Below are positions 1-64,000 of a DNA stretch of 64,000 bases, piece after piece. Origin of the DNA: Archangium lipolyticum (GTDB lineage: Bacteria; Myxococcota; Myxococcia; Myxococcales; Myxococcaceae); contig NZ_JANKBZ010000004.1 of the NCBI RefSeq assembly GCF_024623785.1, forward strand, positions 62,001 to 126,000, given 5' to 3'. Position 1 is the stretch's first letter. The number at the start of each line of letters is the position of its first letter. Made by a program: the position numbers and the translations under genes. The notes under the pieces are model-generated. The model searched no databases, was not told the DNA's origin, and saw only the letters and a list, made by a program, of their open reading frames with translations.

Positions 1-1340
1 CGCTGCAGCAGTGACTCCGCGTACGCCACCACCGCCGTCATCGGGTTGTTGATTTCGTGCGCCACGCTCGCCGCCAACTGCCCCATCGACGCCAGCTTCT
101 CCGCCTGGATGACCCGCTGCTCCAGCTGCGCCACCACCGTCACGTCCTGGCCAATCGCCATCACCCCCTCCACCTCCCCCTGCGAGGTGAGCGTCGAGGA
201 CGTGGCGAACGAGGCCCGTGCCTCCCCTGTCCGCGTGCGCAGCCGCAGCTCGAAGTTGGGCACCGCCTCGCCCCGCAGCACCGCCCCCATCAGCGACACC
301 AGCCGCAGGTGCTCGTCCTCCGGCACCAGCGTGAAGACGTCCTTCCCCAGCACCTCCTCCTTGCTGAAACCCGTCAGCCGGCTGATCGCCTGGTTGAAGA
401 CGACCACCTTCTTGTCCCGGTTCGCCACCAGGATGAGCGCATTCGCCTTCTCCAGCAGCTCCTCCAGGTACTTGCGCACGAACGTCAGCTCGTCGATGAG
501 CTTCGCGTTCTTCACCGCCACCGCCACCTGGTTGGCCAGCTGCACCAGCACCCGCTCGTCCTGCAGCAGGTCTCCCTCTTCCTTCAGCGTGGCCGGGTAC
601 TCCAGGTTGATGGCGCCGTAGAGCTGCCCGCTGGCCACCAGCGGCGCGCTCACCCCGCCCGTACTGCCCTCGAAGAGCAGCGGCACCCGCGCCCCCACCA
701 CCACCCGCCCCCCCGCCGGAATGGACTCCAGCGCCAGGTGCATCTTCTCCACCGCGCTGCGCTTGAGCACCAGCGGCTCGCGAGAACCCTCCTTCAGCCG
801 GCCCTCCGCGTAGAGGCTCGTCAGCCCCCCTGTCCGCGCGTCGATGATGCGGATGCAGAAGGTACGCCCGGGGAACAGCTCCTTCACCCCTCGCGCCACC
901 GCCGCCACCAGCTCCTCCTCGCTGCCCGCCTCCGCCACGCTGCGCCCCAGGTCCAACAACACGCCCTCGGTGCGCGCCTGCTCCAGCAGCGCCTGCTCCA
1001 CCACCACCAGCTGGCCCCTCATCAGCTCCGACTCGCGCCGGCCCACCAGCGACACCCACTCCCCACGCCTCACCAGCTCCACCACCACCACGCCCCCGGG
1101 CGGCAGCGCCACCTCCATCACGCACGAGGCCCCCTCCTCGGGCACCCGCGCCCCCACCAGCGACTCCATCATCTGCTCCACCGTCGCCCCGTGCTCGAAA
1201 CAGAAGCGCGAGAAGGCGGCATTGAGCGCCCGCGGCCTCAGTCCCAGGTCGCACAGCGCCGCTGGCAACTCCACCGCTTCGAAGAAGGCACGGAAGGCTT
1301 CGGCGGATGGGCCCCCCGGCACACGGGAGTCACTCGTCAT
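1..1340 (-). CDS. PAS-GAF-PAS sensor histidine kinase, 3' end outside window
   Basis: Two-component sensor kinase, predicted cytoplasmic because no membrane segment is seen. Residues about 10-100 look PAS-like, 110-290 are GAF-like (contains FCIRIID and GAINLEYPA), 295-410 form a PAS domain (NRDKKVVVFNQAISRLTGF), and the HisKA H-box SVAHEINNPMTAV has its phospho-acceptor at His428. The ATPase domain should follow beyond position 1. The start is ATG at 1340, inside the last codons of the upstream kinase-like gene (11-nt overlap, ATGACGAGTGA), so the two are probably translationally coupled. The ligand is unknown. The kinase call is firm; C-terminal completeness cannot be judged. Confidence 0.88.
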   Translation of the reverse strand, partial: MTSDSRVPGGPSAEAFRAFFEAVELPAALCDLGLRPRALNAAFSRFCFEHGATVEQMMESLVGARVPEEGASCVMEVALPPGGVVVVELVRRGEWVSLVGRRESELMRGQLVVVEQALLEQARTEGVLLDLGRSVAEAGSEEELVAAVARGVKELFPGRTFCIRIIDARTGGLTSLYAEGRLKEGSREPLVLKRSAVEKMHLALESIPAGGRVVVGARVPLLFEGSTGGVSAPLVASGQLYGAINLEYPATLKEEGDLLQDERVLVQLANQVAVAVKNAKLIDELTFVRKYLEELLEKANALILVANRDKKVVVFNQAISRLTGFSKEEVLGKDVFTLVPEDEHLRLVSLMGAVLRGEAVPNFELRLRTRTGEARASFATSSTLTSQGEVEGVMAIGQDVTVVAQLEQRVIQAEKLASMGQLAASVAHEINNPMTAVVAYAESLLQ

Positions 1341-3306
1341 GAGAGCTGGCTTTGTCCAGGTCCAGGATCTGCTGCGAGCCCATGTAGGCCTTCGTCTCGT
1401 AGCGCGTGATGCGTCCAATCTTCCGGACGATCTCCGCCATGCGCTCGGCCTCGCGGTAGATGATGTCCACCGGCTTGTAGGAGGTGTCCTCCTCCTTCAG
1501 CCGGCGCTTGAGCAGCTCGGCGTAGCCCATCACCGAAGTGAGCGGCTGGTTGAGCTCGTGGGCGGCCGTGCCCGCGAGCGCGACGATGACGGCGTTCTTC
1601 TCGCTCTCCTCCAGCCGCGTCTCCACGTCCGACAGCTTGCGCTCCAGCTCCATGCGGTCACGCAGGTCCGTGAAGATGCCCACGCTGGCCACCTCGCGCC
1701 CTCCCTCGTAGACGATGGAGGCCGTCATGTTCACCGGAACCAGCTGCCCCGTGCGGTGGACGATGTCCTGCCTGCACACCGACAACCGGCCCCGCCCGCC
1801 GTAATCCGGACTGCGCAGTTGCGTCATGATGCGCTGGGCCACCCCCTCCGGGTACAGCTGGTTCACGTGCATGCCACTGAGCGCCTGCTGCGCGGTGTAG
1901 CCACAGAGCGCCTCGGCCCCCTTGTTGAAGAGGATGATGCGGCCCTGCATGTCCGAGGCGACGATGGCGTCCACCGACGAGTCGATGAGCCGCTCCAGGA
2001 AGTCCTTGGTGTGGCTCAGCTCGTCGGCCAGCAGCCGCGCCTGCGTCACGTCGCGGAACGAGAGGATGATGGCCCGGCGGCCATCCTCCAGCGGGGCCGC
2101 GGAGAAGCTCAACGTCAGGCGCCGTCCCTTCGGCGTGCGCACCATCAGGTCCACGTCCGAGCGGGATTCGCCACGCCGGGCCGCCGTCACCAGCTCCATC
2201 AGCACCGACTCGTCCAGTGGCTGGGAGACGTCCACCAGGTGGCGCCCATAGGCGGCCTCGGAGGACGTCTCCAGGACCTTCTCCCCGGCGGGGTTGAGGC
2301 TGAGCACGCACGCCCGGTCGTCGAGGATGGCCACGCCCTCGCGCACGTTGGCGAAGAAGAGGTGGTACGTCTCCAGCGAGGCCGCCTTCGCCTCGGCGGC
2401 GATGCGCGCCGACATCTCCCGCTCGGTCTGCCCGCGCACCGACTGCAACAGCGAGGCGTTGCGCAGCGCCACCGCCGTGGCGTGCGCCACCGTCTTGAGG
2501 AAGTCGATCTCATCCGGCGCGAAGGTGCGCCGGTCCCCACCCGAGGCGCGCAACAGCAGCACCCCCCGCACCTCGCCTCGCATCAGCAGAGGCAGCGCCG
2601 CCAGCGTGTGGATGCCCCGCGCGGCCACCTCGCTCTGCACCCCCTCCAGCAACGGGTGGTGGGAGGCGTCCTCCACGATGACGGGCAGGCCCGTGCGTGC
2701 CGCCTCGCGCACCTCCGGGTAGCGCTCCAGCTCGATGCGCACGTCCGTCTGGCCGGGAGCGTCACTGGCGGCCACCACGCGGGCGGACACCTGGTCGTGC
2801 TCCAGCATCACCAGCGCCGCGCGGCCGATGCCGAGCCTGTCCGCGAGCCTGCGGGTGACGTCGTGGAGCAGCTCCTCCACGTCCATGCTCTCGGCGTAAT
2901 CCGCGGTGAGCTCGAGCAGGAGCTTCAAATCCTCCTGCTTCCGCAGGGAGTCCTGGTGCTCGAGGTGGCGCTCGGCGACACGACGCAACCGGTACGCCAG
3001 CTCATGGGGCTCGGCCCCGGCCACCACCACCTCGGCGGGCCGCAGGGACTCCAGGGCCGCGAAGGACGCCTCACCCGGCGCCACCAGCGCCACCAGGGAG
3101 AGCTTCGCCCCCGCGGGCGTGGCGAGCAGCTCCGCCAGGGCGGACCTCCCCTCCGGTACCGTCAGGTCCACCAGGCCGATGGTGGCCCGCGCTGGCTCCT
3201 CCACCACGCGCAATCCCACCCGGGCCACCGCACGAACGAGCGGCTCGCGCGCGGCCGAAGCCGCGGGCACCAGGACGACACCGAGGGAGGATTCGTGGGG
3301 AGACAC
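1330..3306 (-). CDS. GAF-PAS-PAS protein with a HisKA domain but no ATPase domain
   Basis: 658-residue signalling protein. Residues 1-120 resemble a degenerate receiver fold, about 145-300 are a GAF domain, 320-430 and 440-565 are PAS domains (AILDDRACVLSLNPAGEKVL; IVASDMQGRIILFNKGAEAL), and the dimerisation/phosphotransfer helices begin at AAHELNQPLTSVMGYAELL with His583. The protein ends at 658, just after the second helix, so N, G1 and G2 boxes are absent. It could be phosphorylated in trans or dimerise with the overlapping downstream kinase (11-nt overlap). A frameshift is unlikely, because the next gene has its own complete N-terminal sensor domains. Domain calls are visible; trans-phosphorylation is inference. 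Confidence 0.85.
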   Translation of the reverse strand: MSPHESSLGVVLVPAASAAREPLVRAVARVGLRVVEEPARATIGLVDLTVPEGRSALAELLATPAGAKLSLVALVAPGEASFAALESLRPAEVVVAGAEPHELAYRLRRVAERHLEHQDSLRKQEDLKLLLELTADYAESMDVEELLHDVTRRLADRLGIGRAALVMLEHDQVSARVVAASDAPGQTDVRIELERYPEVREAARTGLPVIVEDASHHPLLEGVQSEVAARGIHTLAALPLLMRGEVRGVLLLRASGGDRRTFAPDEIDFLKTVAHATAVALRNASLLQSVRGQTEREMSARIAAEAKAASLETYHLFFANVREGVAILDDRACVLSLNPAGEKVLETSSEAAYGRHLVDVSQPLDESVLMELVTAARRGESRSDVDLMVRTPKGRRLTLSFSAAPLEDGRRAIILSFRDVTQARLLADELSHTKDFLERLIDSSVDAIVASDMQGRIILFNKGAEALCGYTAQQALSGMHVNQLYPEGVAQRIMTQLRSPDYGGRGRLSVCRQDIVHRTGQLVPVNMTASIVYEGGREVASVGIFTDLRDRMELERKLSDVETRLEESEKNAVIVALAGTAAHELNQPLTSVMGYAELLKRRLKEEDTSYKPVDIIYREAERMAEIVRKIGRITRYETKAYMGSQQILDLDKASSHDE

Positions 3307-3333
3307 GCCCCGGACTCTACCCCGGGTCTCGCC

Positions 3334-5007
3334 TCAGGGGCAGTCAGACTCCCGCGCCCCCATGTCAGGTGCCGAACCGCAGAAGGCCTGCCCGAGGGAC
3401 AGGCCCTCGTTCCGGGCCGGAGAGGAGGGCGCCAGCCGGAAGTCCCCAGCCTCCGCGTCCTGGAAACCGGGCTCTTTCTCCACGGAGTGTGCGTCCCAGC
3501 GGGTGGCGCTCCGCCAGCCAGCGAGGTCCGGGGACTTCCCATCCACCCGGAAGGAGACATGCCCCTCGGGGGAGAAATAGAGGTTGCCGTCGAAGGAGCC
3601 CCCGGAACGCTGGGAGCCGGCCCGCACCACGATGGCGCAGGCACCAAAAATGTTGTTGCGTGCCTCCACGTCCTGGCTGGGGCCGGAGTCGCCGTTGCCG
3701 AAGCCCAGGCAGTGGCCAGGCATGTTCCACACGGTGTTATGGTGCACCTTCACGTTGACCGCGGTGTCAATGCGGATGCCGGTGCCCTCGTTGCCATCCT
3801 CCCCGTAGCCGTCGAGGACGAGGTTGCGCCGCAGGACGATGTGGGTGGGTGGTGAGCCCTGACGCACCCCACCGATGTTGATGCCCCTACCATTGTCGCG
3901 CACCTCGTTGTCCTCGAGCGTGACGTCGCGAGCGGACAGGTGCACCACCACGCCCTCTCCCGCCGAGGAGGAGGAGCGGCGGTGGCCCCAGATGCGGTTG
4001 CCGCGCAGGGTGACGCGCGTGCACGTCTTGATGTCCGCGCCATTCTCCTGGTTCTCGTGCAGGTCGTTGTCCTCGACGAGCAGGTTGTCGAAGGGCGTCC
4101 CGGGCTCGGTGGCGCCGCCCTCGGACCCCAGGCACTGCACCCCGTCACCCGAGTTGTGGTGGATGTCGTTGCCCCGGACGACCACGTTCTTCGAGTTGGT
4201 CTGCACGACGACCCCGTGGCTGTCGCCGGAGCGCTGGAAGTTGAAGATGGCGTTGTCCTCGATGAGGACGTCACTGGCCCGCTCGGCGATGTTGACGCCC
4301 GCGCCGCTGGTGCCGTTCTTCAATGTGCAGCCACGCAGGATGCCGTGGTGCGCCCCCGGGCCACGCCAGAAGGCGGCGAAGGAGTCCTGCCCCGCCACAT
4401 CGAGGGTGAGCCCCTCCACGCGCCAATACGCGCGGCGCACGTCCAACAGCGTCGTGCCACTGCCAGCGGGTTTGATGACGGGCTTCGCGCCGGGCGCGGC
4501 CTTCACCGTGAGATAGCGGCCGGGCGCGCCGTCCCGCGAGTCGAACCGCAGGCGCTCCGTGTACGTGCCCGTCTTGAGGAAGACGGCCTCGCCCGGTTGT
4601 AGCAGCGAGAGCGCCTTGCCCACGGTGCGAAAGGGCGCGCGCTCCGTGCCCGCCGCGGTGTCGCTGCCGCCAGGCGCCACCCAGAGGATGCGGGAGAACT
4701 CGGGCGGCGGTGGAGGCGCGGGAGGCGGCGGCGGTGAAGGCGCGGGAGGCGGCGCCGGAGGTGGCGCGGACTGAGCGGGCGGGCTCGCGGTGGGAGGAGG
4801 CGTCGTGCTGGAGGTGGGGGGCGACGGCGTGGGGGACGGAGGCGGGGGCGACGCTGGCGGCTTGGGTGCCGGTTGCGGTGCGGAGGCAGTCCCGTCGAGG
4901 GTGGGAAGCTCGTCGTCGGATGGAATCGGCCCACCCCGCTCACCACACGCGAGGGCTCCGATGAGGACAGCGGGAGGGACGACCGGCAGCAACCACCTGA
5001 TGCGCAT
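3334..5007 (-). CDS. secreted right-handed beta-helix lipoprotein
   Basis: 557-residue exported protein. MRIRWLLPVVPPAVLIGALAC is a lipoprotein-type signal with a slightly atypical lipobox (ALAC). A Pro/Ser/Thr-rich linker of about 85 residues follows, consistent with spanning cell-surface material. The rest is a parallel beta-helix of the DUF1565/pectate-lyase-like type: it opens with WVAPGGSDTAAGTERAPF and runs through many repeats such as VLIEDNAIFNF, VVVRGNDIHHNSGDG and VTLRGNRIWGH. Such proteins usually bind or cleave polysaccharide; no catalytic residues can be assigned. ATG at 5007 was chosen because AGGAG lies 7 nt upstream; an in-frame start at 5073 would bury the signal peptide. Confidence 0.85.
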   Translation of the reverse strand: MRIRWLLPVVPPAVLIGALACGERGGPIPSDDELPTLDGTASAPQPAPKPPASPPPPSPTPSPPTSSTTPPPTASPPAQSAPPPAPPPAPSPPPPPAPPPPPEFSRILWVAPGGSDTAAGTERAPFRTVGKALSLLQPGEAVFLKTGTYTERLRFDSRDGAPGRYLTVKAAPGAKPVIKPAGSGTTLLDVRRAYWRVEGLTLDVAGQDSFAAFWRGPGAHHGILRGCTLKNGTSGAGVNIAERASDVLIEDNAIFNFQRSGDSHGVVVQTNSKNVVVRGNDIHHNSGDGVQCLGSEGGATEPGTPFDNLLVEDNDLHENQENGADIKTCTRVTLRGNRIWGHRRSSSSAGEGVVVHLSARDVTLEDNEVRDNGRGINIGGVRQGSPPTHIVLRRNLVLDGYGEDGNEGTGIRIDTAVNVKVHHNTVWNMPGHCLGFGNGDSGPSQDVEARNNIFGACAIVVRAGSQRSGGSFDGNLYFSPEGHVSFRVDGKSPDLAGWRSATRWDAHSVEKEPGFQDAEAGDFRLAPSSPARNEGLSLGQAFCGSAPDMGARESDCP

Positions 5008-5180
5008 CCGCACTCCTTGTATGAGCCACGGCCCCTGGGGAAGCCGCGAGGACGCGCGCCGGACACGACCCATCCGCTTTCCATTCCCCCCGCTCCACCC
5101 CCCGGCCGCCCGCCCGTTCGTGGACGGAGGAGGCGAGGCATGAAGTTCCGATGAGTTGCGGCTCCAGATCAGAAGCCCGT

Positions 5181-5194
5181 CTGATATCTATCAG
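5181..5194. promoter_or_regulatory. 14-bp perfect palindrome upstream of the beta-helix gene
   Basis: CTGATATCTATCAG is a perfect inverted repeat (CTGATA-TC-TATCAG). A further TCAGA/TCTGA pair lies beside it at 5169-5184. It sits about 175 bp upstream of the beta-helix lipoprotein start, in a 374-bp gap (5008-5381) where I see no gene. It could be an operator for a dimeric regulator; no adjacent regulator gene points to which one. Confidence 0.35.
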
Positions 5195-5381
5195 TGAAAT
5201 CTGAAATGACGACACCCGCTCACGAACGCGGCGGACGTCGCACGGCGGCTCACAGCGGCCGACGCCTCGGGTTCACCCGGAGAAACGATGGGAGGCTCGG
5301 TGACGGGAGGCTGGAGACACGAACGCCCCGGCCGGGAGGGCCGAGGCGTCCGAGGGAAACGGGGTTCTCGAAGGGATGCGC

Positions 5382-5801
5382 CTACCAGCCGTTGCTGGCG
5401 ACGTAGGTGCCACGTCGAGAGGGGACCCACACCCACTCCTGCACCGACTGGTTGTAGCCCTCCACCCAGCGCTGCTCGTAGTAACCGCCCTGGCACTTCA
5501 CCCGGTCACGGCGCGGCTTGTACTTGCAGGTCTCCTCGACCCAGACCTTCTCGTAGTGACCCGGCACCCACTTCTGCACCGTCCGGAGCTCGTAGCGGCC
5601 CGACTCACGCGGCCCTCGCGAGCGCGGGGGCTCGGGAGGAGGAGGCGGCGCGGGGCGGTAGCCGCCCGTGTGACCGTACCCGACGGAGCCGCCCACCGGG
5701 GACGCATCGTGCTGGCCGCCGCGGAAATCATCGGCCCGCGCGGCGGGCGCCAGGAGCAGCGCGGAAAGAGCCAGGGTGAAGAGTCCGTTCTGGAGCGTCA
5801 T
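5382..5801 (-). CDS. small secreted protein with WVPGHYE-type repeats
   Basis: 139-residue exported protein of unknown function. MTLQNGLFTLALSALLLAPAARA is a Sec signal peptide with cleavage after ARA. Mature residues 24-65 are Gly/Pro-rich, and the C-terminal half carries imperfect aromatic repeats (VQKWVPGHYEKVWVEETC, YYEQRWVEGYNQ, VQEWVWVPSRRG) resembling the YXWV/WVPGHW repeats of many proteobacterial envelope proteins. Two cysteines flank a basic stretch. ATG 5801 was chosen because GGAGG lies about 8 nt upstream; ATGs at 5819 and 5861 lack a ribosome-binding site. It lies 79 bp downstream of the metallo-beta-lactamase-fold gene on the same strand. Confidence 0.75.
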   Translation of the reverse strand: MTLQNGLFTLALSALLLAPAARADDFRGGQHDASPVGGSVGYGHTGGYRPAPPPPPEPPRSRGPRESGRYELRTVQKWVPGHYEKVWVEETCKYKPRRDRVKCQGGYYEQRWVEGYNQSVQEWVWVPSRRGTYVASNGW

Positions 5802-5880
5802 CGTCGTGTCCTCCGTCATCGTTCTTGCCTGATTCGACGGAGGACCCCCGGCTTCATTCAACCGCTCGGAGCGCGGACTC

Positions 5881-6807
5881 CTACTTCTGCGCCGGCTCCG
5901 GCTTCTGCCCGCTCAAGCTCCGGTACGCGATCGTCAGCCACATGTCCTGCTTGATGAAGCCATCGCCCCAGCTCTTGAACTTCTCGGGCATCCCCTCGGC
6001 CTTCACCTGGTCGAGCGTCTTGCCCGCGGCGATCTTCCCCTTCACCAGGGACACCGTCTCGCGCAGCATCTCCGCGAAGGCCTCGAGCTGCTCACGCCCC
6101 GAGAGCGCACCGTGGCCCGGGATGATCTTCACCCCCGCGGGCAGCGTCTGGAGCACCCGCTCCACGTTGCGCAGGTAGCCCTCCAGCGAGCCTCCGCTCT
6201 CCAGGTCGACGAAGGGGTACTTGTCCACGGTGAACTGGTCCCCCAGGTGCAGCACGTTGGAGCCGGTGAAGTACACCATGCTGTCGCCATCGGTGTGGCC
6301 CGAGGGCAGGTGCGTCACCTGGATCTCCTCGCCGTTGAAGAAGATGGAGAGCCCCTGGTCGTAGGTGATGACCGGCAGCGCCTCCTTGGGCGCGGGAGGA
6401 ATCTTCATCCCGAGCGCCGCGCTCTCGAGCCCGTTGATCAGCCGCGTGCGCACGTGCGAGTGCGCCACGATGCGGCCCTCGCGACCGAAGACCGCGTTGC
6501 TGCCCGTGTGGTCGAAGTGCCAGTGCGTATTCAGCACGTACTCCAGCGACCCCTTCGCGCCCTTGCCCTGGCTCTTGGCCAGCTTGCCGAACGCCGCGCG
6601 AATCTTCGGCGCCAGGGGCGCGAACTGGTCGTCCACGATGAGCACCCCGTCCGGGCCCACGGACACGCCGATGTTGCCTCCCGCGCCCTCGAGCATGTGC
6701 ACGTTGCCCGCCACCGGAATGGACTTCACCTGCACCTTCGAGAAATCCTGCGTCTGGGCCAGCGCCAGGCCGGGCAGCAGCAGCGCTGAGAGGAAGACCT
6801 TCTTCAT
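5881..6807 (-). CDS. periplasmic metallo-beta-lactamase-fold hydrolase
   Basis: 308-residue zinc hydrolase with signal peptide MKKVFLSALLLPGLALA. It has the complete metal site: H95-W-H97-F-D99-H100, H171 in SGHTDGDS, D190 in LHLGDQF and H232 in PGHGAL, so it should be catalytically competent with two metals. It belongs to the broad MBL family of periplasmic cyclase/B3-lactamase-like proteins; the substrate cannot be told, and antibiotic hydrolysis should not be assumed. It is divergent from the PilZ gene, whose start is 91 bp away, so the two probably share a promoter region. Confidence 0.88.
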   Translation of the reverse strand: MKKVFLSALLLPGLALAQTQDFSKVQVKSIPVAGNVHMLEGAGGNIGVSVGPDGVLIVDDQFAPLAPKIRAAFGKLAKSQGKGAKGSLEYVLNTHWHFDHTGSNAVFGREGRIVAHSHVRTRLINGLESAALGMKIPPAPKEALPVITYDQGLSIFFNGEEIQVTHLPSGHTDGDSMVYFTGSNVLHLGDQFTVDKYPFVDLESGGSLEGYLRNVERVLQTLPAGVKIIPGHGALSGREQLEAFAEMLRETVSLVKGKIAAGKTLDQVKAEGMPEKFKSWGDGFIKQDMWLTIAYRSLSGQKPEPAQK

Positions 6808-6898
6808 GTCGGGGGGCTCCGTTCGAATCGAGACGCACCCACCATAACCACGTCACGTAAAACTTGTGGGACTCAGGTGACATGGCACCTTCCGAGCC

Positions 6899-7237
6899 AT
6901 GTCCGAGCTCCGTGCCTTCCCGCGTCATCCCCATCGGCTCGTCGTCCGGCTGCGGGGGATGCTGCCCGTGCGCACCCGCGACGTGTCCGACGGCGGCTTC
7001 CAGGCGGACATGCTCCAACCCCTGCACCGGGGGAGCACCGTACGGGGCTCGCTCACCCTGGACGGCGAGGAGCTGCCCTTCGAGGGCGAGGTCGTGTGGA
7101 TCCGTGTGGAGGGAGGCGGCCCCACCGTGCGCGGCCGTTACGCGGTGCGCTTCACCTCGGGGGCCGAGGGCTTCCGCCAACGCTTCCACACGTGGCGGCG
7201 CCGGCAGGGCCACCGGCTGGTGCGTTGGTTCACGTAG
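6899..7237 (+). CDS. PilZ domain protein, probable cyclic-di-GMP receptor
   Basis: 112-residue single-domain PilZ protein. The two ligand motifs are present: an arginine motif in RAFPRHPHR (RxxxR at residues 5-9 and 9-13) and D28-V-S30-D-G-G33 matching DxSxxG, followed by the beta-barrel strands VRGSLTLDGEELPFEGEVVW. It should bind cyclic-di-GMP and act as a small adaptor, but nothing in the sequence names its partner. Divergent from the metallo-beta-lactamase-fold gene and 58 bp upstream of the dienelactone hydrolase gene, which has its own ribosome-binding site. Confidence 0.88.
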   Translation: MSELRAFPRHPHRLVVRLRGMLPVRTRDVSDGGFQADMLQPLHRGSTVRGSLTLDGEELPFEGEVVWIRVEGGGPTVRGRYAVRFTSGAEGFRQRFHTWRRRQGHRLVRWFT

Positions 7238-7295
7238 CCGGCACACGAGAGGTCTAAGCTGCGCCCCTTTTCCTGAACCACGAAGGGGAGAGCAC

Positions 7296-7967
7296 ATGGC
7301 CGAGCAGGCGAAGCTGACGCCGGCGGATGGAGCGGAGCTTCCGGGCTACCTGAAGCAGGCGGAGGGCGGCACGAGCCGCGGTGCGGTGGTCGTCATCCAC
7401 GAGTGGTGGGGCCTCACGGAGCAGATGTGCGGCGTGGTGGACCGGCTGGCGCGCGAGGGATTCACCGCGTTCGCACCAGACCTCTACCGGGGCCAGTTGG
7501 CGAAGGACGCGGCCCAGGCCGAGAAGCTGATGAACGAGATGAACGACCGTCAGGCGGTGGAGGACCTCTCGCGCGCGGTGGAAGCGCTGCGGCGGCGCGC
7601 GCCGGGCACGAAGGTGGCGGTGATGGGCTTCTGCATGGGCGGAGCGCTCACGCTGGCGGCCGCGGCCCATGACGGGAGCGTCGCCGCCGCCGTGCCCTTC
7701 TACGGGATTCCTCCCGAGGAGGCGGACGTGACGAAGATCCGCTGCCCGGTCCTGGGGCACTTCGCGAACATCGATGACTGGTGCACGCCCGACCGGGTGG
7801 ATGCGCTGGAGAAGAAGCTGAAGGGCGCGAGCGTGCCGGCGGAGATTCACCGGTACGACGCAGGCCACGCCTTCTTCAACGAGAAGCGGCCCGAGGTGTA
7901 CTCGCCCCAGAACGCCGAGCTCGCGTGGAAGCGCACGGTGGAGTTCCTCCGCGTGAAGCTCGGCTGA
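7296..7967 (+). CDS. dienelactone hydrolase family protein
   Basis: 223-residue cytosolic alpha/beta hydrolase. The family triad is visible: nucleophile C113 in GFCMGGA, Asp160 or Asp161 in FANIDDW and H191 in DAGHAFF; Glu36 in IHEWWG is the residue that activates the cysteine in classical dienelactone hydrolases. The length is close to the family norm. No chlorocatechol or other aromatic-degradation genes lie nearby, so the substrate is open. The start at 7296 is preceded by AAGGGGAG; the reading frame is open upstream to 6864, but that part overlaps the PilZ gene. A strong hairpin at 7981-8014 follows. Confidence 0.9.
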   Translation: MAEQAKLTPADGAELPGYLKQAEGGTSRGAVVVIHEWWGLTEQMCGVVDRLAREGFTAFAPDLYRGQLAKDAAQAEKLMNEMNDRQAVEDLSRAVEALRRRAPGTKVAVMGFCMGGALTLAAAAHDGSVAAAVPFYGIPPEEADVTKIRCPVLGHFANIDDWCTPDRVDALEKKLKGASVPAEIHRYDAGHAFFNEKRPEVYSPQNAELAWKRTVEFLRVKLG

Positions 7968-7980
7968 ACCGAAGGCAGAT

Positions 7981-8014
7981 GGCCGGGCGGGGACAGCGGA
8001 GCCCTCGCCCGGCC
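7981..8014. terminator. hairpin between convergent genes, probable bidirectional terminator
   Basis: GGCCGGGCG (7981-7989) and CGCCCGGCC (8006-8014) form a perfect 9-bp stem, with GGG/CCC able to extend it inside the loop. It fills the gap between the dienelactone hydrolase gene and the convergent Cys/Gly-rich lipoprotein gene. No T-tract follows, which is common in high-GC genomes. Confidence 0.55.
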
Positions 8015-8028
8015 CGGGTCACACGAGA

Positions 8029-10440
8029 TTACGGGCACACCCGGGTGGCCACCGGGCTGATGACGGCAGCCCCGGAGATGTTGCAGGACGACGTCCCTCC
8101 AGCGCGCAGCCGGATGACGCCCGTGGCGCCACCACCACCGCCGCCACCGCCGCTCTCGTTACCTTGCTTTCCGCCGTTCGAACCCGCAGTCGGAGCAACC
8201 CCCGCCACGCCACCCGAGCCACCATCGCCACCCTGACTGGACGTGCTCGTGCCCGGCAATGCCGCGGACGCCGAGTTCGTCGAGCCATCCGAACCATCCG
8301 CGCCCACGTTGCTGCCCTCGAACCCACCCTCGCCACCGGCTCCTCCGTTGGCCGTCAGACGGGCAATGCCGAGAACCTCCAACACCCTCCCCTCCAGCAG
8401 AATCCCGCCACCACTGCCTCCGCCTCCGCCTCCGCCAGCGCTGGTGTCGGTCTGACCACCTCCCTTGCCGCCCCCTCCACTGACGGACACGGTGCCATCC
8501 ACATTCAGCAAACCGGCCGCGGAGATCTGCACGGCGCCACCTCCCGCTCCACCCACTCCTGCCACTGCGTTGGTTCCCCCCGCGCCCCCCGGACAACCAC
8601 CGATCAGCGGAACCAGAGTGCTCTCAAATTGTGCACCAGCCGTCCCCGCAGCCGAATTGCCATCCCCAGTACCACCCACCGCGCCCGCGGTCGCGAAGCC
8701 ACCACCACCTCCTCCTCCGCTGCCACCGCCGTTAGTACCTGCTCCGCCAGCCCGAACATCACAGGTCATAGCGTTCCCACCCGCGCCAGGTTGTGCCTTG
8801 GTGGCATTCGCCAGGATGGAACCATGGATGTAGGCCAGTTCGTAGATCGCGAAGATGACGGGCCGGGTGCCCTTCACGGTCACCGTCTTCTCGTAGTCGA
8901 TATCGAGACGCTTCATGTAGAGGACCAGCACCTCGGGTCCACCACCGAGTTGCGGCATCACTTTGGCCAGAGGAGCCACGGGAAGCGTCGTGCATGTATT
9001 CGTCGCGGACCAAACGAAGGGGCCCGAGCCCGAGGTGTCGAGCGTGACGTCACACGAGACACGAACCTCCTGCAAACCAGCGACCTCGGCAGGCGTGAGC
9101 GCATCCGGGTCGAAATTGCTGGGTGAATACGGGAAGAGGCTACACTTGCCATTAACGCTCGCCACGCACGTGCCCTGCTGATTCGTGGTCGTGCTCCAGG
9201 TGCAGGGCTTCCCGAGCATGGCAGGGTTCACCGTGTAGACACAGTTGCCGTCACCCGTGCAGACTTCGGCTTGAATCTGGCACGCATTGGGCGGCGCACA
9301 GGTGTAGGCGGTACCGGCGCATCCACCGGCCCCATCGCATCGGTCGTCCCTCGTGCAGAACTGATCGTCGTTGCAGGTTGCTGTGGTGGGCTTGGGCGGG
9401 TAGCTACACGCCCCCGAGGAGGGATCGCAGGTGCCCGGACTCTCGTAGCACTGACCCGTCGGGGTGTTGCACGACTTGGGGGCTGAACCCACGCATGCCC
9501 CATTGCCATCGCACTTGTCGATGAGCGTACAGGCATTCTTGTCGTCGCAGTCCACCGTCGCGGACTTGGGTGTATAGATGCACGCCCCCGAGGCGGAATC
9601 GCAACGGCCCATCGTCTCGTAGCACGAGCTCGTCGGGCTATTGCATGTCACGTCCGTTCCCTTGCATGCGCCATCCTCGGTGCACTTGTCGCCCGTGGTG
9701 CAGTTGTTGTTGTCGGTGCAGGCCTTGCCCACGAGAACCTGGTAGGCACACTTGCCAGTGCCGCACGAGCCGACGCCTCCACACTGAGAAGGAGAGTCGC
9801 ATGCGGTGTCGCAACAGATGCCATCCACGCAATGGCCCGACGCGCACATCGTGGGGAACAGGCAGGTACTCCCGTTGGCCTGCGGCCTGCACTCCTTGAT
9901 TTCGTCGCAATCGAAATCAACCTCGGCATCCTGTACCGAACACTTCGACGACGCGCCCTTGTATACGTCAGCCCTGCCATCGTTGCAGTCCGTGCCGTTG
10001 ATGGCTTTGTCTTCCATCGAGCTGGCGGGATGGCCGTCCTTGTCCGCATCCTGGGCCTTGAGCACGAGCGCCGCTGGCACGGCGCCCTTCTCGGGCAGCG
10101 TCACCGCCTCGGCGAGGCGGCGCGTCTCGATGGCCTGCCCCTCACACTTCTCCGTGGAGTAGGAGGACACCTCGACCTGGAGCTGCTGGCTCCACCCCTT
10201 CTCGCGATACACGGCGAGAACCAGGGTCCGGTCCTCGGCGTGCCTGGCCAACGTGGCCGAGTCGATGAGCTCGGAACTCTTGAGGTTCTCCGCCGCGGCA
10301 TCCAGGGCGGTCACCCGGATACACGCGGGGACATACCCTGGCTTCGGATACGTGATGGTGAGTGCAACCGCACTCTCCTTCACCTTGTTCGAACAGGCGG
10401 CCAGCAGGACGAGGCAGACGAATACCCATGCGCGACGCAT
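8029..10440 (-). CDS. large Cys-rich, Gly-rich surface lipoprotein
   Basis: 803-residue lipoprotein; MRRAWVFVCLVLLAAC ends in a good lipobox with Cys16. Residues about 30-140 are a predicted beta domain, 145-400 carry many Cys-rich modules of myxobacterial type (for example CASGHCVDGICCDTACDSP and CDGNGACVG), 430-540 are a second globular region, and 550-790 are dominated by Gly-Gly-X repeats with little else. The Gly-rich tail looks like the glycine repeats of other surface proteins such as mycobacterial PE-PGRS, but I see no PE domain or homology. Function unknown; probably outer-membrane surface. The small lipoprotein gene lies 57 bp upstream on the same strand. Confidence 0.82.
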   Translation of the reverse strand: MRRAWVFVCLVLLAACSNKVKESAVALTITYPKPGYVPACIRVTALDAAAENLKSSELIDSATLARHAEDRTLVLAVYREKGWSQQLQVEVSSYSTEKCEGQAIETRRLAEAVTLPEKGAVPAALVLKAQDADKDGHPASSMEDKAINGTDCNDGRADVYKGASSKCSVQDAEVDFDCDEIKECRPQANGSTCLFPTMCASGHCVDGICCDTACDSPSQCGGVGSCGTGKCAYQVLVGKACTDNNNCTTGDKCTEDGACKGTDVTCNSPTSSCYETMGRCDSASGACIYTPKSATVDCDDKNACTLIDKCDGNGACVGSAPKSCNTPTGQCYESPGTCDPSSGACSYPPKPTTATCNDDQFCTRDDRCDGAGGCAGTAYTCAPPNACQIQAEVCTGDGNCVYTVNPAMLGKPCTWSTTTNQQGTCVASVNGKCSLFPYSPSNFDPDALTPAEVAGLQEVRVSCDVTLDTSGSGPFVWSATNTCTTLPVAPLAKVMPQLGGGPEVLVLYMKRLDIDYEKTVTVKGTRPVIFAIYELAYIHGSILANATKAQPGAGGNAMTCDVRAGGAGTNGGGSGGGGGGGFATAGAVGGTGDGNSAAGTAGAQFESTLVPLIGGCPGGAGGTNAVAGVGGAGGGAVQISAAGLLNVDGTVSVSGGGGKGGGQTDTSAGGGGGGGSGGGILLEGRVLEVLGIARLTANGGAGGEGGFEGSNVGADGSDGSTNSASAALPGTSTSSQGGDGGSGGVAGVAPTAGSNGGKQGNESGGGGGGGGATGVIRLRAGGTSSCNISGAAVISPVATRVCP

Positions 10441-10497
10441 GGGGCGATAGATTACCCCAGCTCCAGGCGAACGTCGCGCTTACGACACCCGCGGGTC

Positions 10498-10917
10498 TCA
10501 GCCCTGGGGCGGCTGCTGCTCCCCGGACCCGGTCGCGGGCTGTTGCGCGGGCTCGGGCTCCATGTTCACCAACTGGAAGGAGTAGCTCCGCACGCCTTTC
10601 GGCAGCACCACCTCCACCAGCGGATTGTCCGCCAACAGGTGCGGCGTCACCGGCAACTGGACAAGGCCGTCCGCGTCGCTCGTCACGGTGATGCGCCCCC
10701 GAGTCGATTCGAGCAGCACCCGCGCTCTAGGGATGGGCTGGCCCGTGGACGGATCCACCACGCGCATCGTCACGTCCTTCATCCCCTGGGCCTGCTGCGG
10801 ATTCAGCCGCGCCACATCGGGCGGGACCACCTGCCGGTAGTACGGACGCAACGTACAGGCCGACAGCAGGCCGAGGGACAGCAGGGAAAGTCGCATCAGG
10901 GAACGCATCGGACACAT
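10498..10917 (-). CDS. small lipoprotein with a carboxypeptidase-regulatory-like fold
   Basis: 139-residue lipoprotein. MCPMRSLMRLSLLSLGLLSAC is a signal with lipobox LSAC. The mature part contains MRVVDPSTGQPIPRARVLL followed by GLVQLPVTPHLLADNPLVEV, the pattern of a CarboxypepD-regulatory/Ig-like beta-sandwich, then a Gln/Pro-rich tail. No enzymatic residues. ATG 10917 was chosen because GGAG lies 5 nt upstream; internal ATGs at 10908 and 10896 lack one. It precedes the large Cys/Gly-rich lipoprotein by 57 bp and may be co-transcribed with it. Confidence 0.72.
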   Translation of the reverse strand: MCPMRSLMRLSLLSLGLLSACTLRPYYRQVVPPDVARLNPQQAQGMKDVTMRVVDPSTGQPIPRARVLLESTRGRITVTSDADGLVQLPVTPHLLADNPLVEVVLPKGVRSYSFQLVNMEPEPAQQPATGSGEQQPPQG

Positions 10918-11121
10918 GGTGGCTCCATCCAGGCGATCAGGGGCACGAGGGAGGCGCAGCATACCGGGTGGGCGGCTTCAGCCAGCAAGCACCGCCCCGC
11001 CTGCACGGATGCCCGGCCTCCAATGGTACCTCCCCACCTGTCTCCCGCGCCGGCATGTCGCATCTTCAACGGCATCCGAGTCACGGCGGAGCCTCCGCCC
11101 CCACCCACCAGGAGAGCACGC

Positions 11122-11664
11122 ATGTCCGAGCCCATCGACCCCAAGAGCCCCAAGCCCACCACCCGCCGCGAGCTCCTCGAAAAGGGCTACTGCGAGAAGG
11201 GCGTCTGGGGACCGGAAATCCACGCCACCGCCACCGAGCCCATGCCCGACATCGAGGAGAGTGGCTACCGCGATGTCGTGGTCATCCCAACGCCCACGGA
11301 AGGCGTCGAGTTCAAGAACCGGGGCCTCATCATCGGCGCGCTCACGATGATCTCCGTGAGCCTCATCACCTTCTACATCCCGTTCCTCAATGCCCTGCTG
11401 GGCGGCCTCTTCGGTGGCTTCTTCGCCAAACGCTGGCGCCGCGCGTTCGGTGCCGCGGCCATCGCCTCCGTGGCGGTCCCGGCGGCCATCGCCTTCTTCT
11501 ACGGCTTCGATACGCCCGATCTCCTCTACTTCATGTACGGGCTCGGCTTCTGGGGATGGACCGCCCTCCACGTCGTCGGCATGTTCATCGGCGCGGCGTC
11601 CGGCGTGTACTCGCGTCCCCTCGCGGACCGGCGCGGGCTCTCGCGCGGCGTCATGGAAGGATAG
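11122..11664 (+). CDS. hypothetical membrane protein with 3-4 transmembrane segments
   Basis: 180-residue protein with no recognised family. The first 65 residues are hydrophilic and acidic, so probably cytosolic. Then come hydrophobic segments around 68-95 (GLIIGALTMISVSLITFYIPF plus a Gly-rich turn), 108-128 (AAAIASVAVPAAIAFFYGF) and 135-165 (MYGLGFWGWTALHVVGMFIGAA). The middle segments are Gly/Ala-rich, like small pore or scaffold proteins, but no function can be assigned. The start at 11122 has AGGAG 7 nt upstream. The phosphoesterase gene begins 85 bp downstream. Confidence 0.72.
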   Translation: MSEPIDPKSPKPTTRRELLEKGYCEKGVWGPEIHATATEPMPDIEESGYRDVVVIPTPTEGVEFKNRGLIIGALTMISVSLITFYIPFLNALLGGLFGGFFAKRWRRAFGAAAIASVAVPAAIAFFYGFDTPDLLYFMYGLGFWGWTALHVVGMFIGAASGVYSRPLADRRGLSRGVMEG

Positions 11665-11749
11665 CGGGCCCACCAGGCAACCGGGCAAAGCGCATCCCCG
11701 ACCCGGGACGGAAGCAGCGCCCCGGGTCGCTCGGGACTAGGATGCGCTC

Positions 11750-12928
11750 GTGAGCATCCCCCGTACCGAGGCCGCCCTGGCCCGCGCCACCGAGGCCGCC
11801 AACCGTGGTCCCCACTCCGCGCCACCCGACGGCCATCCCCGCTCGCGGCACCTCGCCATCGGCGACCCCCAGGCGGACATCACCCGCTTCTTCGCCCTGC
11901 TCGACCGCCACGGGCTGCTCGGCCCGGACGGAAGGCTGCTCCCCGAGGTCCAGCTCGTCTCGGTGGGAGACCACTTCGACTGGGGCAAGGCCCACGAACG
12001 CGACGCCGTGGCCACCAGCGCGTTGAGGCTGCTCGCGTGGATGGCCTCGCACCCGGCCGACCAGGCCGTGCTGCTGCTGGGCAACCATGACCTGGGCCGC
12101 GTGGGCGAGCTGTCCGGCTTCACCGACGCGCGCTTCGCCGCCGCACAGGTGGAAGCCGACCGCATCTACCAGGGCGACGACACCGACGAGGTCCAGGAGC
12201 GCGACTTCCTCTCGCGCTACCCGGAGGTGCCCAACGTCGAGCTGGTGGCGCGCGACTTCGGCACCTTCCGCGAGGTGCAGCGCGACTGGGTGGCGTACCT
12301 GCTGCGCGCCGGCCGCTTCCGGGTGGCCCACGCCGCGGCGGAGGACCTGCTCGTCCTGCATGCCGGCGTCACGCGGGAGGACCTCCTCACGGCGGGAGTA
12401 CCCGACTCCCTCCAGGCCCGTGCCCCCGTGGTGGCCGACACGCTCAACCGGGTGCTCGACACCGCGGTGGCGGCCTGGAAGCAGGGCCCCTTCTCCATTC
12501 CCGGTCTGCACCACCCCGGCAACGCCACGTACGGCGAGGGCCGGGGCATCTTCTATCAGCGCGCCAGCCTGCGCCCCGAGGACGCCGCCCACCGCACCGC
12601 CACGCCGCGCCGCCGGTTCGATCCGCACCGGCTGCCTCCCGGGCTCGTCCAGGTGGTGGGCCACACGCGCGACAAGCGCAGCCGCGAGCTGCTCGCCCTG
12701 CCCCTCGAGGACATGCGCGACGGCGTGCTGCGCCACCTCGTCACCCACGGCACCTCCCTCCACTACCGCCCCGGGACGCCCCCCCCGACTGGCCCCGGCG
12801 AGGCGGTGCTCGTCTTCACCGACGGCGGCATGCGCGAGTCGCCGTTGGAGCTGTTCGAGCTCTTCGACCTCGACACCCGCGCACCCGCACGGCCGCACGA
12901 GGCAACGCACCAGGGAGGTCAGGAATGA
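11750..12928 (+). CDS. calcineurin-like metallophosphoesterase
   Basis: 392-residue phosphoesterase with the family metal motifs in order: GDPQAD (GDxH variant, with Gln for His), VGDHFDWG (GDxxDxG), LLGNHD (GNHD/E), LVLHAG and VVGHT. The Gln in the first motif also occurs in bacterial Shewanella-like (Shelphs) phosphatases. Likely a Ser/Thr phosphatase or diadenosine-tetraphosphatase-like enzyme; the substrate is unassigned. The start is GTG at 11750. The stop overlaps the ATG of the next gene by ATGA, so the two are translationally coupled. Confidence 0.82.
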   Translation: MSIPRTEAALARATEAANRGPHSAPPDGHPRSRHLAIGDPQADITRFFALLDRHGLLGPDGRLLPEVQLVSVGDHFDWGKAHERDAVATSALRLLAWMASHPADQAVLLLGNHDLGRVGELSGFTDARFAAAQVEADRIYQGDDTDEVQERDFLSRYPEVPNVELVARDFGTFREVQRDWVAYLLRAGRFRVAHAAAEDLLVLHAGVTREDLLTAGVPDSLQARAPVVADTLNRVLDTAVAAWKQGPFSIPGLHHPGNATYGEGRGIFYQRASLRPEDAAHRTATPRRRFDPHRLPPGLVQVVGHTRDKRSRELLALPLEDMRDGVLRHLVTHGTSLHYRPGTPPPTGPGEAVLVFTDGGMRESPLELFELFDLDTRAPARPHEATHQGGQE

Positions 12929-14298
12929 TGAAGACGACGCGGAGACTCGTGGGCCTGACGCTCGTGGGGGCCCTGGGCCTGGGCGGGTGTGCCGGGCACT
13001 CGACGCCGGCCACCCGGGAGACGCGAGGGACGGAGGAGCACTCGGAGGCACGCGGACAGCCGGCGCCTGGAGATGAACAGGCGGAGCGGGATGCCTTCGC
13101 CCGGCGAGCCATCGAGCGCCTGCGAGCCTCCGGCGAGACACGCGACATCCAGTACGACGCCTCGGGCTTCCTGCTCCGCCTGGGCGCCAAGGACGGCAAC
13201 TCCGGTGACACGGTGTTCCTGTCCAACTTCTTCGACGAGTACCTCGCCTCCCCGCCGGAGCACCGCGACGAGGTCTTCACCCAGCTCACCCGCGTGCGCG
13301 CCCCGCCGGCCCTGCCGAAGACGTTCGCCGAGGCCCGGCCGAAGTTGATGCCCGTGGTGCGCGGACGCACCTTCTTCGAGCAGCTCCGGCTGGTGGTGAA
13401 GAGCGGCCCCGGGACGCCCGTCCCCATCCCCTGGAAGCCCCTGAGCGGATTCCTCGGAGTGGGCCTGGCCTTCGACGGGCCGGACACCCTGCAGTACCTC
13501 GGGCCCGACGAGCTCGCGCGCTGGGGCGTCTCCTTCGAACAGGCGCTCGACGCGGCCCTCGGCAACCTGCGTCAGCGCAGCACCGAGAAGCTCGTTCAGC
13601 TCGCCCCGGGCACCTGCGAGTCCCCCTGGGAGGACAACTACGCCTCCTCCCGCCTGCTGCTCGAGGAGGTGGTGCGCGGATGCAAGGTGCAGGGCGCCCC
13701 CGTGGTGCTCGCGCCCCACCGGGACCTGCTCCTCATCACCGGCTCCGAGGACGAGGATGGATTGCGCCGGGTGGCCAGCCGCGCCCTCCAGGCCGTGATG
13801 GCCCCGCGCGCGCTGGACGGCCGCGCCATGCGCCTCTCGCCCGAGGGCTGGGTGACCTTCATGCCCGAGCGGCTCAGCAATGCCTGGGCCGACTTCCGCA
13901 AGCTGGAGCTCTTCACCCGCGCGCGCGACTACGACGAGCAGACGCAGCAGCTGGAGAAGCACTTCCAGGAGCGGGGCGAGGACATCTTCGTGGCCTCCTT
14001 CACCCCCTACCAGGACGAGCGCGGGCGCAGCATCAGCTACGCCGTCTGGCTCAAGGGCGTGGACGCGCTCCTGCCCAAGGCCGAGGTCATCTTCTTCATG
14101 GACCCGGCGCTCGGCGAGGAGGCCCCGCCCGTGGGCATCGCGCGGTGGGACGAGGTGGCGAAGGCGGCCGGCAAGCTGCTCGCGCCGGTGAACGGGCTCT
14201 ACCCGGAGCGCTACCGCGTGCAGGGCTTCCCCGACGCGGAGCAGCTCGCCCGGTGGCAGAACGACCCGGGCGACCTGTTCGACGAGGACGGGCCCTGA
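12925..14298 (+). CDS. lipoprotein of unknown function, possibly DUF1444/YtpQ-like
   Basis: 457-residue predicted lipoprotein; MMKTTRRLVGLTLVGALGLGGC is a textbook signal with lipobox LGGC. After a 35-residue linker there is one long globular region with FLLRLGAKDGNSGDTVFLSNFF near the front and PKLMPVVRGRTFFEQL in the middle. Its general pattern is reminiscent of the YtpQ/DUF1444 family, but that is only a weak impression. It overlaps the phosphoesterase gene by 4 nt, so the two probably work or are regulated together. The stop codon lies inside the stem of a terminator-like hairpin. Confidence 0.68.
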   Translation: MMKTTRRLVGLTLVGALGLGGCAGHSTPATRETRGTEEHSEARGQPAPGDEQAERDAFARRAIERLRASGETRDIQYDASGFLLRLGAKDGNSGDTVFLSNFFDEYLASPPEHRDEVFTQLTRVRAPPALPKTFAEARPKLMPVVRGRTFFEQLRLVVKSGPGTPVPIPWKPLSGFLGVGLAFDGPDTLQYLGPDELARWGVSFEQALDAALGNLRQRSTEKLVQLAPGTCESPWEDNYASSRLLLEEVVRGCKVQGAPVVLAPHRDLLLITGSEDEDGLRRVASRALQAVMAPRALDGRAMRLSPEGWVTFMPERLSNAWADFRKLELFTRARDYDEQTQQLEKHFQERGEDIFVASFTPYQDERGRSISYAVWLKGVDALLPKAEVIFFMDPALGEEAPPVGIARWDEVAKAAGKLLAPVNGLYPERYRVQGFPDAEQLARWQNDPGDLFDEDGP

Positions 14299-14312
14299 GC
14301 ACGGGCCCGTCC
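14286..14312. terminator. 10-bp perfect hairpin shared by two convergent genes
   Basis: GGACGGGCCC (14286-14295) and GGGCCCGTCC (14303-14312) pair perfectly around a 7-nt loop. The stem contains the end of the upstream lipoprotein gene and stops just short of the convergent thioredoxin-like gene (stop at 14315). It is well placed to terminate both. Confidence 0.6.
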
Positions 14313-14314
14313 CC

Positions 14315-15667
14315 TCACGGCTTCGCCTTCACGTCCGCCAGCTTCTTCTCCAGCGCCGCCACCTGGCGCGGAGAGGCCTGCACCCCGGAGAGCGTCTTCG
14401 CGTAGGCGAGCGCGTCTTCCAGCGTGCGCACCGCCGCGTCCTTCTCGCCCCGGGCGACGTGGATGTCCGCCCGCTCCGAGAGGACACGCAGCCGTCGGCC
14501 ACCCTGCACCTTCTCCAGGGCCCGGCCACTCGCCGCCAGCGCATCGTCCAGCCGGCCCAGCCTCCGGTAGAGGTTGGCCAGACGCGCGGGCGGGTTGTAG
14601 TCATCCGGGAGATCCTTCTCGCTCTGCTCGATGGCCGGCACCACCCGCATCAGGTCGCCCAGCACCAACGCCGCGGACATGCGGTGCGAGTCGAACACGG
14701 AACGCGCATCCGGGTTCGGCGCCTTCGCGGCCTCGCCCTCGAGGAAGGTGAGCCACTGCCCCGCCACCGTCTTCGCACCGGCCTCGTCACCCGCCGACTC
14801 GCGGGCCCCGACCAGCACCTCGAAGACTCCCGAGCGGTCATCGGCCGGCATGGCGATGTCCGGGGCGATGGCCTCGCGCGCCACCGCCTCCAACGAGGCC
14901 CTCAGCTGCTTCACGTCCGGCACATCGCCCGCCACCGACAGCGAGCAGGAGAGCCCGAGACCCGCCGCGTTCGCCCGCGAGGGCGAGGGGGGCACCCGGG
15001 GCAGCTCCGCCAGCGCCGTCCGGGCACATGCCTCGTGACGCTTCGCCCCGTACTGCGCCATCAGGAGCGACTCCAGCGCGCGGCCACGGCGGGACCAGTC
15101 CGCGGGAGCCCCGGCCAGCGCCTGGGCGAACACATCCGCCGCCTCGGCCGCCTTGCCCTCGCCATACAGGGCATCGCCCCGGGCCAGCAGCGCCTCCGGT
15201 CCCTGCGCCCCCCCGCGGTACGCGCGCTCGCCGTCCTCGAAGAGCCTCTCGAGCTGGGCAACGGTGGCGCTGCCCGCGAAGCGCACGAGCGCCTTCTCCT
15301 CCCTCGGATCGATGATGAAGAAGGTGGGCCAGAACTCGACCGGGTACTTCTCCAGGAAGCCCGCGTTGCCAGGAAGGTCCGTGTTGAGCTCGAGCCAGAC
15401 GAACCGTCCGGCATGCGGCGCGAGCGCCTCGTCCGTGAAGACATAGGCGCGCATCGAGCGGCAGGTGTGACACCACGGGGCCCAGGTATCGACGAAGAGG
15501 GGCAACCCCCTCGACTTCGCCTCCGACAGGGCGCGCGAGTAGTCATCCTCGATGAACGGCAGAGGGGCCTTGGCGTGCGCGGCCGGCGTCTCGGATACAG
15601 CCGAGGTGCGCGTGGCGGTGCAGGCCAGCAGGCCCACGGCGAGCAGGCTGGACAGGAGCGATCGCAT
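14315..15667 (-). CDS. thioredoxin-fold lipoprotein with C-terminal TPR-like repeats
   Basis: 450-residue envelope protein. MRSLLSSLLAVGLLAC is a lipoprotein signal (LLAC). Residues about 40-150 are a thioredoxin-like domain with active site WAPWCHTC and the cis-Pro strand EFWPTFFIID, the arrangement of DsbD-gamma/thioredoxin_7 proteins, so it can probably reduce or isomerise disulfides in the periplasm. The remainder is alpha-helical with TPR-like pairs (ARLANLYRRLGRLDDALAAS; ADIHVARGEKDAAVRTLEDA), suggesting a partner-binding scaffold. ATG 15667 is preferred; GTG 15673, in the same frame, is an equal alternative. Confidence 0.82.
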   Translation of the reverse strand: MRSLLSSLLAVGLLACTATRTSAVSETPAAHAKAPLPFIEDDYSRALSEAKSRGLPLFVDTWAPWCHTCRSMRAYVFTDEALAPHAGRFVWLELNTDLPGNAGFLEKYPVEFWPTFFIIDPREEKALVRFAGSATVAQLERLFEDGERAYRGGAQGPEALLARGDALYGEGKAAEAADVFAQALAGAPADWSRRGRALESLLMAQYGAKRHEACARTALAELPRVPPSPSRANAAGLGLSCSLSVAGDVPDVKQLRASLEAVAREAIAPDIAMPADDRSGVFEVLVGARESAGDEAGAKTVAGQWLTFLEGEAAKAPNPDARSVFDSHRMSAALVLGDLMRVVPAIEQSEKDLPDDYNPPARLANLYRRLGRLDDALAASGRALEKVQGGRRLRVLSERADIHVARGEKDAAVRTLEDALAYAKTLSGVQASPRQVAALEKKLADVKAKP

Positions 15668-15793
15668 CAGCACGGCACCCTACCCTGCTGACGAGCGACG
15701 AAGAAGGTACGACATCCGCCCCCCAGAGGGGGCCAGGGTTCTATATGGTACCGGTTTGCCCTTCGCCTCCCTCTTCCTCCTGCCGAGAGCCCC

Positions 15794-17161
<1,368 letters not shown>

Positions 17162-17164
17162 TCC

Positions 17165-18469
17165 ATGGCGGGCACGGCGGACTCCTGGATGGGGCGCGTG
17201 GTGGCCGGGCGCTACCAGGTGACGGGAACACTCGGGCACGGCGGCATGGGGACGGTGTACGAGGCCGAGCAGCTCGGTCTCGAGCGCTATGTGGCCCTCA
17301 AGGTGCTGCACCCGCATGTCGCCAGGACGCCCGGCGCTCCGGCCCGCTTCCAGCGCGAGGCCCAGCTCCTGGCCCGGCTCGAGCACCCGGGCGCGGTGCA
17401 CGTGTTCGACCACGGTGCCGACGGGGAGGACCTCTACCTCGCCATGGAGCGCGTCTTCGGCGTTCCCCTGGACGCGGTGCTGGAGACCCACGGGCCGCTG
17501 GAGGTGAAGGCCGCCGTGGAGCTGGTGGTGCAGGTGTTGGAGGTGCTCGACGCCGCGCACGGCCTGGGCATCGTGCACCGCGACCTCAAGCCCTCCAATG
17601 TCATGCGGGTGGGCGAACCCTCCGCCTTCTCGGTGAAGGTGCTCGACTTCGGGCTGGCCGCCCTCGTGCACGAGGAGCAGCACTCCCGGCTGACCGGGAG
17701 CGGACAGGTGCTCGGCACGCCCGCGTACATGTCCCCGGAACAGTGCCGCGGCGAGCCGCTCGACGCTCGCGCCGACCTGTACTCCGTGGGGTGCCTGCTG
17801 CACGAGCTGCTCGTGGGCCGCGCGCCTTTCGGGGACTCGCCCGCCGTGGAGGTGATGAGCGGCCACCTGTACCGGCCACCTCCGCCCCTGCGCCAGCTCC
17901 AGCCGGAGCGCGGGATTCCCGAGGCGCTGGAGACGCTGGTGCTCGCGTGCCTCGCCAAGGAGAAGGCCCAGCGCCCCGCGAGCGCCCGCGAGCTGGCCTT
18001 CCGGCTCCGGGAGACACTGGCGCCCCCGGCTCCCGCGCGCGGTGAGGGCAAGAAGCAGGAGCGCTCTCGGGCCGTGACCGCCACGCCCGCCGCGCACTCG
18101 CCCGACGTCCTCGCGCGGCCCGTGGCCATCATCGAGCCCGGAGGGCCCGCCAATCCCCATGGCATCGGCACCGCCCTCGCGGTGGCCGGGTACCAGGTGG
18201 TCCCCGCCAGCGCGGACAGCCCCCTGGAGGGCATGCACGCCCTGGTGGTGGTGCCCCGGAGCGCCCAGGCCCAGGAGGAAGCGCTCACCCTGGCGAGCAC
18301 CCTGGCCGCCCGGCCCCAGGCCCCGCCCGTGCTGCTGTGTGGGAGCGGCGAGGACTTCTCGCTGATGTCGCGCGCCGTCGCGAGCGGGGTGTACGACTAC
18401 GTGCCCCTGCCCGTGGACCCCACGGATCTGGCCCGCAAGGTGGGCCGCGCGCTGCGCTCGCGCCGCTGA
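17165..18469 (+). CDS. Ser/Thr protein kinase fused to a receiver-like domain
   Basis: 434-residue Hanks-type kinase with no transmembrane segment. Gly loop GHGGMG at 24-29, catalytic Lys46, HRDLKPSN at 138-145 with D140, DFG at 161-163 and the activation segment GTPAYMSPEQ are all intact. After a linker at about 295-320, residues 320-434 resemble a two-component receiver without its usual acidic residues (VAIIEPGG, ALVVVPRS, YDYVPLPVDPTDLARKVG): the phospho-Asp position is not Asp and the KP motif is LP, so it is probably a pseudo-receiver used for binding. Spaced 3 nt after the NtrC-like gene, which may be its substrate (inference). Confidence 0.88.
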   Translation: MAGTADSWMGRVVAGRYQVTGTLGHGGMGTVYEAEQLGLERYVALKVLHPHVARTPGAPARFQREAQLLARLEHPGAVHVFDHGADGEDLYLAMERVFGVPLDAVLETHGPLEVKAAVELVVQVLEVLDAAHGLGIVHRDLKPSNVMRVGEPSAFSVKVLDFGLAALVHEEQHSRLTGSGQVLGTPAYMSPEQCRGEPLDARADLYSVGCLLHELLVGRAPFGDSPAVEVMSGHLYRPPPPLRQLQPERGIPEALETLVLACLAKEKAQRPASARELAFRLRETLAPPAPARGEGKKQERSRAVTATPAAHSPDVLARPVAIIEPGGPANPHGIGTALAVAGYQVVPASADSPLEGMHALVVVPRSAQAQEEALTLASTLAARPQAPPVLLCGSGEDFSLMSRAVASGVYDYVPLPVDPTDLARKVGRALRSRR

Positions 18470-18568
18470 GCCCCTGGCTCGGGGCCCGGCACATCCGTCC
18501 AGGGCCGACACACCTGGCACGTCTTTCATGGGCATCCGGCCCTACACGTGCTGTCTTCGGGCGACCGG

Positions 18569-20311
18569 ATGAACGACCTCGCCCACCTGCGCACCGCCCT
18601 CGAGTCCGCCCGCGACGCCCTCCCTCCCCCCGAGCACTTCCCGGAGGCCACCGACGCGGACACCGCCCGCCGCCTGCTGGAGCGGCTCCGGAGAGATCTG
18701 CTGCCCCGGCTCGGAGGCGCGGACGCCCCGCTGCTGCTCGTGGCCATCGCCGGGCCCAACAACGTGGGCAAGTCCACCCTCTTCAACGCCCTGGTGGGCA
18801 CGCCCCTCTCCCCCGCGCGCCCCGAGGGAGGCCTCACCAAGCAGTGCCTCGCCGCCGCGCACCCGGACACCTGGACGGGCTCGCTCAAGGACTTCCTCAC
18901 CCGCCGCTACGACATCGTCCCCGTGTCCTCGGGCGAGGCCGCGCCGGTGGACCAGCCCGGGCCCTCCGGGCGCCTCTACCTCGTGCTCGCCGAGGCCGTG
19001 CCCCGGGGGCTGGTGGTGATGGACACGCCGGACTTCGACAGCGTCTACCGCGACAACCGCGAGCGCGCCGAGGCCCTGCTCGTCACCGTGGACGTGCTCG
19101 CCTTCGTCGTCAGCCGGCAGACGTACCAGAACGCCGCGCTGGTGGACTTCCTGCGCGCCGCCGTGGGCCACGGACGGCCCTACCTCCTCGTCTACAACGA
19201 GGCCACGCGCGAGGAGGTGGCGCGCGGCCACCTGGAGAAGCTGGCCTCGGACGTGGGCCACCCGCCCCTGGCGCGCTACCTCGCCCCGCACCAGCCGGAG
19301 GTGGAGGCCGGGGAGAAGCCGCTCGCCACGAATCCCTTGGACACCTCGCCCCCGCTCGCCGCGCTGCTCGGGGAGGCCGAGCACGCCCGCGCCCTCAAGG
19401 CCCAGGCCCTGGCCGCCTCGCTCCGGGACGCGCGCGCGGAGATGGAGCAGCTGGCCCGGGCCGCCACCGCCGCCACCCGTGAGCCGGAGCGCCTGCGCCA
19501 GCGGGTGCGTCACGAGCTGCTCACGGTGGGCCGGCACGCGGCCCTCAAGGCGGTGCCCGCGGACGTGCTGGTGGAGGCCTTCCGCGACGAGCTGGACGCG
19601 CGCAGCGCCTTCCACCGCTACGTGCGCCTGCCCTTCCGGGGACTGGCCACCGCCCTCACCTTCCTCTCGCGCCAGGTGCGCCGCTCCTTCACCGGCCCCG
19701 AGCCCGCGGCCGCCCCGGTGACCCAGCTCACCGAGGACACCCTGCGGGATGGGGTGCGGCGCATGGTGGAGCTCTTCGCCCCGGAGGTGGCCGCGTGGCA
19801 TGGCGACGCCCGGACGCACGCGCTCCTCGCCGAGTCCTTCGGGCCCACCACCCTGGCGCGCCTGGACGAGCCCCTGGGCTTCGAGGCGCTCCATGCCCAG
19901 GCGGCGGACCGAGACAGTCTCTACGCCTTCTGCCGGGGCCTGGTGGCCACCGAGCTCCAGGGCGGCATGCGCGAGGAGCTGCTACAGACCCTCACCACGC
20001 TCGTCTACTCGGTGCCCTCGGGAGCCGCGGCGGTGGTGACGGTGGCCACCGGCGGCTTCGGCCATGACGCCGTCATCTGGGCCGGCACGCTGCTGTCCAC
20101 GCCCCTGCTGGAGCGCTTCGTGGACCTGCTGGGCGCTGACATCCGCGAGCGCGTCACCTCCAAGTGGGCCGATGCCCACGGCGCCACCCTCGCGCGGGCC
20201 CTGGAGGAGCGCTTCTTCGCGGGTCTCCTGGGCCAACTGGACACGCGGGTCTCCGCCTGGGAACGCACCGCTTCCGCGCTGTCCGACACGACCCGGCGGA
20301 TCTCCTGCTGA
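18569..20311 (+). CDS. large dynamin-like/YfjP-type GTPase
   Basis: 580-residue GTPase. G1/Walker A is GPNNVGKST (about 62-70), and a threonine in GGLTKQC may serve as G2. The G3 site reads VVMDTPDFDSV, that is DTPD rather than the canonical DxxG. No clear NKxD is seen; VYNEAT is the nearest. Helical regions follow, and a hydrophobic segment near the C-terminus (AAVVTVATGGFGHDAVIWAGTLL) could insert in a membrane. A second large GTPase with the same DTPDxxSV motif lies at 53.5 kb. ATG 18569 is preferred over GTG 18548; neither has a good ribosome-binding site. Membrane remodelling is plausible but unproven. Confidence 0.75.
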   Translation: MNDLAHLRTALESARDALPPPEHFPEATDADTARRLLERLRRDLLPRLGGADAPLLLVAIAGPNNVGKSTLFNALVGTPLSPARPEGGLTKQCLAAAHPDTWTGSLKDFLTRRYDIVPVSSGEAAPVDQPGPSGRLYLVLAEAVPRGLVVMDTPDFDSVYRDNRERAEALLVTVDVLAFVVSRQTYQNAALVDFLRAAVGHGRPYLLVYNEATREEVARGHLEKLASDVGHPPLARYLAPHQPEVEAGEKPLATNPLDTSPPLAALLGEAEHARALKAQALAASLRDARAEMEQLARAATAATREPERLRQRVRHELLTVGRHAALKAVPADVLVEAFRDELDARSAFHRYVRLPFRGLATALTFLSRQVRRSFTGPEPAAAPVTQLTEDTLRDGVRRMVELFAPEVAAWHGDARTHALLAESFGPTTLARLDEPLGFEALHAQAADRDSLYAFCRGLVATELQGGMREELLQTLTTLVYSVPSGAAAVVTVATGGFGHDAVIWAGTLLSTPLLERFVDLLGADIRERVTSKWADAHGATLARALEERFFAGLLGQLDTRVSAWERTASALSDTTRRISC

Positions 20312-20496
20312 GCGCCCACCGTGTCAGACCCCCCAGGCATTCTGTGTCCAACCGCGACTCGAGGACCACAAGAGGCGGGTGGGAGTGCTTCGTACACGGG
20401 TTGTCGGAGGGAAGGATGGGGATGGTCGAGGGGAGCGCGCGCCGTGCGGTGCGGTACGCGTGAGGGCCTCAAGGACCGGGTTGACTTCAAACATAG

Positions 20497-20569
20497 GGTC
20501 AAAGAAATGACCTTTACGGTCCTGTTCCGACAACCTGATGCGTCGTATTCCGCCCTGCCTACACTGTAG
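20497..20569. promoter_or_regulatory. inverted repeats in the promoter region of the XRE gene
   Basis: Two dyads precede the XRE gene: GGTCA-AAGAAA-TGACC at 20497-20512 and CTACA-C-TGTAG at 20559-20569, the latter ending 13 bp before the start codon. A TTGACT at 20481 could be a -35 element. The dyads are plausible operators, perhaps for the XRE protein itself. The gap 20312-20582 holds no other gene. Confidence 0.4.
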
Positions 20570-20582
20570 GGTGGGTTCAGGT

Positions 20583-20945
20583 ATGGACAAGAAACTGGCG
20601 AAGACGATTGGGGAGGCCGCCCGTTCGGCCCGTCTGCGTGCGCAGCTCACCCAGGCGGATGTGGCCGAGATGGTCGACCTGGTGACCGAGGTGTACGGGC
20701 GCATCGAGCGCGGCGGCATGGTGCCAAGCGTTCCGACGCTGCTGCGGCTGTGCCGCGCGCTGCGGATTTCCGCGGACGAGCTGTTGGGCCTTGCGGGACC
20801 GGATGGCTCGCTCAAGCTGGCCGAGCCGCCGAACGAGCAGGGCGAGAAGCCCGAGGTGCGCGCGGTGTTGCGCGTGCTGCGGCAGCTCGACTCCGGGCAG
20901 ATCAAGTTGCTGGGCCGCCTGGCGGTCGCCCTGAAGAAGGAGTGA
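20583..20945 (+). CDS. XRE-family helix-turn-helix regulator
   Basis: 120-residue DNA-binding protein. Residues 5-65 are a Cro/C1-type HTH (IGEAARSARLRAQLTQADVA, EMVDLVTEVYGRIERGGMVPS, TLLRLCRALRISADELLG), followed by a short acidic linker and a C-terminal helix (VRAVLRVLRQLDSGQIKLLGRLAVALKK) that may dimerise. Chosen start ATG 20583; an upstream in-frame ATG at 20538 would lie within the probable promoter. It is encoded just upstream of traA on the same strand, separated by a long imperfect hairpin, so it may regulate traAB or itself (inference from position only). Confidence 0.85.
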   Translation: MDKKLAKTIGEAARSARLRAQLTQADVAEMVDLVTEVYGRIERGGMVPSVPTLLRLCRALRISADELLGLAGPDGSLKLAEPPNEQGEKPEVRAVLRVLRQLDSGQIKLLGRLAVALKKE

Positions 20946-20970
20946 CCGTCGAAGACTAGAGGCCGAGCCG

Positions 20971-21017
20971 GGAGCCGGGTACACTTTCGTCCCACCCCAT
21001 ACAGTGTCCCCGGCTTC
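20971..21017 (+). promoter_or_regulatory. 15-bp imperfect hairpin between the XRE gene and traA
   Basis: Arms 20971-20985 and 21003-21017 match at 13 of 15 positions (GGAGCCGGGTACACT against AGTGTCCCCGGCTTC) around a 17-nt loop. It could terminate the XRE transcript, act as an attenuator in the traA leader, or bind a regulator as DNA. No T-tract follows. Confidence 0.45.
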
Positions 21018-21063
21018 AACTTGACCGCAGAGGTTGGTCGGGGAATCCTGCAGGCCCTTGTCC

Positions 21064-23169
21064 GTGCACCCATCCCGAAGAATGGTCGCCCTGGCGGCGA
21101 TGTTGATGGTGGTCCTGGCCCCGGCGGTCCACGCCGAGGTGCTGCCCACCGTGGTCATCACCGGGGACCCGGTGGCCCCGTCGCCGGCCCTGACAGGAAC
21201 GGGTCTGTGCGCGACGTCGCGAACGTCAACGGACCCGTACGAGGACTTCCCCCAGACCAACTCCGGATTCATCGGCGGGGTGAACTCCTTCCTGGAAACC
21301 GCGCCCAACTCCGCCAATCCCAACGCGCGTGTCACTGCGGTGCTCCGGACCCTGTTGGATCTGTCGAACAACAACACCTCGGGCGAGCAGAACGGCACCT
21401 ACCTGAGCTACGGCGACTATGAGAAGTCGGTCCCGGGGTGCCCGGATGGTGGATGCGACTTCTTCGGTGTGAACCGCGCGGCGGCCTTCGCCACGCGTCT
21501 GCGCGGTTACCTGAACATCACCTCGGACATGGTGGGCCTGCCCGTCCACTTCGGGTTCTACGCGGACGATGCCGTCGCGTTCAGCATCTACGACAACACT
21601 CCCCAGCGTTACCAAATCATCAACCGGCCGCCGAGGCTCGGATTCGCGACCTGGCGCACGACCAATAGCGTCACCTTCACGAAGCCCGGCCTCTACCCCA
21701 TCGAGGTGCTTTATGCCGAGGTCGGCGAGCACGCCGCGCTGGAGATGTCGGTGCTGGTGGGGACCTTCAACGACTTCGAACGGGCGGCGAACGAAGATCC
21801 GGTCGTCAGACTGCGGGGCGCGGGTTTTGTCCTGATGAAGCCCGCCGACCTCTACCAGACGGAGAGTGGACGCCCGTCGTACCCGGACCTGGGTCAGTGC
21901 CAGCAGTGCAACCGGCAGGACGCGAACACCGCAGGCAACAACGGGTGCGGCTCGGCCTACTACTGTAACAAGGCGGCGCTGTGTGCCCCCTGTGAATCGT
22001 CGCTCTTCTGCGGTGACACCTGCTCGCCCTGCGGGCCCTCCACGCCGCTGTGCATCAAGCGCAACGAAAAGTACACCTGCGTCCAGTGCTCGGAGGACTC
22101 GCAGTGCCCCAACGGTCGCTGCGACCTGACCACCAACCAGTGCCGGGGCTGCAACGACGACGGTGACTGCCGCTCCGAGGGCAAGGTCTGCGACCTGTCC
22201 CAGAACGAGTGCGTGGTGTGCAACACCGACTCGAACTGCCCCAAGGGCCAGGTCTGCAGCGCCGACCACACGTGCAAGGAGTGCGTCACGGACGCGCACT
22301 GTCCTCGCGGTCAGTTCTGCGCCGACAATACGTGCCAGACGTGCGGCACCCAGGACAGCTGCGCGGGCACCTCGTGCAACTGCTGCCCCGGCGGCCTCAA
22401 GTGCGCCTCGCCCGTCCCCGGCGCTTCCCCCACCTGCGTGGAGTGCACCGCCGACGCAGACTGCGCCGACGGCAAGACGTGCGACATCGCCAACGGCCGC
22501 TGCGTGGAGAAGGTCGCCGAGTGCAACACCTCCGAGCGCTGCGGCGAGCAGTGCGTGAAGTGCCCCTCCAACCGGCCCTTCTGCCTCGACGGCCAGGTGT
22601 GCGTCGAGTGCCGCTCCGACCTCGAGTGTGGTGACGGCAAGTTCTGCCTCAGCGGCGAGTGCGCCTCGTGCACCACCGACAAGCGCTGCGGCTCGCGCTG
22701 CGAGGCCTGTACCGCCGACGCGCCCTTCTGCCTCACGGACGGCACCGCCCAGGGCAGTTCCTGCGCGGGCTGCCTCCAGGACGCCGACTGCGGCCCCGGC
22801 GGCACGTGCGACCCCACCACCCGCACCTGCGGCACCTCCACCTGCTCGGTGAGCTGCGCCGAGGGCCAGGTGTGCTACGGCGACTCCTGCGTGGAGTGCT
22901 TCGCCGATGCCCACTGCCCCTGCGGTGGCACCTGCGACACCGCCACCAACACCTGCACCACCTCGTGCGACGCCAGCGACGACTGCCTCGGCGTCCAGCA
23001 CTGCTCCGCCGCCACCCAGCAGTGTGAGCGCGGCCGCCGCAAACCCGGCACCGAGCCTCAAGGTGGCGCCTTCTGCTGCGGCACCACCGCAGACAGCACT
23101 CCCGGTGGCCTCGCCCTGCTGCTCCTCGTGGCCGCCTTCCTCGCCCTCCGCCACCGGGGCGCCGCATGA
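21064..23169 (+). CDS. traA: TraA outer-membrane-exchange receptor
   Basis: 701-residue cell-surface receptor, recognised as TraA by architecture and by the adjacent OmpA-type partner. In order: a signal peptide ending APAVHA; a PA14/lectin-like variable domain at about 55-250 (FGFYADDAVAFSIYD at 163-177); tandem Cys-rich repeats at about 275-665 (CNTDSNCPKGQVC, CVTDAHCPRGQFC); and a MYXO-CTERM sorting tag at the end (FCCGTTADSTPGG, hydrophobic stretch, RHRGAA). In Myxococcus, TraA on two cells engages homotypically through the variable domain and outer membranes fuse to share lipids and lipoproteins. Start uncertain: GTG 21064 gives the best signal peptide; TTG 21034 and ATG 21082 are alternatives. 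It overlaps traB by ATGA. Confidence 0.88.
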   Translation: MHPSRRMVALAAMLMVVLAPAVHAEVLPTVVITGDPVAPSPALTGTGLCATSRTSTDPYEDFPQTNSGFIGGVNSFLETAPNSANPNARVTAVLRTLLDLSNNNTSGEQNGTYLSYGDYEKSVPGCPDGGCDFFGVNRAAAFATRLRGYLNITSDMVGLPVHFGFYADDAVAFSIYDNTPQRYQIINRPPRLGFATWRTTNSVTFTKPGLYPIEVLYAEVGEHAALEMSVLVGTFNDFERAANEDPVVRLRGAGFVLMKPADLYQTESGRPSYPDLGQCQQCNRQDANTAGNNGCGSAYYCNKAALCAPCESSLFCGDTCSPCGPSTPLCIKRNEKYTCVQCSEDSQCPNGRCDLTTNQCRGCNDDGDCRSEGKVCDLSQNECVVCNTDSNCPKGQVCSADHTCKECVTDAHCPRGQFCADNTCQTCGTQDSCAGTSCNCCPGGLKCASPVPGASPTCVECTADADCADGKTCDIANGRCVEKVAECNTSERCGEQCVKCPSNRPFCLDGQVCVECRSDLECGDGKFCLSGECASCTTDKRCGSRCEACTADAPFCLTDGTAQGSSCAGCLQDADCGPGGTCDPTTRTCGTSTCSVSCAEGQVCYGDSCVECFADAHCPCGGTCDTATNTCTTSCDASDDCLGVQHCSAATQQCERGRRKPGTEPQGGAFCCGTTADSTPGGLALLLLVAAFLALRHRGAA

Positions 23170-24872
23170 AGCGCTCTGGCTCCTTCGCTCTCGCGCTCGC
23201 CCTGGCACTCGCCGCCGCGTCCGCCTCCGCGCAGGACGCCCGCTTCGATGTGCAGTCCTTCCGCCCCCTTGGCGCACCCCAGGATCTGGTCGTCGTCGGC
23301 CAGTCCCGGCCCCTCTCGCACCTGTCCATCTCCGGCGGAGCCTTCCTCAACTTCTCGTTGGATCCCCTGGTGCTCGTCGCCTTGGGCACGCACTCCAAGG
23401 CCGTCAGCGTGGTGGGCAACCGCCTCCAGCTCGACGTCATGGCGTCCGTGGGGCTCTTCGACTGGATCGAGCTCGGCGTGGACATGCCCCTGGTGCTGGC
23501 CCAGGGCTCGGACAACCTGGAGGCCATCGGCACCGAGGGCGTCATCCAGTCCTTCGCCCCCGGAGACCTGCGCCTCACCGCGAAGGTGGCCGTGCCCGGC
23601 CTGCGCCGCGCCGCCGAGGGCTCGGGACTGGGCGCCTCGCTCACCTTCGGACTGGGCCTGCCCACCGGTATCCAGGATGCCTTCACCAGTGACGGGGACG
23701 TCACCTACACGCCCGGCCTGCTGCTGGACTACCGCTTCGAGTCGGGCATCCTCCTGGCGCTCAACACCGGCGTCTGGCTGCGTCCGGACCGCCAGTTCGC
23801 CGGCGTGCAGTGGGGCAACGCCGCCACCTTCGGACTCGGCGCCGAGGTGCCCGTCCTGCGCAGCAGCGGCATCACCGCCGTCGGCATGCTCACCGGCAGC
23901 ATGCCCCTCGACAGGCTCCCCGACAGCGCGCTGCAGATTCCCGCCGAGTTCCTCCTCGGCCTGCGCTGGTACAGCTCCACCGGCCTCACCTTCACCGTTG
24001 GCGGTGGCGGCGGCTGCGGCTGCTCGCTGACGGTCCCCACGCTGCGCGTCTTCACCTCCATCGTCTGGGTGCCCGGGAAGACCCGCGAGTGGGAGGCGCT
24101 CGAGCGCTTCAAGGAGCCTCCCGAGCCACCCGTGGATCCGGACGGAGACTCCGTCATCGGAGAGGGCGACCGCTGCCCGAGCGTCCCCGGGCTCGTGGAG
24201 AACGGCGGCTGCCCGGACTCGGACACCGACCTCGATGCCGTGGTGGATCGGCTCGACCGCTGCCCGGCCGAGGCGGGCCTCGTGGACAACGGTGGCTGCC
24301 CCGACCCGGACGCGGACAAGGACGCCGTGGTGGATCGGCTCGATCGCTGCCCCGACGTTCCCCAGGGCCCGCGCGGCCGTGACGGTTGCCCGTTCGCGCA
24401 CATCAAGGGCAACAAGATCCTCATCCTCGACCAGGTGCACTTCGCCACCGGCCAGGACATCATCCTCCCCGAGTCCTTCCCCATCCTCGAGGAAGTGGGG
24501 CAGATCCTCATCGACCACCGCGAGATTCAACGCGTGCTCGTCGAGGCCCACACGGACGCGCGCGCCAGCGACGCGTACAACTTCGACCTGTCGCGGCGCC
24601 GCGCAGCCAGCGTGATGAACTACCTGCTCGACACCGGCGTCGCCGTGGAGCGCCTGTGCTCGGCGGGCTTCGGCCGCAGCCGCCCGCTCGGGGACAACAA
24701 CACCGAGGAAGGCATGGCGCTCAACCGCCGCGTCGAGTTCACCATCCAGCCGCCCGTCCAGGGTGCGATGCCGCCCTGCCCGCCGGATCCGTCCGCGGAG
24801 CAGGAACCGTCCTCGGCGAAGAAGGGCCGGCGGCCCCCCGCGGAGCGCAAGACCGCCGCGCCCCTTCCCTAG
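23166..24872 (+). CDS. traB: TraB OmpA-domain partner of TraA
   Basis: 568-residue outer-membrane protein. The signal peptide ends SASAQ; residues about 25-300 are a predicted beta-barrel-like region (for example LNFSLDPLVLVALGTHSK and LLLDYRFESGILLALNTGVW); residues 323-405 hold three Asp-rich TSP3-type repeats (DPDGDSVIGEGDRCP and two similar) that probably bind calcium; residues 415-530 are an OmpA/MotB peptidoglycan-binding domain (EAHTDARASDAYNFDLSRRR, GFGRSRPLGDNNT). This matches M. xanthus TraB, which is required with TraA in both donor and recipient cells. It is translationally coupled to traA by a 4-nt overlap; a repeat array follows the stop. Confidence 0.88.
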   Translation: MKRSGSFALALALALAAASASAQDARFDVQSFRPLGAPQDLVVVGQSRPLSHLSISGGAFLNFSLDPLVLVALGTHSKAVSVVGNRLQLDVMASVGLFDWIELGVDMPLVLAQGSDNLEAIGTEGVIQSFAPGDLRLTAKVAVPGLRRAAEGSGLGASLTFGLGLPTGIQDAFTSDGDVTYTPGLLLDYRFESGILLALNTGVWLRPDRQFAGVQWGNAATFGLGAEVPVLRSSGITAVGMLTGSMPLDRLPDSALQIPAEFLLGLRWYSSTGLTFTVGGGGGCGCSLTVPTLRVFTSIVWVPGKTREWEALERFKEPPEPPVDPDGDSVIGEGDRCPSVPGLVENGGCPDSDTDLDAVVDRLDRCPAEAGLVDNGGCPDPDADKDAVVDRLDRCPDVPQGPRGRDGCPFAHIKGNKILILDQVHFATGQDIILPESFPILEEVGQILIDHREIQRVLVEAHTDARASDAYNFDLSRRRAASVMNYLLDTGVAVERLCSAGFGRSRPLGDNNTEEGMALNRRVEFTIQPPVQGAMPPCPPDPSAEQEPSSAKKGRRPPAERKTAAPLP

Positions 24873-24902
24873 AGGAGTCCTCACGGCGACGGCAGCCGGT
24901 TC

Positions 24903-25018
24903 CACTCCTCACCGGTGAGGAGTGGATTCGCTCTACCCGGTTCCGCTGCTCAACCGGTGAGGAGTGGATTCGCTCTACCCGGTTCCGCTGCTCAACCGGT
25001 GAGGAGTGGATTCGCTCC
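24903..25018. repeat. 42-bp tandem direct repeat opening with a 24-bp palindrome
   Basis: A unit beginning CCGGTGAGGAGTGGATTCGC recurs with exact 42-bp period at 24913, 24955 and 24997 (the last copy truncated at about 25018). The first copy is preceded by its reverse complement, making a perfect 24-bp palindrome at 24903-24926 centred on ACCGGT. It lies in the 242-bp gap after traB, convergent with the Ig-fold lipoprotein gene. The period is a multiple of three, so open frames across it look coding, but they are low-complexity shadows. A terminator role for the palindrome is possible. Confidence 0.75.
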
Positions 25019-25114
25019 AGAGCCCGCACGGTCGACGCCGGAGGTCGAGCGACCCCCGGCGGCACACGGTACCTCTGGGGTACGGAGAAGACGGCGCCCG
25101 GAGCGCGACGCGCC

Positions 25115-25963
25115 TCAGCGGTTCGCCGTCTTGACCTCGAAGACGACCTCGGCGGCCGCCTTGCGCCGGCCAGCGGTGGCTGTCACCACCGTGCGGCCCG
25201 GACCCACCGCCGTCACCTGCCCGGTGGACGACACCGTCGCCACCGACCAGTCCGAGCTGAACCACGTGACAGGCACGTCGCTCAGGGCGATGCTCCGGTT
25301 GTTGAACGTCCTGGCGCGCAGTTGCTGCACCTGCCCCACCTTCGCGAAGACGAGGTGCGTGGGCTCCACCTCGATCCGGGCGAAGTCCGAGCGCACCACC
25401 TGCACCTGGAGGGTGCGGCTCAGCGGAGGCACCGTGGCGGTGATGGTGGCCCGGCCGGGCGTCACCCCCACCAGCCTCCCGTTCTCCACACGCGCCACGG
25501 TCGCGTCACTGGTGCTCCACTGGGGCGGCACGTCCACCAGCGGCTTGCCCAGCTCGTTCTTCACCACGGCGGAGATGGGGATGGAGTTGCCGGCCAGCAG
25601 GAAGTCCGCTCCATCCACCCGGATGTCCACCACACTGGGGATGGACACCTGCACCTCCACCGAGGCCCGTGCCTTGCCCACCGCCGCGGCGATGGTGGTC
25701 TTGCCGGAGCGGCGCGCCACCACCACGCCGTCCGTCACGCTGGCCACCTCCGGCGCCGAGCTCACCCAGCGCAGCTTGGGGTTCTCCACCGGCTGCCCCT
25801 TGGCGTCGAGCGCGACGACCTTGAGGGTCATGGACTCACCCGAGGCATGCAGCGGCCGGTTCTCCGGCATGGTCAGGGAGAGGGAGTCCGGGGCGGAGCG
25901 GCAGGCCCCGAGCACGAGGACGGAGAGCAGGAGCAGGGATCGGGCGGACGGCAAGGTCTTCAC
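25115..25963 (-). CDS. lipoprotein with three BIG2-type Ig-like domains
   Basis: 282-residue lipoprotein; VKTLPSARSLLLLSVLVLGAC is a good signal with lipobox LGAC. Three bacterial Ig-like group 2 domains of about 80 residues follow, each ending in the family signature (PEVASVTDGVVVARRSGKTTI; DATVARVENGRLVGVTPGRA; WSVATVSSTGQVTAVGPGRT). Such proteins usually act in surface adhesion or as structural stalks. GTG 25963 was chosen for the signal peptide; GTG 26020 is an alternative with a GGGA about 8 nt upstream but a long pre-signal extension. Convergent with traB across the repeat array. Confidence 0.78.
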   Translation of the reverse strand: MKTLPSARSLLLLSVLVLGACRSAPDSLSLTMPENRPLHASGESMTLKVVALDAKGQPVENPKLRWVSSAPEVASVTDGVVVARRSGKTTIAAAVGKARASVEVQVSIPSVVDIRVDGADFLLAGNSIPISAVVKNELGKPLVDVPPQWSTSDATVARVENGRLVGVTPGRATITATVPPLSRTLQVQVVRSDFARIEVEPTHLVFAKVGQVQQLRARTFNNRSIALSDVPVTWFSSDWSVATVSSTGQVTAVGPGRTVVTATAGRRKAAAEVVFEVKTANR

Positions 25964-26165
25964 GGCGGTAGGGGGAGCGGGCGGGCGCACGAGCGTGCCT
26001 TCCAAACGGAAGGCGCTCACGACTGTATTCCCATAAAGCCCTCACGCAATCATTCGCAAGCACATCTCCCGGCTGGCTGCCTGCTCTGCCGGGTGGAATG
26101 CACTTCCGGAAGCCGGGGTTCGCTCGAAGACGTACGTTTCTCCTCGGAAACCGGGGGTTCCGACC

Positions 26166-26930
26166 GTGATCCACCACGTCTTCTCGCTCCTGTCCCTCCT
26201 GCCAGCGGGCCCTCGCCGGGCCGCCGTCCGCAAGCTGATGGACACCCTCTGGAATCTTCGCACCACCACGGAGGTCGTCGGCCGGGAGAACCTCCCCGAC
26301 GAGCCCTGCCTCTTCATCTGCAACCACCTGTCCAACGCGGACGGCTTCACGCTCGACCGCGCCCTGCGGCCCCGGCCCGTGTTCTTCCTGGCCGGCATCA
26401 AGCTCCAGGGCACCGTGATGACCCGGCTGGGCACCGAGGCCGTCAACACCATCTTCATCCGCCCCAACTCGGCCGACATCGAGCCGCTCAAGCGCGCGGT
26501 GGAGACGCTCAAGGCGGGCCATCCCGTCCTCATCTTCCCCGAGGGCGGCCGCAGCCGGACGGGAGCCCTCATGCGCGCCAAGAAGGGAGCTTCCCTCATC
26601 GCCCGGCGGGCCGGTGTCCCCGTCGTCCCCGTCGCGCTCACCGGGACGGAAAAGTTCATGCCCATCGATGACACGGACATGGGCCGGGAGCGGGTGCGCC
26701 GGGCCCACCTCACCGTCCACTTCGGCAAACCGTTCCGCATCGCCGAGCTCGAGGCCGAGGCCGCCCGAGCCGAGGACCCGCGTCAGGCCCTCGCCGACGC
26801 GATGATGCGGCGGGTGGCCGAGCTCCTGCCCCCTGAGTACCGCGGCGTCTACGCCTCCGCCGAGGAGCACGAGGACCTCGAGCCCCGGGAGCGCCCTGGC
26901 ACGGAGGCATCTCCGCCCCCCGTCCGCTGA
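26166..26930 (+). CDS. PlsC-type 1-acylglycerol-3-phosphate O-acyltransferase
   Basis: 254-residue acyltransferase. The catalytic HX4D motif is H54-LSNA-D59, and the glycerophosphate-binding motif is FPEGGRSRTG at 124-133, followed by GVPVVPVALTGTEKFM. It probably transfers an acyl group to lysophosphatidate or a related lysolipid at the inner membrane. The C-terminal extension (EDLEPRERPGTEASPPPVR) is low-complexity. The start is GTG at 26166. The downstream gene is convergent with only 4 bp between stops. Myxobacteria carry several PlsC paralogues, so no specific symbol is given. Confidence 0.87.
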   Translation: MIHHVFSLLSLLPAGPRRAAVRKLMDTLWNLRTTTEVVGRENLPDEPCLFICNHLSNADGFTLDRALRPRPVFFLAGIKLQGTVMTRLGTEAVNTIFIRPNSADIEPLKRAVETLKAGHPVLIFPEGGRSRTGALMRAKKGASLIARRAGVPVVPVALTGTEKFMPIDDTDMGRERVRRAHLTVHFGKPFRIAELEAEAARAEDPRQALADAMMRRVAELLPPEYRGVYASAEEHEDLEPRERPGTEASPPPVR

Positions 26931-26934
26931 GCCC

Positions 26935-28548
26935 TCAGTCTCCCGCGTACCACTGCAACCGGCTCGTCGTCCCACCCGGGGCGAGACTCAGCGGCGGCAG
27001 GTAGAGCCCCAGCTCCTCGCGCTTCCACCACGCCCCCGTGCGCCGGTGCGTCTCCAGGTCCGTCATCCGGTAGTCGTGGAGGACGGCGCGGACATAGCGC
27101 GGCGGGTGCTCCGGAAAGGGGTTGATGGCGAAGAGCTTCAGGACGTCGGGAGAGCCCTCGAGAAGGCGCAGCACGAGGGCGAGCAACCAGGTGGGTGGCG
27201 AGCCCAGCGCCGCGAACCACATCTGCCAGTCCAGCCGGGGCTGGTGCGGGGCCACCTGCCTCGGAGCCCGGTTCAGGCCGCCCACCTTGTAGCGGAAGGT
27301 GTACTCGCGCCATGTCTCCCCATCATCCGAGCCCTCGAGGGTGATTTCGGGGCGGCGCACCGTCATCACCGCGAAGAGGCCATAGGGATTCACCGCGCGC
27401 AGCGGGCGGGCCCGCGCCTCCAGCCAGTCCAGCCACCGGGGCGAGCGGCGCGGCCGGTTGAAGCGGGCCAGGATTTCATTCGCGCCCAACACGAGGAACG
27501 GAAGGGCGACGAGCCAGCCCCCCACGGTGCGCCATGCAGGCCTCGGCTCGGCGGGCCGCGGGGACGCGAGCGGCAGGAGACGCCGCAGGGCCTCGTCGTC
27601 CAACATCCACAGGCCGAGCGCCAGCGACTGGGCATTGAAGAAGCCGTAGTTGCCGGTGGCGATGATGACTCCCTGCAGCCCGGCGAAGAGCCAGAAGCCG
27701 AGGAGCCGCAAGGGCCTCGGGGCGAGGGCGAGGAACGGGCCCGCCGTCTCCATCGCCAGCACCGACAACGTGGAGAGCTTCTGGAACCTTCGTGGCAGGT
27801 GGTGCGCGTACCAACCGCCCCGCGTGGGGAGCGGCGCCGTCTCGTAGTAGTAGTTGCAGGCGGTGAGCTCGCGCCACGTCTTGTCCCCAGACTTCAGCTT
27901 GGACACCCCGGAGCCCAGGTAGAGGCGGAACACGAGCGCCCGCCACAGCGCGACCTGCGCCGCGGAGGGCTCATGGCGCCCCGCTCCCGGCCTCACTCCC
28001 GCCGGCGCGGTGAGCATGCCGAGCAATCCCATCTCCAACAGCAGCGCGTCCCATTGGAAGGAGAGAAACTCCCGCCCCGCCGACACATAGGAGAGATAGA
28101 GGGCCCAGAGCCCCATCAGCGCGGCCTGGGGCGCGAGGCCCACCATCACCGCCACCGACAACACCTGGCCGGCGCGGATGCCACGCACCAGCGTCTCGTC
28201 GGACGCATCCAGCCAGAAGAGCGAGGGCACCAGGGCGTAGCGCTCGCGGCCCATCGCGGCCAGCCGCTTCGAGGAGACCAACTCCTGGAAGGGCATGATG
28301 CCACGCGAGCCGTAGAGCCCCCGCACCTGCCGCCCCAGCGAGGTGAAGGCGATGAGGTAGAGGCCGCCCAGGGCCCGGAAGAACACCTGGCGCACGAGCC
28401 GGTGATGCGGCGGTGCCACCGAGCGCCCTTCCAACATGCCGAGCCACCGCCCCACCCGCGTCCGCTCGCGCCGGCTCGGACGCCTGGCGGGCAGGGAGCG
28501 AATCATCTGGAAGAACGCCTTGGCGCCCTGGGGGCTGGCTGCTCGCAT
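26935..28548 (-). CDS. lipase-maturation-factor (LMF)-like membrane protein
   Basis: 537-residue polytopic membrane protein. N-terminal hydrophobic helices (FFRALGGLYLIAFTSLGRQV, VLSVAVMVGLAPQAALMGLW) and conserved blocks SFQWDALLLEMGLLG, SGVSKLKSGDKTWRELTAC, YYYETAPLPTR, NYGFFNAQSLAL and PRLDWQMWFAALG match the LMF1/LMF2 family; the eukaryotic members assist lipase folding in the ER. The bacterial role is unknown. ATG 28548 was chosen because GGAGGAG lies 5 nt upstream; the frame is open further upstream to 28650 without a good start. No lipase gene is adjacent. Confidence 0.8.
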   Translation of the reverse strand: MRAASPQGAKAFFQMIRSLPARRPSRRERTRVGRWLGMLEGRSVAPPHHRLVRQVFFRALGGLYLIAFTSLGRQVRGLYGSRGIMPFQELVSSKRLAAMGRERYALVPSLFWLDASDETLVRGIRAGQVLSVAVMVGLAPQAALMGLWALYLSYVSAGREFLSFQWDALLLEMGLLGMLTAPAGVRPGAGRHEPSAAQVALWRALVFRLYLGSGVSKLKSGDKTWRELTACNYYYETAPLPTRGGWYAHHLPRRFQKLSTLSVLAMETAGPFLALAPRPLRLLGFWLFAGLQGVIIATGNYGFFNAQSLALGLWMLDDEALRRLLPLASPRPAEPRPAWRTVGGWLVALPFLVLGANEILARFNRPRRSPRWLDWLEARARPLRAVNPYGLFAVMTVRRPEITLEGSDDGETWREYTFRYKVGGLNRAPRQVAPHQPRLDWQMWFAALGSPPTWLLALVLRLLEGSPDVLKLFAINPFPEHPPRYVRAVLHDYRMTDLETHRRTGAWWKREELGLYLPPLSLAPGGTTSRLQWYAGD

Positions 28549-28682
28549 GGGGGCTCCTCCTCTCCGCGTCAAAGCTGGGAGTGCCGGGGATGAGGTGTCC
28601 ACCCACTCCAGCCCCTCGCTCCGGAAGGGCCCGAGCGGCCGGGCCTCCACGCTCCGTGAAGAGGGGTGCCTAGCTTTGCCGC

Positions 28683-29336
28683 ATGAGCGAGCCCAAGGAA
28701 CGAGCCCACCGGACGGTGCAGGTGCTCCCCGGCGTCCACCGCTGGAGCGTCAAGGATGACCGCATCGGCGGCATGGACAGCGAGGCCTACGCCGTGGTGG
28801 CCGAGGACGGCGCCGTCACCCTCATCGATCCACTCCCCATCGACGAGAAGGCCCTGCGCAAGCTGGGCCGGGTGGAGGCCATCGTGCTCACCGCCGGCAA
28901 CCACCAGCGCGCCGCGTGGCAACTGCGCAAGCTGTTCGGCGCTCCCGTCTGGGCCCCCCAGGACGCTTACGGTCTGGAGGACACACCGGACGCCACCTAC
29001 GGCCCCGGAGACAACCTCCCCGGAGGCCTCGTGGCCTACCACACGCCCGGACCCGCCTTGTCCATGTATGCCCTCTGGCTGGAGCGGCCCCGGAGCGTCA
29101 TCTTCCTCTCGGACCTCCTCACCCACTTCGACCAGGGCACACCGCGCTTCGTGGAGAGCGAGTACCAGGACGATCCCGCCCGCACCCGCCTGAGCATCCG
29201 GCGGATCCTCGACCACCTGCCGCTGGAGGTGCTCTGCTTCGCGCACGGCCACCCCATCCTGCACGACGGCGCGTCCGCGCTCCGGCGCGCCCTGGACGAG
29301 GACACCGAGGCCCCCGCTCCCTCCGAGCCCCTCTGA
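28683..29336 (+). CDS. metallo-beta-lactamase-fold protein with degenerate metal site
   Basis: 217-residue MBL-like protein. The fold is suggested by AYAVVAEDGAVTLIDPLPI, the loop IVLTAGNHQRAAWQL, FLSDLL and FAHGHPIL. The canonical THxHxDH motif is TAGNHQR, so most first-site metal ligands are missing, while Asp in SDLL and His in HGHP remain. It may be a mononuclear or non-catalytic member, a type seen elsewhere in the superfamily. No signal peptide, so cytosolic. Divergent from the LMF-like gene; convergent with the exported hypothetical protein gene. Confidence 0.72.
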   Translation: MSEPKERAHRTVQVLPGVHRWSVKDDRIGGMDSEAYAVVAEDGAVTLIDPLPIDEKALRKLGRVEAIVLTAGNHQRAAWQLRKLFGAPVWAPQDAYGLEDTPDATYGPGDNLPGGLVAYHTPGPALSMYALWLERPRSVIFLSDLLTHFDQGTPRFVESEYQDDPARTRLSIRRILDHLPLEVLCFAHGHPILHDGASALRRALDEDTEAPAPSEPL

Positions 29337-29384
29337 GCCTGAGCCTCCGACGAGGCAAAACCCGCGCCCTGAACCGCGCGCCCC

Positions 29385-30656
29385 TCACTCCACGCGAATC
29401 ACGGCCACGTCGGGCTCGGTCTTCTTCACGGGCCCTCGTGCCACGGCGAGCTCTCCATTCTTCACCGTGCACGTGGCCTCCTCGGCGGGCACCACACGCA
29501 CGGGATTGAGCACCTCGGGCCGGCCGAACTTCACCGGGCTGGTGGCGAGCATCAGCTCCTGCTTCTTCCCACTGTCGCTGTCGCTGTAGACGACGGCGAT
29601 GCCCTTGAAGGGGGGCAGCTTCATCAGCAGCCGGTAGCCCCGCTTGCCGGGCAGCTCCGCGCGCTCGACCTGCAACGTCTGCTTGGGCGAGCCGAAGGCG
29701 GGGAACACCTGCCCATCGGCGATGCGGATGCCCCACTGCGCGGGCTTCTGCGCGTCCGTCGGCTTGCCGCAGCCGGTGAGCTCCTGAGGCGCCTGCGGGG
29801 CCAGCCACAGCTCCACGTGGTCATCGGCGAGCCACTTCGCGCTCGGGCCCGTCCACTTGTCGTCATGCACCTCGACGAGCAGCGTGTCCGGCGCCACCAA
29901 CAGCGCCTTCAGGGCCGCGTCCTTCGGGTCATCCTGGTTGCCCAGCAACACGTGGCCCGCCTCGAAGCCGCACGCGCCGAGCCCCGCCGTCTTCCACCCG
30001 CCCTGGAGATACGCCTTGTCCACCTGCACCTGGGGCAGGTACGGCAGGAGCCTCTCACCGGGGGAGGCCTCGCCCGCCTCGCACGTGGACGCGGCGCGGG
30101 CGACCTCACCGCGCAGCGCCTCGAAGTCCCAGGACTCGCCATCCTCCTTCGCCTCACCCTCCGAGGGCACGGAGGACCGCCGCGACTCGCTCATCGGCAA
30201 CAGCGGGGAGAGCTGCACCGTGCGCGACTGGCTCCACCGCTCGCGGCTGCCGCCCGTCTGCTCATGGGAGAAGAGGTTGTCGGTCACCGTCACCGAGTCC
30301 TGGCCCACGCCCGCGGCGCCATAGCCGTCATTGCACACGGACAGCAGGAGTTGGGCGGGCTGGCCGGAGCGCACCAGCCACCACTCGGCGGCCTCGCACT
30401 GGCCATTGGCCCGGGAGCCCTTCGCCTTGCGCCCGCCCGGCCCGAACTTGCGGCCGATGAACCCGCTCGACGTCTCCACGTCCGCCCATCCGAGGTCCAG
30501 ACGCTTCACCTGCAGGGAGTTGCCCCGCGAGTCCTTGCCCGCGTCGAGCGTCTCCGCGACGGTGCAGGGCTCGCGCTTCGCGCAGAGCGGGTCCGACGAG
30601 GAGGCGGGTGGAGCGCCCAACAGGGAGAGCAGCAGCACGGTTCCGGTAGCGTTCAT
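29385..30656 (-). CDS. exported protein of unknown function
   Basis: 423-residue protein with N-terminal signal MNATGTVLLLSLLGAPPASS and no recognised family. Cysteine pairs early on (DPLCAKREPCTVAET) suggest periplasmic disulfides. The second half has WTGPSAKWLADDHVELWLAP and PFKGIAVVYSDSDSGKKQEL, resembling the sugar-binding-like beta-sandwich found in some periplasmic proteins, but this is too weak to name. ATG 30656 was chosen for the signal; the frame extends to 30716. It follows the coiled-coil lipoprotein gene by 56 bp on the same strand and may be in its operon. Confidence 0.65.
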   Translation of the reverse strand: MNATGTVLLLSLLGAPPASSSDPLCAKREPCTVAETLDAGKDSRGNSLQVKRLDLGWADVETSSGFIGRKFGPGGRKAKGSRANGQCEAAEWWLVRSGQPAQLLLSVCNDGYGAAGVGQDSVTVTDNLFSHEQTGGSRERWSQSRTVQLSPLLPMSESRRSSVPSEGEAKEDGESWDFEALRGEVARAASTCEAGEASPGERLLPYLPQVQVDKAYLQGGWKTAGLGACGFEAGHVLLGNQDDPKDAALKALLVAPDTLLVEVHDDKWTGPSAKWLADDHVELWLAPQAPQELTGCGKPTDAQKPAQWGIRIADGQVFPAFGSPKQTLQVERAELPGKRGYRLLMKLPPFKGIAVVYSDSDSGKKQELMLATSPVKFGRPEVLNPVRVVPAEEATCTVKNGELAVARGPVKKTEPDVAVIRVE

Positions 30657-30712
30657 GGGGGCACAGCTTGCACCAACCCGCGGCCCCGGTTGAACCCTCC
30701 GTGCCCTGTCCC

Positions 30713-31315
30713 TCACCGCTTCGGGGGAGACACCACTTCCACCTGACGCGCCATCCAGTTCTCTCCCTGGATGACGTAGGAGGCCCGCACCTCGGCGCCG
30801 GGCTGGAGCGCCCGGAGCGTCGTGGACTGCCCGCCCCGCTTCACCTGGGTGTCACCATCCGTGGTGAGGACGATCTGCTTCCCATCCGCATCGCGCAGGT
30901 GGAGTGCACCGCCGCTGGCGCGGGCGACCGTACCGGACACCGAGCCCGTCAGCGGATCCTCCACGGCCTGCTCCGCCGCGGTGGACCCCTCCTCACGGAT
31001 GTCGCGGGCAATCTCACGCGCCTGCTGACTGACATCCTGGGCCGTCTGGCTCAGGTCCTCGTGGAGCTTGGGGGCCTCCTCCTTCACCCGCTCGTTCACC
31101 TCGGAGGCCTCCTGCTTCGCCACCTCACCGGCCGCCCGCGCGGTACGGGAGGCGGCATCCGCCAGCTCGTCCGCCTGCTTCTGGAGCTGCTGCCGGGCCT
31201 CGGCCCTCTCCCCTTCCGAGGGTGAGCCGGTGGCCTGTGCCTCATCCCGCTCCCGACACCCCGCGCCCAATGCCAGACCCAGGGTCGCCAATGCTGCCCA
31301 CGAGCGCCGTCGCAT
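30713..31315 (-). CDS. coiled-coil lipoprotein with a C-terminal beta domain
   Basis: 200-residue predicted lipoprotein. MRRRSWAALATLGLALGAGC ends in a lipobox-like GAGC. Residues 30-115 are a charged alpha-helical coiled coil rich in Ala, Glu and Gln, with heptad-like runs. Residues 122-198 form a small beta domain (SVSGTVARASGGALHLRDAD; TTLRALQPGAEVRASYVIQG) of the OB/DUF5666 type seen in other myxobacterial lipoproteins. Function unknown; an envelope tether is plausible. Divergent from the PAS kinase gene across a 239-bp gap (31316-31554) in which I see no gene. Confidence 0.7.
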   Translation of the reverse strand: MRRRSWAALATLGLALGAGCRERDEAQATGSPSEGERAEARQQLQKQADELADAASRTARAAGEVAKQEASEVNERVKEEAPKLHEDLSQTAQDVSQQAREIARDIREEGSTAAEQAVEDPLTGSVSGTVARASGGALHLRDADGKQIVLTTDGDTQVKRGGQSTTLRALQPGAEVRASYVIQGENWMARQVEVVSPPKR

Positions 31316-31554
31316 GTTCCGTCACCTCATCCGACGCGGGCCAGGAGGTCCCCGACCCGCCTTAGCCGCTCAAGATAGGCACGGGCCTCGGACGCGCTCC
31401 GGTGCCGGGGCACCCGCCCTCGGTGAGGAAGCGGACAAGAAAGAATTTCCCGGAAGGAAACCGGCCCCCGAGAGTGGTTGAGGCAGGGTAGTCGTTTCAG
31501 CTCACAACACCATCCGTCTGGCCCGCACCACGACGTCTCATCGAAGAGGCCACC

Positions 31555-32649
31555 ATGGAGACCGCCCTCCCGCTGGACCAATACCGGCTGCTGGTCGAGC
31601 ACGCCCCGACGATGGTGTGGCGCGCGGGACTGGATGGCCGGTGTGACTATTTCAACACCACCTGGCTCCAATTCACGGGGCGCCGCATGGAGGAGGAGGC
31701 CGGCGAGGGGTGGATCTCCGGCGTCCACCCGGACGACCTGCGCCGCTGCATGGACACCTACCTCACGAACTTCGAGCGGCGGCAGCCCTTCGAGATGGAG
31801 TATCGGCTGCGGCGGTACGACGGCGTCTATCGCTACATCTTCGACCGGGGCGTTCCCTTCACCGACGACACGGGACGCTTCGCTGGCTTCATCGGCAGCT
31901 GCGTCGACATCCACGAGCGCCGCGAGGCGGACCGGGCCAAGGCGACGTTCCTCGCCCTCGCCACCCACGAGCTGCGCACGCCACTCACCTCCATGCGGAT
32001 GTACCTGGAAGCGCTGCGCCGGCAGCACCCGGAGGAGGAACCGGCGACGGGTGGCGCGCTCACGCGGATGGGCCTGCAGCTCGAACGGGTCGCCACCCTG
32101 GTGCAGGAGCTGGAGGACAACGGGCGCATCGAAGCGCAGATGCCGCTCCTCATGCGCAAGGAGGAGTTGGAGCTGGCCGGGCTCGTCCAGGCCGTGGTGG
32201 ACAACCACCGGAACACCGGCGCGCTCCGGGCCCGGGGCCGCCAACGCCATGCCTTCGAGCTCTCCATCGCTCCGGGGACATACCGTGTCCTCGCCGACCA
32301 TCAGCGTCTGGAGCAGGTGCTCAACCACCTGCTGGGCAACGCGGTGAAGTACTCGCCCAGGGGAGGCACCCTCCGCGTCACCCTGACCCGTGCAGCAGAG
32401 GGCTTCGAGCTGTCCGTCTCGGACCCGGGCATCGGCATTCCCGCCGCGGACATCCCCTCGCTGACGCGGCGCTACTTCCGCGCGAGCAACGTCTCCGCGG
32501 AGAACTTCCCGGGGCTCGGGCTGGGGCTGTCGCTCGTCAAGGACATCCTGGACGCGCACGGCGGCCGGCTCCGCATCCAGAGCGAGCAGGGGCAGGGAAC
32601 GACCGTCACCGTCTTCCTCCCCGAGACACGGACGGAGGTGGGCACATGA
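31555..32649 (+). CDS. PAS sensor histidine kinase
   Basis: 364-residue soluble kinase. The PAS fold at about 8-120 includes MVWRAGLDGRCDYFNTTWLQ and the PAC end GFIGSCVDIHERREA. HisKA is FLALATHELRTPLTSM with H138, and the ATPase domain has the N box HLLGNAVKYS, G1 SDPGIGIP, and G2 in FPGLGLGLSLVKDILDAHGG. All catalytic boxes are present, so it should be active. It overlaps the following response-regulator gene by ATGA, giving a linked kinase/regulator pair. The PAS ligand is unknown. Confidence 0.92.
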   Translation: METALPLDQYRLLVEHAPTMVWRAGLDGRCDYFNTTWLQFTGRRMEEEAGEGWISGVHPDDLRRCMDTYLTNFERRQPFEMEYRLRRYDGVYRYIFDRGVPFTDDTGRFAGFIGSCVDIHERREADRAKATFLALATHELRTPLTSMRMYLEALRRQHPEEEPATGGALTRMGLQLERVATLVQELEDNGRIEAQMPLLMRKEELELAGLVQAVVDNHRNTGALRARGRQRHAFELSIAPGTYRVLADHQRLEQVLNHLLGNAVKYSPRGGTLRVTLTRAAEGFELSVSDPGIGIPAADIPSLTRRYFRASNVSAENFPGLGLGLSLVKDILDAHGGRLRIQSEQGQGTTVTVFLPETRTEVGT

Positions 32650-33317
32650 AGCGCGTGCTCATCGTCGACGACGACCCGGACATCCTCGACTCGCTCACCC
32701 TGCTGCTCGAGCTCACCTACGCGGTCACCGCCGCGGAGGACGGTGCCGTAGCGCTGGAGCTGGTGGAGAAGCAGACGTTTGATGTCGTGGTGCTCGACCT
32801 GATGATGCCCGTGCTCGACGGCACCCGGGTCCTGAAGGAGCTGCGACAGCGGGGCATCCAGGTGCCCGTCATCCTCGTCTCCGCGCACCGGGACCTCGAT
32901 GCGCTCGCGGCACAACACCGCCAGCTGGGCGCCTTCGCCTCCCTGCGCAAGCCCTTCAACATCCAGGAGTTGGAGCGGCGGCTCGAGGAGGCCTTGAATC
33001 AGGGAAGCCCGAGTGGCGGCACCTCGGGTGCTGGCGGCTCGGGCCACGGCATGCCCCCGTCGCGCGGCCCGACGCGGGGCGGACAGAGCTACCATGCGGC
33101 CCGGCTCGCGCACGGGCCGCCCTTCGTGCCGGACCCCGCTCAGTGCACCAACGCGGGCGGCTGGCCGTCCAGCACGCACAGGTTGGTGGTCTCCTCGCAG
33201 GTGATGGGGAAGAACGGGTCCAACGACAATCCCGAGCGCGGCTGCTTGCAGATCTCCGGGTCACGCACGCCATCCTTCTCGCACCGGATGGCCGGGAACA
33301 CGCCCACCGCCTCGTAG
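32646..33317 (+). CDS. single-domain response regulator with an anomalous C-terminal extension
   Basis: 223-residue protein. The receiver occupies 1-118: VLIVDDDPD acidic cluster, phospho-acceptor D51 in VVVLDLMMP, the switch residues LVSAH and FASLRKPF. No output domain is recognised. After the receiver the frame stays open for about 105 residues of low-complexity, Gly/Ser/Pro-rich sequence and runs 178 bp antisense into the convergent lipoprotein gene (33140-33823). This tail looks like read-through sequence and may be an artefact of a lost stop codon or an indel. Probably partners the overlapping PAS kinase (ATGA coupling). Confidence 0.78.
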   Translation: MKRVLIVDDDPDILDSLTLLLELTYAVTAAEDGAVALELVEKQTFDVVVLDLMMPVLDGTRVLKELRQRGIQVPVILVSAHRDLDALAAQHRQLGAFASLRKPFNIQELERRLEEALNQGSPSGGTSGAGGSGHGMPPSRGPTRGGQSYHAARLAHGPPFVPDPAQCTNAGGWPSSTHRLVVSSQVMGKNGSNDNPERGCLQISGSRTPSFSHRMAGNTPTAS

Positions 33318-33823
33318 GTGGCCGTGCAGTCTCCCTCCGAGTAGGTCAGCTCCGCCCACCACTGCGTGCCAGGAATGGCCGCCTGGCCCTGGATGTGGAG
33401 GTTGCTCCACTGGTAGCGCCGGTCCACCGTCGAGCCCGGGTCCGCGCTCACCACCTGCCGCGCCTCGGACATCTGGGGCACCACGCACTCCCCCGCCTGG
33501 TTCGGGTACTCGGTGCTGAAGTCCCCCAGGGCCACGGCGGAATGCGTGGGATCCGGGTCCTTCCCCTCGAGATCCGCCAGGGGTTTGGGCTTGAGCGCCA
33601 GCGTGGGCGGCACATGAGAACCCGGGACGCGGAAGGCCTGCGCGCCGAGGACCTCCGCCTTCTTCCGCGCGCACGTCCCCGTGCCCGTCTTCAACGTGTA
33701 GCGCACGGCATGCTCGCCGCGCCCCACCGTGCACTGGGGCAGCGGCTGCTCCGCGCCACATGCGCTCAACCCGGCCGCAAACCCGAGCGGCAGGAACCAT
33801 GCAAAGGCTCGTCGTGTCTTCAT
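33140..33823 (-). CDS. Cys-containing lipoprotein of unknown function
   Basis: 227-residue lipoprotein. MKTRRAFAWFLPLGFAAGLSAC carries lipobox LSAC. The mature protein has eight or more cysteines, spread in pairs (for example CTVGRGEHAVRYTLKTGTGTC and CEETTNLC), and a hydrophilic middle; no family is recognised. Myxobacteria encode many such short surface lipoproteins, often next to a TonB-dependent receptor as here: the large receptor gene ends 22 bp upstream on the same strand, so the two are probably co-transcribed. Its 3' end overlaps the antisense tail of the response regulator. Confidence 0.75.
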   Translation of the reverse strand: MKTRRAFAWFLPLGFAAGLSACGAEQPLPQCTVGRGEHAVRYTLKTGTGTCARKKAEVLGAQAFRVPGSHVPPTLALKPKPLADLEGKDPDPTHSAVALGDFSTEYPNQAGECVVPQMSEARQVVSADPGSTVDRRYQWSNLHIQGQAAIPGTQWWAELTYSEGDCTATYEAVGVFPAIRCEKDGVRDPEICKQPRSGLSLDPFFPITCEETTNLCVLDGQPPALVH

Positions 33824-33845
33824 GATGGATGGCTCCGCCTGGGCT

Positions 33846-36800
33846 TCAGAACGAGAGACGCGCGCCGAAGCGGATGCTGCGAGGCGCCTGATAGGAGAGG
33901 GGCTTCTGGTAGTTGGGATTGACCACGACCGCGGCCGTCCCGCCTCGGACCTTCAGGTTCTCGAGGTCCGCCGGCTTGCCGCCGACGATCGCGTCCACGG
34001 TGTCGTAGGTGTAGTTCTGGTCCACCGAGGTGACGGCCTGGAAGTTGAACAGGTTGAAGCTGTCCATCGTCAGCGTGGCGGTGAGGCCCCGGGCGAACTT
34101 GTAGTGCAGACCCAGGTGGGCATCCACGTTGTGCACCCAGGGCAGCCGACCACCGCTGCCGCGCGGCAGGATGAAGGTGCCGCCCGTACCGTAGGCGGGG
34201 TTGCTGCCCAGCACGTTGAGCGGCGCGCCCGAGGTGCTGCGGTACGAGAGCCCCAGGTCGAGGCTCGCGGTAGGCGAGAGCTGGAACTCGCGGGAGCCGT
34301 ACACCTTGATGGCGTGGGTGCGATCCAACGGCAGCGTGCCCGTCCGGTTCTCCATGAAGGAGATGAGGTCGAAGTCCGAGGTGACGTTGGGGGCGAGCTG
34401 GTTGGCATCCGGCCTGTAGAGGCCGGAGTAGTTCCCGCGCAAGTAGGACCAAGTGTAGCTGGCCTGGGCGAGCCACTGGTCCGAGAACGCCTTGTTGAAA
34501 TAGACGCTGACGGCGTCGTAGTCGCGCACGGCCTTGTCGAACTGGGAGGCGATGCCCCGGCCCGGGTTGCCGATGAAGAAGTTGGTCCGCTCGTTGACGG
34601 ACATGTCCTCGATGACCTCGTTCATGTAGCGCCGGGTGTAGGTGGCGCCGACGCTGGCGCGCGGGAGCACCTCGTACTCGCCGCCCAGGACGATCTCATC
34701 CGAGGACTGGGGCTTCAGGTCCGGGTCCACCGGGCTGTTGATGGCGAAGGTCTGGGTGTAGCGAGGGCTGAGGGAGGTGTTGGGGGCCCCTGGCGGCACC
34801 AGGACGTTGCGCACGTCGCGGCAGTCCGTGTACGGCGCGGCCTGGTTGAGCGGATCACACCCCGGCCCGCCCGAGGCGGTGGGCGTGCTGCTGCGCGTGG
34901 CGTTGATGCGGGTGATGTTGGAGAACTGCGAGTTCACCATGGCCAGCACGGCGTTCTGGTAGTAGCGCGCGTAGCTGGCGAAGAGCTTGGAGCGGCCCTG
35001 CTGGGTGAAGTCGTAGACGAGCCCCACGCGCGGAGAGAGCTGGTTGGGCAACGCGAAGGCCAGGTCGCCCCCGGTGCCGTAGATGGCCTGAGTGTCGTAG
35101 CGCAGGCCCGCGTTGAGGGTGACGCGGTCCATCACGCTCCAGCTGTCCTGGACGAAGGCGCCCAGGGCATCGGCGCGGGTGGAGGTGGGAACCACGGGCT
35201 GGATGAACACCTGGTCCGGACCGGTGAGATAGCCGAACGCGCGGTAGTCCTGGAAGTTCGTCCCATCGGTGGACTGGACGTAGGTGACGCCACCGGAGTA
35301 GGCGCGCGCATCGCGGTTGGTCATCACCTCGGCGTCGAGGCCGGCCTTGATGACGTGGTGACCGAGCGCGTTGAGCAGCAAGGTGCCCACGACGTTGGCC
35401 TGGTAGCGGTCCGTCGTGCGCTCCATCAGGAAGCCGGGGCCGCCCAGCAGGTAGGTGCCCGCGGGGCAGCGCACCGCGTTGGTCGTACCGGCGGGCTCGC
35501 ATACCGAGTCTTCTGGCAACCGCTCGAAGTCACGGATGGAGTAGCGTCTCAGCCCGGCGCTGGTGCCGGTGCGCTGCATCTGGAACTGAGGCGTGCCGGA
35601 CAGCCCCGATTCATTGCCGATGCCGCTGCCGTCCACCGGAAGGGTGGACTCGTACTGGTGGTGCCAGCCGACGTTGGCGTCGAGCAGCACGCGCTTGTCC
35701 AGGAAGGACGAGGACAGCTTGAGGGTGATGTCCCGTGCATCCTGGTCGTAACGGTGGGCGAGCGCCTCGTAGCTGCCGTTCAGGTTGTCCACCTCGACGG
35801 CGCCGCTGTCCAGGTTGTAGCCGAAGCGGCCCGGGCCGCCGGAGCTGGCCGGAGTGCCATACACAGACAGGGTGAGGCTGTGGTCCGCGGCCACCTGCCA
35901 GGTGAGCTTGCCGAGGTACTGCACCGAGCGCTGGTCGGCGAAGTAGCGGGTGGTGGTGTTGGGGATGAGCTCGGTGCGGGAGAAGCCGTTCTCGTCCTTG
36001 AGGGGCTTGCCATCCTCGCCGAGCACATAGGCGTTCAGGTTGCGATCCAACGCCCGGCGGGTGAAGGACGGCGCCACGCCCGCGAAGAACCAGAGCTTGT
36101 CCTTCAGGACGGGGCCGCCCAACGTCGCGCCGAAGTCACCCAGGTTCCACAGCCGTTGGCTGGTGGTGATGACGGAGCCCTCGCGCGGCACGCGGGTGGG
36201 AGCGCTCTCGAGCGCGCCCGGGGTGATGTTGCCGAAGACCGAGCCCTGGAACTCGTTGGAGCCGGACTTCGTGACGGCCGTCATCACGCCGCCGGTGGCA
36301 CGGCCGAACTCGGGCATGAAGCCACCGGTGATGACGTTCACCTCCTGGATGAACTCGATGGACAGGGGCGTACCGAGGAGGCCGAGCGCGGGGTTGCCGG
36401 CGGACAGGCCATCCACGAGGAAGCCGTTCTCCGGCGAGGTGGTGCCGTTCATCGAAATGCCGTAGGCATCCGCGTTGGCGCCGGGAGCGAGCTCGGCGAG
36501 GCTCTCGAAGGAGCGGGACGCGGAGCCCTTGGAGGTGGGGCCCACCACGGCCAGGTGGCGCACCAGCGCGTTGTCCACGCTGACACCGGTGCGGGTGGAG
36601 CCCACGTCGACGGCGGGCGGAGCGGCCTGGACGATCATGACCTCACCGAGCGAGTCGGGGAGGAGCTCCGCGTTGAGGCGGACGGTGTGGTTGAGCCGGA
36701 GGGTGATGTCCCCGCGCGAGTAGGGCTTGAAGCCCTCCCTGTCGAAGCGCAGCGTGTAGACCCCCGGGGGAAGCTGCGGCAGCCGGTAGAGGCCGGTGGC

Positions 36801-37046
36801 GTCGGTGACGGCGACCTGCTCTCCCTGGAGCTGGGGAGAAGTGGCGGTCACCACCACGTCCGGGACGGGTTGCTTGCTGCTGGCGTCCACCACCGTGCCT
36901 GTCAGCACGGAGGTGCCCTGCTGCGCCAGGGCGGGTGCCATCCACAGGCACACGCCCAGCGTCAACACGGCCACGAGGACGCGCGCCTGGATTCTCTGGG
37001 AACGTCGGTTCAAGGATTTGCCCTCTGTCAGGCGCCCACCCTCCAT
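33846..37046 (-). CDS. TonB-dependent Oar-like outer-membrane receptor
   Basis: 1066-residue outer-membrane receptor. After a signal peptide ending MAPALA, residues 45-130 are a carboxypeptidase-regulatory domain (VLTGTVVDASSKQPVPDVVV; YRLPQLPPGVYTLRFDREG), the hallmark of Oar/SusC-like receptors. The plug follows (GISMNGTTSPENGFLVDGLS, FIQEVNVITGGFMPEFGR), then a long beta-barrel ending in an aromatic (RLSF). It should import or export a ligand, or a secreted protein, using TonB energy; Oar of M. xanthus is needed for development and protein secretion. The ligand is unknown. The 1066-residue length is normal for the family. The adjacent lipoprotein gene probably belongs to the same transcript. 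Confidence 0.92.
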   Translation of the reverse strand: MEGGRLTEGKSLNRRSQRIQARVLVAVLTLGVCLWMAPALAQQGTSVLTGTVVDASSKQPVPDVVVTATSPQLQGEQVAVTDATGLYRLPQLPPGVYTLRFDREGFKPYSRGDITLRLNHTVRLNAELLPDSLGEVMIVQAAPPAVDVGSTRTGVSVDNALVRHLAVVGPTSKGSASRSFESLAELAPGANADAYGISMNGTTSPENGFLVDGLSAGNPALGLLGTPLSIEFIQEVNVITGGFMPEFGRATGGVMTAVTKSGSNEFQGSVFGNITPGALESAPTRVPREGSVITTSQRLWNLGDFGATLGGPVLKDKLWFFAGVAPSFTRRALDRNLNAYVLGEDGKPLKDENGFSRTELIPNTTTRYFADQRSVQYLGKLTWQVAADHSLTLSVYGTPASSGGPGRFGYNLDSGAVEVDNLNGSYEALAHRYDQDARDITLKLSSSFLDKRVLLDANVGWHHQYESTLPVDGSGIGNESGLSGTPQFQMQRTGTSAGLRRYSIRDFERLPEDSVCEPAGTTNAVRCPAGTYLLGGPGFLMERTTDRYQANVVGTLLLNALGHHVIKAGLDAEVMTNRDARAYSGGVTYVQSTDGTNFQDYRAFGYLTGPDQVFIQPVVPTSTRADALGAFVQDSWSVMDRVTLNAGLRYDTQAIYGTGGDLAFALPNQLSPRVGLVYDFTQQGRSKLFASYARYYQNAVLAMVNSQFSNITRINATRSSTPTASGGPGCDPLNQAAPYTDCRDVRNVLVPPGAPNTSLSPRYTQTFAINSPVDPDLKPQSSDEIVLGGEYEVLPRASVGATYTRRYMNEVIEDMSVNERTNFFIGNPGRGIASQFDKAVRDYDAVSVYFNKAFSDQWLAQASYTWSYLRGNYSGLYRPDANQLAPNVTSDFDLISFMENRTGTLPLDRTHAIKVYGSREFQLSPTASLDLGLSYRSTSGAPLNVLGSNPAYGTGGTFILPRGSGGRLPWVHNVDAHLGLHYKFARGLTATLTMDSFNLFNFQAVTSVDQNYTYDTVDAIVGGKPADLENLKVRGGTAAVVVNPNYQKPLSYQAPRSIRFGARLSF

Positions 37047-37132
37047 GCAACTCGGCGCCTCCGTTCCACGTGCTACACTGGGAGTTCAGAAGAAGACAAG
37101 AGAGCCCTCTTGTCCTCCAACGGAGGCAGTGC

Positions 37133-37738
37133 ATGTTCCTCGAGGATGTGGAGAAGCACGAAGGGACGAGCCCCTATTCGGAGCTGATCCGCCGTGCTCG
37201 GGAACAGGGCCAGCCACCCGCGGGCATCTGGCACTTGTTTGCGTTCAAACCGGAGATGACGAACATCCTGGCGCAGCTCACCCAGGTGGCGATGCGTGGC
37301 CCCTCGCCGCTCTCCGCCGGGATGCGCGAGCTGATCGCCGCCTTCACCTCGCGGCGCAACCAGTGTGTGTATTGAACGGACTCCCACGCCGCGGTCGCGG
37401 CGAAGCTGCTGGGAGATGAGTACAAGGTCCGAGCGGTCCTGGAGGACCTCGACACGGCCCCGATTCCGGAGGCCGAGCGGGTCCTGCTGCGCTTCGTGGA
37501 GAAGGTGAATCGCGAGTCGGAGCGCATCCAACGCGAGGACGTGGAGGTGGTGAAGGCGGAGGGCTGGACGGACGAGGCCCTCTACGACGCCATCACCGTG
37601 TGCTCGTTGTTCAACTTCTACAACCGGTGGAACGACGCCATGGGCGTGCGCGAGCACCCGGTCGAGGTCTACCAGCGCAGTGCCGAGCGGCTCGCCCAGG
37701 AGGGCTATGCGGGCCCGCCGGCCGGCAAGGAGGAGTAG
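37133..37738 (+). CDS. AhpD/carboxymuconolactone-decarboxylase-like selenoprotein (in-frame TGA as Sec)
   Basis: 201-residue protein read through an in-frame TGA at codon 81 (37373-37375). The AhpD active-site pattern Glu-x11-Cys-x2-Cys-x3-His is matched exactly with the second Cys replaced by TGA: E66, C78, U81, H85 (NQCVY-U-TDSH). The frame stays open after TGA and continues in family-like sequence (VEVVKAEGWTDEALYDAITV, CSLFNFYNRWNDAM) to TAG at 37738. A GGUC-loop hairpin starts 11 nt after TGA. GGAGG lies 6 nt before the ATG. Likely a thiol/selenol peroxidase or reductase, cytosolic. The alternative is a nonsense mutation of TGC. Divergent from the TonB receptor gene. Confidence 0.82.
37373..37415 (+). 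promoter_or_regulatory. SECIS-like hairpin for selenocysteine insertion
   Basis: After the in-frame TGA (37373-37375), 11 nt lead to stem CGCCGC (37387-37392), loop GGTC (37393-37396) and GCGGCG (37397-37402); an outer CTCCCA/TGGGAG pair (37381-37386 with 37410-37415) can enclose it. The E. coli fdhF SECIS likewise has about 11 nt before its upper stem and an apical GGUC loop bound by SelB. The bulged U of the E. coli element is not seen here. Confidence 0.72.
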
Positions 37739-37753
37739 GCGGCGGGGAGGAGC

Positions 37754-38824
37754 TCAGGGCGCCCGCGTCTGCCAGGCCTTGCGCCGCACGGACTCGCCGA
37801 TGCGGGAGATTGGCAACACCTCGTCCACCGCTCCGCGCTCGATGGCCGCGCGCGGCATGCCGAACACCACGCAGCTCGCCTCGTCCTGGGCGATGGTCGC
37901 CGCTCCCGCCTGTCTCATCGCCAGCAGCCCGTCCGCCCCGTCATCGCCCATCCCCGTCAGCAGCACCCCCACCGCGTTCGCTCCCGCCGCTCGCGCCACC
38001 GAGTGGAACAGCACGTCCACGCTCGGAATGTGCCCCGACACCCGCGGCCCATCCAGCACCTCCACCCGGTAGTACCCGCCGCTGCGCTTCACCCGCAGGT
38101 GCCGGTTGCCCGGGGCGATCAGCGCCCTGCCCTGCTGCACCCGGTCTCCCGGCGCCGCCTCCCTCACCTCGATGCGGCACAGCTCGTTCAACCGCTTCGC
38201 GAAGGCCGTCGTGAACTGCTCCGGCATGTGCTGCACGATGACGATGCCCGGGCAGTCCGGAGGCATGGGCATCAGGAACTGCCGCAACGCCTCGGTGCCT
38301 CCCGTCGAGGCCCCCACCGCCACCACCTTGTCCGTCGTCACCGACAGCAGCGTGGACGCCGGCCGCTCCGGCTGCCGTGCCACCTCGGGCTCGGATGCCG
38401 CCCGCCGGGCCAGGCGGGAACGCGCCCTGGCCGCGCCCCGCAGTGACTCCAGCAACCGGGCCTTCGATTCGCGCAGGAAGTCTCCCACGCCCAGCGAGGG
38501 CTTGGAGATGATCTCCACCGCCCCCTCCTCCAGCGCCCGCACCGCCATCTCCGAGCCCGGTCCCGCCAGCCCGGAGCACACCACCACCGGCACCGGCTCC
38601 TCCTCGCGCATCAGCTCGCGCAGGAACGTGAGCCCGTCCATGCGTGGCATCTCCAGGTCGAGCAGGAGCACGTCCGGCCGGTGGCTCTTCATCTTCTGCC
38701 GCGCGATGAGCGGGTCCGACGCCACCTCCACCACCAGGCCCGGCTCGCGCGCCAGCAGCATCAGCACCCCCTGGCGGACCACCGCGGAGTCATCCACCAC
38801 CAGCACGCGCAATACCGAAGTCAT
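37754..38824 (-). CDS. cheB: CheB methylesterase/glutamine deamidase
   Basis: 356-residue CheB. The receiver domain has D11/D12, phospho-acceptor D56 (LLLDLEMP) and K108 (ISKPS). The C-terminal methylesterase domain has the catalytic triad S173 ([11 protein letters not shown]), H199 (VQHMPEQF) and D295 (GMGDDGA). It removes methyl groups from MCP glutamates to adapt the array and is activated by CheA phosphorylation. It is the last gene of the minus-strand chemosensory operon, 3 bp after cheR. Both domains look functional, and the length is normal. Confidence 0.95.
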
Positions 38825-38827
38825 GCA

Positions 38828-39751
38828 TCACCCGCGCGGAGCGGCCTCCCCGGCCAGAGCCCGTAACGCGTACACGGTAGGCATGACCGTGCGGAATTTC
38901 CACCCGAGCCCCGTGAGGCTCTCCGAGTGCCCGAGGAAGAGAAGTCCCCTGGGTGACAGGTGCTCCACCAGCCGCTCCAACGCCCGGGCCTTCGAGGCCG
39001 CGTCGAAATAGATGAGGACGTTGCGGCAGAAGACCAGGTCGAAGCGCCCCACCACGCCGTGGCCGTCGTTCAGGTTCACCCGCTGGAAGCGCACCAGCGA
39101 GCGCAGCTCGGGGCCCGCCTTCATGCGCCCTTCCTGGCTGCCGGTGCCCTTCAGCATGTAGCGCAGGTAGGGTTTGGGAATCTCCCGTGACTTGTCCAAG
39201 GGCCAGAGCGCCCGGCGCGCCTGCTCGAGGATGCGGGTGGACAGGTCCGTCGCCAGGATGTCGATGTGCCAGCCCTCCTCGGCCGGCAGGTGGTGGCGCA
39301 GCACCATGGCCAGGGTGAAGGGCTCCTCCCCCGTCGAGCACCCCGCGCTCCACACCCGCACCCGCCGCCCCTCGCCATTGCCGGTGTCCCTCTGGGCGCG
39401 CCAGTGTGGCAGCACCTCGCGCTCCAGCAGCTCGAAGTGCCGCGGCTCGCGGAAGAAGTGCGTCTCGTGCGTGCAGAGCGCGTCCAGCAGCCGCACCCGC
39501 TCCGCCTCGTCCTCCTCCACCCGCTTCAGGTAGGCACCGAAAGACAGTCCACCCAGCTCGCGCAGCCGCCGCGCCACCCGGCCCATCAGCAGCGCCCGCT
39601 TCGCCTCCGACAGCCAGATGCCCGCCTCGCGATGGACGAGCTTCTGGTAGCCGAGGAACTCCCGCTCGGTGAGCGCCGAGGGCTCGTGAAAGGAGGCGGG
39701 CTCCTGGTCCTCCCGGTTGGACCCGCCGCGCTCTTCATGTCCTGAAATCAG
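38828..39751 (-). CDS. cheR: CheR MCP methyltransferase, starting at a non-canonical codon
   Basis: About 307 residues. The C-terminal SAM domain has VWSAGCSTGEEPFTLAM and FDLVFCRNVLIYFD. The first ATG (39586) would cut away most of the family's N-terminal helical domain, yet in-frame codons upstream encode it clearly (LTEREFLGYQKLVHREAGIW, LSEAKRALL). No ATG, GTG or TTG lies in that stretch back to the cheW stop. CTG 39751, 7 nt after a GGAG inside the end of cheW, is the best start; ATT 39748 is next. It transfers methyl groups to MCP glutamates. One base separates the proposed start from the cheW stop. Confidence 0.85.
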   Translation of the reverse strand: MISGHEERGGSNREDQEPASFHEPSALTEREFLGYQKLVHREAGIWLSEAKRALLMGRVARRLRELGGLSFGAYLKRVEEDEAERVRLLDALCTHETHFFREPRHFELLEREVLPHWRAQRDTGNGEGRRVRVWSAGCSTGEEPFTLAMVLRHHLPAEEGWHIDILATDLSTRILEQARRALWPLDKSREIPKPYLRYMLKGTGSQEGRMKAGPELRSLVRFQRVNLNDGHGVVGRFDLVFCRNVLIYFDAASKARALERLVEHLSPRGLLFLGHSESLTGLGWKFRTVMPTVYALRALAGEAAPRG

Positions 39752-39752
39752 G

Positions 39753-40274
39753 TCACGGCTCCTTCTGGATGGGCGTCTCCGCCTGGGTTCTCAGCGTGCT
39801 GGCCACCAGCACCTCCTGACTGCTGAGCACCTTGTCGATGTCCATCAGCAGCACGAACTTCTTCCCCCCGCCGGGCCGCCCCATCCCCACCAGGTAGTCC
39901 ACGTGCACCGGCGCGCCGAACGCCGGTGGCGGCACCACCTCTCCGGGCGCCAGCTCCATGACCTGCCCGATGGCATCCGCCAGCAGCCCCAGCACGAGCC
40001 GCTCTCCGCCCAGCTTCACCTCCACCACCACGATGCAGCTCCACCTCGTCAGCGTGGCCGGTGGCATTCCCAGCTTCACCGCCACGTCCACCACGGGCAC
40101 CACGCTGCCTCTCAGGTTGAACACGCCCCTCACCCAGACCGGGGCTCCAGGGATGCGCGTCACCGTGTCGTACTCGATGATCTCCTTCACCTGCAGGATG
40201 CCGAGCGCGTACTCCTCTCCGGCGAGGATGAAGCTGAGGTACTGCGTGGAGGTGGCCGATGTCTGTTCGCTCAT
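39753..40274 (-). CDS. cheW: CheW coupling protein
   Basis: 173-residue CheW. The SH3-like folds are recognisable from QYLSFILAGEEYALGILQVKEI, IPGAPVWVRGVFNLRGSVVPVVD and GLLADAIGQVMEL. It bridges CheA and the MCPs in the signalling array. ATG 40274 follows the MCP stop by 9 bp, with AGG 8 nt upstream; a GTG at 40283 is an alternative. The C-terminus is slightly extended (STLRTQAETPIQKEP), and the cheR start region is coupled to it. Confidence 0.93.
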   Translation of the reverse strand: MSEQTSATSTQYLSFILAGEEYALGILQVKEIIEYDTVTRIPGAPVWVRGVFNLRGSVVPVVDVAVKLGMPPATLTRWSCIVVVEVKLGGERLVLGLLADAIGQVMELAPGEVVPPPAFGAPVHVDYLVGMGRPGGGKKFVLLMDIDKVLSSQEVLVASTLRTQAETPIQKEP

Positions 40275-40283
40275 GGCTGGCAC

Positions 40284-41954
40284 CTAGAAGCGCTTGAACT
40301 CGCGGTCCTCATCCGGGAGCGCGGCGGGAATGGAAACACGGGGAGCCGGAGCCACGACCCCGAGCCCATTCGCCACGGCCTTCAGCCCGTGCGCGGTGGG
40401 AGCCTTCTGGACCGGAAGACGCTGCACCGGCCGGGAGGTGCGCCCCCCATCGGGCACGCGGAAGAAGGACACGAGCTGGTTGAGCGCCTCCGCCTGGGCC
40501 GACATCTCCTCCGCCGTGGACGCCAGCTCCTCCGAGGCCGACGCGTTGCGCTGCGTCACCTGGTCCACGTGCGCCATCGCCTTGTTCATCTGCGCCACGC
40601 CGCTGGACTGCTCCCCCGAGGCCGCCACCACCTCCTGCACCAGATCCGCCGTCTTGCGGATGGAGGGCACCAGCTCCGTCAGCAGCTCTCCCGAGCGCGT
40701 CGCCACCTTCACGCTGCCCGAGGCCAACCCCGAAATCTCCCTCGCCGCCGTCTGGCTCCGCTCGGCCAGCTTGCGCACCTCCGTGGCCACCACCGCGAAG
40801 CCCTTGCCGTGCTCTCCCGCCCTCGCCGCCTCGATGGCCGCGTTGAGCGCCAGCAGGTTCGTCTGGTAGGCGATCTCCTCGATGATGGAGATCTTCTGCG
40901 CGATGGAGCTCATGGCCTCCACCGTCTCCTTCACCGCCCGGCCACTCTCCTCCGCGTCCCGGGCGCCCTGCATGGCCATCTGCTCCATCTGCCGGCTGTG
41001 ATCCCTGTTCTGCGTGATGCTGGCCGTCATCTGTTCCAGACTGGAGGTGGTCTCCTCCACGCTACTGGCCTGCTCGCTGGTGCCCTGCGCCAGGCTCTGA
41101 GAAGAGGCGGACACCTGCGCGGAGGCCGAGGCGAGCGCATCGGAGCCCTCGCGCACCTCGCCGATGACCTCGGCGAGCTTCTGCACCATGCGCTGCATGG
41201 CCGTCAGCAGCCGCCCCGTCTCGTCCTGCGTCTCCGAGGAGATACGCACGGTGAAATCCCCCTCGGAGAGGCGGTCCGCCACCTGAAGCGCGTTGCTCAG
41301 CGGCCGGGAGATGACCCGGGCGAGGAGGACGCTGAGCAGCAGGCCGACGAGGAAGCTGCCCCCCATGGCGGAGAGGATCCACCCTCGCGCGAGGTCATGG
41401 GTGGCATCCGAATCGTCCGACGCCTTCTGAGAGGCCTTGAGGATGAAGTCCACCAGCTCCTCCAGCTTGTCGGAAGCGGACTCGTAGGTGTGCTGCGCGC
41501 GGCCCTGGCTGAAGGCGCGAGCCTCCTCCTTCTGATTGGAGCGCGACAGCGCGAGGATCTTCTCGTGCTCTTCCAGGTAGTCCTTCCAGAGCGCGCGGAA
41601 CTCCGTGGTCAAGCGCCGCTCCTCCTCGGTGGAGATGAACGGCTCGTACTTCTTGAAGTTGTTCTCGACGGATTCCAGCTCCCGCCGCATGTCCCGCTCC
41701 AACTGGGCCATCTGGGCGGCATCGGTCGCGAGGACGTGCTGCTGCTCGTAGATGAGGAAGTCGGAGGTGTCGGTGTTCGCGTCCGAGACGTAGGCGATGC
41801 TGGGCATCCAGTTGTCGGTCACCTCATCCGTCGCCTCGTTCATCTTGCTCAGCTGGACGATGGCGAAGACCCCCAGCAGGAGGTTGAGGAAGCTCAAGAA
41901 GAGGAAGGCGAGCAGCAGCTTGAAGGAGATCTTCAGGTCGTAGAACCAGGTCAT
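40284..41954 (-). CDS. methyl-accepting chemotaxis protein (first MCP)
   Basis: 556-residue transmembrane chemoreceptor. TM1 is [21 protein letters not shown] (about 13-33), a 4-helix-bundle sensor occupies about 35-185, TM2 is [20 protein letters not shown], followed by HAMP ([22 protein letters not shown]) and a signalling hairpin with the conserved tip [22 protein letters not shown]. The C-terminus ends EFKRF, only faintly like the CheR-binding pentapeptide. The ligand is unknown. It lies between cheA and cheW, so it is a dedicated receptor of this array. A 74-bp block at its tip is identical to the second MCP of the operon. Confidence 0.94.
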
Positions 41955-41979
41955 GGTGCTTTCTGGGGGGTGAAGAGTC

Positions 41980-43632
41980 TCAGGCCGCGGCGGCGGGCTG
42001 CGCCGCCCTCAAGGCCTGTTGCAGGAGTGCGGGTACATCGAGGATGAGGGCCACCCGGCCGTCACCCAGCAGGGTGGAGCCGGCCAGCCCGGGCAATCCC
42101 TGGCACAGCTTGCCCAGGGGCTTGATGACCGTCTGGCCCTGACCGAGCAGCGTGTCCACGGTGATGCCCGCCTTGCCCAGGCCATGGCCGATGACGACGA
42201 TGTTCTCGCGGGGAGGCAGCTCGCCACCGAGCTGGAAGTGCTCGCGCAGGCGCAGGTACGGCAACGGCTCGCCGCGCAGGTTGATGAAGCCGGTGCGGCC
42301 GGGGTGGCGCTCGTCCAGTGGCAGCTCCACGCACTCGAGCACGTTCTCCAGCGGGATGACGTATGTCTCCTCGCCCACCCCGACGGAGAAGCCCTCGATG
42401 ATGGAGAGGGTGAGCGGCAGGCGCAGGCTGAAGGTGGTGCCCTGGCCGGGCGAGGTGTCCACGGAGATGGTGCCGCGCAGCGACTCCACGTTGCGCTTCA
42501 CCACGTCCATGCCCACGCCGCGGCCGGACAGCTCGGTGATGCGCTCAGCGGTGGAGAAGCCCGGCTCGAAGATGAGGGCGAAGAGGTCCGCGTCGGAGCG
42601 CTGCTCGTCGGGGCCCAGCAGTCCGCGCTCACACGCCCGGGCGGTGATGCGGTCCCGGTCCAGCCCCGCACCGTCCTCGGCCACCTGGATGACGATGGTG
42701 CCCGCCTCGTGGAAGGCGCGCAGGGCCAGCGTGCCAGTGGGATCCTTTCCGCGCTCCTGGCGCACCTCCGGCCTCTCCAGGCCGTGGTCCATCGCGTTGC
42801 GCACCAGGTGGGTGAGTGGATCGCGGATGAGCTCCGCGACGGTGGTGTCCACCTCCACGTCCTCGCCGCTCACCTCCAACCGCACCAGCTTGCCGGTGGC
42901 CATGCTCAGGTCGCGCACCGTGCGCGTGAAGGGCTGGAAGGTGCGGCCGATGGGCACCATCCTCACCTTCATCACCAGCTCCTGCAGGTCCAGGTAGAGC
43001 CGGTCCGCCTCGCGGTGCGCCTCCAGCAGTTGCTGAGGCGTGTAGCGGTGCGCCTGCACGAGCATGGAGGTGAGGCGCCCACGCGCGATGGCGATCTCCC
43101 CGGTGATGTCCAGCATCCGGTCCAGCCGGTCCAATCCCACGCGAAGGGTGCGCTCGCGGGCGTGAGAGGGCTCGGACTGCTCGGAGCCGGACTCCCGCGC
43201 GACACGCTCCATGCCACCCCCTCCCGAGGGCGGGGCCATGGGCCGGGCGGCCTTCACCGTGCTGTCGAGCAGGGCGTGCACGTCCCTGGCCGGCAGACGC
43301 AGGTCGGGCTCGGCCACGGGCCGCAGGCCCACCAGCTCGCGCATCGCGTCCACCGACTGAAGCAGCAGGGTGCCCAGTCCCGAGTGCAGCACCAGCGCGC
43401 CCGCTTCCAGCCGGGTGAGCAGGTCCTCGAGCGTATGCGCCAGCTCCACCGCCTCGGAGAGGCCCATGACGGCCGCTCCGCCCTTCAGGGTATGCACCGT
43501 GCGAAAGACGGCTCGCAAGGTCTCCGGACCGGGAGACGCCTCGAGCGCGAGCAGGTCCTGCTCCAGGCTGGTAAGCTGCTCCTCCGTCTCGGTGAGGAAG
43601 ACAGCGTGGACCTTCTCCAACTCGGGCTTCAT
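41980..43632 (-). CDS. cheA: CheA chemosensory histidine kinase
   Basis: 550-residue CheA. The Hpt domain has phospho-acceptor H47 ([14 protein letters not shown]). No P2 CheY-binding domain is seen; a linker leads to the dimerisation helices ([20 protein letters not shown]), the ATPase domain ([36 protein letters not shown]) and a CheW-like domain ([20 protein letters not shown]). Missing P2 is common in alternative systems. ATG 43632 was chosen because the Hpt helix begins there. A sigma-54 promoter lies at 43647-43662, which would give a very short leader. No CheY gene is nearby; likely targets are the NtrC-like activator and CheB. Confidence 0.94.
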
Positions 43633-43646
43633 CTCCCCGCGTCGAG

Positions 43647-43662
43647 AGCAATCCCCACGCCA
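43647..43662 (-). promoter_or_regulatory. sigma-54 -24/-12 promoter ahead of cheA
   Basis: On the minus strand TGGCGTG-GGGA-TTGCT matches the consensus TGGCACG-N4-TTGCW, with the invariant GG and GC exactly 10 nt apart. Predicted transcription start is near 43636, only a few bases before the cheA ATG. A sister copy lies at 48062-48077 with the same flanks, and each has a heptad repeat block 70 nt upstream. Confidence 0.72.
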
Positions 43663-43731
43663 ATGTCCGCTGGTGGACAACTCCCTGGAATCACAAACAG
43701 GGGTTGCTCAACGACGACCCGGATCCAAAAC

Positions 43732-43758
43732 ATGGATTCTAGATTCTAGATTTTGGAC
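43732..43758 (-). repeat. heptad-repeat block upstream of the cheA promoter, candidate activator site
   Basis: About 3.8 tandem 7-mers on the plus strand: ATGGATT, CTAGATT, CTAGATT, TTGGAC. The repeats overlap the last codons of the NtrC-like gene (its TAG lies in a repeat), and TCCAAAA/TTTTGGA (43724-43730, 43751-43757) can pair across them. The block begins exactly 70 nt upstream of the sigma-54 -24 box; the block at 48147-48173 has the same layout. Confidence 0.6.
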
Positions 43759-45128
43759 GAAAGGCCCAGGCGCTTGAGCTTCTGGTACAGCGAGCTGCGC
43801 GGAATGCCCAGACGCTTGGCCGCCCGCTCCACGTGCCCGCCCTCGTCGGCGAGCACCCGCTCGATGTGGCGGCGTTCCACCTCCCGCAGCGTCAGGTCCA
43901 GCTCCGAGCGCCCGGAGGAGAGAGCGGCTCCTGGCTCCACGGGGGAGGGAGCGAGAGCTCGCGCGAGGAGATGGTCGAACCGCAGGTCGTCCGGCCGCAG
44001 GACGGGGGTAGAGGAGAGCAGCACTGCGCGCTCCAACACGTTGCGCAGCTCGCGCAGATTGCCGGGCCACGAGTAGGAGCGCAGGGCGGCCTCCGCCGTG
44101 GGTGACAGATCCAGCCCGGGGCGTCCCAGCTCGCGGGAGAGCCGCGCGAGCATATCCCGGGCGATGACGAGGATGTCCTCGGGCCGCTCGCGCAGCGCGG
44201 GGATGAACAGGGGCAGGGTGCTGATGCGGAAGTACAGGTCGCTGCGGAAGCGGTGGGCGCGCACGGCCTCGACCAGGTTCTGATGGGTGGCGGCGATGAG
44301 GCGCACGTCCACCGAGCGGTCCTCCACCTCGCCCAGCCGGCGGAAGCGCTTCTCCTCCAGCACCTTGAGCAGCTTGGGCTGCACCTGGAGGTCCATGTCC
44401 CCAATCTCGTCGAGGAACACGATGCCGCGGTGGGCCACCTCCAGCAGGCCCTGCTTGCGACTGACGGCGCTGGTGAAGGCCCCGCGCTCGTGACCGAAGA
44501 GCTCCGTCTCGAGGAACTGCGGTGACAGCCCCGCGCAGTTGAGCTGGACCCGAGGGCCTCCGCCGCGGGGGCCGTGCAGGTGCAGCCACGTGGCGAGCAC
44601 GCCCTTGCCGCTGCCCGTCTCCCCCTGGATGAGGACGGGGCTGTCGCTGTCCAGCACGGCGCGCGCGGTGGACTCCAGCTCGCGGATGGCGCGGCTCTGG
44701 CCGAGGAAGGGGTTGAGGGCCTCGGGACAGCTCGCGGCGAGTGCCTGCTGCTGGCGGCGCGTCCGCTGGGCCTCCAGCAGGCGCTCCACCATCATCAGCA
44801 GGGTGGACAGCTCCACCGGCTTGGGCAGGAAGTGCTCCGCGCCCTGCTTGATGACCTGGATGGCGGTGTCGATGGAGACATGCGCGGTGAGCACCAAGAC
44901 GGGGATGGACGGGTCCACCGCCCGCATCTCCGGGAGCAGGTCGAGCGCGGTGCCATCCCGCAGGCGGTAGTCGAGAAGCACCAGGTCCGGCCGGCAGCCG
45001 CGGAAGAGCTCGCGGGCCTGGCGGCAGCCCTCCGCCTCGACGACCTCCATTCCGTGCGCCTCGAGGAAGTGGCGGATGCCGAAGCGGACCGTCGGCTCAT
45101 CATCGACCACCAGAATCCGTCGCTGCAT
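43746..45128 (-). CDS. NtrC-family sigma-54 activator inside the chemosensory operon
   Basis: 460-residue regulator. Receiver: D10, phospho-acceptor D53 (LVLLDYRLRDG) and K103 (FLPKPVEL). AAA+ domain: Walker A GETGSGKG, sigma-54-contact loop GAFTSA, Walker B IVFLDEIGDMD, and WPGNLREL. The Fis-type HTH ends the protein (VERAAKRLGIPRSSLYQKL). Its ATG at 45128 overlaps the upstream PAS kinase by 29 bp, so that kinase is the obvious phosphodonor, with CheA another candidate. Two sigma-54 promoters lie in the same operon, making it the likely activator of them (inference). Confidence 0.93.
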   Translation of the reverse strand: MQRRILVVDDEPTVRFGIRHFLEAHGMEVVEAEGCRQARELFRGCRPDLVLLDYRLRDGTALDLLPEMRAVDPSIPVLVLTAHVSIDTAIQVIKQGAEHFLPKPVELSTLLMMVERLLEAQRTRRQQQALAASCPEALNPFLGQSRAIRELESTARAVLDSDSPVLIQGETGSGKGVLATWLHLHGPRGGGPRVQLNCAGLSPQFLETELFGHERGAFTSAVSRKQGLLEVAHRGIVFLDEIGDMDLQVQPKLLKVLEEKRFRRLGEVEDRSVDVRLIAATHQNLVEAVRAHRFRSDLYFRISTLPLFIPALRERPEDILVIARDMLARLSRELGRPGLDLSPTAEAALRSYSWPGNLRELRNVLERAVLLSSTPVLRPDDLRFDHLLARALAPSPVEPGAALSSGRSELDLTLREVERRHIERVLADEGGHVERAAKRLGIPRSSLYQKLKRLGLSSKI

Positions 45129-46305
45129 TCAGCGCCCCCTCGGCAGGGAGGCACACGCGGACCTCGGCGCCCCCCTCGGGCCGGTTGCCCACGGAGACCG
45201 AGCCACGATGTTCCTCCACGATACGTTGGACGATGGAGAGGCCCAGACCCACCCCCCCTGGGCGCTGGGAGTAGAAGGGCTCGAAGACGCGCGGCAGCTC
45301 CTCGGGCAGGAAGCCGGGACCCTGATCCATCACCAGGCACTCGACCTGGGAGGCATACTCGTCGGCGCTCCTCCGGGCGATGAGCCGCACCGTGCCGCCG
45401 TGCGGGGAGTACTGGAGCGCGTTGGCGAGCAGGTTCTGGAACACCTGGGTGAGCCGCCCCGGGTCCATGGGAAGACGAGGCAGGTCCGGAGCCACCCGCA
45501 GCTCCACGCGCGCCTCGCACTCGTGGGCGAGGGGGGCGGTGATTGCGACGGCCTCGTCGAGCACGCTGGAGAGCGTACAGGGGTGGAGCTCGGTGGTGCG
45601 CGGGCGGCCGTAGGTGAGCAGCCCGTGCATGAGCTGGTGCAGGCGCGACACCTCGCGCCGGAGCATGGAGACGTAGGGCGCGTGCTCGTGTGATGGGCCG
45701 AAGCGCGCCTCGAAGGCATCCAGGGTGGCGGAGATGCCGAAGAGGGGATTGCGCACCTCGTGGGCCACGCCGGCCACGAGCGCGCCCATCCGGTGCAGGG
45801 TCTCGTTGCGGCGCAGCGAGTCCAGCGCCTCGCGCAGCCGGACCTCGGTCTCGCGGCGGGCGGTGATGTCGCGCACCACCCCCGCGAAGCCGTGAAGCCC
45901 GCCGTCCGGCTCCCGCAGCGCGGTGAGGAAGAGGAGGATGTAGAAGCGCGAGCCATCCTGCCGCAACCGCCAGCCCTCGTCCCGCACCTTGCCCTGGGCC
46001 TCCGCCTCGTCCATCAGCCGCTGGGGCAGGCCCGCGGTGATGTCCTCCTCGAGGAAGAACATCGAGCAGTGCCGCCCGATGACCTCCCTGGCGGGGTAGC
46101 CCGTGACGCGCTCGGCGCCCGCGTTCCAGCTCGCGGTGCGTCCATCCCGCCCGAGCATGAAGAGGCCGGAGTCCTCCACGCTCTCGACCAGGAGCCGGAA
46201 ACCCTCGCCACAGCCCTCGTGGTCGGGATTCAGGAGCTCACAGGGGAGCCGCGCACCGGACATCGCGCAGATACGGTCCAGGGGTCGATGTGAATGGGTC
46301 GACAT
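45100..46305 (-). CDS. PAS histidine kinase (first of two in the operon)
   Basis: 401-residue NtrB-like soluble kinase. A PAS domain at about 30-160 (FMLGRDGRTASWNAGAERVTG) with a PAC tail (GFAGVVRDITARRETE) leads to HisKA (LVAGVAHEVRNPLFGIS), the N box QNLLANALQYSP, G1 DQGPGFLPEE and G2 GGVGLGLSIVQRIVEEHRG. Its 3' end overlaps the NtrC-like gene by 29 bp. It is paralogous to the second kinase at 48.2 kb; 85 bp near their 3' ends are identical. Likely phosphorylates the adjacent sigma-54 activator. Confidence 0.92.
   Translation of the reverse strand: MSTHSHRPLDRICAMSGARLPCELLNPDHEGCGEGFRLLVESVEDSGLFMLGRDGRTASWNAGAERVTGYPAREVIGRHCSMFFLEEDITAGLPQRLMDEAEAQGKVRDEGWRLRQDGSRFYILLFLTALREPDGGLHGFAGVVRDITARRETEVRLREALDSLRRNETLHRMGALVAGVAHEVRNPLFGISATLDAFEARFGPSHEHAPYVSMLRREVSRLHQLMHGLLTYGRPRTTELHPCTLSSVLDEAVAITAPLAHECEARVELRVAPDLPRLPMDPGRLTQVFQNLLANALQYSPHGGTVRLIARRSADEYASQVECLVMDQGPGFLPEELPRVFEPFYSQRPGGVGLGLSIVQRIVEEHRGSVSVGNRPEGGAEVRVCLPAEGALNAATDSGGR
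45152..45236. repeat. 85-bp perfect repeat, copy 1 (in first PAS kinase)
   Basis: Bases 45152-45236 are identical to 48197-48281, and similarity continues with scattered differences for about 100 bp. Both lie at the ATPase-domain end of the two PAS kinases. Identity without silent changes over 85 bp suggests recent gene conversion or duplication. Confidence 0.85.
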
Positions 46306-46332
46306 GGAGGGAGATGAACCGTCGAGGGAAGG

Positions 46333-48012
46333 TCAATACGCCTTGAAGATGCGATCGGCCGCCACGTCGCGCACCGCCTGGTTGCGCACCGGGGCGAGAG
46401 GGGCCGGGCGGGTGGGCATCACCCGCGGAGGAGGGGTGACCGACAGGTCATTCCCCGTGCCCACCTTGAAGAAGGCGACCAGCTGCCGCAGCGCCTCGGC
46501 CTGGGCGGACAGCTCCTCGGCGGTGCTCGCCAGCTCCTCGGAAGCCGAGGCGTTGCGCTGCGTCACCTGGTCCACCTGCATCATGGCGCGGTTCATCTGC
46601 GTCACGCCCGTGGACTGCTCGCGGCTGGCGTCCGCCATGTCCTGGACCAGCGCCGCCGTCTTCTGGATGGAGGGGACGAGCTCTCCGAGCAACTGTCCGC
46701 TCCGCTCGGCCACCTTCACGCTGCCACTGGCCAGCAGGGAGATGTCCTGGGCCGCCGTCCGGCTCCGCTCGGCCAGCTTTCTCACCTCGGTGGCCACCAC
46801 CGCGAACCCCTTGCCATACTCGCCCGCGCGCGCCGCCTCGATGGCCGCGTTGAGCGCCAGCAGGTTCGTCTGGTAGGCGATCTCCTCGATGATGGAGATC
46901 TTCTCCGCGATGGCGGTCATCGCCCCCACCGTCTCCCTCACCGCCTGGCCACTCTCCTCCGCCTGGCGCGCCCCCTTCACCGCCATCTGCTCCATCTGGC
47001 GGTGGTTCTCGCTGTTCTGGGTGAGGGTGGCGGACATCTGTTCGAGCGAGGCCGTCGTCTCCTCCACACTGATGGCCTGCTCGCTGGTCCCCTGGGAGAG
47101 GGACTGGCTGGAGGCGGAGACCTGCGAGGAGGCCTCCGCGAGCGCGGCTGCTCCCCCTCGCACCTCGCCGATGACCTGCGCCAGCTTCTCCGACATGCGC
47201 TTCATCACCTGCAGCAGGCTCCCCTCGAGAGCGCCCCGGGTATCGAGGGTCATGGTCAGGTCTCCCTCGGAGATCCGGCGGGCGATCTCCGCGACGTGGT
47301 CCGGCTCGCCTCCCAGCTTCCGGAGAATCCCCCGGGTCATCATCGCGCTGATGACCAATTGCACGGCGAACGCGGTGATGAGCACGAACAGCAGCGCCAG
47401 GAACGTCTCGACCCGCTCCGTCTCCCGCTCGACGGCCGCCTGCGTGCGCCTGTCGAGCATCGAGAAGAACTCGTCGATGGGCCGCAGGATGGTCGCCTTG
47501 TTCGCGTGATAGGCCTCGTCGTGCATGAGCCGCGCCGCCAGGGAGGGAGCCGGCTCGCGGTGGACGGTGAAGTTTCCGCTGCCGTCCTCGTAGAGCCCCT
47601 TCACGGCGTTCATGGCGATGGACTCGGTCCTGACGAGCGCGTTGGAGCTGCGCTCCGCCTCGGAGAGCTTGCCAAGCTCCTCCTGGGTGAACCCCAGCTC
47701 CTTCATCATCTGGACCAGGGAGATCCGCCGACCATCGGGGCGTGGCTTCTCGCCGTTGCGAACCGCGAGCACATCCCAGTACATGCGCTCGTACCGGGCG
47801 TCGCCGGTGACCACGTACGTGCGCGCGAACCGCGTCAGGTCGTCTGACGACTGACGGAGCTCATCGGCCACCTGGTACGAGGCATAGCGGATGTACTCCT
47901 GCTCCCGGGCCCGCTGCGCCCCTCGGAACAAGAGGACGGAGACCGCAATGAGGGAGAAAAGGAAAAGCACGTAGAGAGAATGGATGATGATGAGCGATTT
48001 CTTGACGGTCAC
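46333..48012 (-). CDS. methyl-accepting chemotaxis protein (second MCP)
   Basis: 559-residue chemoreceptor. TM1 ([20 protein letters not shown]) is near the N-terminus; a sensor region of about 180 residues follows; TM2 is [20 protein letters not shown]; then come HAMP and the signalling hairpin with the tip [25 protein letters not shown] 48012 was chosen because GGAG lies 6 nt upstream and it begins just before TM1 ([11 protein letters not shown]); the frame extends to 48066. The sigma-54 promoter at 48062-48077 leaves a leader of about 40 nt. It lies between two PAS kinases, an unusual position for an MCP. Confidence 0.93.
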
Positions 48013-48061
48013 CGCACACTCCGGGCGGATGGCGGCTCGGGCCGCACCCGCTCGCGTCAAG

Positions 48062-48077
48062 AGCAATCCCTACGCCA
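48062..48077 (-). promoter_or_regulatory. sigma-54 -24/-12 promoter ahead of the second MCP
   Basis: On the minus strand TGGCGTA-GGGA-TTGCT has the invariant GG and GC 10 nt apart and differs from the cheA promoter at one base. The next bases are also shared (CTCTTGACGCG against CTCTCGACGCG). Predicted transcription start is near 48051, about 39 nt before the MCP start codon. Confidence 0.72.
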
Positions 48078-48146
48078 GCATCCGGCAGGCGACAAACGCC
48101 CGGAACCACACCCGGGGCCCTCCCACGTGCGGTTGGGATCCGACGG

Positions 48147-48173
48147 CTGGAGTCTGGAGTCTGGATTCTGGAC
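48147..48173 (-). repeat. heptad-repeat block upstream of the second MCP promoter
   Basis: About 3.8 tandem 7-mers on the plus strand: CTGGAGT, CTGGAGT, CTGGATT, CTGGAC, just after the second kinase stop in transcription order. It is homologous to 43732-43758 and begins, like it, exactly 70 nt upstream of the -24 box. Probable activator-binding array. Confidence 0.6.
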
Positions 48174-48177
48174 GGAC

Positions 48178-49389
48178 TCATTCCCCCGAAGGGAAACACA
48201 CGCGGACCTCGGCGCCCCCCTCGGGCCGGTTGCCCACGGAGACCGAGCCACGATGTTCCTCCACGATACGTTGGACGATGGGGAGGCCCAGACCCACCCC
48301 CCCTGGGCGATGGGAGTAGAAGGGCTCGAAGACGCGCGACAGCTCCTCGATTGGGAAGCCGGGACCCTGATCCCTCACCACACACTCCACCCGGGGGGGC
48401 CCGTCGTCCACGAGGCGCCGTGCGGTGAGCCACACGGTGCCACCGCGCGGGGAGTGCTGGAGCGCGTTGGCGAGCAGGTTCTGGAACACCTGGGTGAGCC
48501 GCCCCGGGTCCATGGGCACGGGGGGAAGGCCGGGCTCCACGTGCAACTCCACGCGTGCCTCACGCTCGTGGGCGAGGGCGGCGGTGGCGTCCATGGCCGC
48601 GTCCAGCACACTGGAGAGCATGCGGGGTTGGAGCTCGGTGCTCGGAGGGCGGCCGTAGGTGAGCAGTTCCTGCATGAGCACGTTGAGGCGTGACACCTCG
48701 CGCCGGAGCAGGGAGAGGGAGTGCGCGGTCACCTGGGGATGACCGGGCTGCGCCTCCAGGACGTCGAGCGTGGCGGAGATGCCGAAGAGGGGGTTGCGCA
48801 CCTCGTGGGCCACCCCCGCCAGGAGCTCGCCCACCCTGGACAGGGATTCACTGCGCCGGAGCGACTCCAACGCCTCGTGGAGCCGGGCCTCGGTCTCGCG
48901 GCGCGCGGTGACGTCGCGTGTCAGCTTGGCGAAGCCGCGGAGCTCACCACCGGGGCCGCGCAGCGCGGTGAGGACGACGTGGGCGTAGAAGCGCGAGCCG
49001 TCCGCGCGCACCCGCCAGCCCTCGTCCCGGGCCTTGCCCCGCGCCTCCGCCGCGCGCAGCAGCCACCGGGGCCGGCCCTGGGCGACGTCTTCCTCGGCAT
49101 AAAGGACGGAGAGGTGCCGCCCGAGGATGTCCTCGGCGCGATGGCCCTTGATGCGCTCGGCGCCCCCGTTCCAGCTCGCGATGCGGCCGTCGGGGTCGAG
49201 CATGAAGAGCGCGGCGTCCTCCACGCTCTCGACCAGGAGCCGGAAGCCCTCGTCGCGGTCGAGGCTGGCGGGCGTCTCGAAGCCCGTGAAGGGAGACACG
49301 CCGTGGTCACAGCGGCACAGCCCCTCGAGGGATGTCTCCTCCGTCGTCACGGAGAGCCTGTCTGGGAGGCAGAACGGGTGAAGCGGCAT
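48178..49389 (-). CDS. PAS histidine kinase (second of two in the operon)
   Basis: 403-residue NtrB-like kinase, paralogous to the one at 45.1 kb. PAS (FMLDPDGRIASWNGGAERIKG), PAC (GFAKLTRDVTARRETEARL), HisKA (LLAGVAHEVRNPLFGIS), N box QNLLANALQHSP, and G boxes DQGPGFPIEE and GGVGLGLPIVQRIVEEHRG are all intact. ATG 49389 is preferred; the frame runs further upstream but toward the divergent antiporter gene. It is the first gene of the chemosensory operon. Whether it feeds the NtrC-like regulator or another target is not clear from sequence. Confidence 0.9.
   Translation of the reverse strand: MPLHPFCLPDRLSVTTEETSLEGLCRCDHGVSPFTGFETPASLDRDEGFRLLVESVEDAALFMLDPDGRIASWNGGAERIKGHRAEDILGRHLSVLYAEEDVAQGRPRWLLRAAEARGKARDEGWRVRADGSRFYAHVVLTALRGPGGELRGFAKLTRDVTARRETEARLHEALESLRRSESLSRVGELLAGVAHEVRNPLFGISATLDVLEAQPGHPQVTAHSLSLLRREVSRLNVLMQELLTYGRPPSTELQPRMLSSVLDAAMDATAALAHEREARVELHVEPGLPPVPMDPGRLTQVFQNLLANALQHSPRGGTVWLTARRLVDDGPPRVECVVRDQGPGFPIEELSRVFEPFYSHRPGGVGLGLPIVQRIVEEHRGSVSVGNRPEGGAEVRVCFPSGE
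48197..48281. repeat. 85-bp perfect repeat, copy 2 (in second PAS kinase)
   Basis: Identical to 45152-45236 at an offset of 3045 bp, in the same reading position of the paralogous kinase. Confidence 0.85.
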
Positions 49390-49501
49390 GAGAAGAAGAT
49401 GAACCGCTGGAAGGGGGCGGGTCCCTCCCACCTGCCCGTCCGCCCGCTGGGGAGGGGACCTGGGATTGCCCACCGCCGAGCGGCCATGCCAAGAAGGCCA
49501 C

Positions 49502-51280
49502 ATGTCCTTCCTGCACCAGGCCCTCGTCTTCCTGGCCGCCGCGGTCGTCTCCGTTCCCCTCTTCAAGCGGCTGGGCCTGGGCTCGGTCCTCGGCTACCTG
49601 ACGGCGGGCGTGGTCATCGGACCGTGGGGAGCGGGGCTCATCTCGGACGTGGAGAACATCCTCCACTTCGCCGAGCTGGGCGTGGTGCTGCTGCTCTTCG
49701 TCATCGGGTTGGAGCTCCAACCTTCGCGCCTGTGGGAGCTGCGCCGGTCGGTGTTCGGCCTGGGCGGGGTGCAGGTGGTGGCCACGGGGGCCCTGCTCGC
49801 GGGGGTGGGGCTGCTGCTCGGGCTGCGGCTGCCCACCGCGCTCATCGCCGGGCTGGGGCTGTCGCTGTCCTCCACGGCCTTCGCCCTGCAGCTGTTGGCG
49901 GAGAAGAACGAATTGCCCACGGAGCACGGGCGGGCCGCCTTCGGCATCCTGCTCTTCCAGGACCTGGCCGTCATCCCGCTGCTGGCGCTGCTGCCCTTCC
50001 TCGGGGAGCCCATCACGCGCGCGACGCAGCCCGGGTGGGTGTCGGCGCTCCAGGTGGTGGGTGTGCTGGCCGGAGTCATCCTGGGAGGCCGCTACGTGCT
50101 GCGGCCCCTCTTCCGCTTCGTGGCCTCGCTGCACAGCCAGGAGCTGTTCACCGCCACGGCGCTGCTGCTGGTGGTGGGCACCGCGCTGTTGGTGAGCCAG
50201 GTGGGGCTGTCCATGGCGCTCGGGGCCTTCCTGGCCGGCGTGCTGCTGGCGGACTCGGAGTACCGCCACGAGTTGGAGGCGGACATCGAGCCCTTCAAGG
50301 GCCTGCTGCTGGGCCTCTTCTTCATCGCGGTGGGCATGTCGGTGAACATCGGCCTGCTCGCCAGCGGCCCCGTGCGCGTGGTGGCGCTGGTGCTCGGGCT
50401 GGTGCTGCTCAAGGCGCTGGTGCTCTACGCCCTGGGGAAGTGGACCTTCAAGAGCGACGAGCCCGCCCTCAGCATGGCGGTGGTCATCTCACAGGGCGGT
50501 GAGTTCGCCTTCGTCCTCTTCGGGCTCGCGGTGGGCTTCCGGGTGATGGAGCGCGAGCTGGCGGATCTGCTGGTGGTGGTGGTGAGCCTCTCCATGGCCG
50601 TCACCCCGGTGCTCTTCGTCCTCTATGCCCGCTTCGTCCGGCCCCGCTTCCACAAGACGGAGAAGCGCGCGTTCGACGTGGCCCCCGACGAGGACCATCC
50701 CGTCATCATCGCGGGCTTTGGACGCGTGGGGCAGGTGGTGGGCCGGCTGCTGCGCGCCAAGCGCATCGGCTTCACCGCCCTGGACTCCAGCCCCGAGCAC
50801 ATCGACTTCCTCAAGCGCTTCGGCAACACGAAGCTCCACTACGGCGACGCCTCGCGATTGGAGCTGCTGCGGGCCGCGCGCGCGGACAAGGCGAAGCTCT
50901 TCGTGCTGGCCATCGACGACGTGGCGGCGTCGCTGCGCACGGCGGAGACGGTGCGCCAGCACTTCCCGCACCTCACCATCTTCGCGCGGGCCCGCAACCG
51001 GCAGCATGCCTACGGGCTGCTGAACCTGGGCATCACCCACGTCATGCGCGAGACGTACGCGGGCAGCCTGGAGATGACGGGAGAGATTCTACAGGAGCTG
51101 GGGCTCACCTGGTCACAGACCAAGACCACGCTGGACCGCTTCCGCGAGCACGACGAGGCCCTGCTGCTGGCCACCTACAAGCACCACCGGGACGAGAAGA
51201 AGCTCGTCGAGATGGCGAACCAGGCGCGCAAGGAATTGGAGGAGATCTTCGAGAAGGACGAGCAGAAGAAGCCCGCTTGA
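49502..51280 (+). CDS. Kef-type K+/H+ antiporter with RCK (TrkA-N) domain
   Basis: 592-residue CPA2-family transporter. Residues 5-380 contain about 12 hydrophobic segments with the family blocks GYLTAGVVIGPWG, FAELGVVLLLFVIGLEL, GLSLSSTAFALQLL and FFIAVGMSVNIGLL. The cytosolic regulatory domain starts with VIIAGFGRVGQVVGRLL (Rossmann GxGxxG) and holds LHYGDASRLELLRAA, typical of KefB/KefC. It should export K+ in exchange for H+, gated by a nucleotide or thiol ligand; no KefF/KefG partner is adjacent. ATG 49502 is preceded by AAGG. Divergent from the chemosensory operon; a weak sigma-54-like GG-N10-GC occurs at 49455-49470. Confidence 0.92.
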   Translation: MSFLHQALVFLAAAVVSVPLFKRLGLGSVLGYLTAGVVIGPWGAGLISDVENILHFAELGVVLLLFVIGLELQPSRLWELRRSVFGLGGVQVVATGALLAGVGLLLGLRLPTALIAGLGLSLSSTAFALQLLAEKNELPTEHGRAAFGILLFQDLAVIPLLALLPFLGEPITRATQPGWVSALQVVGVLAGVILGGRYVLRPLFRFVASLHSQELFTATALLLVVGTALLVSQVGLSMALGAFLAGVLLADSEYRHELEADIEPFKGLLLGLFFIAVGMSVNIGLLASGPVRVVALVLGLVLLKALVLYALGKWTFKSDEPALSMAVVISQGGEFAFVLFGLAVGFRVMERELADLLVVVVSLSMAVTPVLFVLYARFVRPRFHKTEKRAFDVAPDEDHPVIIAGFGRVGQVVGRLLRAKRIGFTALDSSPEHIDFLKRFGNTKLHYGDASRLELLRAARADKAKLFVLAIDDVAASLRTAETVRQHFPHLTIFARARNRQHAYGLLNLGITHVMRETYAGSLEMTGEILQELGLTWSQTKTTLDRFREHDEALLLATYKHHRDEKKLVEMANQARKELEEIFEKDEQKKPA

Positions 51281-51288
51281 ACGGCGGA

Positions 51289-51319
51289 AGGGCGGCCCGC
51301 CTCCAGGACGAGCCGCCCT
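51289..51319. terminator. hairpin between convergent antiporter and protease genes
   Basis: AGGGCGGC (51289-51296) pairs with GCCGCCCT (51312-51319) around a 15-nt loop, in the 60-bp gap between two converging stops. No T-tract. Confidence 0.5.
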
Positions 51320-51340
51320 CCCCTTCAGCAATGCCCTACC

Positions 51341-53269
51341 TCAATAGCAGAGGTAGTTGTCGTCCCACGTGTGCGGATCCGCGTCCTCGTACACCTGGGT
51401 GCACTGCATGCCGGCGATGGGGCCCGCGGAAGACCAGGAGAACTGGAACGGGCTGCTGGTGGGCACGCAGAGGTAGTTGTCCGTCCAGGTGTGCTCGGCC
51501 GGCTCGGAGGCCTCGTGGATCTGCGTGCAGCGCATGCCGGAGATGGGCCCGGCGCTGCTCCACTGGAGGCCGTGGTTCACGGGCGAGCACAGGTAGTTGT
51601 CCGTCCAGGCATGGGGATCCGAGGTCTCGAGGAAGTGGACGCAGGACTGGCCCGGGAGGGCCCCCGCCTGGGACCAGGTGAACTCGGGCAGCTGGGCGAT
51701 GGCCTGCCGCAGGTTGGGCAGACGGCCGATGTTGCGGGAGTCGGCGGCCTGCGGGGTGCCCGTGGAGGCGAGGAGGCTCCGGACGTAACGCGGCTCCAAC
51801 GCGCCCTTGCCGCGCGCGAGGGCCACGCCCTGGAGGTTGGCCACGGAGGCGGTGACGATGGGCGAGGCGCTGGAGGTGCCGCTGAAGGAGGAGGTGTAGT
51901 ACTGGTTCTCGCCGTAGGCGGAGCCGAACAGGTCGCCATAGCCCAGCGACGTCACGCGCTCGCCCCAGCCGTGCACGTCCACGCGGGAGCCGAAGTTGGT
52001 CCAGCACATGGGGACGCGGGTGGTGGCGGTGCTGGCGCCCACGAGGATGGCGCCCGAGTCGCGGACCGCGCGGTTGAAGAGGTTGCCGTACACGGGTTCA
52101 TCCAGGTTGACGCTGCCGTTGCCGGCGGCCTCCACCACGTGGGTGCCATTGGCGGTGGCGGTGGCGATGGCGTCGAAGTTGGCCTGCCAGTACTCCATGG
52201 CGATGTAGTTGCACTGGGTGGTGTTGCAGGTGCAGGCCGTGCTGTCGGCGGGGCCCTGGGCGTGCAGCTCGATGAGCACCACGCCCCCGCGGCCCACGGC
52301 GGCCGCGGCGTTGGCGATGGCGCTCGCGGTGCTCTGGCCGCCGATGCCCTCGTAGCCAGCGGAGGCCTCGTGGGCGATACCGGTGACCCCGTAGCCGTTG
52401 GGCGCGCCCACCATCTCACCCAGCACCGCGGTGCCGTGGTTGCGCCAGGAGAGATCGGAGTACTGGGTGCCGCCCATGCGGAAGAGGCCGGGCATGTCCT
52501 CGTGGGCCGTGTTCCAGCCGCCCTCGACGTCGACGATGCGCACGCCCGCGCCCTTGCCGCCGGGCACCGTCCAGGAGTAGCGCGCGTCCACGCCACCCGG
52601 GGCCGCGTCCAGGTAGCCCTGGCGACTCTCGTAGCTGGACGTGGCGGGCGGGATGTCGGCCGCCGCCAGCAGCCCCGAGGCGAGCAGGGAGCCGAAGCCC
52701 ACCATCGCGGGCTCCGCGGGAGGCTCGGCGTAGGCCACCTCCACGCTGTCCAGGGCATTGAGCCGCTCGATCATGTCCTGCACGCCGTCGGCGGTGGTGC
52801 CGGGCAGCAGCGGCACCTCGACGTAGAGGCCCAGGTCCGCCAGCTGGCGGCCACCGCGCTCCTCGCCCGAGCGCTTGAGCTCGGCCAGGGAGGCCTCGTC
52901 CTGCTTGAAGAGACGCGTCGGGGCGCCCGCGCGCGGCACCCGCGCCAGCAGGTCCGACGCGGAGGAGAGATCCCTGGCGAGCCGCGCGTCATCGAGTCCG
53001 CGGCGAGCCAGGAGCGAGCGCTCCTCGGGGCCGCGCTCGGAGGCGAGGGCCACCAGCCGGCCGTCGCGCGGACGCACCCGGGTGCCCTCGTGGAACTTCA
53101 CCACCAGACGCTCCACATACATGCCCCGAGGCAGCTCGGCGCCCCGGGACTTCACCGCGGCGGCGCGCGGCACCAGCTCCTTCGCCGCGGCTTGCGCGTC
53201 GGGAATGGCCGTCAGCGACAGGCCCAGCGCCAGGGTGTGCAGGATGCGTCCCTTGAATACAGCTTGCAT
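51341..53269 (-). CDS. secreted subtilisin-family (S8) serine protease with C-terminal repeats
   Basis: 642-residue exported protease. A signal peptide ending AIPDAQAAA leads to a propeptide-like region at about 45-205. The peptidase domain has D247 (IVDVEGGW), H278 (WRNHGTAVLGEM), oxyanion N384 (EAAGNGS) and nucleophile S466 (SFSGTSSASP). Residues from about 525 to the end are three copies of a module of about 35-40 residues: FTWSQAGALPGQSC, LQWSSAGPISGMRC and FSWSSAGPIAGMQC, each ending DNYLC. The Cys pairs could make disulfides; the modules may bind a surface or substrate. Likely a predation or development protease (inference). Confidence 0.9.
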   Translation of the reverse strand: MQAVFKGRILHTLALGLSLTAIPDAQAAAKELVPRAAAVKSRGAELPRGMYVERLVVKFHEGTRVRPRDGRLVALASERGPEERSLLARRGLDDARLARDLSSASDLLARVPRAGAPTRLFKQDEASLAELKRSGEERGGRQLADLGLYVEVPLLPGTTADGVQDMIERLNALDSVEVAYAEPPAEPAMVGFGSLLASGLLAAADIPPATSSYESRQGYLDAAPGGVDARYSWTVPGGKGAGVRIVDVEGGWNTAHEDMPGLFRMGGTQYSDLSWRNHGTAVLGEMVGAPNGYGVTGIAHEASAGYEGIGGQSTASAIANAAAAVGRGGVVLIELHAQGPADSTACTCNTTQCNYIAMEYWQANFDAIATATANGTHVVEAAGNGSVNLDEPVYGNLFNRAVRDSGAILVGASTATTRVPMCWTNFGSRVDVHGWGERVTSLGYGDLFGSAYGENQYYTSSFSGTSSASPIVTASVANLQGVALARGKGALEPRYVRSLLASTGTPQAADSRNIGRLPNLRQAIAQLPEFTWSQAGALPGQSCVHFLETSDPHAWTDNYLCSPVNHGLQWSSAGPISGMRCTQIHEASEPAEHTWTDNYLCVPTSSPFQFSWSSAGPIAGMQCTQVYEDADPHTWDDNYLCY

Positions 53270-53462
53270 GCGTTGCCCTCATTTCGTGGGTGATGCAACG
53301 GCGCGGGAACGACTGGCGTCCGCGCCGCGAAGCACACTGGCATGCCTGTCTGACATGGATTTTTGTTTGGAATTGTCTTGACGGACTCGAGACCTTCCGG
53401 GTTCGGAGCGAAATGCCCGCTGGCGGAAGCTCGCCCGAATTCAGTGCTGGGCAGGAGCGCGC

Positions 53463-55175
53463 GTGTTGGCGAGGCTGGGGCCCGTGGACACCCTGCCCGA
53501 CCCCCAGGAACTCGAGCCCCTCCTCTCCGCCGCGCTGGCGCTGCCCGCGCTGAAACCCCAGGCCGCCCGGCTCGAGCGGCTGCTGCGGGACTACGCGCGC
53601 GGCCTGGAGCGCAAGGACGCCCCCCTCTCCGTGGCCCTCGTCGGCGCCACGGGCGCGGGCAAGTCCACCCTGCTCAACGCGCTGGCCGGCCAGTCGCTCG
53701 CGCGCGAGGGGGAGGACCGCCCCACCAGCTCCGCCGCCACCCTCTTCGCCCCCGAGGGCGCGGGGCTCGACGACCTGGCCCAGACAGGCGCGAAGGTGGT
53801 GCGCTACACGCCGGGCCCCCGGGGGCTGTGGAGCGGCCAGGTGTTCATCGACACGCCGGACCTCAACAGCGTGGCCACCGTGCACCGCGAGGTGGCGCGA
53901 GCGGCCCTGGAGCGCGCGGACGTGGCGCTCGTGGTGATGCACCGGGGGAGCGTGGCCGAGGCCACCCAGGTGGAGTTCCTCTCCGAGTTCGCCCGGCGCC
54001 GGGCACTCGTGTTGCTCGTCAACTTCGCGGACGAGCTGTCCCCCGAGTCACGTGAGGCCCTGAAATCCCAGTCGCGCCGGCTGGCGGCGGAGCAGTACGG
54101 GCTGCCGCTGGAGTCCGTGCCCGTCTTCGCCATCAGCGCCCGGGCGGCGCAGCGGGGGGAGGATCCCTCGGGCGAGTTCGGCGCCCTGCTCTTCCATCTC
54201 AAATCCCTGGCCACGCAGACGGTGGCCGAGCGGGTGCGGCGCACCAACGCCCGGGGTGTGTTGGAGGAAATCACCACACGGGTGGAGGGCGCGCTGAAGG
54301 AGACGGAGGACACGCTGGCGCGGACGCGGGGCGCGCTGGAGTCGGGCCTCGCACGTGCCTCCGAGTCGCTGAAGGCGGACTTCGACGGGCGGCTGGGGCT
54401 GGCGCAGGGCCACCTGGGCTCGGAGGTGCGGAGCCAGGCGGCGGGGCGCTTCTGGGGCCCGGCGGCGTGGGGCATGCGGCTCTCGTACGTGGGGGCCGGG
54501 GGACTGGGAGCGGCGACGCTGGTGGCGCGGCGGAGCCTGCCGGTGGGGCTGGCGGTGGCGGCGACCTCGACGGTGCTGGACGCGGTGCGGGACAGGACGC
54601 GGGCGCGAGCGGCGGAGACGGCGGTGGTGGAGCCCTTCGAGGACGACCTGGCGGTGGAGTCGGCCGCGCGCACCGCGCTGGTGGAGGCGCGGAGTCTGGC
54701 GCACGCGAGCGGGCTATCGCCGGAGACGCTGGGCCTGCCGGACGTGGAGACGTTGCTGGCGGAGCTGCGGTCGGCGCGCGCGAGCGCCTGGCGCTACACG
54801 CTCACCACGGCGGTGGCCGAGACGGTGTCGCGCTGGTGGCGCACGGCGCGCTGGCTGCTGCTGCCCCTGGTCAACCTGCCCCTGCTGGCACTCATGGGCC
54901 ACGTGGGCTACCGCGTGGTGCGCGCGTACGTGGAGGGCCCGCTGCTGGGAGTGGACTACTTCCTCAACGCGGGGGCCCTGTTCGCGCTGCTCGCGGGGGC
55001 GGGGGCGCTGCTCACCTCGTTGAGTCTGGCGGGCACCACCCGCGCCGTGCGCCGCGCGGGCCTCGAGCGCTTCGTCGCGCTCCTGGGGGCGCTCGGGGGC
55101 AGGCTGGGAGAGTCCATCCAGGAAAGCCTTCTCAAAGAGCGAGAAGCCGCCCGTAACATCTTACGATTCCGCTAA
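53463..55175 (+). CDS. large dynamin-like/YfjP-type GTPase with C-terminal membrane segments
   Basis: 570-residue GTPase. G1 GATGAGKST is at 61-69; G3 reads FIDTPDLNSV at about 128-137 (DTPD in place of DxxG), like the GTPase at 18.6 kb. LLVNFADEL is a weak G4 candidate. A helical region (LEEITTRVEGALKETEDTLA) and two or three hydrophobic segments near the C-terminus (WLLLPLVNLPLLALMGHVGY; ALFALLAGAGALLTSLSLAG) indicate membrane anchoring. Probably senses or remodels membrane; unproven. The start is GTG at 53463 in a frame with little upstream room. It precedes the nSTAND kinase gene by 219 bp. Confidence 0.75.
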   Translation: MLARLGPVDTLPDPQELEPLLSAALALPALKPQAARLERLLRDYARGLERKDAPLSVALVGATGAGKSTLLNALAGQSLAREGEDRPTSSAATLFAPEGAGLDDLAQTGAKVVRYTPGPRGLWSGQVFIDTPDLNSVATVHREVARAALERADVALVVMHRGSVAEATQVEFLSEFARRRALVLLVNFADELSPESREALKSQSRRLAAEQYGLPLESVPVFAISARAAQRGEDPSGEFGALLFHLKSLATQTVAERVRRTNARGVLEEITTRVEGALKETEDTLARTRGALESGLARASESLKADFDGRLGLAQGHLGSEVRSQAAGRFWGPAAWGMRLSYVGAGGLGAATLVARRSLPVGLAVAATSTVLDAVRDRTRARAAETAVVEPFEDDLAVESAARTALVEARSLAHASGLSPETLGLPDVETLLAELRSARASAWRYTLTTAVAETVSRWWRTARWLLLPLVNLPLLALMGHVGYRVVRAYVEGPLLGVDYFLNAGALFALLAGAGALLTSLSLAGTTRAVRRAGLERFVALLGALGGRLGESIQESLLKEREAARNILRFR

Positions 55176-55229
55176 ACAACAGACAGAAACTCTGTACCCG
55201 CGTCCGGGGTAGGCAGGGGGGCAGGGGTA

Positions 55230-55245
55230 TGGCCATCATGTTGCC
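55230..55245 (+). promoter_or_regulatory. candidate sigma-54 promoter ahead of the nSTAND kinase operon
   Basis: TGGCCAT-CATG-TTGCC keeps TGGC and TTGC with GG and GC 10 nt apart. Predicted start is near 55257, giving a leader of about 138 nt to the kinase ATG at 55395. The -24 element matches less fully than the two in the chemosensory operon, and no repeat block is seen upstream. Confidence 0.42.
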
Positions 55246-55394
55246 GTTGTTGCTCTAAATCAGACAGGCAAGACTCACGCTCGAAGCCCTGTCCATCTCT
55301 CGCACTCCGGCGGTTCATTCCATCGCGCCTCCGGGAGCATCGACGAGCATCCACTCCCATCGCGTTTCTGACTGTCCTGGGGAGGCAGCCAGAC

Positions 55395-58258
<2,864 letters not shown>

Positions 58259-58262
<4 letters not shown>

Positions 58263-59290
58263 GAGGAATGAGGAACGGAGCCGCGCTCGGCCTGGCCCTG
58301 ATGGTGTTGATGCACTCGCCGTGGACGGCGTCGGCGGCCACGCCCAACAAGCCAGGCACCAGACCCGAAACGGAAGCGACGCTCCCCTGGTCCCGGAACG
58401 TGCCACAGGAAGACCAGGACGCGGCCTATGTCCTGTTCCGCGAGGCCAACGGACTCCTGAAGGAGTCCTTCTTCCGCCAGGCCAGCGAGAAGTACACCCA
58501 GGCCCTGGAACGTTGGAAGCACCCAGCCATCCACTACAACCTGGCGCTGGCCCTGATGAATCTCGACAAGCCGGTCGAGGCCCATCAGCACCTGGAGTCG
58601 GCGATGCGCTACGGCCCCGAGCCCCTCGAGGAGGAGAAGTACGAGTACGCCCGCACCTACAAGGCCCTCATCGAGAAGCAGCTCACCCGGGTGGAGTTCA
58701 GCTGCGACACCCCTGGCGCCATCGTGACATTGGATGGACAGCCGCTGTTCACGGCCCCCGGCCATTACGTGGGGATGGTGCGTCCTGGCGCGCACAGCCT
58801 CGTGGCCACCAAGGAAGGCTACCTGCCCACGGACATGAGCCGGACCTTCATGCCCGGGGAGCAGCTCACCCTCGACCTCAAGATGTGCACCGTCGAGGAG
58901 TGCACCGTGTACAAGCGGCGTTGGCCCGTCTGGATGCCCTGGGCGGTGGTGGGGTCGGGCATGGCGGTCGCCGCGGGCGGAGGTCTGCTCCAACTCCAGA
59001 CCAGCCAGAGCTACGACACCTTCGACGCCGGAATCCGGGAGTGTGGCGGATGCTCGATGAGGGACAAGCCGGACCTCGCCGCCCTGCGCACCCGGGGTGA
59101 CAACCTGCAGCGGGCGGCTTTCGGCGCATATGGCATTGGCGGAGCCGCGCTCGTCACCGGCGCGGTGCTGCTCATCCTCAATCAACCCCAGGCCCACCGC
59201 ACCGACCCGAACAAGCCGAACCATGCGGTGGATGTCACACCGCTGCTCGGCGGTGACACGAACGGCGTCCTGGCCACGTTCCGCTTTTGA
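58259..59290 (+). CDS. exported TPR and PEGA-domain protein
   Basis: 343-residue protein with signal peptide ending TASA. Residues about 50-130 contain TPR-like helices (LFREANGLLKESFFRQASEK; AIHYNLALALMNLDKPVEAH). Residues 140-205 form a PEGA beta domain (VEFSCDTPGAIVTLDGQPLF; LVATKEGYLPTD). Two transmembrane segments follow (WMPWAVVGSGMAVAAGGGLL and GIGGAALVTGAVLLIL). In myxobacteria PEGA proteins commonly sit beside Ser/Thr kinases and probably form the sensor side. GTG 58259 overlaps the kinase stop (GTGA); ATG 58268 is an alternative. Confidence 0.8.
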
Positions 59291-59298
59291 GGTGCACG

Positions 59299-60945
59299 AT
59301 GAAACGCGAGACCCTTCCCCCTGTTCGTCGAGCGCCCCTGCTCCCACTGGCGCTCCTGCTCCTGCCGCTCGCGGCCTGCCTCACCCCCGAGAGCGTGGAC
59401 TGTCCGCCCGAGCTCGTCTGCCCCTCCGGACAGAGGTGCGCCGCCAGGCAGCCCGCGTGCATCAAGGATGATTGCGGTGATGGCGTCGTCCAGGCCGGCG
59501 AGACCTGCGATGACGGCAACATCGAAGACGGGGACGGCTGTAGCAAGACCTGCAAGTCGGACGAGAGCTGTGGCAATGGCGTCATCGACCTCACGTCGGA
59601 GGGGGGCGTCACCCGTAGAGAGGCCTGCGATGACGGCAACACCATCAATGGGGATGGCTGCAGTGCCGACTGCCTCTCGAGTGAGTTCTGCGGGAACACC
59701 ATCGTGGACAAGGTTGCCGGCGAGGTATGTGACGACGGGAACAGGGCCAATGGCGATGGCTGCGACGCCGATTGCCTGTCCAACGAACAATGCGGGAACA
59801 AGGTCGTGGACACCGCCATTGGCGAGGTGTGCGACGACGGGAACAACACCACCGGTGATGGGTGCAGTGCCGACTGCCGCTCGGGCGAACAATGCGGCAA
59901 TAGCAAACTCGACCCTGGCGAGGTGTGCGAAGACAACAACAGTGACAACACCGACAATTGCGTCGCCTGCCATCCAGCCAGGTGCGGAGATGGGTTCCTG
60001 CACAAGGGCGTCGAATCATGCGATCCCGGACCCGCCGGTAGCTCGCCGACCTGCAATTTCAACTGCACGACGAACAAGTGCGGCGACGGCATCGTGAACA
60101 CCAGTGCCGGAGAACAATGCGATGACAGCAACGCCGTCGACACGGATGGCTGCACGGCTTTGTGCCAACTGGCTCTGTGCGGCGACGGCATCGTGAACAC
60201 CAGTGCCGGAGAGCAGTGCGACGACGGAAACAAAGACAACGGGGATGGATGCACAGACTCGTGCCAATTGGCTCGTTGTGGTGATGGATACGTGAATGCC
60301 AGTGGCGAAGAGCAGTGCGAACCCGGGCTAGACGCGAACTGCAATCACAACTGCAAGTGGAATCAGTGCGGTGACGGCATTGCGAACATCAGCGCAGGCG
60401 AAGCATGTGACGACGGAAACAAGGAAGAGTGCGGCACCTGCAATAACGACTGCAAAAGGAACCAGGATCTAACCAGCGCAACCGGACGTATCATCGGCGT
60501 GCCAGCCGATACAATCACCGATGGCTCAAAGATTACCTTCAACAAGGGTCTAGAAAACGAGCGGGTCTTTGAGTTCGACAATAACGACAAGAAAACAGAC
60601 GGCAACATCAGAATAGCCATCGCAGACTGGCAAGACTCCGACAGTGTTGCCGAAGCCATCCAGCATGCCATCAATCATCAATACAATGAAAACAACGGCT
60701 TCGACTGGCGTGTATCCGGCCGTTCTTGGAATGTCGTAATGCTCGAGTACAGGGCCGCAGGCCGGATTGACGAGGGCAAGAACATCACGGAGTCTGTTCC
60801 TGTTGGCGGCTTCTTCGCGGAACGGCTGACCCGTGGTTTCGGCTATGACTGCCCCACGAATACGGGGTGCAAGCGTAACGAGGACTGCAATTCCCAGAAG
60901 TGCACCATTCCACCGGGTCAGGTGAAAGGAACCTGCCAGCCCTAG
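59299..60945 (+). CDS. DUF4215 Cys-rich lipoprotein with an AT-richer C-terminal domain
   Basis: 548-residue lipoprotein. The signal ends LLLPLAAC. Residues 45-390 hold about ten DUF4215-type modules (CGDGxxxxGExCDDGNxxxGDGCxxxC; for example CGDGIVNTSAGEQCDDGNK). Residues 395-500 are different: FNKGLENERVFEFDNNDKK and AEAIQHAINHQY, like the beta/alpha domain seen at the ends of other myxobacterial surface proteins, encoded by DNA visibly richer in A and T (about 60440-60830). A Cys-rich tail ends the protein. ATG 59299 has GAGGTG upstream. It follows the PEGA gene by 8 bp, so they form one operon. Confidence 0.82.
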   Translation: MKRETLPPVRRAPLLPLALLLLPLAACLTPESVDCPPELVCPSGQRCAARQPACIKDDCGDGVVQAGETCDDGNIEDGDGCSKTCKSDESCGNGVIDLTSEGGVTRREACDDGNTINGDGCSADCLSSEFCGNTIVDKVAGEVCDDGNRANGDGCDADCLSNEQCGNKVVDTAIGEVCDDGNNTTGDGCSADCRSGEQCGNSKLDPGEVCEDNNSDNTDNCVACHPARCGDGFLHKGVESCDPGPAGSSPTCNFNCTTNKCGDGIVNTSAGEQCDDSNAVDTDGCTALCQLALCGDGIVNTSAGEQCDDGNKDNGDGCTDSCQLARCGDGYVNASGEEQCEPGLDANCNHNCKWNQCGDGIANISAGEACDDGNKEECGTCNNDCKRNQDLTSATGRIIGVPADTITDGSKITFNKGLENERVFEFDNNDKKTDGNIRIAIADWQDSDSVAEAIQHAINHQYNENNGFDWRVSGRSWNVVMLEYRAAGRIDEGKNITESVPVGGFFAERLTRGFGYDCPTNTGCKRNEDCNSQKCTIPPGQVKGTCQP

Positions 60946-60948
60946 CGA

Positions 60949-61009
60949 GCCAGGGTCGTCAATCTCCCCGCTCGACTCAACCGTGTCGGGCGGGGCGGAC
61001 GACCCTGGC
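60949..61009. terminator. long hairpin between convergent DUF4215 and exonuclease genes
   Basis: GCCAGGGTCGTC (60949-60960) pairs perfectly with GACGACCCTGGC (60998-61009). Inside, CCCCGC (60966-60971) pairs with GCGGGG (60990-60995), so nearly the whole 61-nt segment can fold. It overlaps the 3' end of the exonuclease-like gene. Likely bidirectional terminator. Confidence 0.55.
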
Positions 61010-61633
61010 CTGCAAGCGCCTGTAGAGTTCCATCACCAGCAACAACTCCTCCGCGGTCCGCTGCTCGATGGCGCGGTAGTCGCCGCTCTCGTAGCTCTCC
61101 CACACGCCCTTGCTCGAGCCCTTCTTCTCGCGCAGCCCCAGGCGCCCGGCCATCTCCTTGGTCGTCTTGGGGTACAGGATGGGCTCCTCGGGGAAGAGGA
61201 AGCTCGCCTCGTTCGCCAGGTCGATCGGCCGGGCCTTGAAGAAGACCTCGAACAGCTCGGCCGGATCGGCGATCTCGTTGAAGAGCGAGCGGCAGTAGAG
61301 CGCCGGCAGGTCGAACTTGGCGATCCCCGCGCCACACACCACCAGGTCCGTCGCGGGCTTGCCGAGCACCCGCACGCCCTCGGCCCGCTGGCGCTTCCAC
61401 TCCTCCTCGAAGCGCGCCTTGATGGCCCGGAGCAGCGCGGCCTCGGACTCGAAGTCCCACAGCCACAGCCCCTCCACCTCGGGTGCCTCTGGGATGGACT
61501 GCTCGAAGCGCTTGCTGAAGAAGCAGCCCCCGAGCAGCACGTGGCCCGGCCTCGCGGGATTGACGACGAGCGAGCTCAGGCTCGTGGCGCGCTCGCTCGG
61601 AGGCGCATAGGCCTCCAGGTCGAAGAACAGCAT
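60977..61633 (-). CDS. DnaQ/RNase H-fold 3'-5' exonuclease-like protein
   Basis: 218-residue protein with DEDD-type features: D5 and E7 in LFFDLEAY, D108 in GAGIAKFDLPAL, and a late acidic helix (GDYRAIEQRTAEELLLV). The fold is plausible, but the third and fourth acidic positions are not clear, so activity is uncertain. No signal peptide. ATG 61633 is preferred because GAGG lies 5 nt upstream; GTG 61639 is in frame. No other DNA-repair gene is adjacent. Confidence 0.62.
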   Translation of the reverse strand: MLFFDLEAYAPPSERATSLSSLVVNPARPGHVLLGGCFFSKRFEQSIPEAPEVEGLWLWDFESEAALLRAIKARFEEEWKRQRAEGVRVLGKPATDLVVCGAGIAKFDLPALYCRSLFNEIADPAELFEVFFKARPIDLANEASFLFPEEPILYPKTTKEMAGRLGLREKKGSSKGVWESYESGDYRAIEQRTAEELLLVMELYRRLQARVVRPARHG

Positions 61634-61740
61634 GGCCACCTCGTCGGGGGGTTCACCGAGAGGTGCACGCTAGCATGGAGAGCTGACGGGCAGCCGCTCC
61701 CCGGCGCACGGGGAGCGGTCCAACACCCGGAGTCCAGGTC

Positions 61741-62508
61741 CTACTCGGAGCGGCTGGCCTGGCGGGAGCCGCCGGCCGCATCCGATGCGCGACCCGCGGA
61801 GGAAGCCGCGCGCTCCAGGATGGCCTTGGCTCCAGCCGGGATGCCACCCGCGGCCTGCTCGCCCTCGCGAGGCGGGGCCGAGGCGGGCGCGAGCGGCTCG
61901 CTGCCACGCGCCGCGTCATGAGCGGCCATCACCGGCATGTCGCCCGTGTTGCCACACGCGGGCGCGGCGACGAGGGTGTCGCGCACCGGGTCGCCGTAGC
62001 CGGAGATGAGCGCGGGCACGGAGGGGTTGTTCCACCCGTTGCCCCGGGTCTGCGCCACCTTGAAGTGCAGGTGGGGACCGCAGGACCAGCCGGTGTTGCC
62101 CGAGTAGCCGATGAGCTGACCCTTGCGCACCTTGTCGCCTGCCTTCACCACCACCGCGCTGAAGTGGAGGTACTGCGTCTCGACGCCGCCCTCGTGGGAG
62201 ATGACGATGTAGTTGGCGTACTGCGCCATCTTCGGATCGCACGCGCCCTGATTGCTGTCACCGCGCGCCATGCGCACCACGCCGTCCTGAGCGGCGACGA
62301 TGGGGGTGCCAACGGGCATGCGGAAATCCCAGGCGTAGGTGTCGTTCTGAAGGTGGCTTCCCGTGTCGTGGCCCTGGCTCACCGGGAACACCCGGCCACA
62401 GGCAAACGGGACGCCCATCTCGGGAACCACGGTGTTGCGGGCGGAGGGGACTGCCGGAGCGGAAGCAAGCAGGAAGAGCGTGGGCAGGATCATGGGTGGG
62501 CCGCGCAT
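61741..62508 (-). CDS. secreted M23 (LytM) metallopeptidase
   Basis: 255-residue exported peptidase. After a signal (MILPTLFLLASAPAVPSA) the LytM/M23 fold has H52-x3-D56 in SHLQNDTYAW, H115 in QYLHF and H146-x-H148 in CGPHLHFK, a complete zinc site. It should cleave peptidoglycan peptide cross-links, or a prey cell-wall substrate. The C-terminal 50 residues are low-complexity (Ala/Gly-rich). The start is uncertain: ATG 62508 or 62493; neither has a clear ribosome-binding site. Divergent from the amidohydrolase gene. Confidence 0.85.
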   Translation of the reverse strand: MRGPPMILPTLFLLASAPAVPSARNTVVPEMGVPFACGRVFPVSQGHDTGSHLQNDTYAWDFRMPVGTPIVAAQDGVVRMARGDSNQGACDPKMAQYANYIVISHEGGVETQYLHFSAVVVKAGDKVRKGQLIGYSGNTGWSCGPHLHFKVAQTRGNGWNNPSVPALISGYGDPVRDTLVAAPACGNTGDMPVMAAHDAARGSEPLAPASAPPREGEQAAGGIPAGAKAILERAASSAGRASDAAGGSRQASRSE

Positions 62509-62644
62509 AAACGACGGAGTGCCCTTGCTGTATTTCAGACTCTTTTTCCGCTTTCCTGCTCGTCTCCTGGTTCCGGGAACAGGCGACCAGACAGCCTTGT
62601 TGGCTGCGCCGCCCGGGGACCCCGGGTGAGGGGGAACGACACAC

Positions 62645-64000
62645 ATGCGGCGAGAGACACGGTGGCTTCGGTGGATGACCCTGGGCCTGGGGCTCGGGAT
62701 GGCGGCCTGCGCGACGAGCCCGGCCACTCCAGCCGCGAGTGGGGAGGCTCCCCCCGTGGAGCGCGTGGTGGCCTTCGTGGACGTGAACGTGGTGCCCATG
62801 GATGCCGAGCACCTGCTCGCCCACCAGACGGTGGTGGTGAGGGGAGAGCGCATCGTGGCCCTGGGCCCGGTGGACTCCACGCGAGTGCCCCGGGACGCGG
62901 TGCGTGTGGAGGGACAGGGCCGCTACCTGATGCCTGGGCTGGCCGACATGCACCTGCACCTGGTGCCGGGCACGGGAGAGCCGGAGGATCCCGCCGGCCA
63001 GGTGCTCGCGCTGCTGGTGGCCAATGGCGTCACCTCGGCGCGGGCGCTGGGAGGCCCCAAGGACACCCCGCGGCTGGTGAGGGACCGGGTGGCGCGCGGG
63101 GAGGTGCTGGGGCCCACGCTGCGCGTCGCGGGGCCCTCGTTGCATGGCAAGTCGGTGCGGGGACCGGAGCAGGTGCGACAGCGGGTGCGCGAGTACGCGG
63201 CGGCGGGCTACGACCTGCTGAAGACACACGGCTCCCTGGGCCGAGAGACCTATGACGCCATGATGGCCGAGGCACGCGCGCGAGGGCTGAAGGTGAGCGG
63301 CCACGTGACACCGGACGTGGGGCTCTTCCACGCGCTGGAGTCGGGGCAGCAGATCGAACATCTGGACGGCTACCTCAACGAGCTGCTGCCCGAGAACGAC
63401 GCCGCGCGGGTGGAGGTGGGCCAGGTGGAGCTGGGTGAGCCGCTGGAGCGGATGGACCCGGCCCGCATCCCAGCGCTGGCGGAGGCCACGAGAAAGGCAG
63501 GCGTGTGGAGCTCACCCACGCTGGCCCTGTTCGAGACGGTGACGAGCCCCGAGGGCGTGGAGCCGCTGCGTGCGCGTCCGGAGCTGCGCTTCGTGCCGCA
63601 GGCCTCCGTGGAGGCGTGGACGCGGATGGTGGCGGGAGACGCGCAGATGGCGGGAGTACCGGCGGAGCGCAAGCGCCGGTTCGCCGAGCTGCGGCGGCAG
63701 GTGGTGCACGGGCTGTACACGGCGGGCGCGAAGCTGCTGGTGGGCTCGGACTCGCCGCAGCTCTTCATGGTGGCGGGCTTCGCGGTGCACCGGGAGATGG
63801 AGGCGCTGGCGGCGGCGGGGATTCCGGCCTACGGGGTGCTGGAGGCGGCCACGCGCAACGCGGCGGAGTACCTGGGCGAAGCGAGCACCTGGGGCACGGT
63901 GGCAGAGGGCCGGCGCGCGGACCTGCTGCTGCTGGACGCCAACCCGCTGGAGGACGTGCGGCACACGCGCGCCATCGCCGGGGTGATGGTGCGCGGGCGC
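62645..64000 (+). CDS. amidohydrolase-family lipoprotein, 3' end outside window
   Basis: At least 452 residues, truncated by the window end. MRRETRWLRWMTLGLGLGMAAC is a lipoprotein signal. The metal-binding motif LADMHLHLVPG has H103 and H105; LLKTHG, GHVTPD and QIEHLDG supply later ligands; GSDSPQ has the catalytic Asp. This matches the imidazolonepropionase-like amidohydrolases (cyclic imidases, prolidase-like enzymes). The substrate is unknown; it acts in the periplasm or outer-membrane leaflet. ATG 62645 is the first in-frame start after the divergent promoter gap of 136 bp. Confidence 0.87.
   Translation, partial: MRRETRWLRWMTLGLGLGMAACATSPATPAASGEAPPVERVVAFVDVNVVPMDAEHLLAHQTVVVRGERIVALGPVDSTRVPRDAVRVEGQGRYLMPGLADMHLHLVPGTGEPEDPAGQVLALLVANGVTSARALGGPKDTPRLVRDRVARGEVLGPTLRVAGPSLHGKSVRGPEQVRQRVREYAAAGYDLLKTHGSLGRETYDAMMAEARARGLKVSGHVTPDVGLFHALESGQQIEHLDGYLNELLPENDAARVEVGQVELGEPLERMDPARIPALAEATRKAGVWSSPTLALFETVTSPEGVEPLRARPELRFVPQASVEAWTRMVAGDAQMAGVPAERKRRFAELRRQVVHGLYTAGAKLLVGSDSPQLFMVAGFAVHREMEALAAAGIPAYGVLEAATRNAAEYLGEASTWGTVAEGRRADLLLLDANPLEDVRHTRAIAGVMVRGR

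Follow-up and report, generated by a model that had tools for sequence, protein, structure and literature searches.

A conserved in-frame TGA and GGUC hairpin predict an AhpD-like selenoprotein in Archangium lipolyticum

The window, a 64,000-nucleotide stretch of Archangium lipolyticum DNA, carries a plus-strand gene that almost certainly encodes an AhpD-like (COG2128/TIGR01926) selenoprotein of the CMD superfamily, with UGA codon 81 decoded through SelB and a GGUC hairpin. Every close homologue (41 of 41, counting the gene in the window) has the TGA and an identical hairpin, and this conservation settles that the signal is real. AhpD-like CxxU proteins (COG2128/TIGR01926) are counted as a selenoprotein family in the consulted parts of a 2022 review (PMC9312934) and a 2026 review (PMC13188914). 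The family was new in the 2005 Sargasso Sea study, where it comprised 27 sequences (PMC1088965), and AhpD-like 1 was abundant in the GOS survey with 299 sequences (PMC2398784). These four sources agree with the first-pass annotation of this DNA, which had given CxxU variants of AhpD-like proteins as known. The occurrences of the family given in the consulted parts of the literature are marine metagenomes and one clostridial genome (PMC1794560), with no myxobacteria among them; the Anaeromyxobacter selenoproteins listed in PMC1794560 include none of the AhpD-like type. Among the literature matches listed, all open-licence papers, no title or abstract opening reported an AhpD-like selenoprotein in myxobacteria. 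The gene represents a further, well-supported branch of the known AhpD-like selenoprotein family, probably a myxobacterial one. Since that family has been in print since 2005, the advance is incremental.

Reading frame, hairpin and gene surroundings

Read from the sequence, the plus-strand frame begins with an ATG at 37133 and reaches 37738 with a single TGA as its sole interruption. The features of the locus are as follows.

37133-37738, plus strand: AhpD-like (TIGR01926/CMD) selenoprotein gene, predicted, 201 aa if the TGA encodes selenocysteine (Sec); stop codon TAG at 37736-37738.
37122-37126, plus strand: GGAGG, a Shine-Dalgarno-like sequence 6 nt upstream of the ATG, read from the sequence.
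37364-37366, plus strand: TGT codon of Cys78, the first Cys of CxxU; Cys in 41 of 41 close homologues.
37373-37375, plus strand: candidate Sec codon TGA, residue 81, at the second-Cys position of the AhpD CxxC motif; TGA in 41 of 41 close homologues.
37387-37402, plus strand: bSECIS-type hairpin with a 6-bp stem (CGCCGC/GCGGCG) and a GGUC loop at 37393-37396, assigned from conservation and the bSECIS constraints.

The active-site residues E66, C78, U81 and H85 have the spacing Glu-x11-Cys-x2-Sec-x3-His. The hairpin (CGCCGC-GGTC-GCGGCG) starts 11 nt past the TGA, and the distance from the TGA to the loop is 17 nt. Re-reading the sequence reproduced exactly the coordinates, the 201-residue frame, TGA81 and the motif spacing given in the first-pass annotation, and its hairpin was likewise right in position, 6-bp stem, GGTC loop and both spacings. 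Under the standard genetic code, positions 37133-37738 yield two fragments only, so an ordinary gene finder would cut the gene in two at the internal TGA. A consensus scan of 37000-37800 for promoters and terminators found none.

A minus-strand gene for a TonB-type receptor lies on one side of the gene and a minus-strand cheB on the other. The latter belongs to a chemotaxis cluster that adjoins the gene on the minus strand (37754-43680), where CheB and CheR were identified by Pfam; further ORFs of this region appear CheW-, receptor- and CheA-like, as judged from sequence only. A simple ORF picker was used to compare the surroundings across 12 regions, namely the window and 11 loci. A homologue of the TonB-type receptor was found in the window and in genome G006 only, and homologues of the chemotaxis cluster were near the gene in G002 and G003 as well. 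Four loci of one genus (L100, L101, L103 and L104) have two common genes preceding the AhpD-like gene, which we take to be an alpha/beta hydrolase and a CorA-type transporter. A CorA-like gene is also found near the AhpD-like gene in L102, from another genus. L098 and L099 have another setting, common to both, and L105 shares no neighbour. We set the neighbourhood aside as a clue to function: partners were common only within or between near genera, and none of them names a reductant.

Protein family and predicted fold

Family membership was assessed by profile searches in which the Sec residue was entered as Cys. The protein scored 104.7 bits against TIGR01926 (peroxidase-related enzyme, NCBIfam; cut-off 81.8) and is a member of that family, and its 38.7 bits against Pfam CMD exceeded the cut-off of 23. 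It thus shares both the curated family and the CxxU motif with the AhpD-like selenoprotein family (COG2128 YciW / TIGR01926). NF041238 (AhpD_rel_CFYUT, alkylhydroperoxidase-related (seleno)protein) gave 62.7 bits over model positions 212-339 against a cut-off of 175, and the protein is not a member. The two have in common a related AhpD domain with a C-x-x-Sec motif; however, the NF041238 model is 357 positions long and the protein here has 201 residues.

The best five solved relatives by sequence search were 2pfx, 6k40, 2oyo, 2prr and 3c1l. An AlphaFold model built with 18 aligned sequences reached a mean pLDDT of 88.5 and contained a helix at residues 79-93. When this model was searched with Foldseek, the first 16 PDB rows were chains of the same five structures (TM 0.71-0.75 by query), all of which are AhpD or peroxidase-related proteins. 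As modelled, the protein has the all-helical CMD/AhpD fold, and the active-site pair sits at the start of a helix.

The active site of M. tuberculosis AhpD consists of Glu118, Cys130, Cys133 and His137, and its relay includes His132 just before the second Cys, where a Tyr may weaken activity, according to the consulted part of PMC3141380. The Glu-x11-Cys-x2-Cys-x3-His spacing of that enzyme (1knc, 1gu9) is the same here, whereas Sec takes the place of the second Cys and Tyr or Phe that of His132. The position of His132 corresponds to Tyr80 in the window's protein; of the 41 close homologues, 2 have Tyr there and 39 have Phe. The five-residue relay of the M. tuberculosis type (Glu, Cys, His, Cys, His) is therefore incomplete in this protein. 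In fold, too, the match to M. tuberculosis AhpD was weak (TM 0.35-0.41 by query, E 0.15 or worse), and the model is nearer to 6k40, 3c1l, 2pfx, 2oyo and 2prr. The debrominase Bmp8 (6ohi, 6ohj) shares the CMD/AhpD-type fold and was matched in sequence at E 9.1e-6, but this match is weaker than those to the peroxidase-related proteins, and there is no pointer here to a halogenated substrate.

Conservation of the TGA codon and the hairpin

A survey of the family recovered a match (E up to 1e-15) in 47 of 96 genomes. Near full-length orthologues numbered 40, the window's own included, and each of them has exactly one internal stop, a TGA. Together with L017, from the MAG Deltaproteobacteria bacterium CSP1-8, whose genome also has selA, they make up the close set of 41 sequences. 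Codon 81 is TGA in all 41, down to 55% identity, and the identical 16-nt hairpin follows 11 nt after it each time. The aligned start codon is CTG in three of the 41 (L028, L032 and L037). Past the TGA, the frame is open for 118-136 codons in 38 homologues and to the contig end in the other three (L033, L057 and L059).

These data bear directly on the possibility of a nonsense mutation, a pseudogene or a sequencing error, with the TGA cutting short a CxxC gene that is dead or was misread. It is true that the TGA interrupts a frame otherwise ordinary for the CMD family, and that one relative, G003, holds a copy of a C-terminal fragment (L062) elsewhere. Against such an accident stand the shared codon and the open frame beyond it in every close homologue, and the part after the TGA does not behave as dead sequence. 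Differences at codon positions 1, 2 and 3 after the TGA numbered 33, 31 and 63 over 109 codons in the comparison with L017, and 23, 26 and 44 in that with L025; the 5, 3 and 5 differences from the closest pair, L019, are too few to say. This concentration at third positions indicates that the part after the TGA is translated and selected as protein. Because the TGA is conserved, we regard a mutation, pseudogene or sequencing error as already refuted and assign it practically no probability.

Outside the close set, a second Sec subfamily was found in seven family genomes (L064-L070). Its members share 34-41% identity with the window's protein, have the TGA at the same place in 7 of 7 cases and carry the motif CxFUT[GN]AHGAVAS. 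Three of the seven were scanned against TIGR01926 (L064, L065 and L069) and scored 91.4, 73.0 and 73.8 bits; two of them fall below the cut-off of 81.8, so curated models may miss this subfamily. A phylum-wide search gave a match (E up to 1e-20) in at least 51 of 195 genomes, a figure that undercounts the distribution, with at most 16 candidates scored per genome. In four additional genomes of the phylum, the aligned codon was TGC in three loci (L106, L108 and L109) and TGA in one (L107). Outside the window's phylum, a single scan by short peptide patterns found one relative.

Genome G003, of the window's genus, holds further copies besides the standard gene. The C-terminal fragment L062 (C1:1573245-1573487) matches residues 119-198 only, at 76% identity, and is without a recognisable Sec region. 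A TGC paralogue, L063 (C1:2143439-2143945), scores 89.6 bits against TIGR01926 (cut-off 81.8). L063 and the Sec form of G003 constitute a natural Cys/Sec pair in one organism.

The bSECIS constraints given in the consulted part of PMC13188914 are a loop of 3-9 nt, a stem of 4-16 bp, a G in the first two loop positions, a distance of 16-37 nt from the UGA and a minimum free energy of at most -7.5. The window's hairpin falls within all of these ranges, having a 4-nt GGUC loop, 6 bp, a 17-nt distance and, for the hairpin alone, -10.8 kcal/mol. Hairpins of this general kind are common in the window, where they follow 54 of 596 TGAs on the plus strand and 91 of 673 on the minus strand (145 of 1269 in total), and the 40-nt stretch has an unremarkable folding energy (z -0.36, with 68 of 200 shuffles folding at least as well). 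On these counts and this z value, the hairpin was rejected as stand-alone evidence, being too weak. The exact geometry of 6 bp, GGTC loop and 17 nt occurs once among the 1269 TGAs. An Rfam search of 37000-37800 with E up to 10 matched no family. CxxU frames that stay open for 60 codons or more in each direction from the TGA number 10 in the window, and a bSECIS-like hairpin follows in 2 of them. One is the gene described here; the other, at 2585 on the minus strand, lies off-frame within a histidine-kinase-like ORF and was taken as chance.

Could the hairpin be a mere product of codon bias and protein conservation (HAAVAA), with no SECIS function? The GC-rich window with its many comparable hairpins, the ordinary folding energy and a comparable hairpin in the TGC homologue L109 are what such an origin would lead one to expect. 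The pattern of synonymous sites is not. Among the 41 sequences, 59 columns with an invariant amino acid have more than one codon available, and the third base is invariant in nine of them. Six of these nine are the hairpin codons 85-90 (hypergeometric P 1.9e-6, a value that is indicative only because the sequences are related and not independent). The other three frozen codons, D152, F160 and Y163, are twofold. Among the invariant residues, a fourfold codon with a frozen third base is seen in the hairpin, in five cases, and nowhere else.

Pairing has also been kept through change. In the second Sec subfamily, the hairpin reads CGGCGC-GGTC-GCGTCG in 7 of 7 members, with both sides of the third pair altered from C-G to G-U. 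This two-sided change, at one stem pair of six, is probably one event inherited by the subfamily. In a set of 17 distinct sequences, every pair cell (100%) holds a standard pair. The TGA is accompanied by a GGTC hairpin in 48 of 48 sequences of the two close groups (41 and 7), and the link is imperfect beyond them. The four TGC homologues (L063, L106, L108 and L109) also speak against codon bias: none has a GGTC hairpin, and three have no bSECIS-like hairpin. Taking this evidence together, we consider codon bias with protein conservation an extremely improbable explanation of the hairpin, and favour its reading as a SECIS element.

Two of the distant loci depart from the general pattern. L109 (G118:C47) combines TGC with a hairpin of 7 bp and TGGT loop, 19 nt after the codon, that agrees with the bSECIS criteria, and the simpler statement that all TGC homologues are without a hairpin was dropped on its account. 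L107 (G190:C448), with TGA, has no bSECIS-like hairpin with a contiguous stem of at least 4 bp.

Selenocysteine decoding and proposed role

The genome that carries the gene possesses the machinery for Sec. Its tRNA-Sec scored 73.2 bits against an Rfam gathering score of 47, and ARAGORN called it SeC with anticodon TCA. Of 14 control genomes, 5 also have a hit above the cut-off of the tRNA-Sec model, which means that its score is not entirely specific by itself; ARAGORN agrees with the match in the host genome. The genes selB, selA and selD scored 320.4, 574.8 and 378.8 bits, all above their cut-offs, and passed in 2, 1 and 2 of the 14 controls, respectively.

Two other genes of the same genome carry a TGA of this kind. 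The selD gene (L049, C47:22215-23141) has an in-frame TGA in HCAG-U-AAK, which probably makes SelD itself a selenoprotein. The gene for formate dehydrogenase alpha (L111, C40:42001-42903, with L110), above its cut-off, contains one TGA in QARI-U-HSSTVPGLG. Read by eye, the sequence after this TGA could form the hairpin TGCCC-GGTCT-GGGCA, whose loop would lie 18 nt downstream; folding 55 nt for minimum energy gives other pairs than TGCCC/GGGCA. Formate dehydrogenase alpha is likely another selenoprotein of this genome. The genome likely holds three Sec genes, the AhpD-like gene, selD and the formate dehydrogenase gene, two of them with a GGUC-type loop.

Across the family, selA was found in 88 of 96 genomes. 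The AhpD-like gene is present in 47 of the 88 genomes with selA and in none of the 8 without it (Fisher P 0.0034), a co-occurrence that carries little weight, since these are related genomes and several of those lacking selA are small or incomplete. The gene is absent from 49 of the 96 genomes; 41 of these 49 have selA, and one of the 41 belongs to the window's genus.

UGA81 might instead be read as another residue by near-cognate suppression (for example, as Trp), or the two halves might be separate proteins. The part after the TGA does have a GTG start candidate of its own, which would give 80 aa from 37496-37738. Against both versions, the active-site motif spans the two halves, and position 81 is the redox Cys of the family, encoded by TGC in L063, L106, L108 and L109. 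Moreover, the synonymous sites of the hairpin, which lies at bSECIS spacing, are frozen, and every one of the 47 gene-bearing family genomes has selA. We judge a non-Sec residue or a pair of separate proteins to be very improbable. The UGA stands at a redox position, is kept in the orthologues and is replaced by Cys codons in other homologues, as expected of a selenoprotein. Because the codon and the hairpin are conserved and the Sec machinery is present in the genome, we strongly infer from these sequences that UGA81 is decoded as Sec.

The first-pass annotation had proposed a selenoprotein from the frame and the hairpin, and had named a genome without the sel genes, or relatives with TGC at this codon and neither an open frame nor a conserved hairpin, as grounds for a nonsense mutation instead. 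The search that it suggested for selA, selB, selD and tRNA-Sec found all of them. Its comparison of homologues, now carried out, gave TGA at codon 81 in 41 of 41 sequences and no TGC within the close group, TGC being confined to more distant paralogues and homologues. With the hairpin frozen at synonymous sites in addition, the selenoprotein interpretation is well supported.

In bacteria, SelB in complex with Sec-tRNA and GTP binds the SECIS hairpin and delivers Sec to the UGA. At this locus, SelB with Sec-tRNA-Sec would bind the GGUC hairpin just past UGA81, and Sec would be inserted in place of termination. By analogy with the family, Sec81 and Cys78 would act as a redox pair where the helix begins, activated by Glu66 and His85. 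Sec81 may then attack a (hydro)peroxide or an oxidised thiol substrate, after which Cys78 would resolve the intermediate as a selenenylsulfide and a cellular dithiol would reduce it again. The family and the modelled fold suggest an antioxidant-type (alkylhydroperoxidase) activity. Speculatively, the low pKa of Sec may offset the missing proton-relay His of AhpD, which is Tyr or Phe here.

A broader proposal, which we advance tentatively and consider rather unlikely, is that these proteins form a clade in which Sec is obligatory. No Cys orthologue occurs among the 41 sequences, and the frozen SECIS would fix both HAAVAA and its codons. Sec would offset the lost relay His, and the protein would serve as a dedicated selenoperoxidase or a selenium-based thiol reductase.

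With this locus, the bacterial family surveyed gains a well-supported selenoprotein. The 48 Sec sequences with two versions of the hairpin, together with a few TGC relatives, provide a natural comparison for the requirements of SelB in this lineage. The same set of Sec and TGC sequences also lends itself to comparing how Sec and Cys replace one another in the active site of AhpD.
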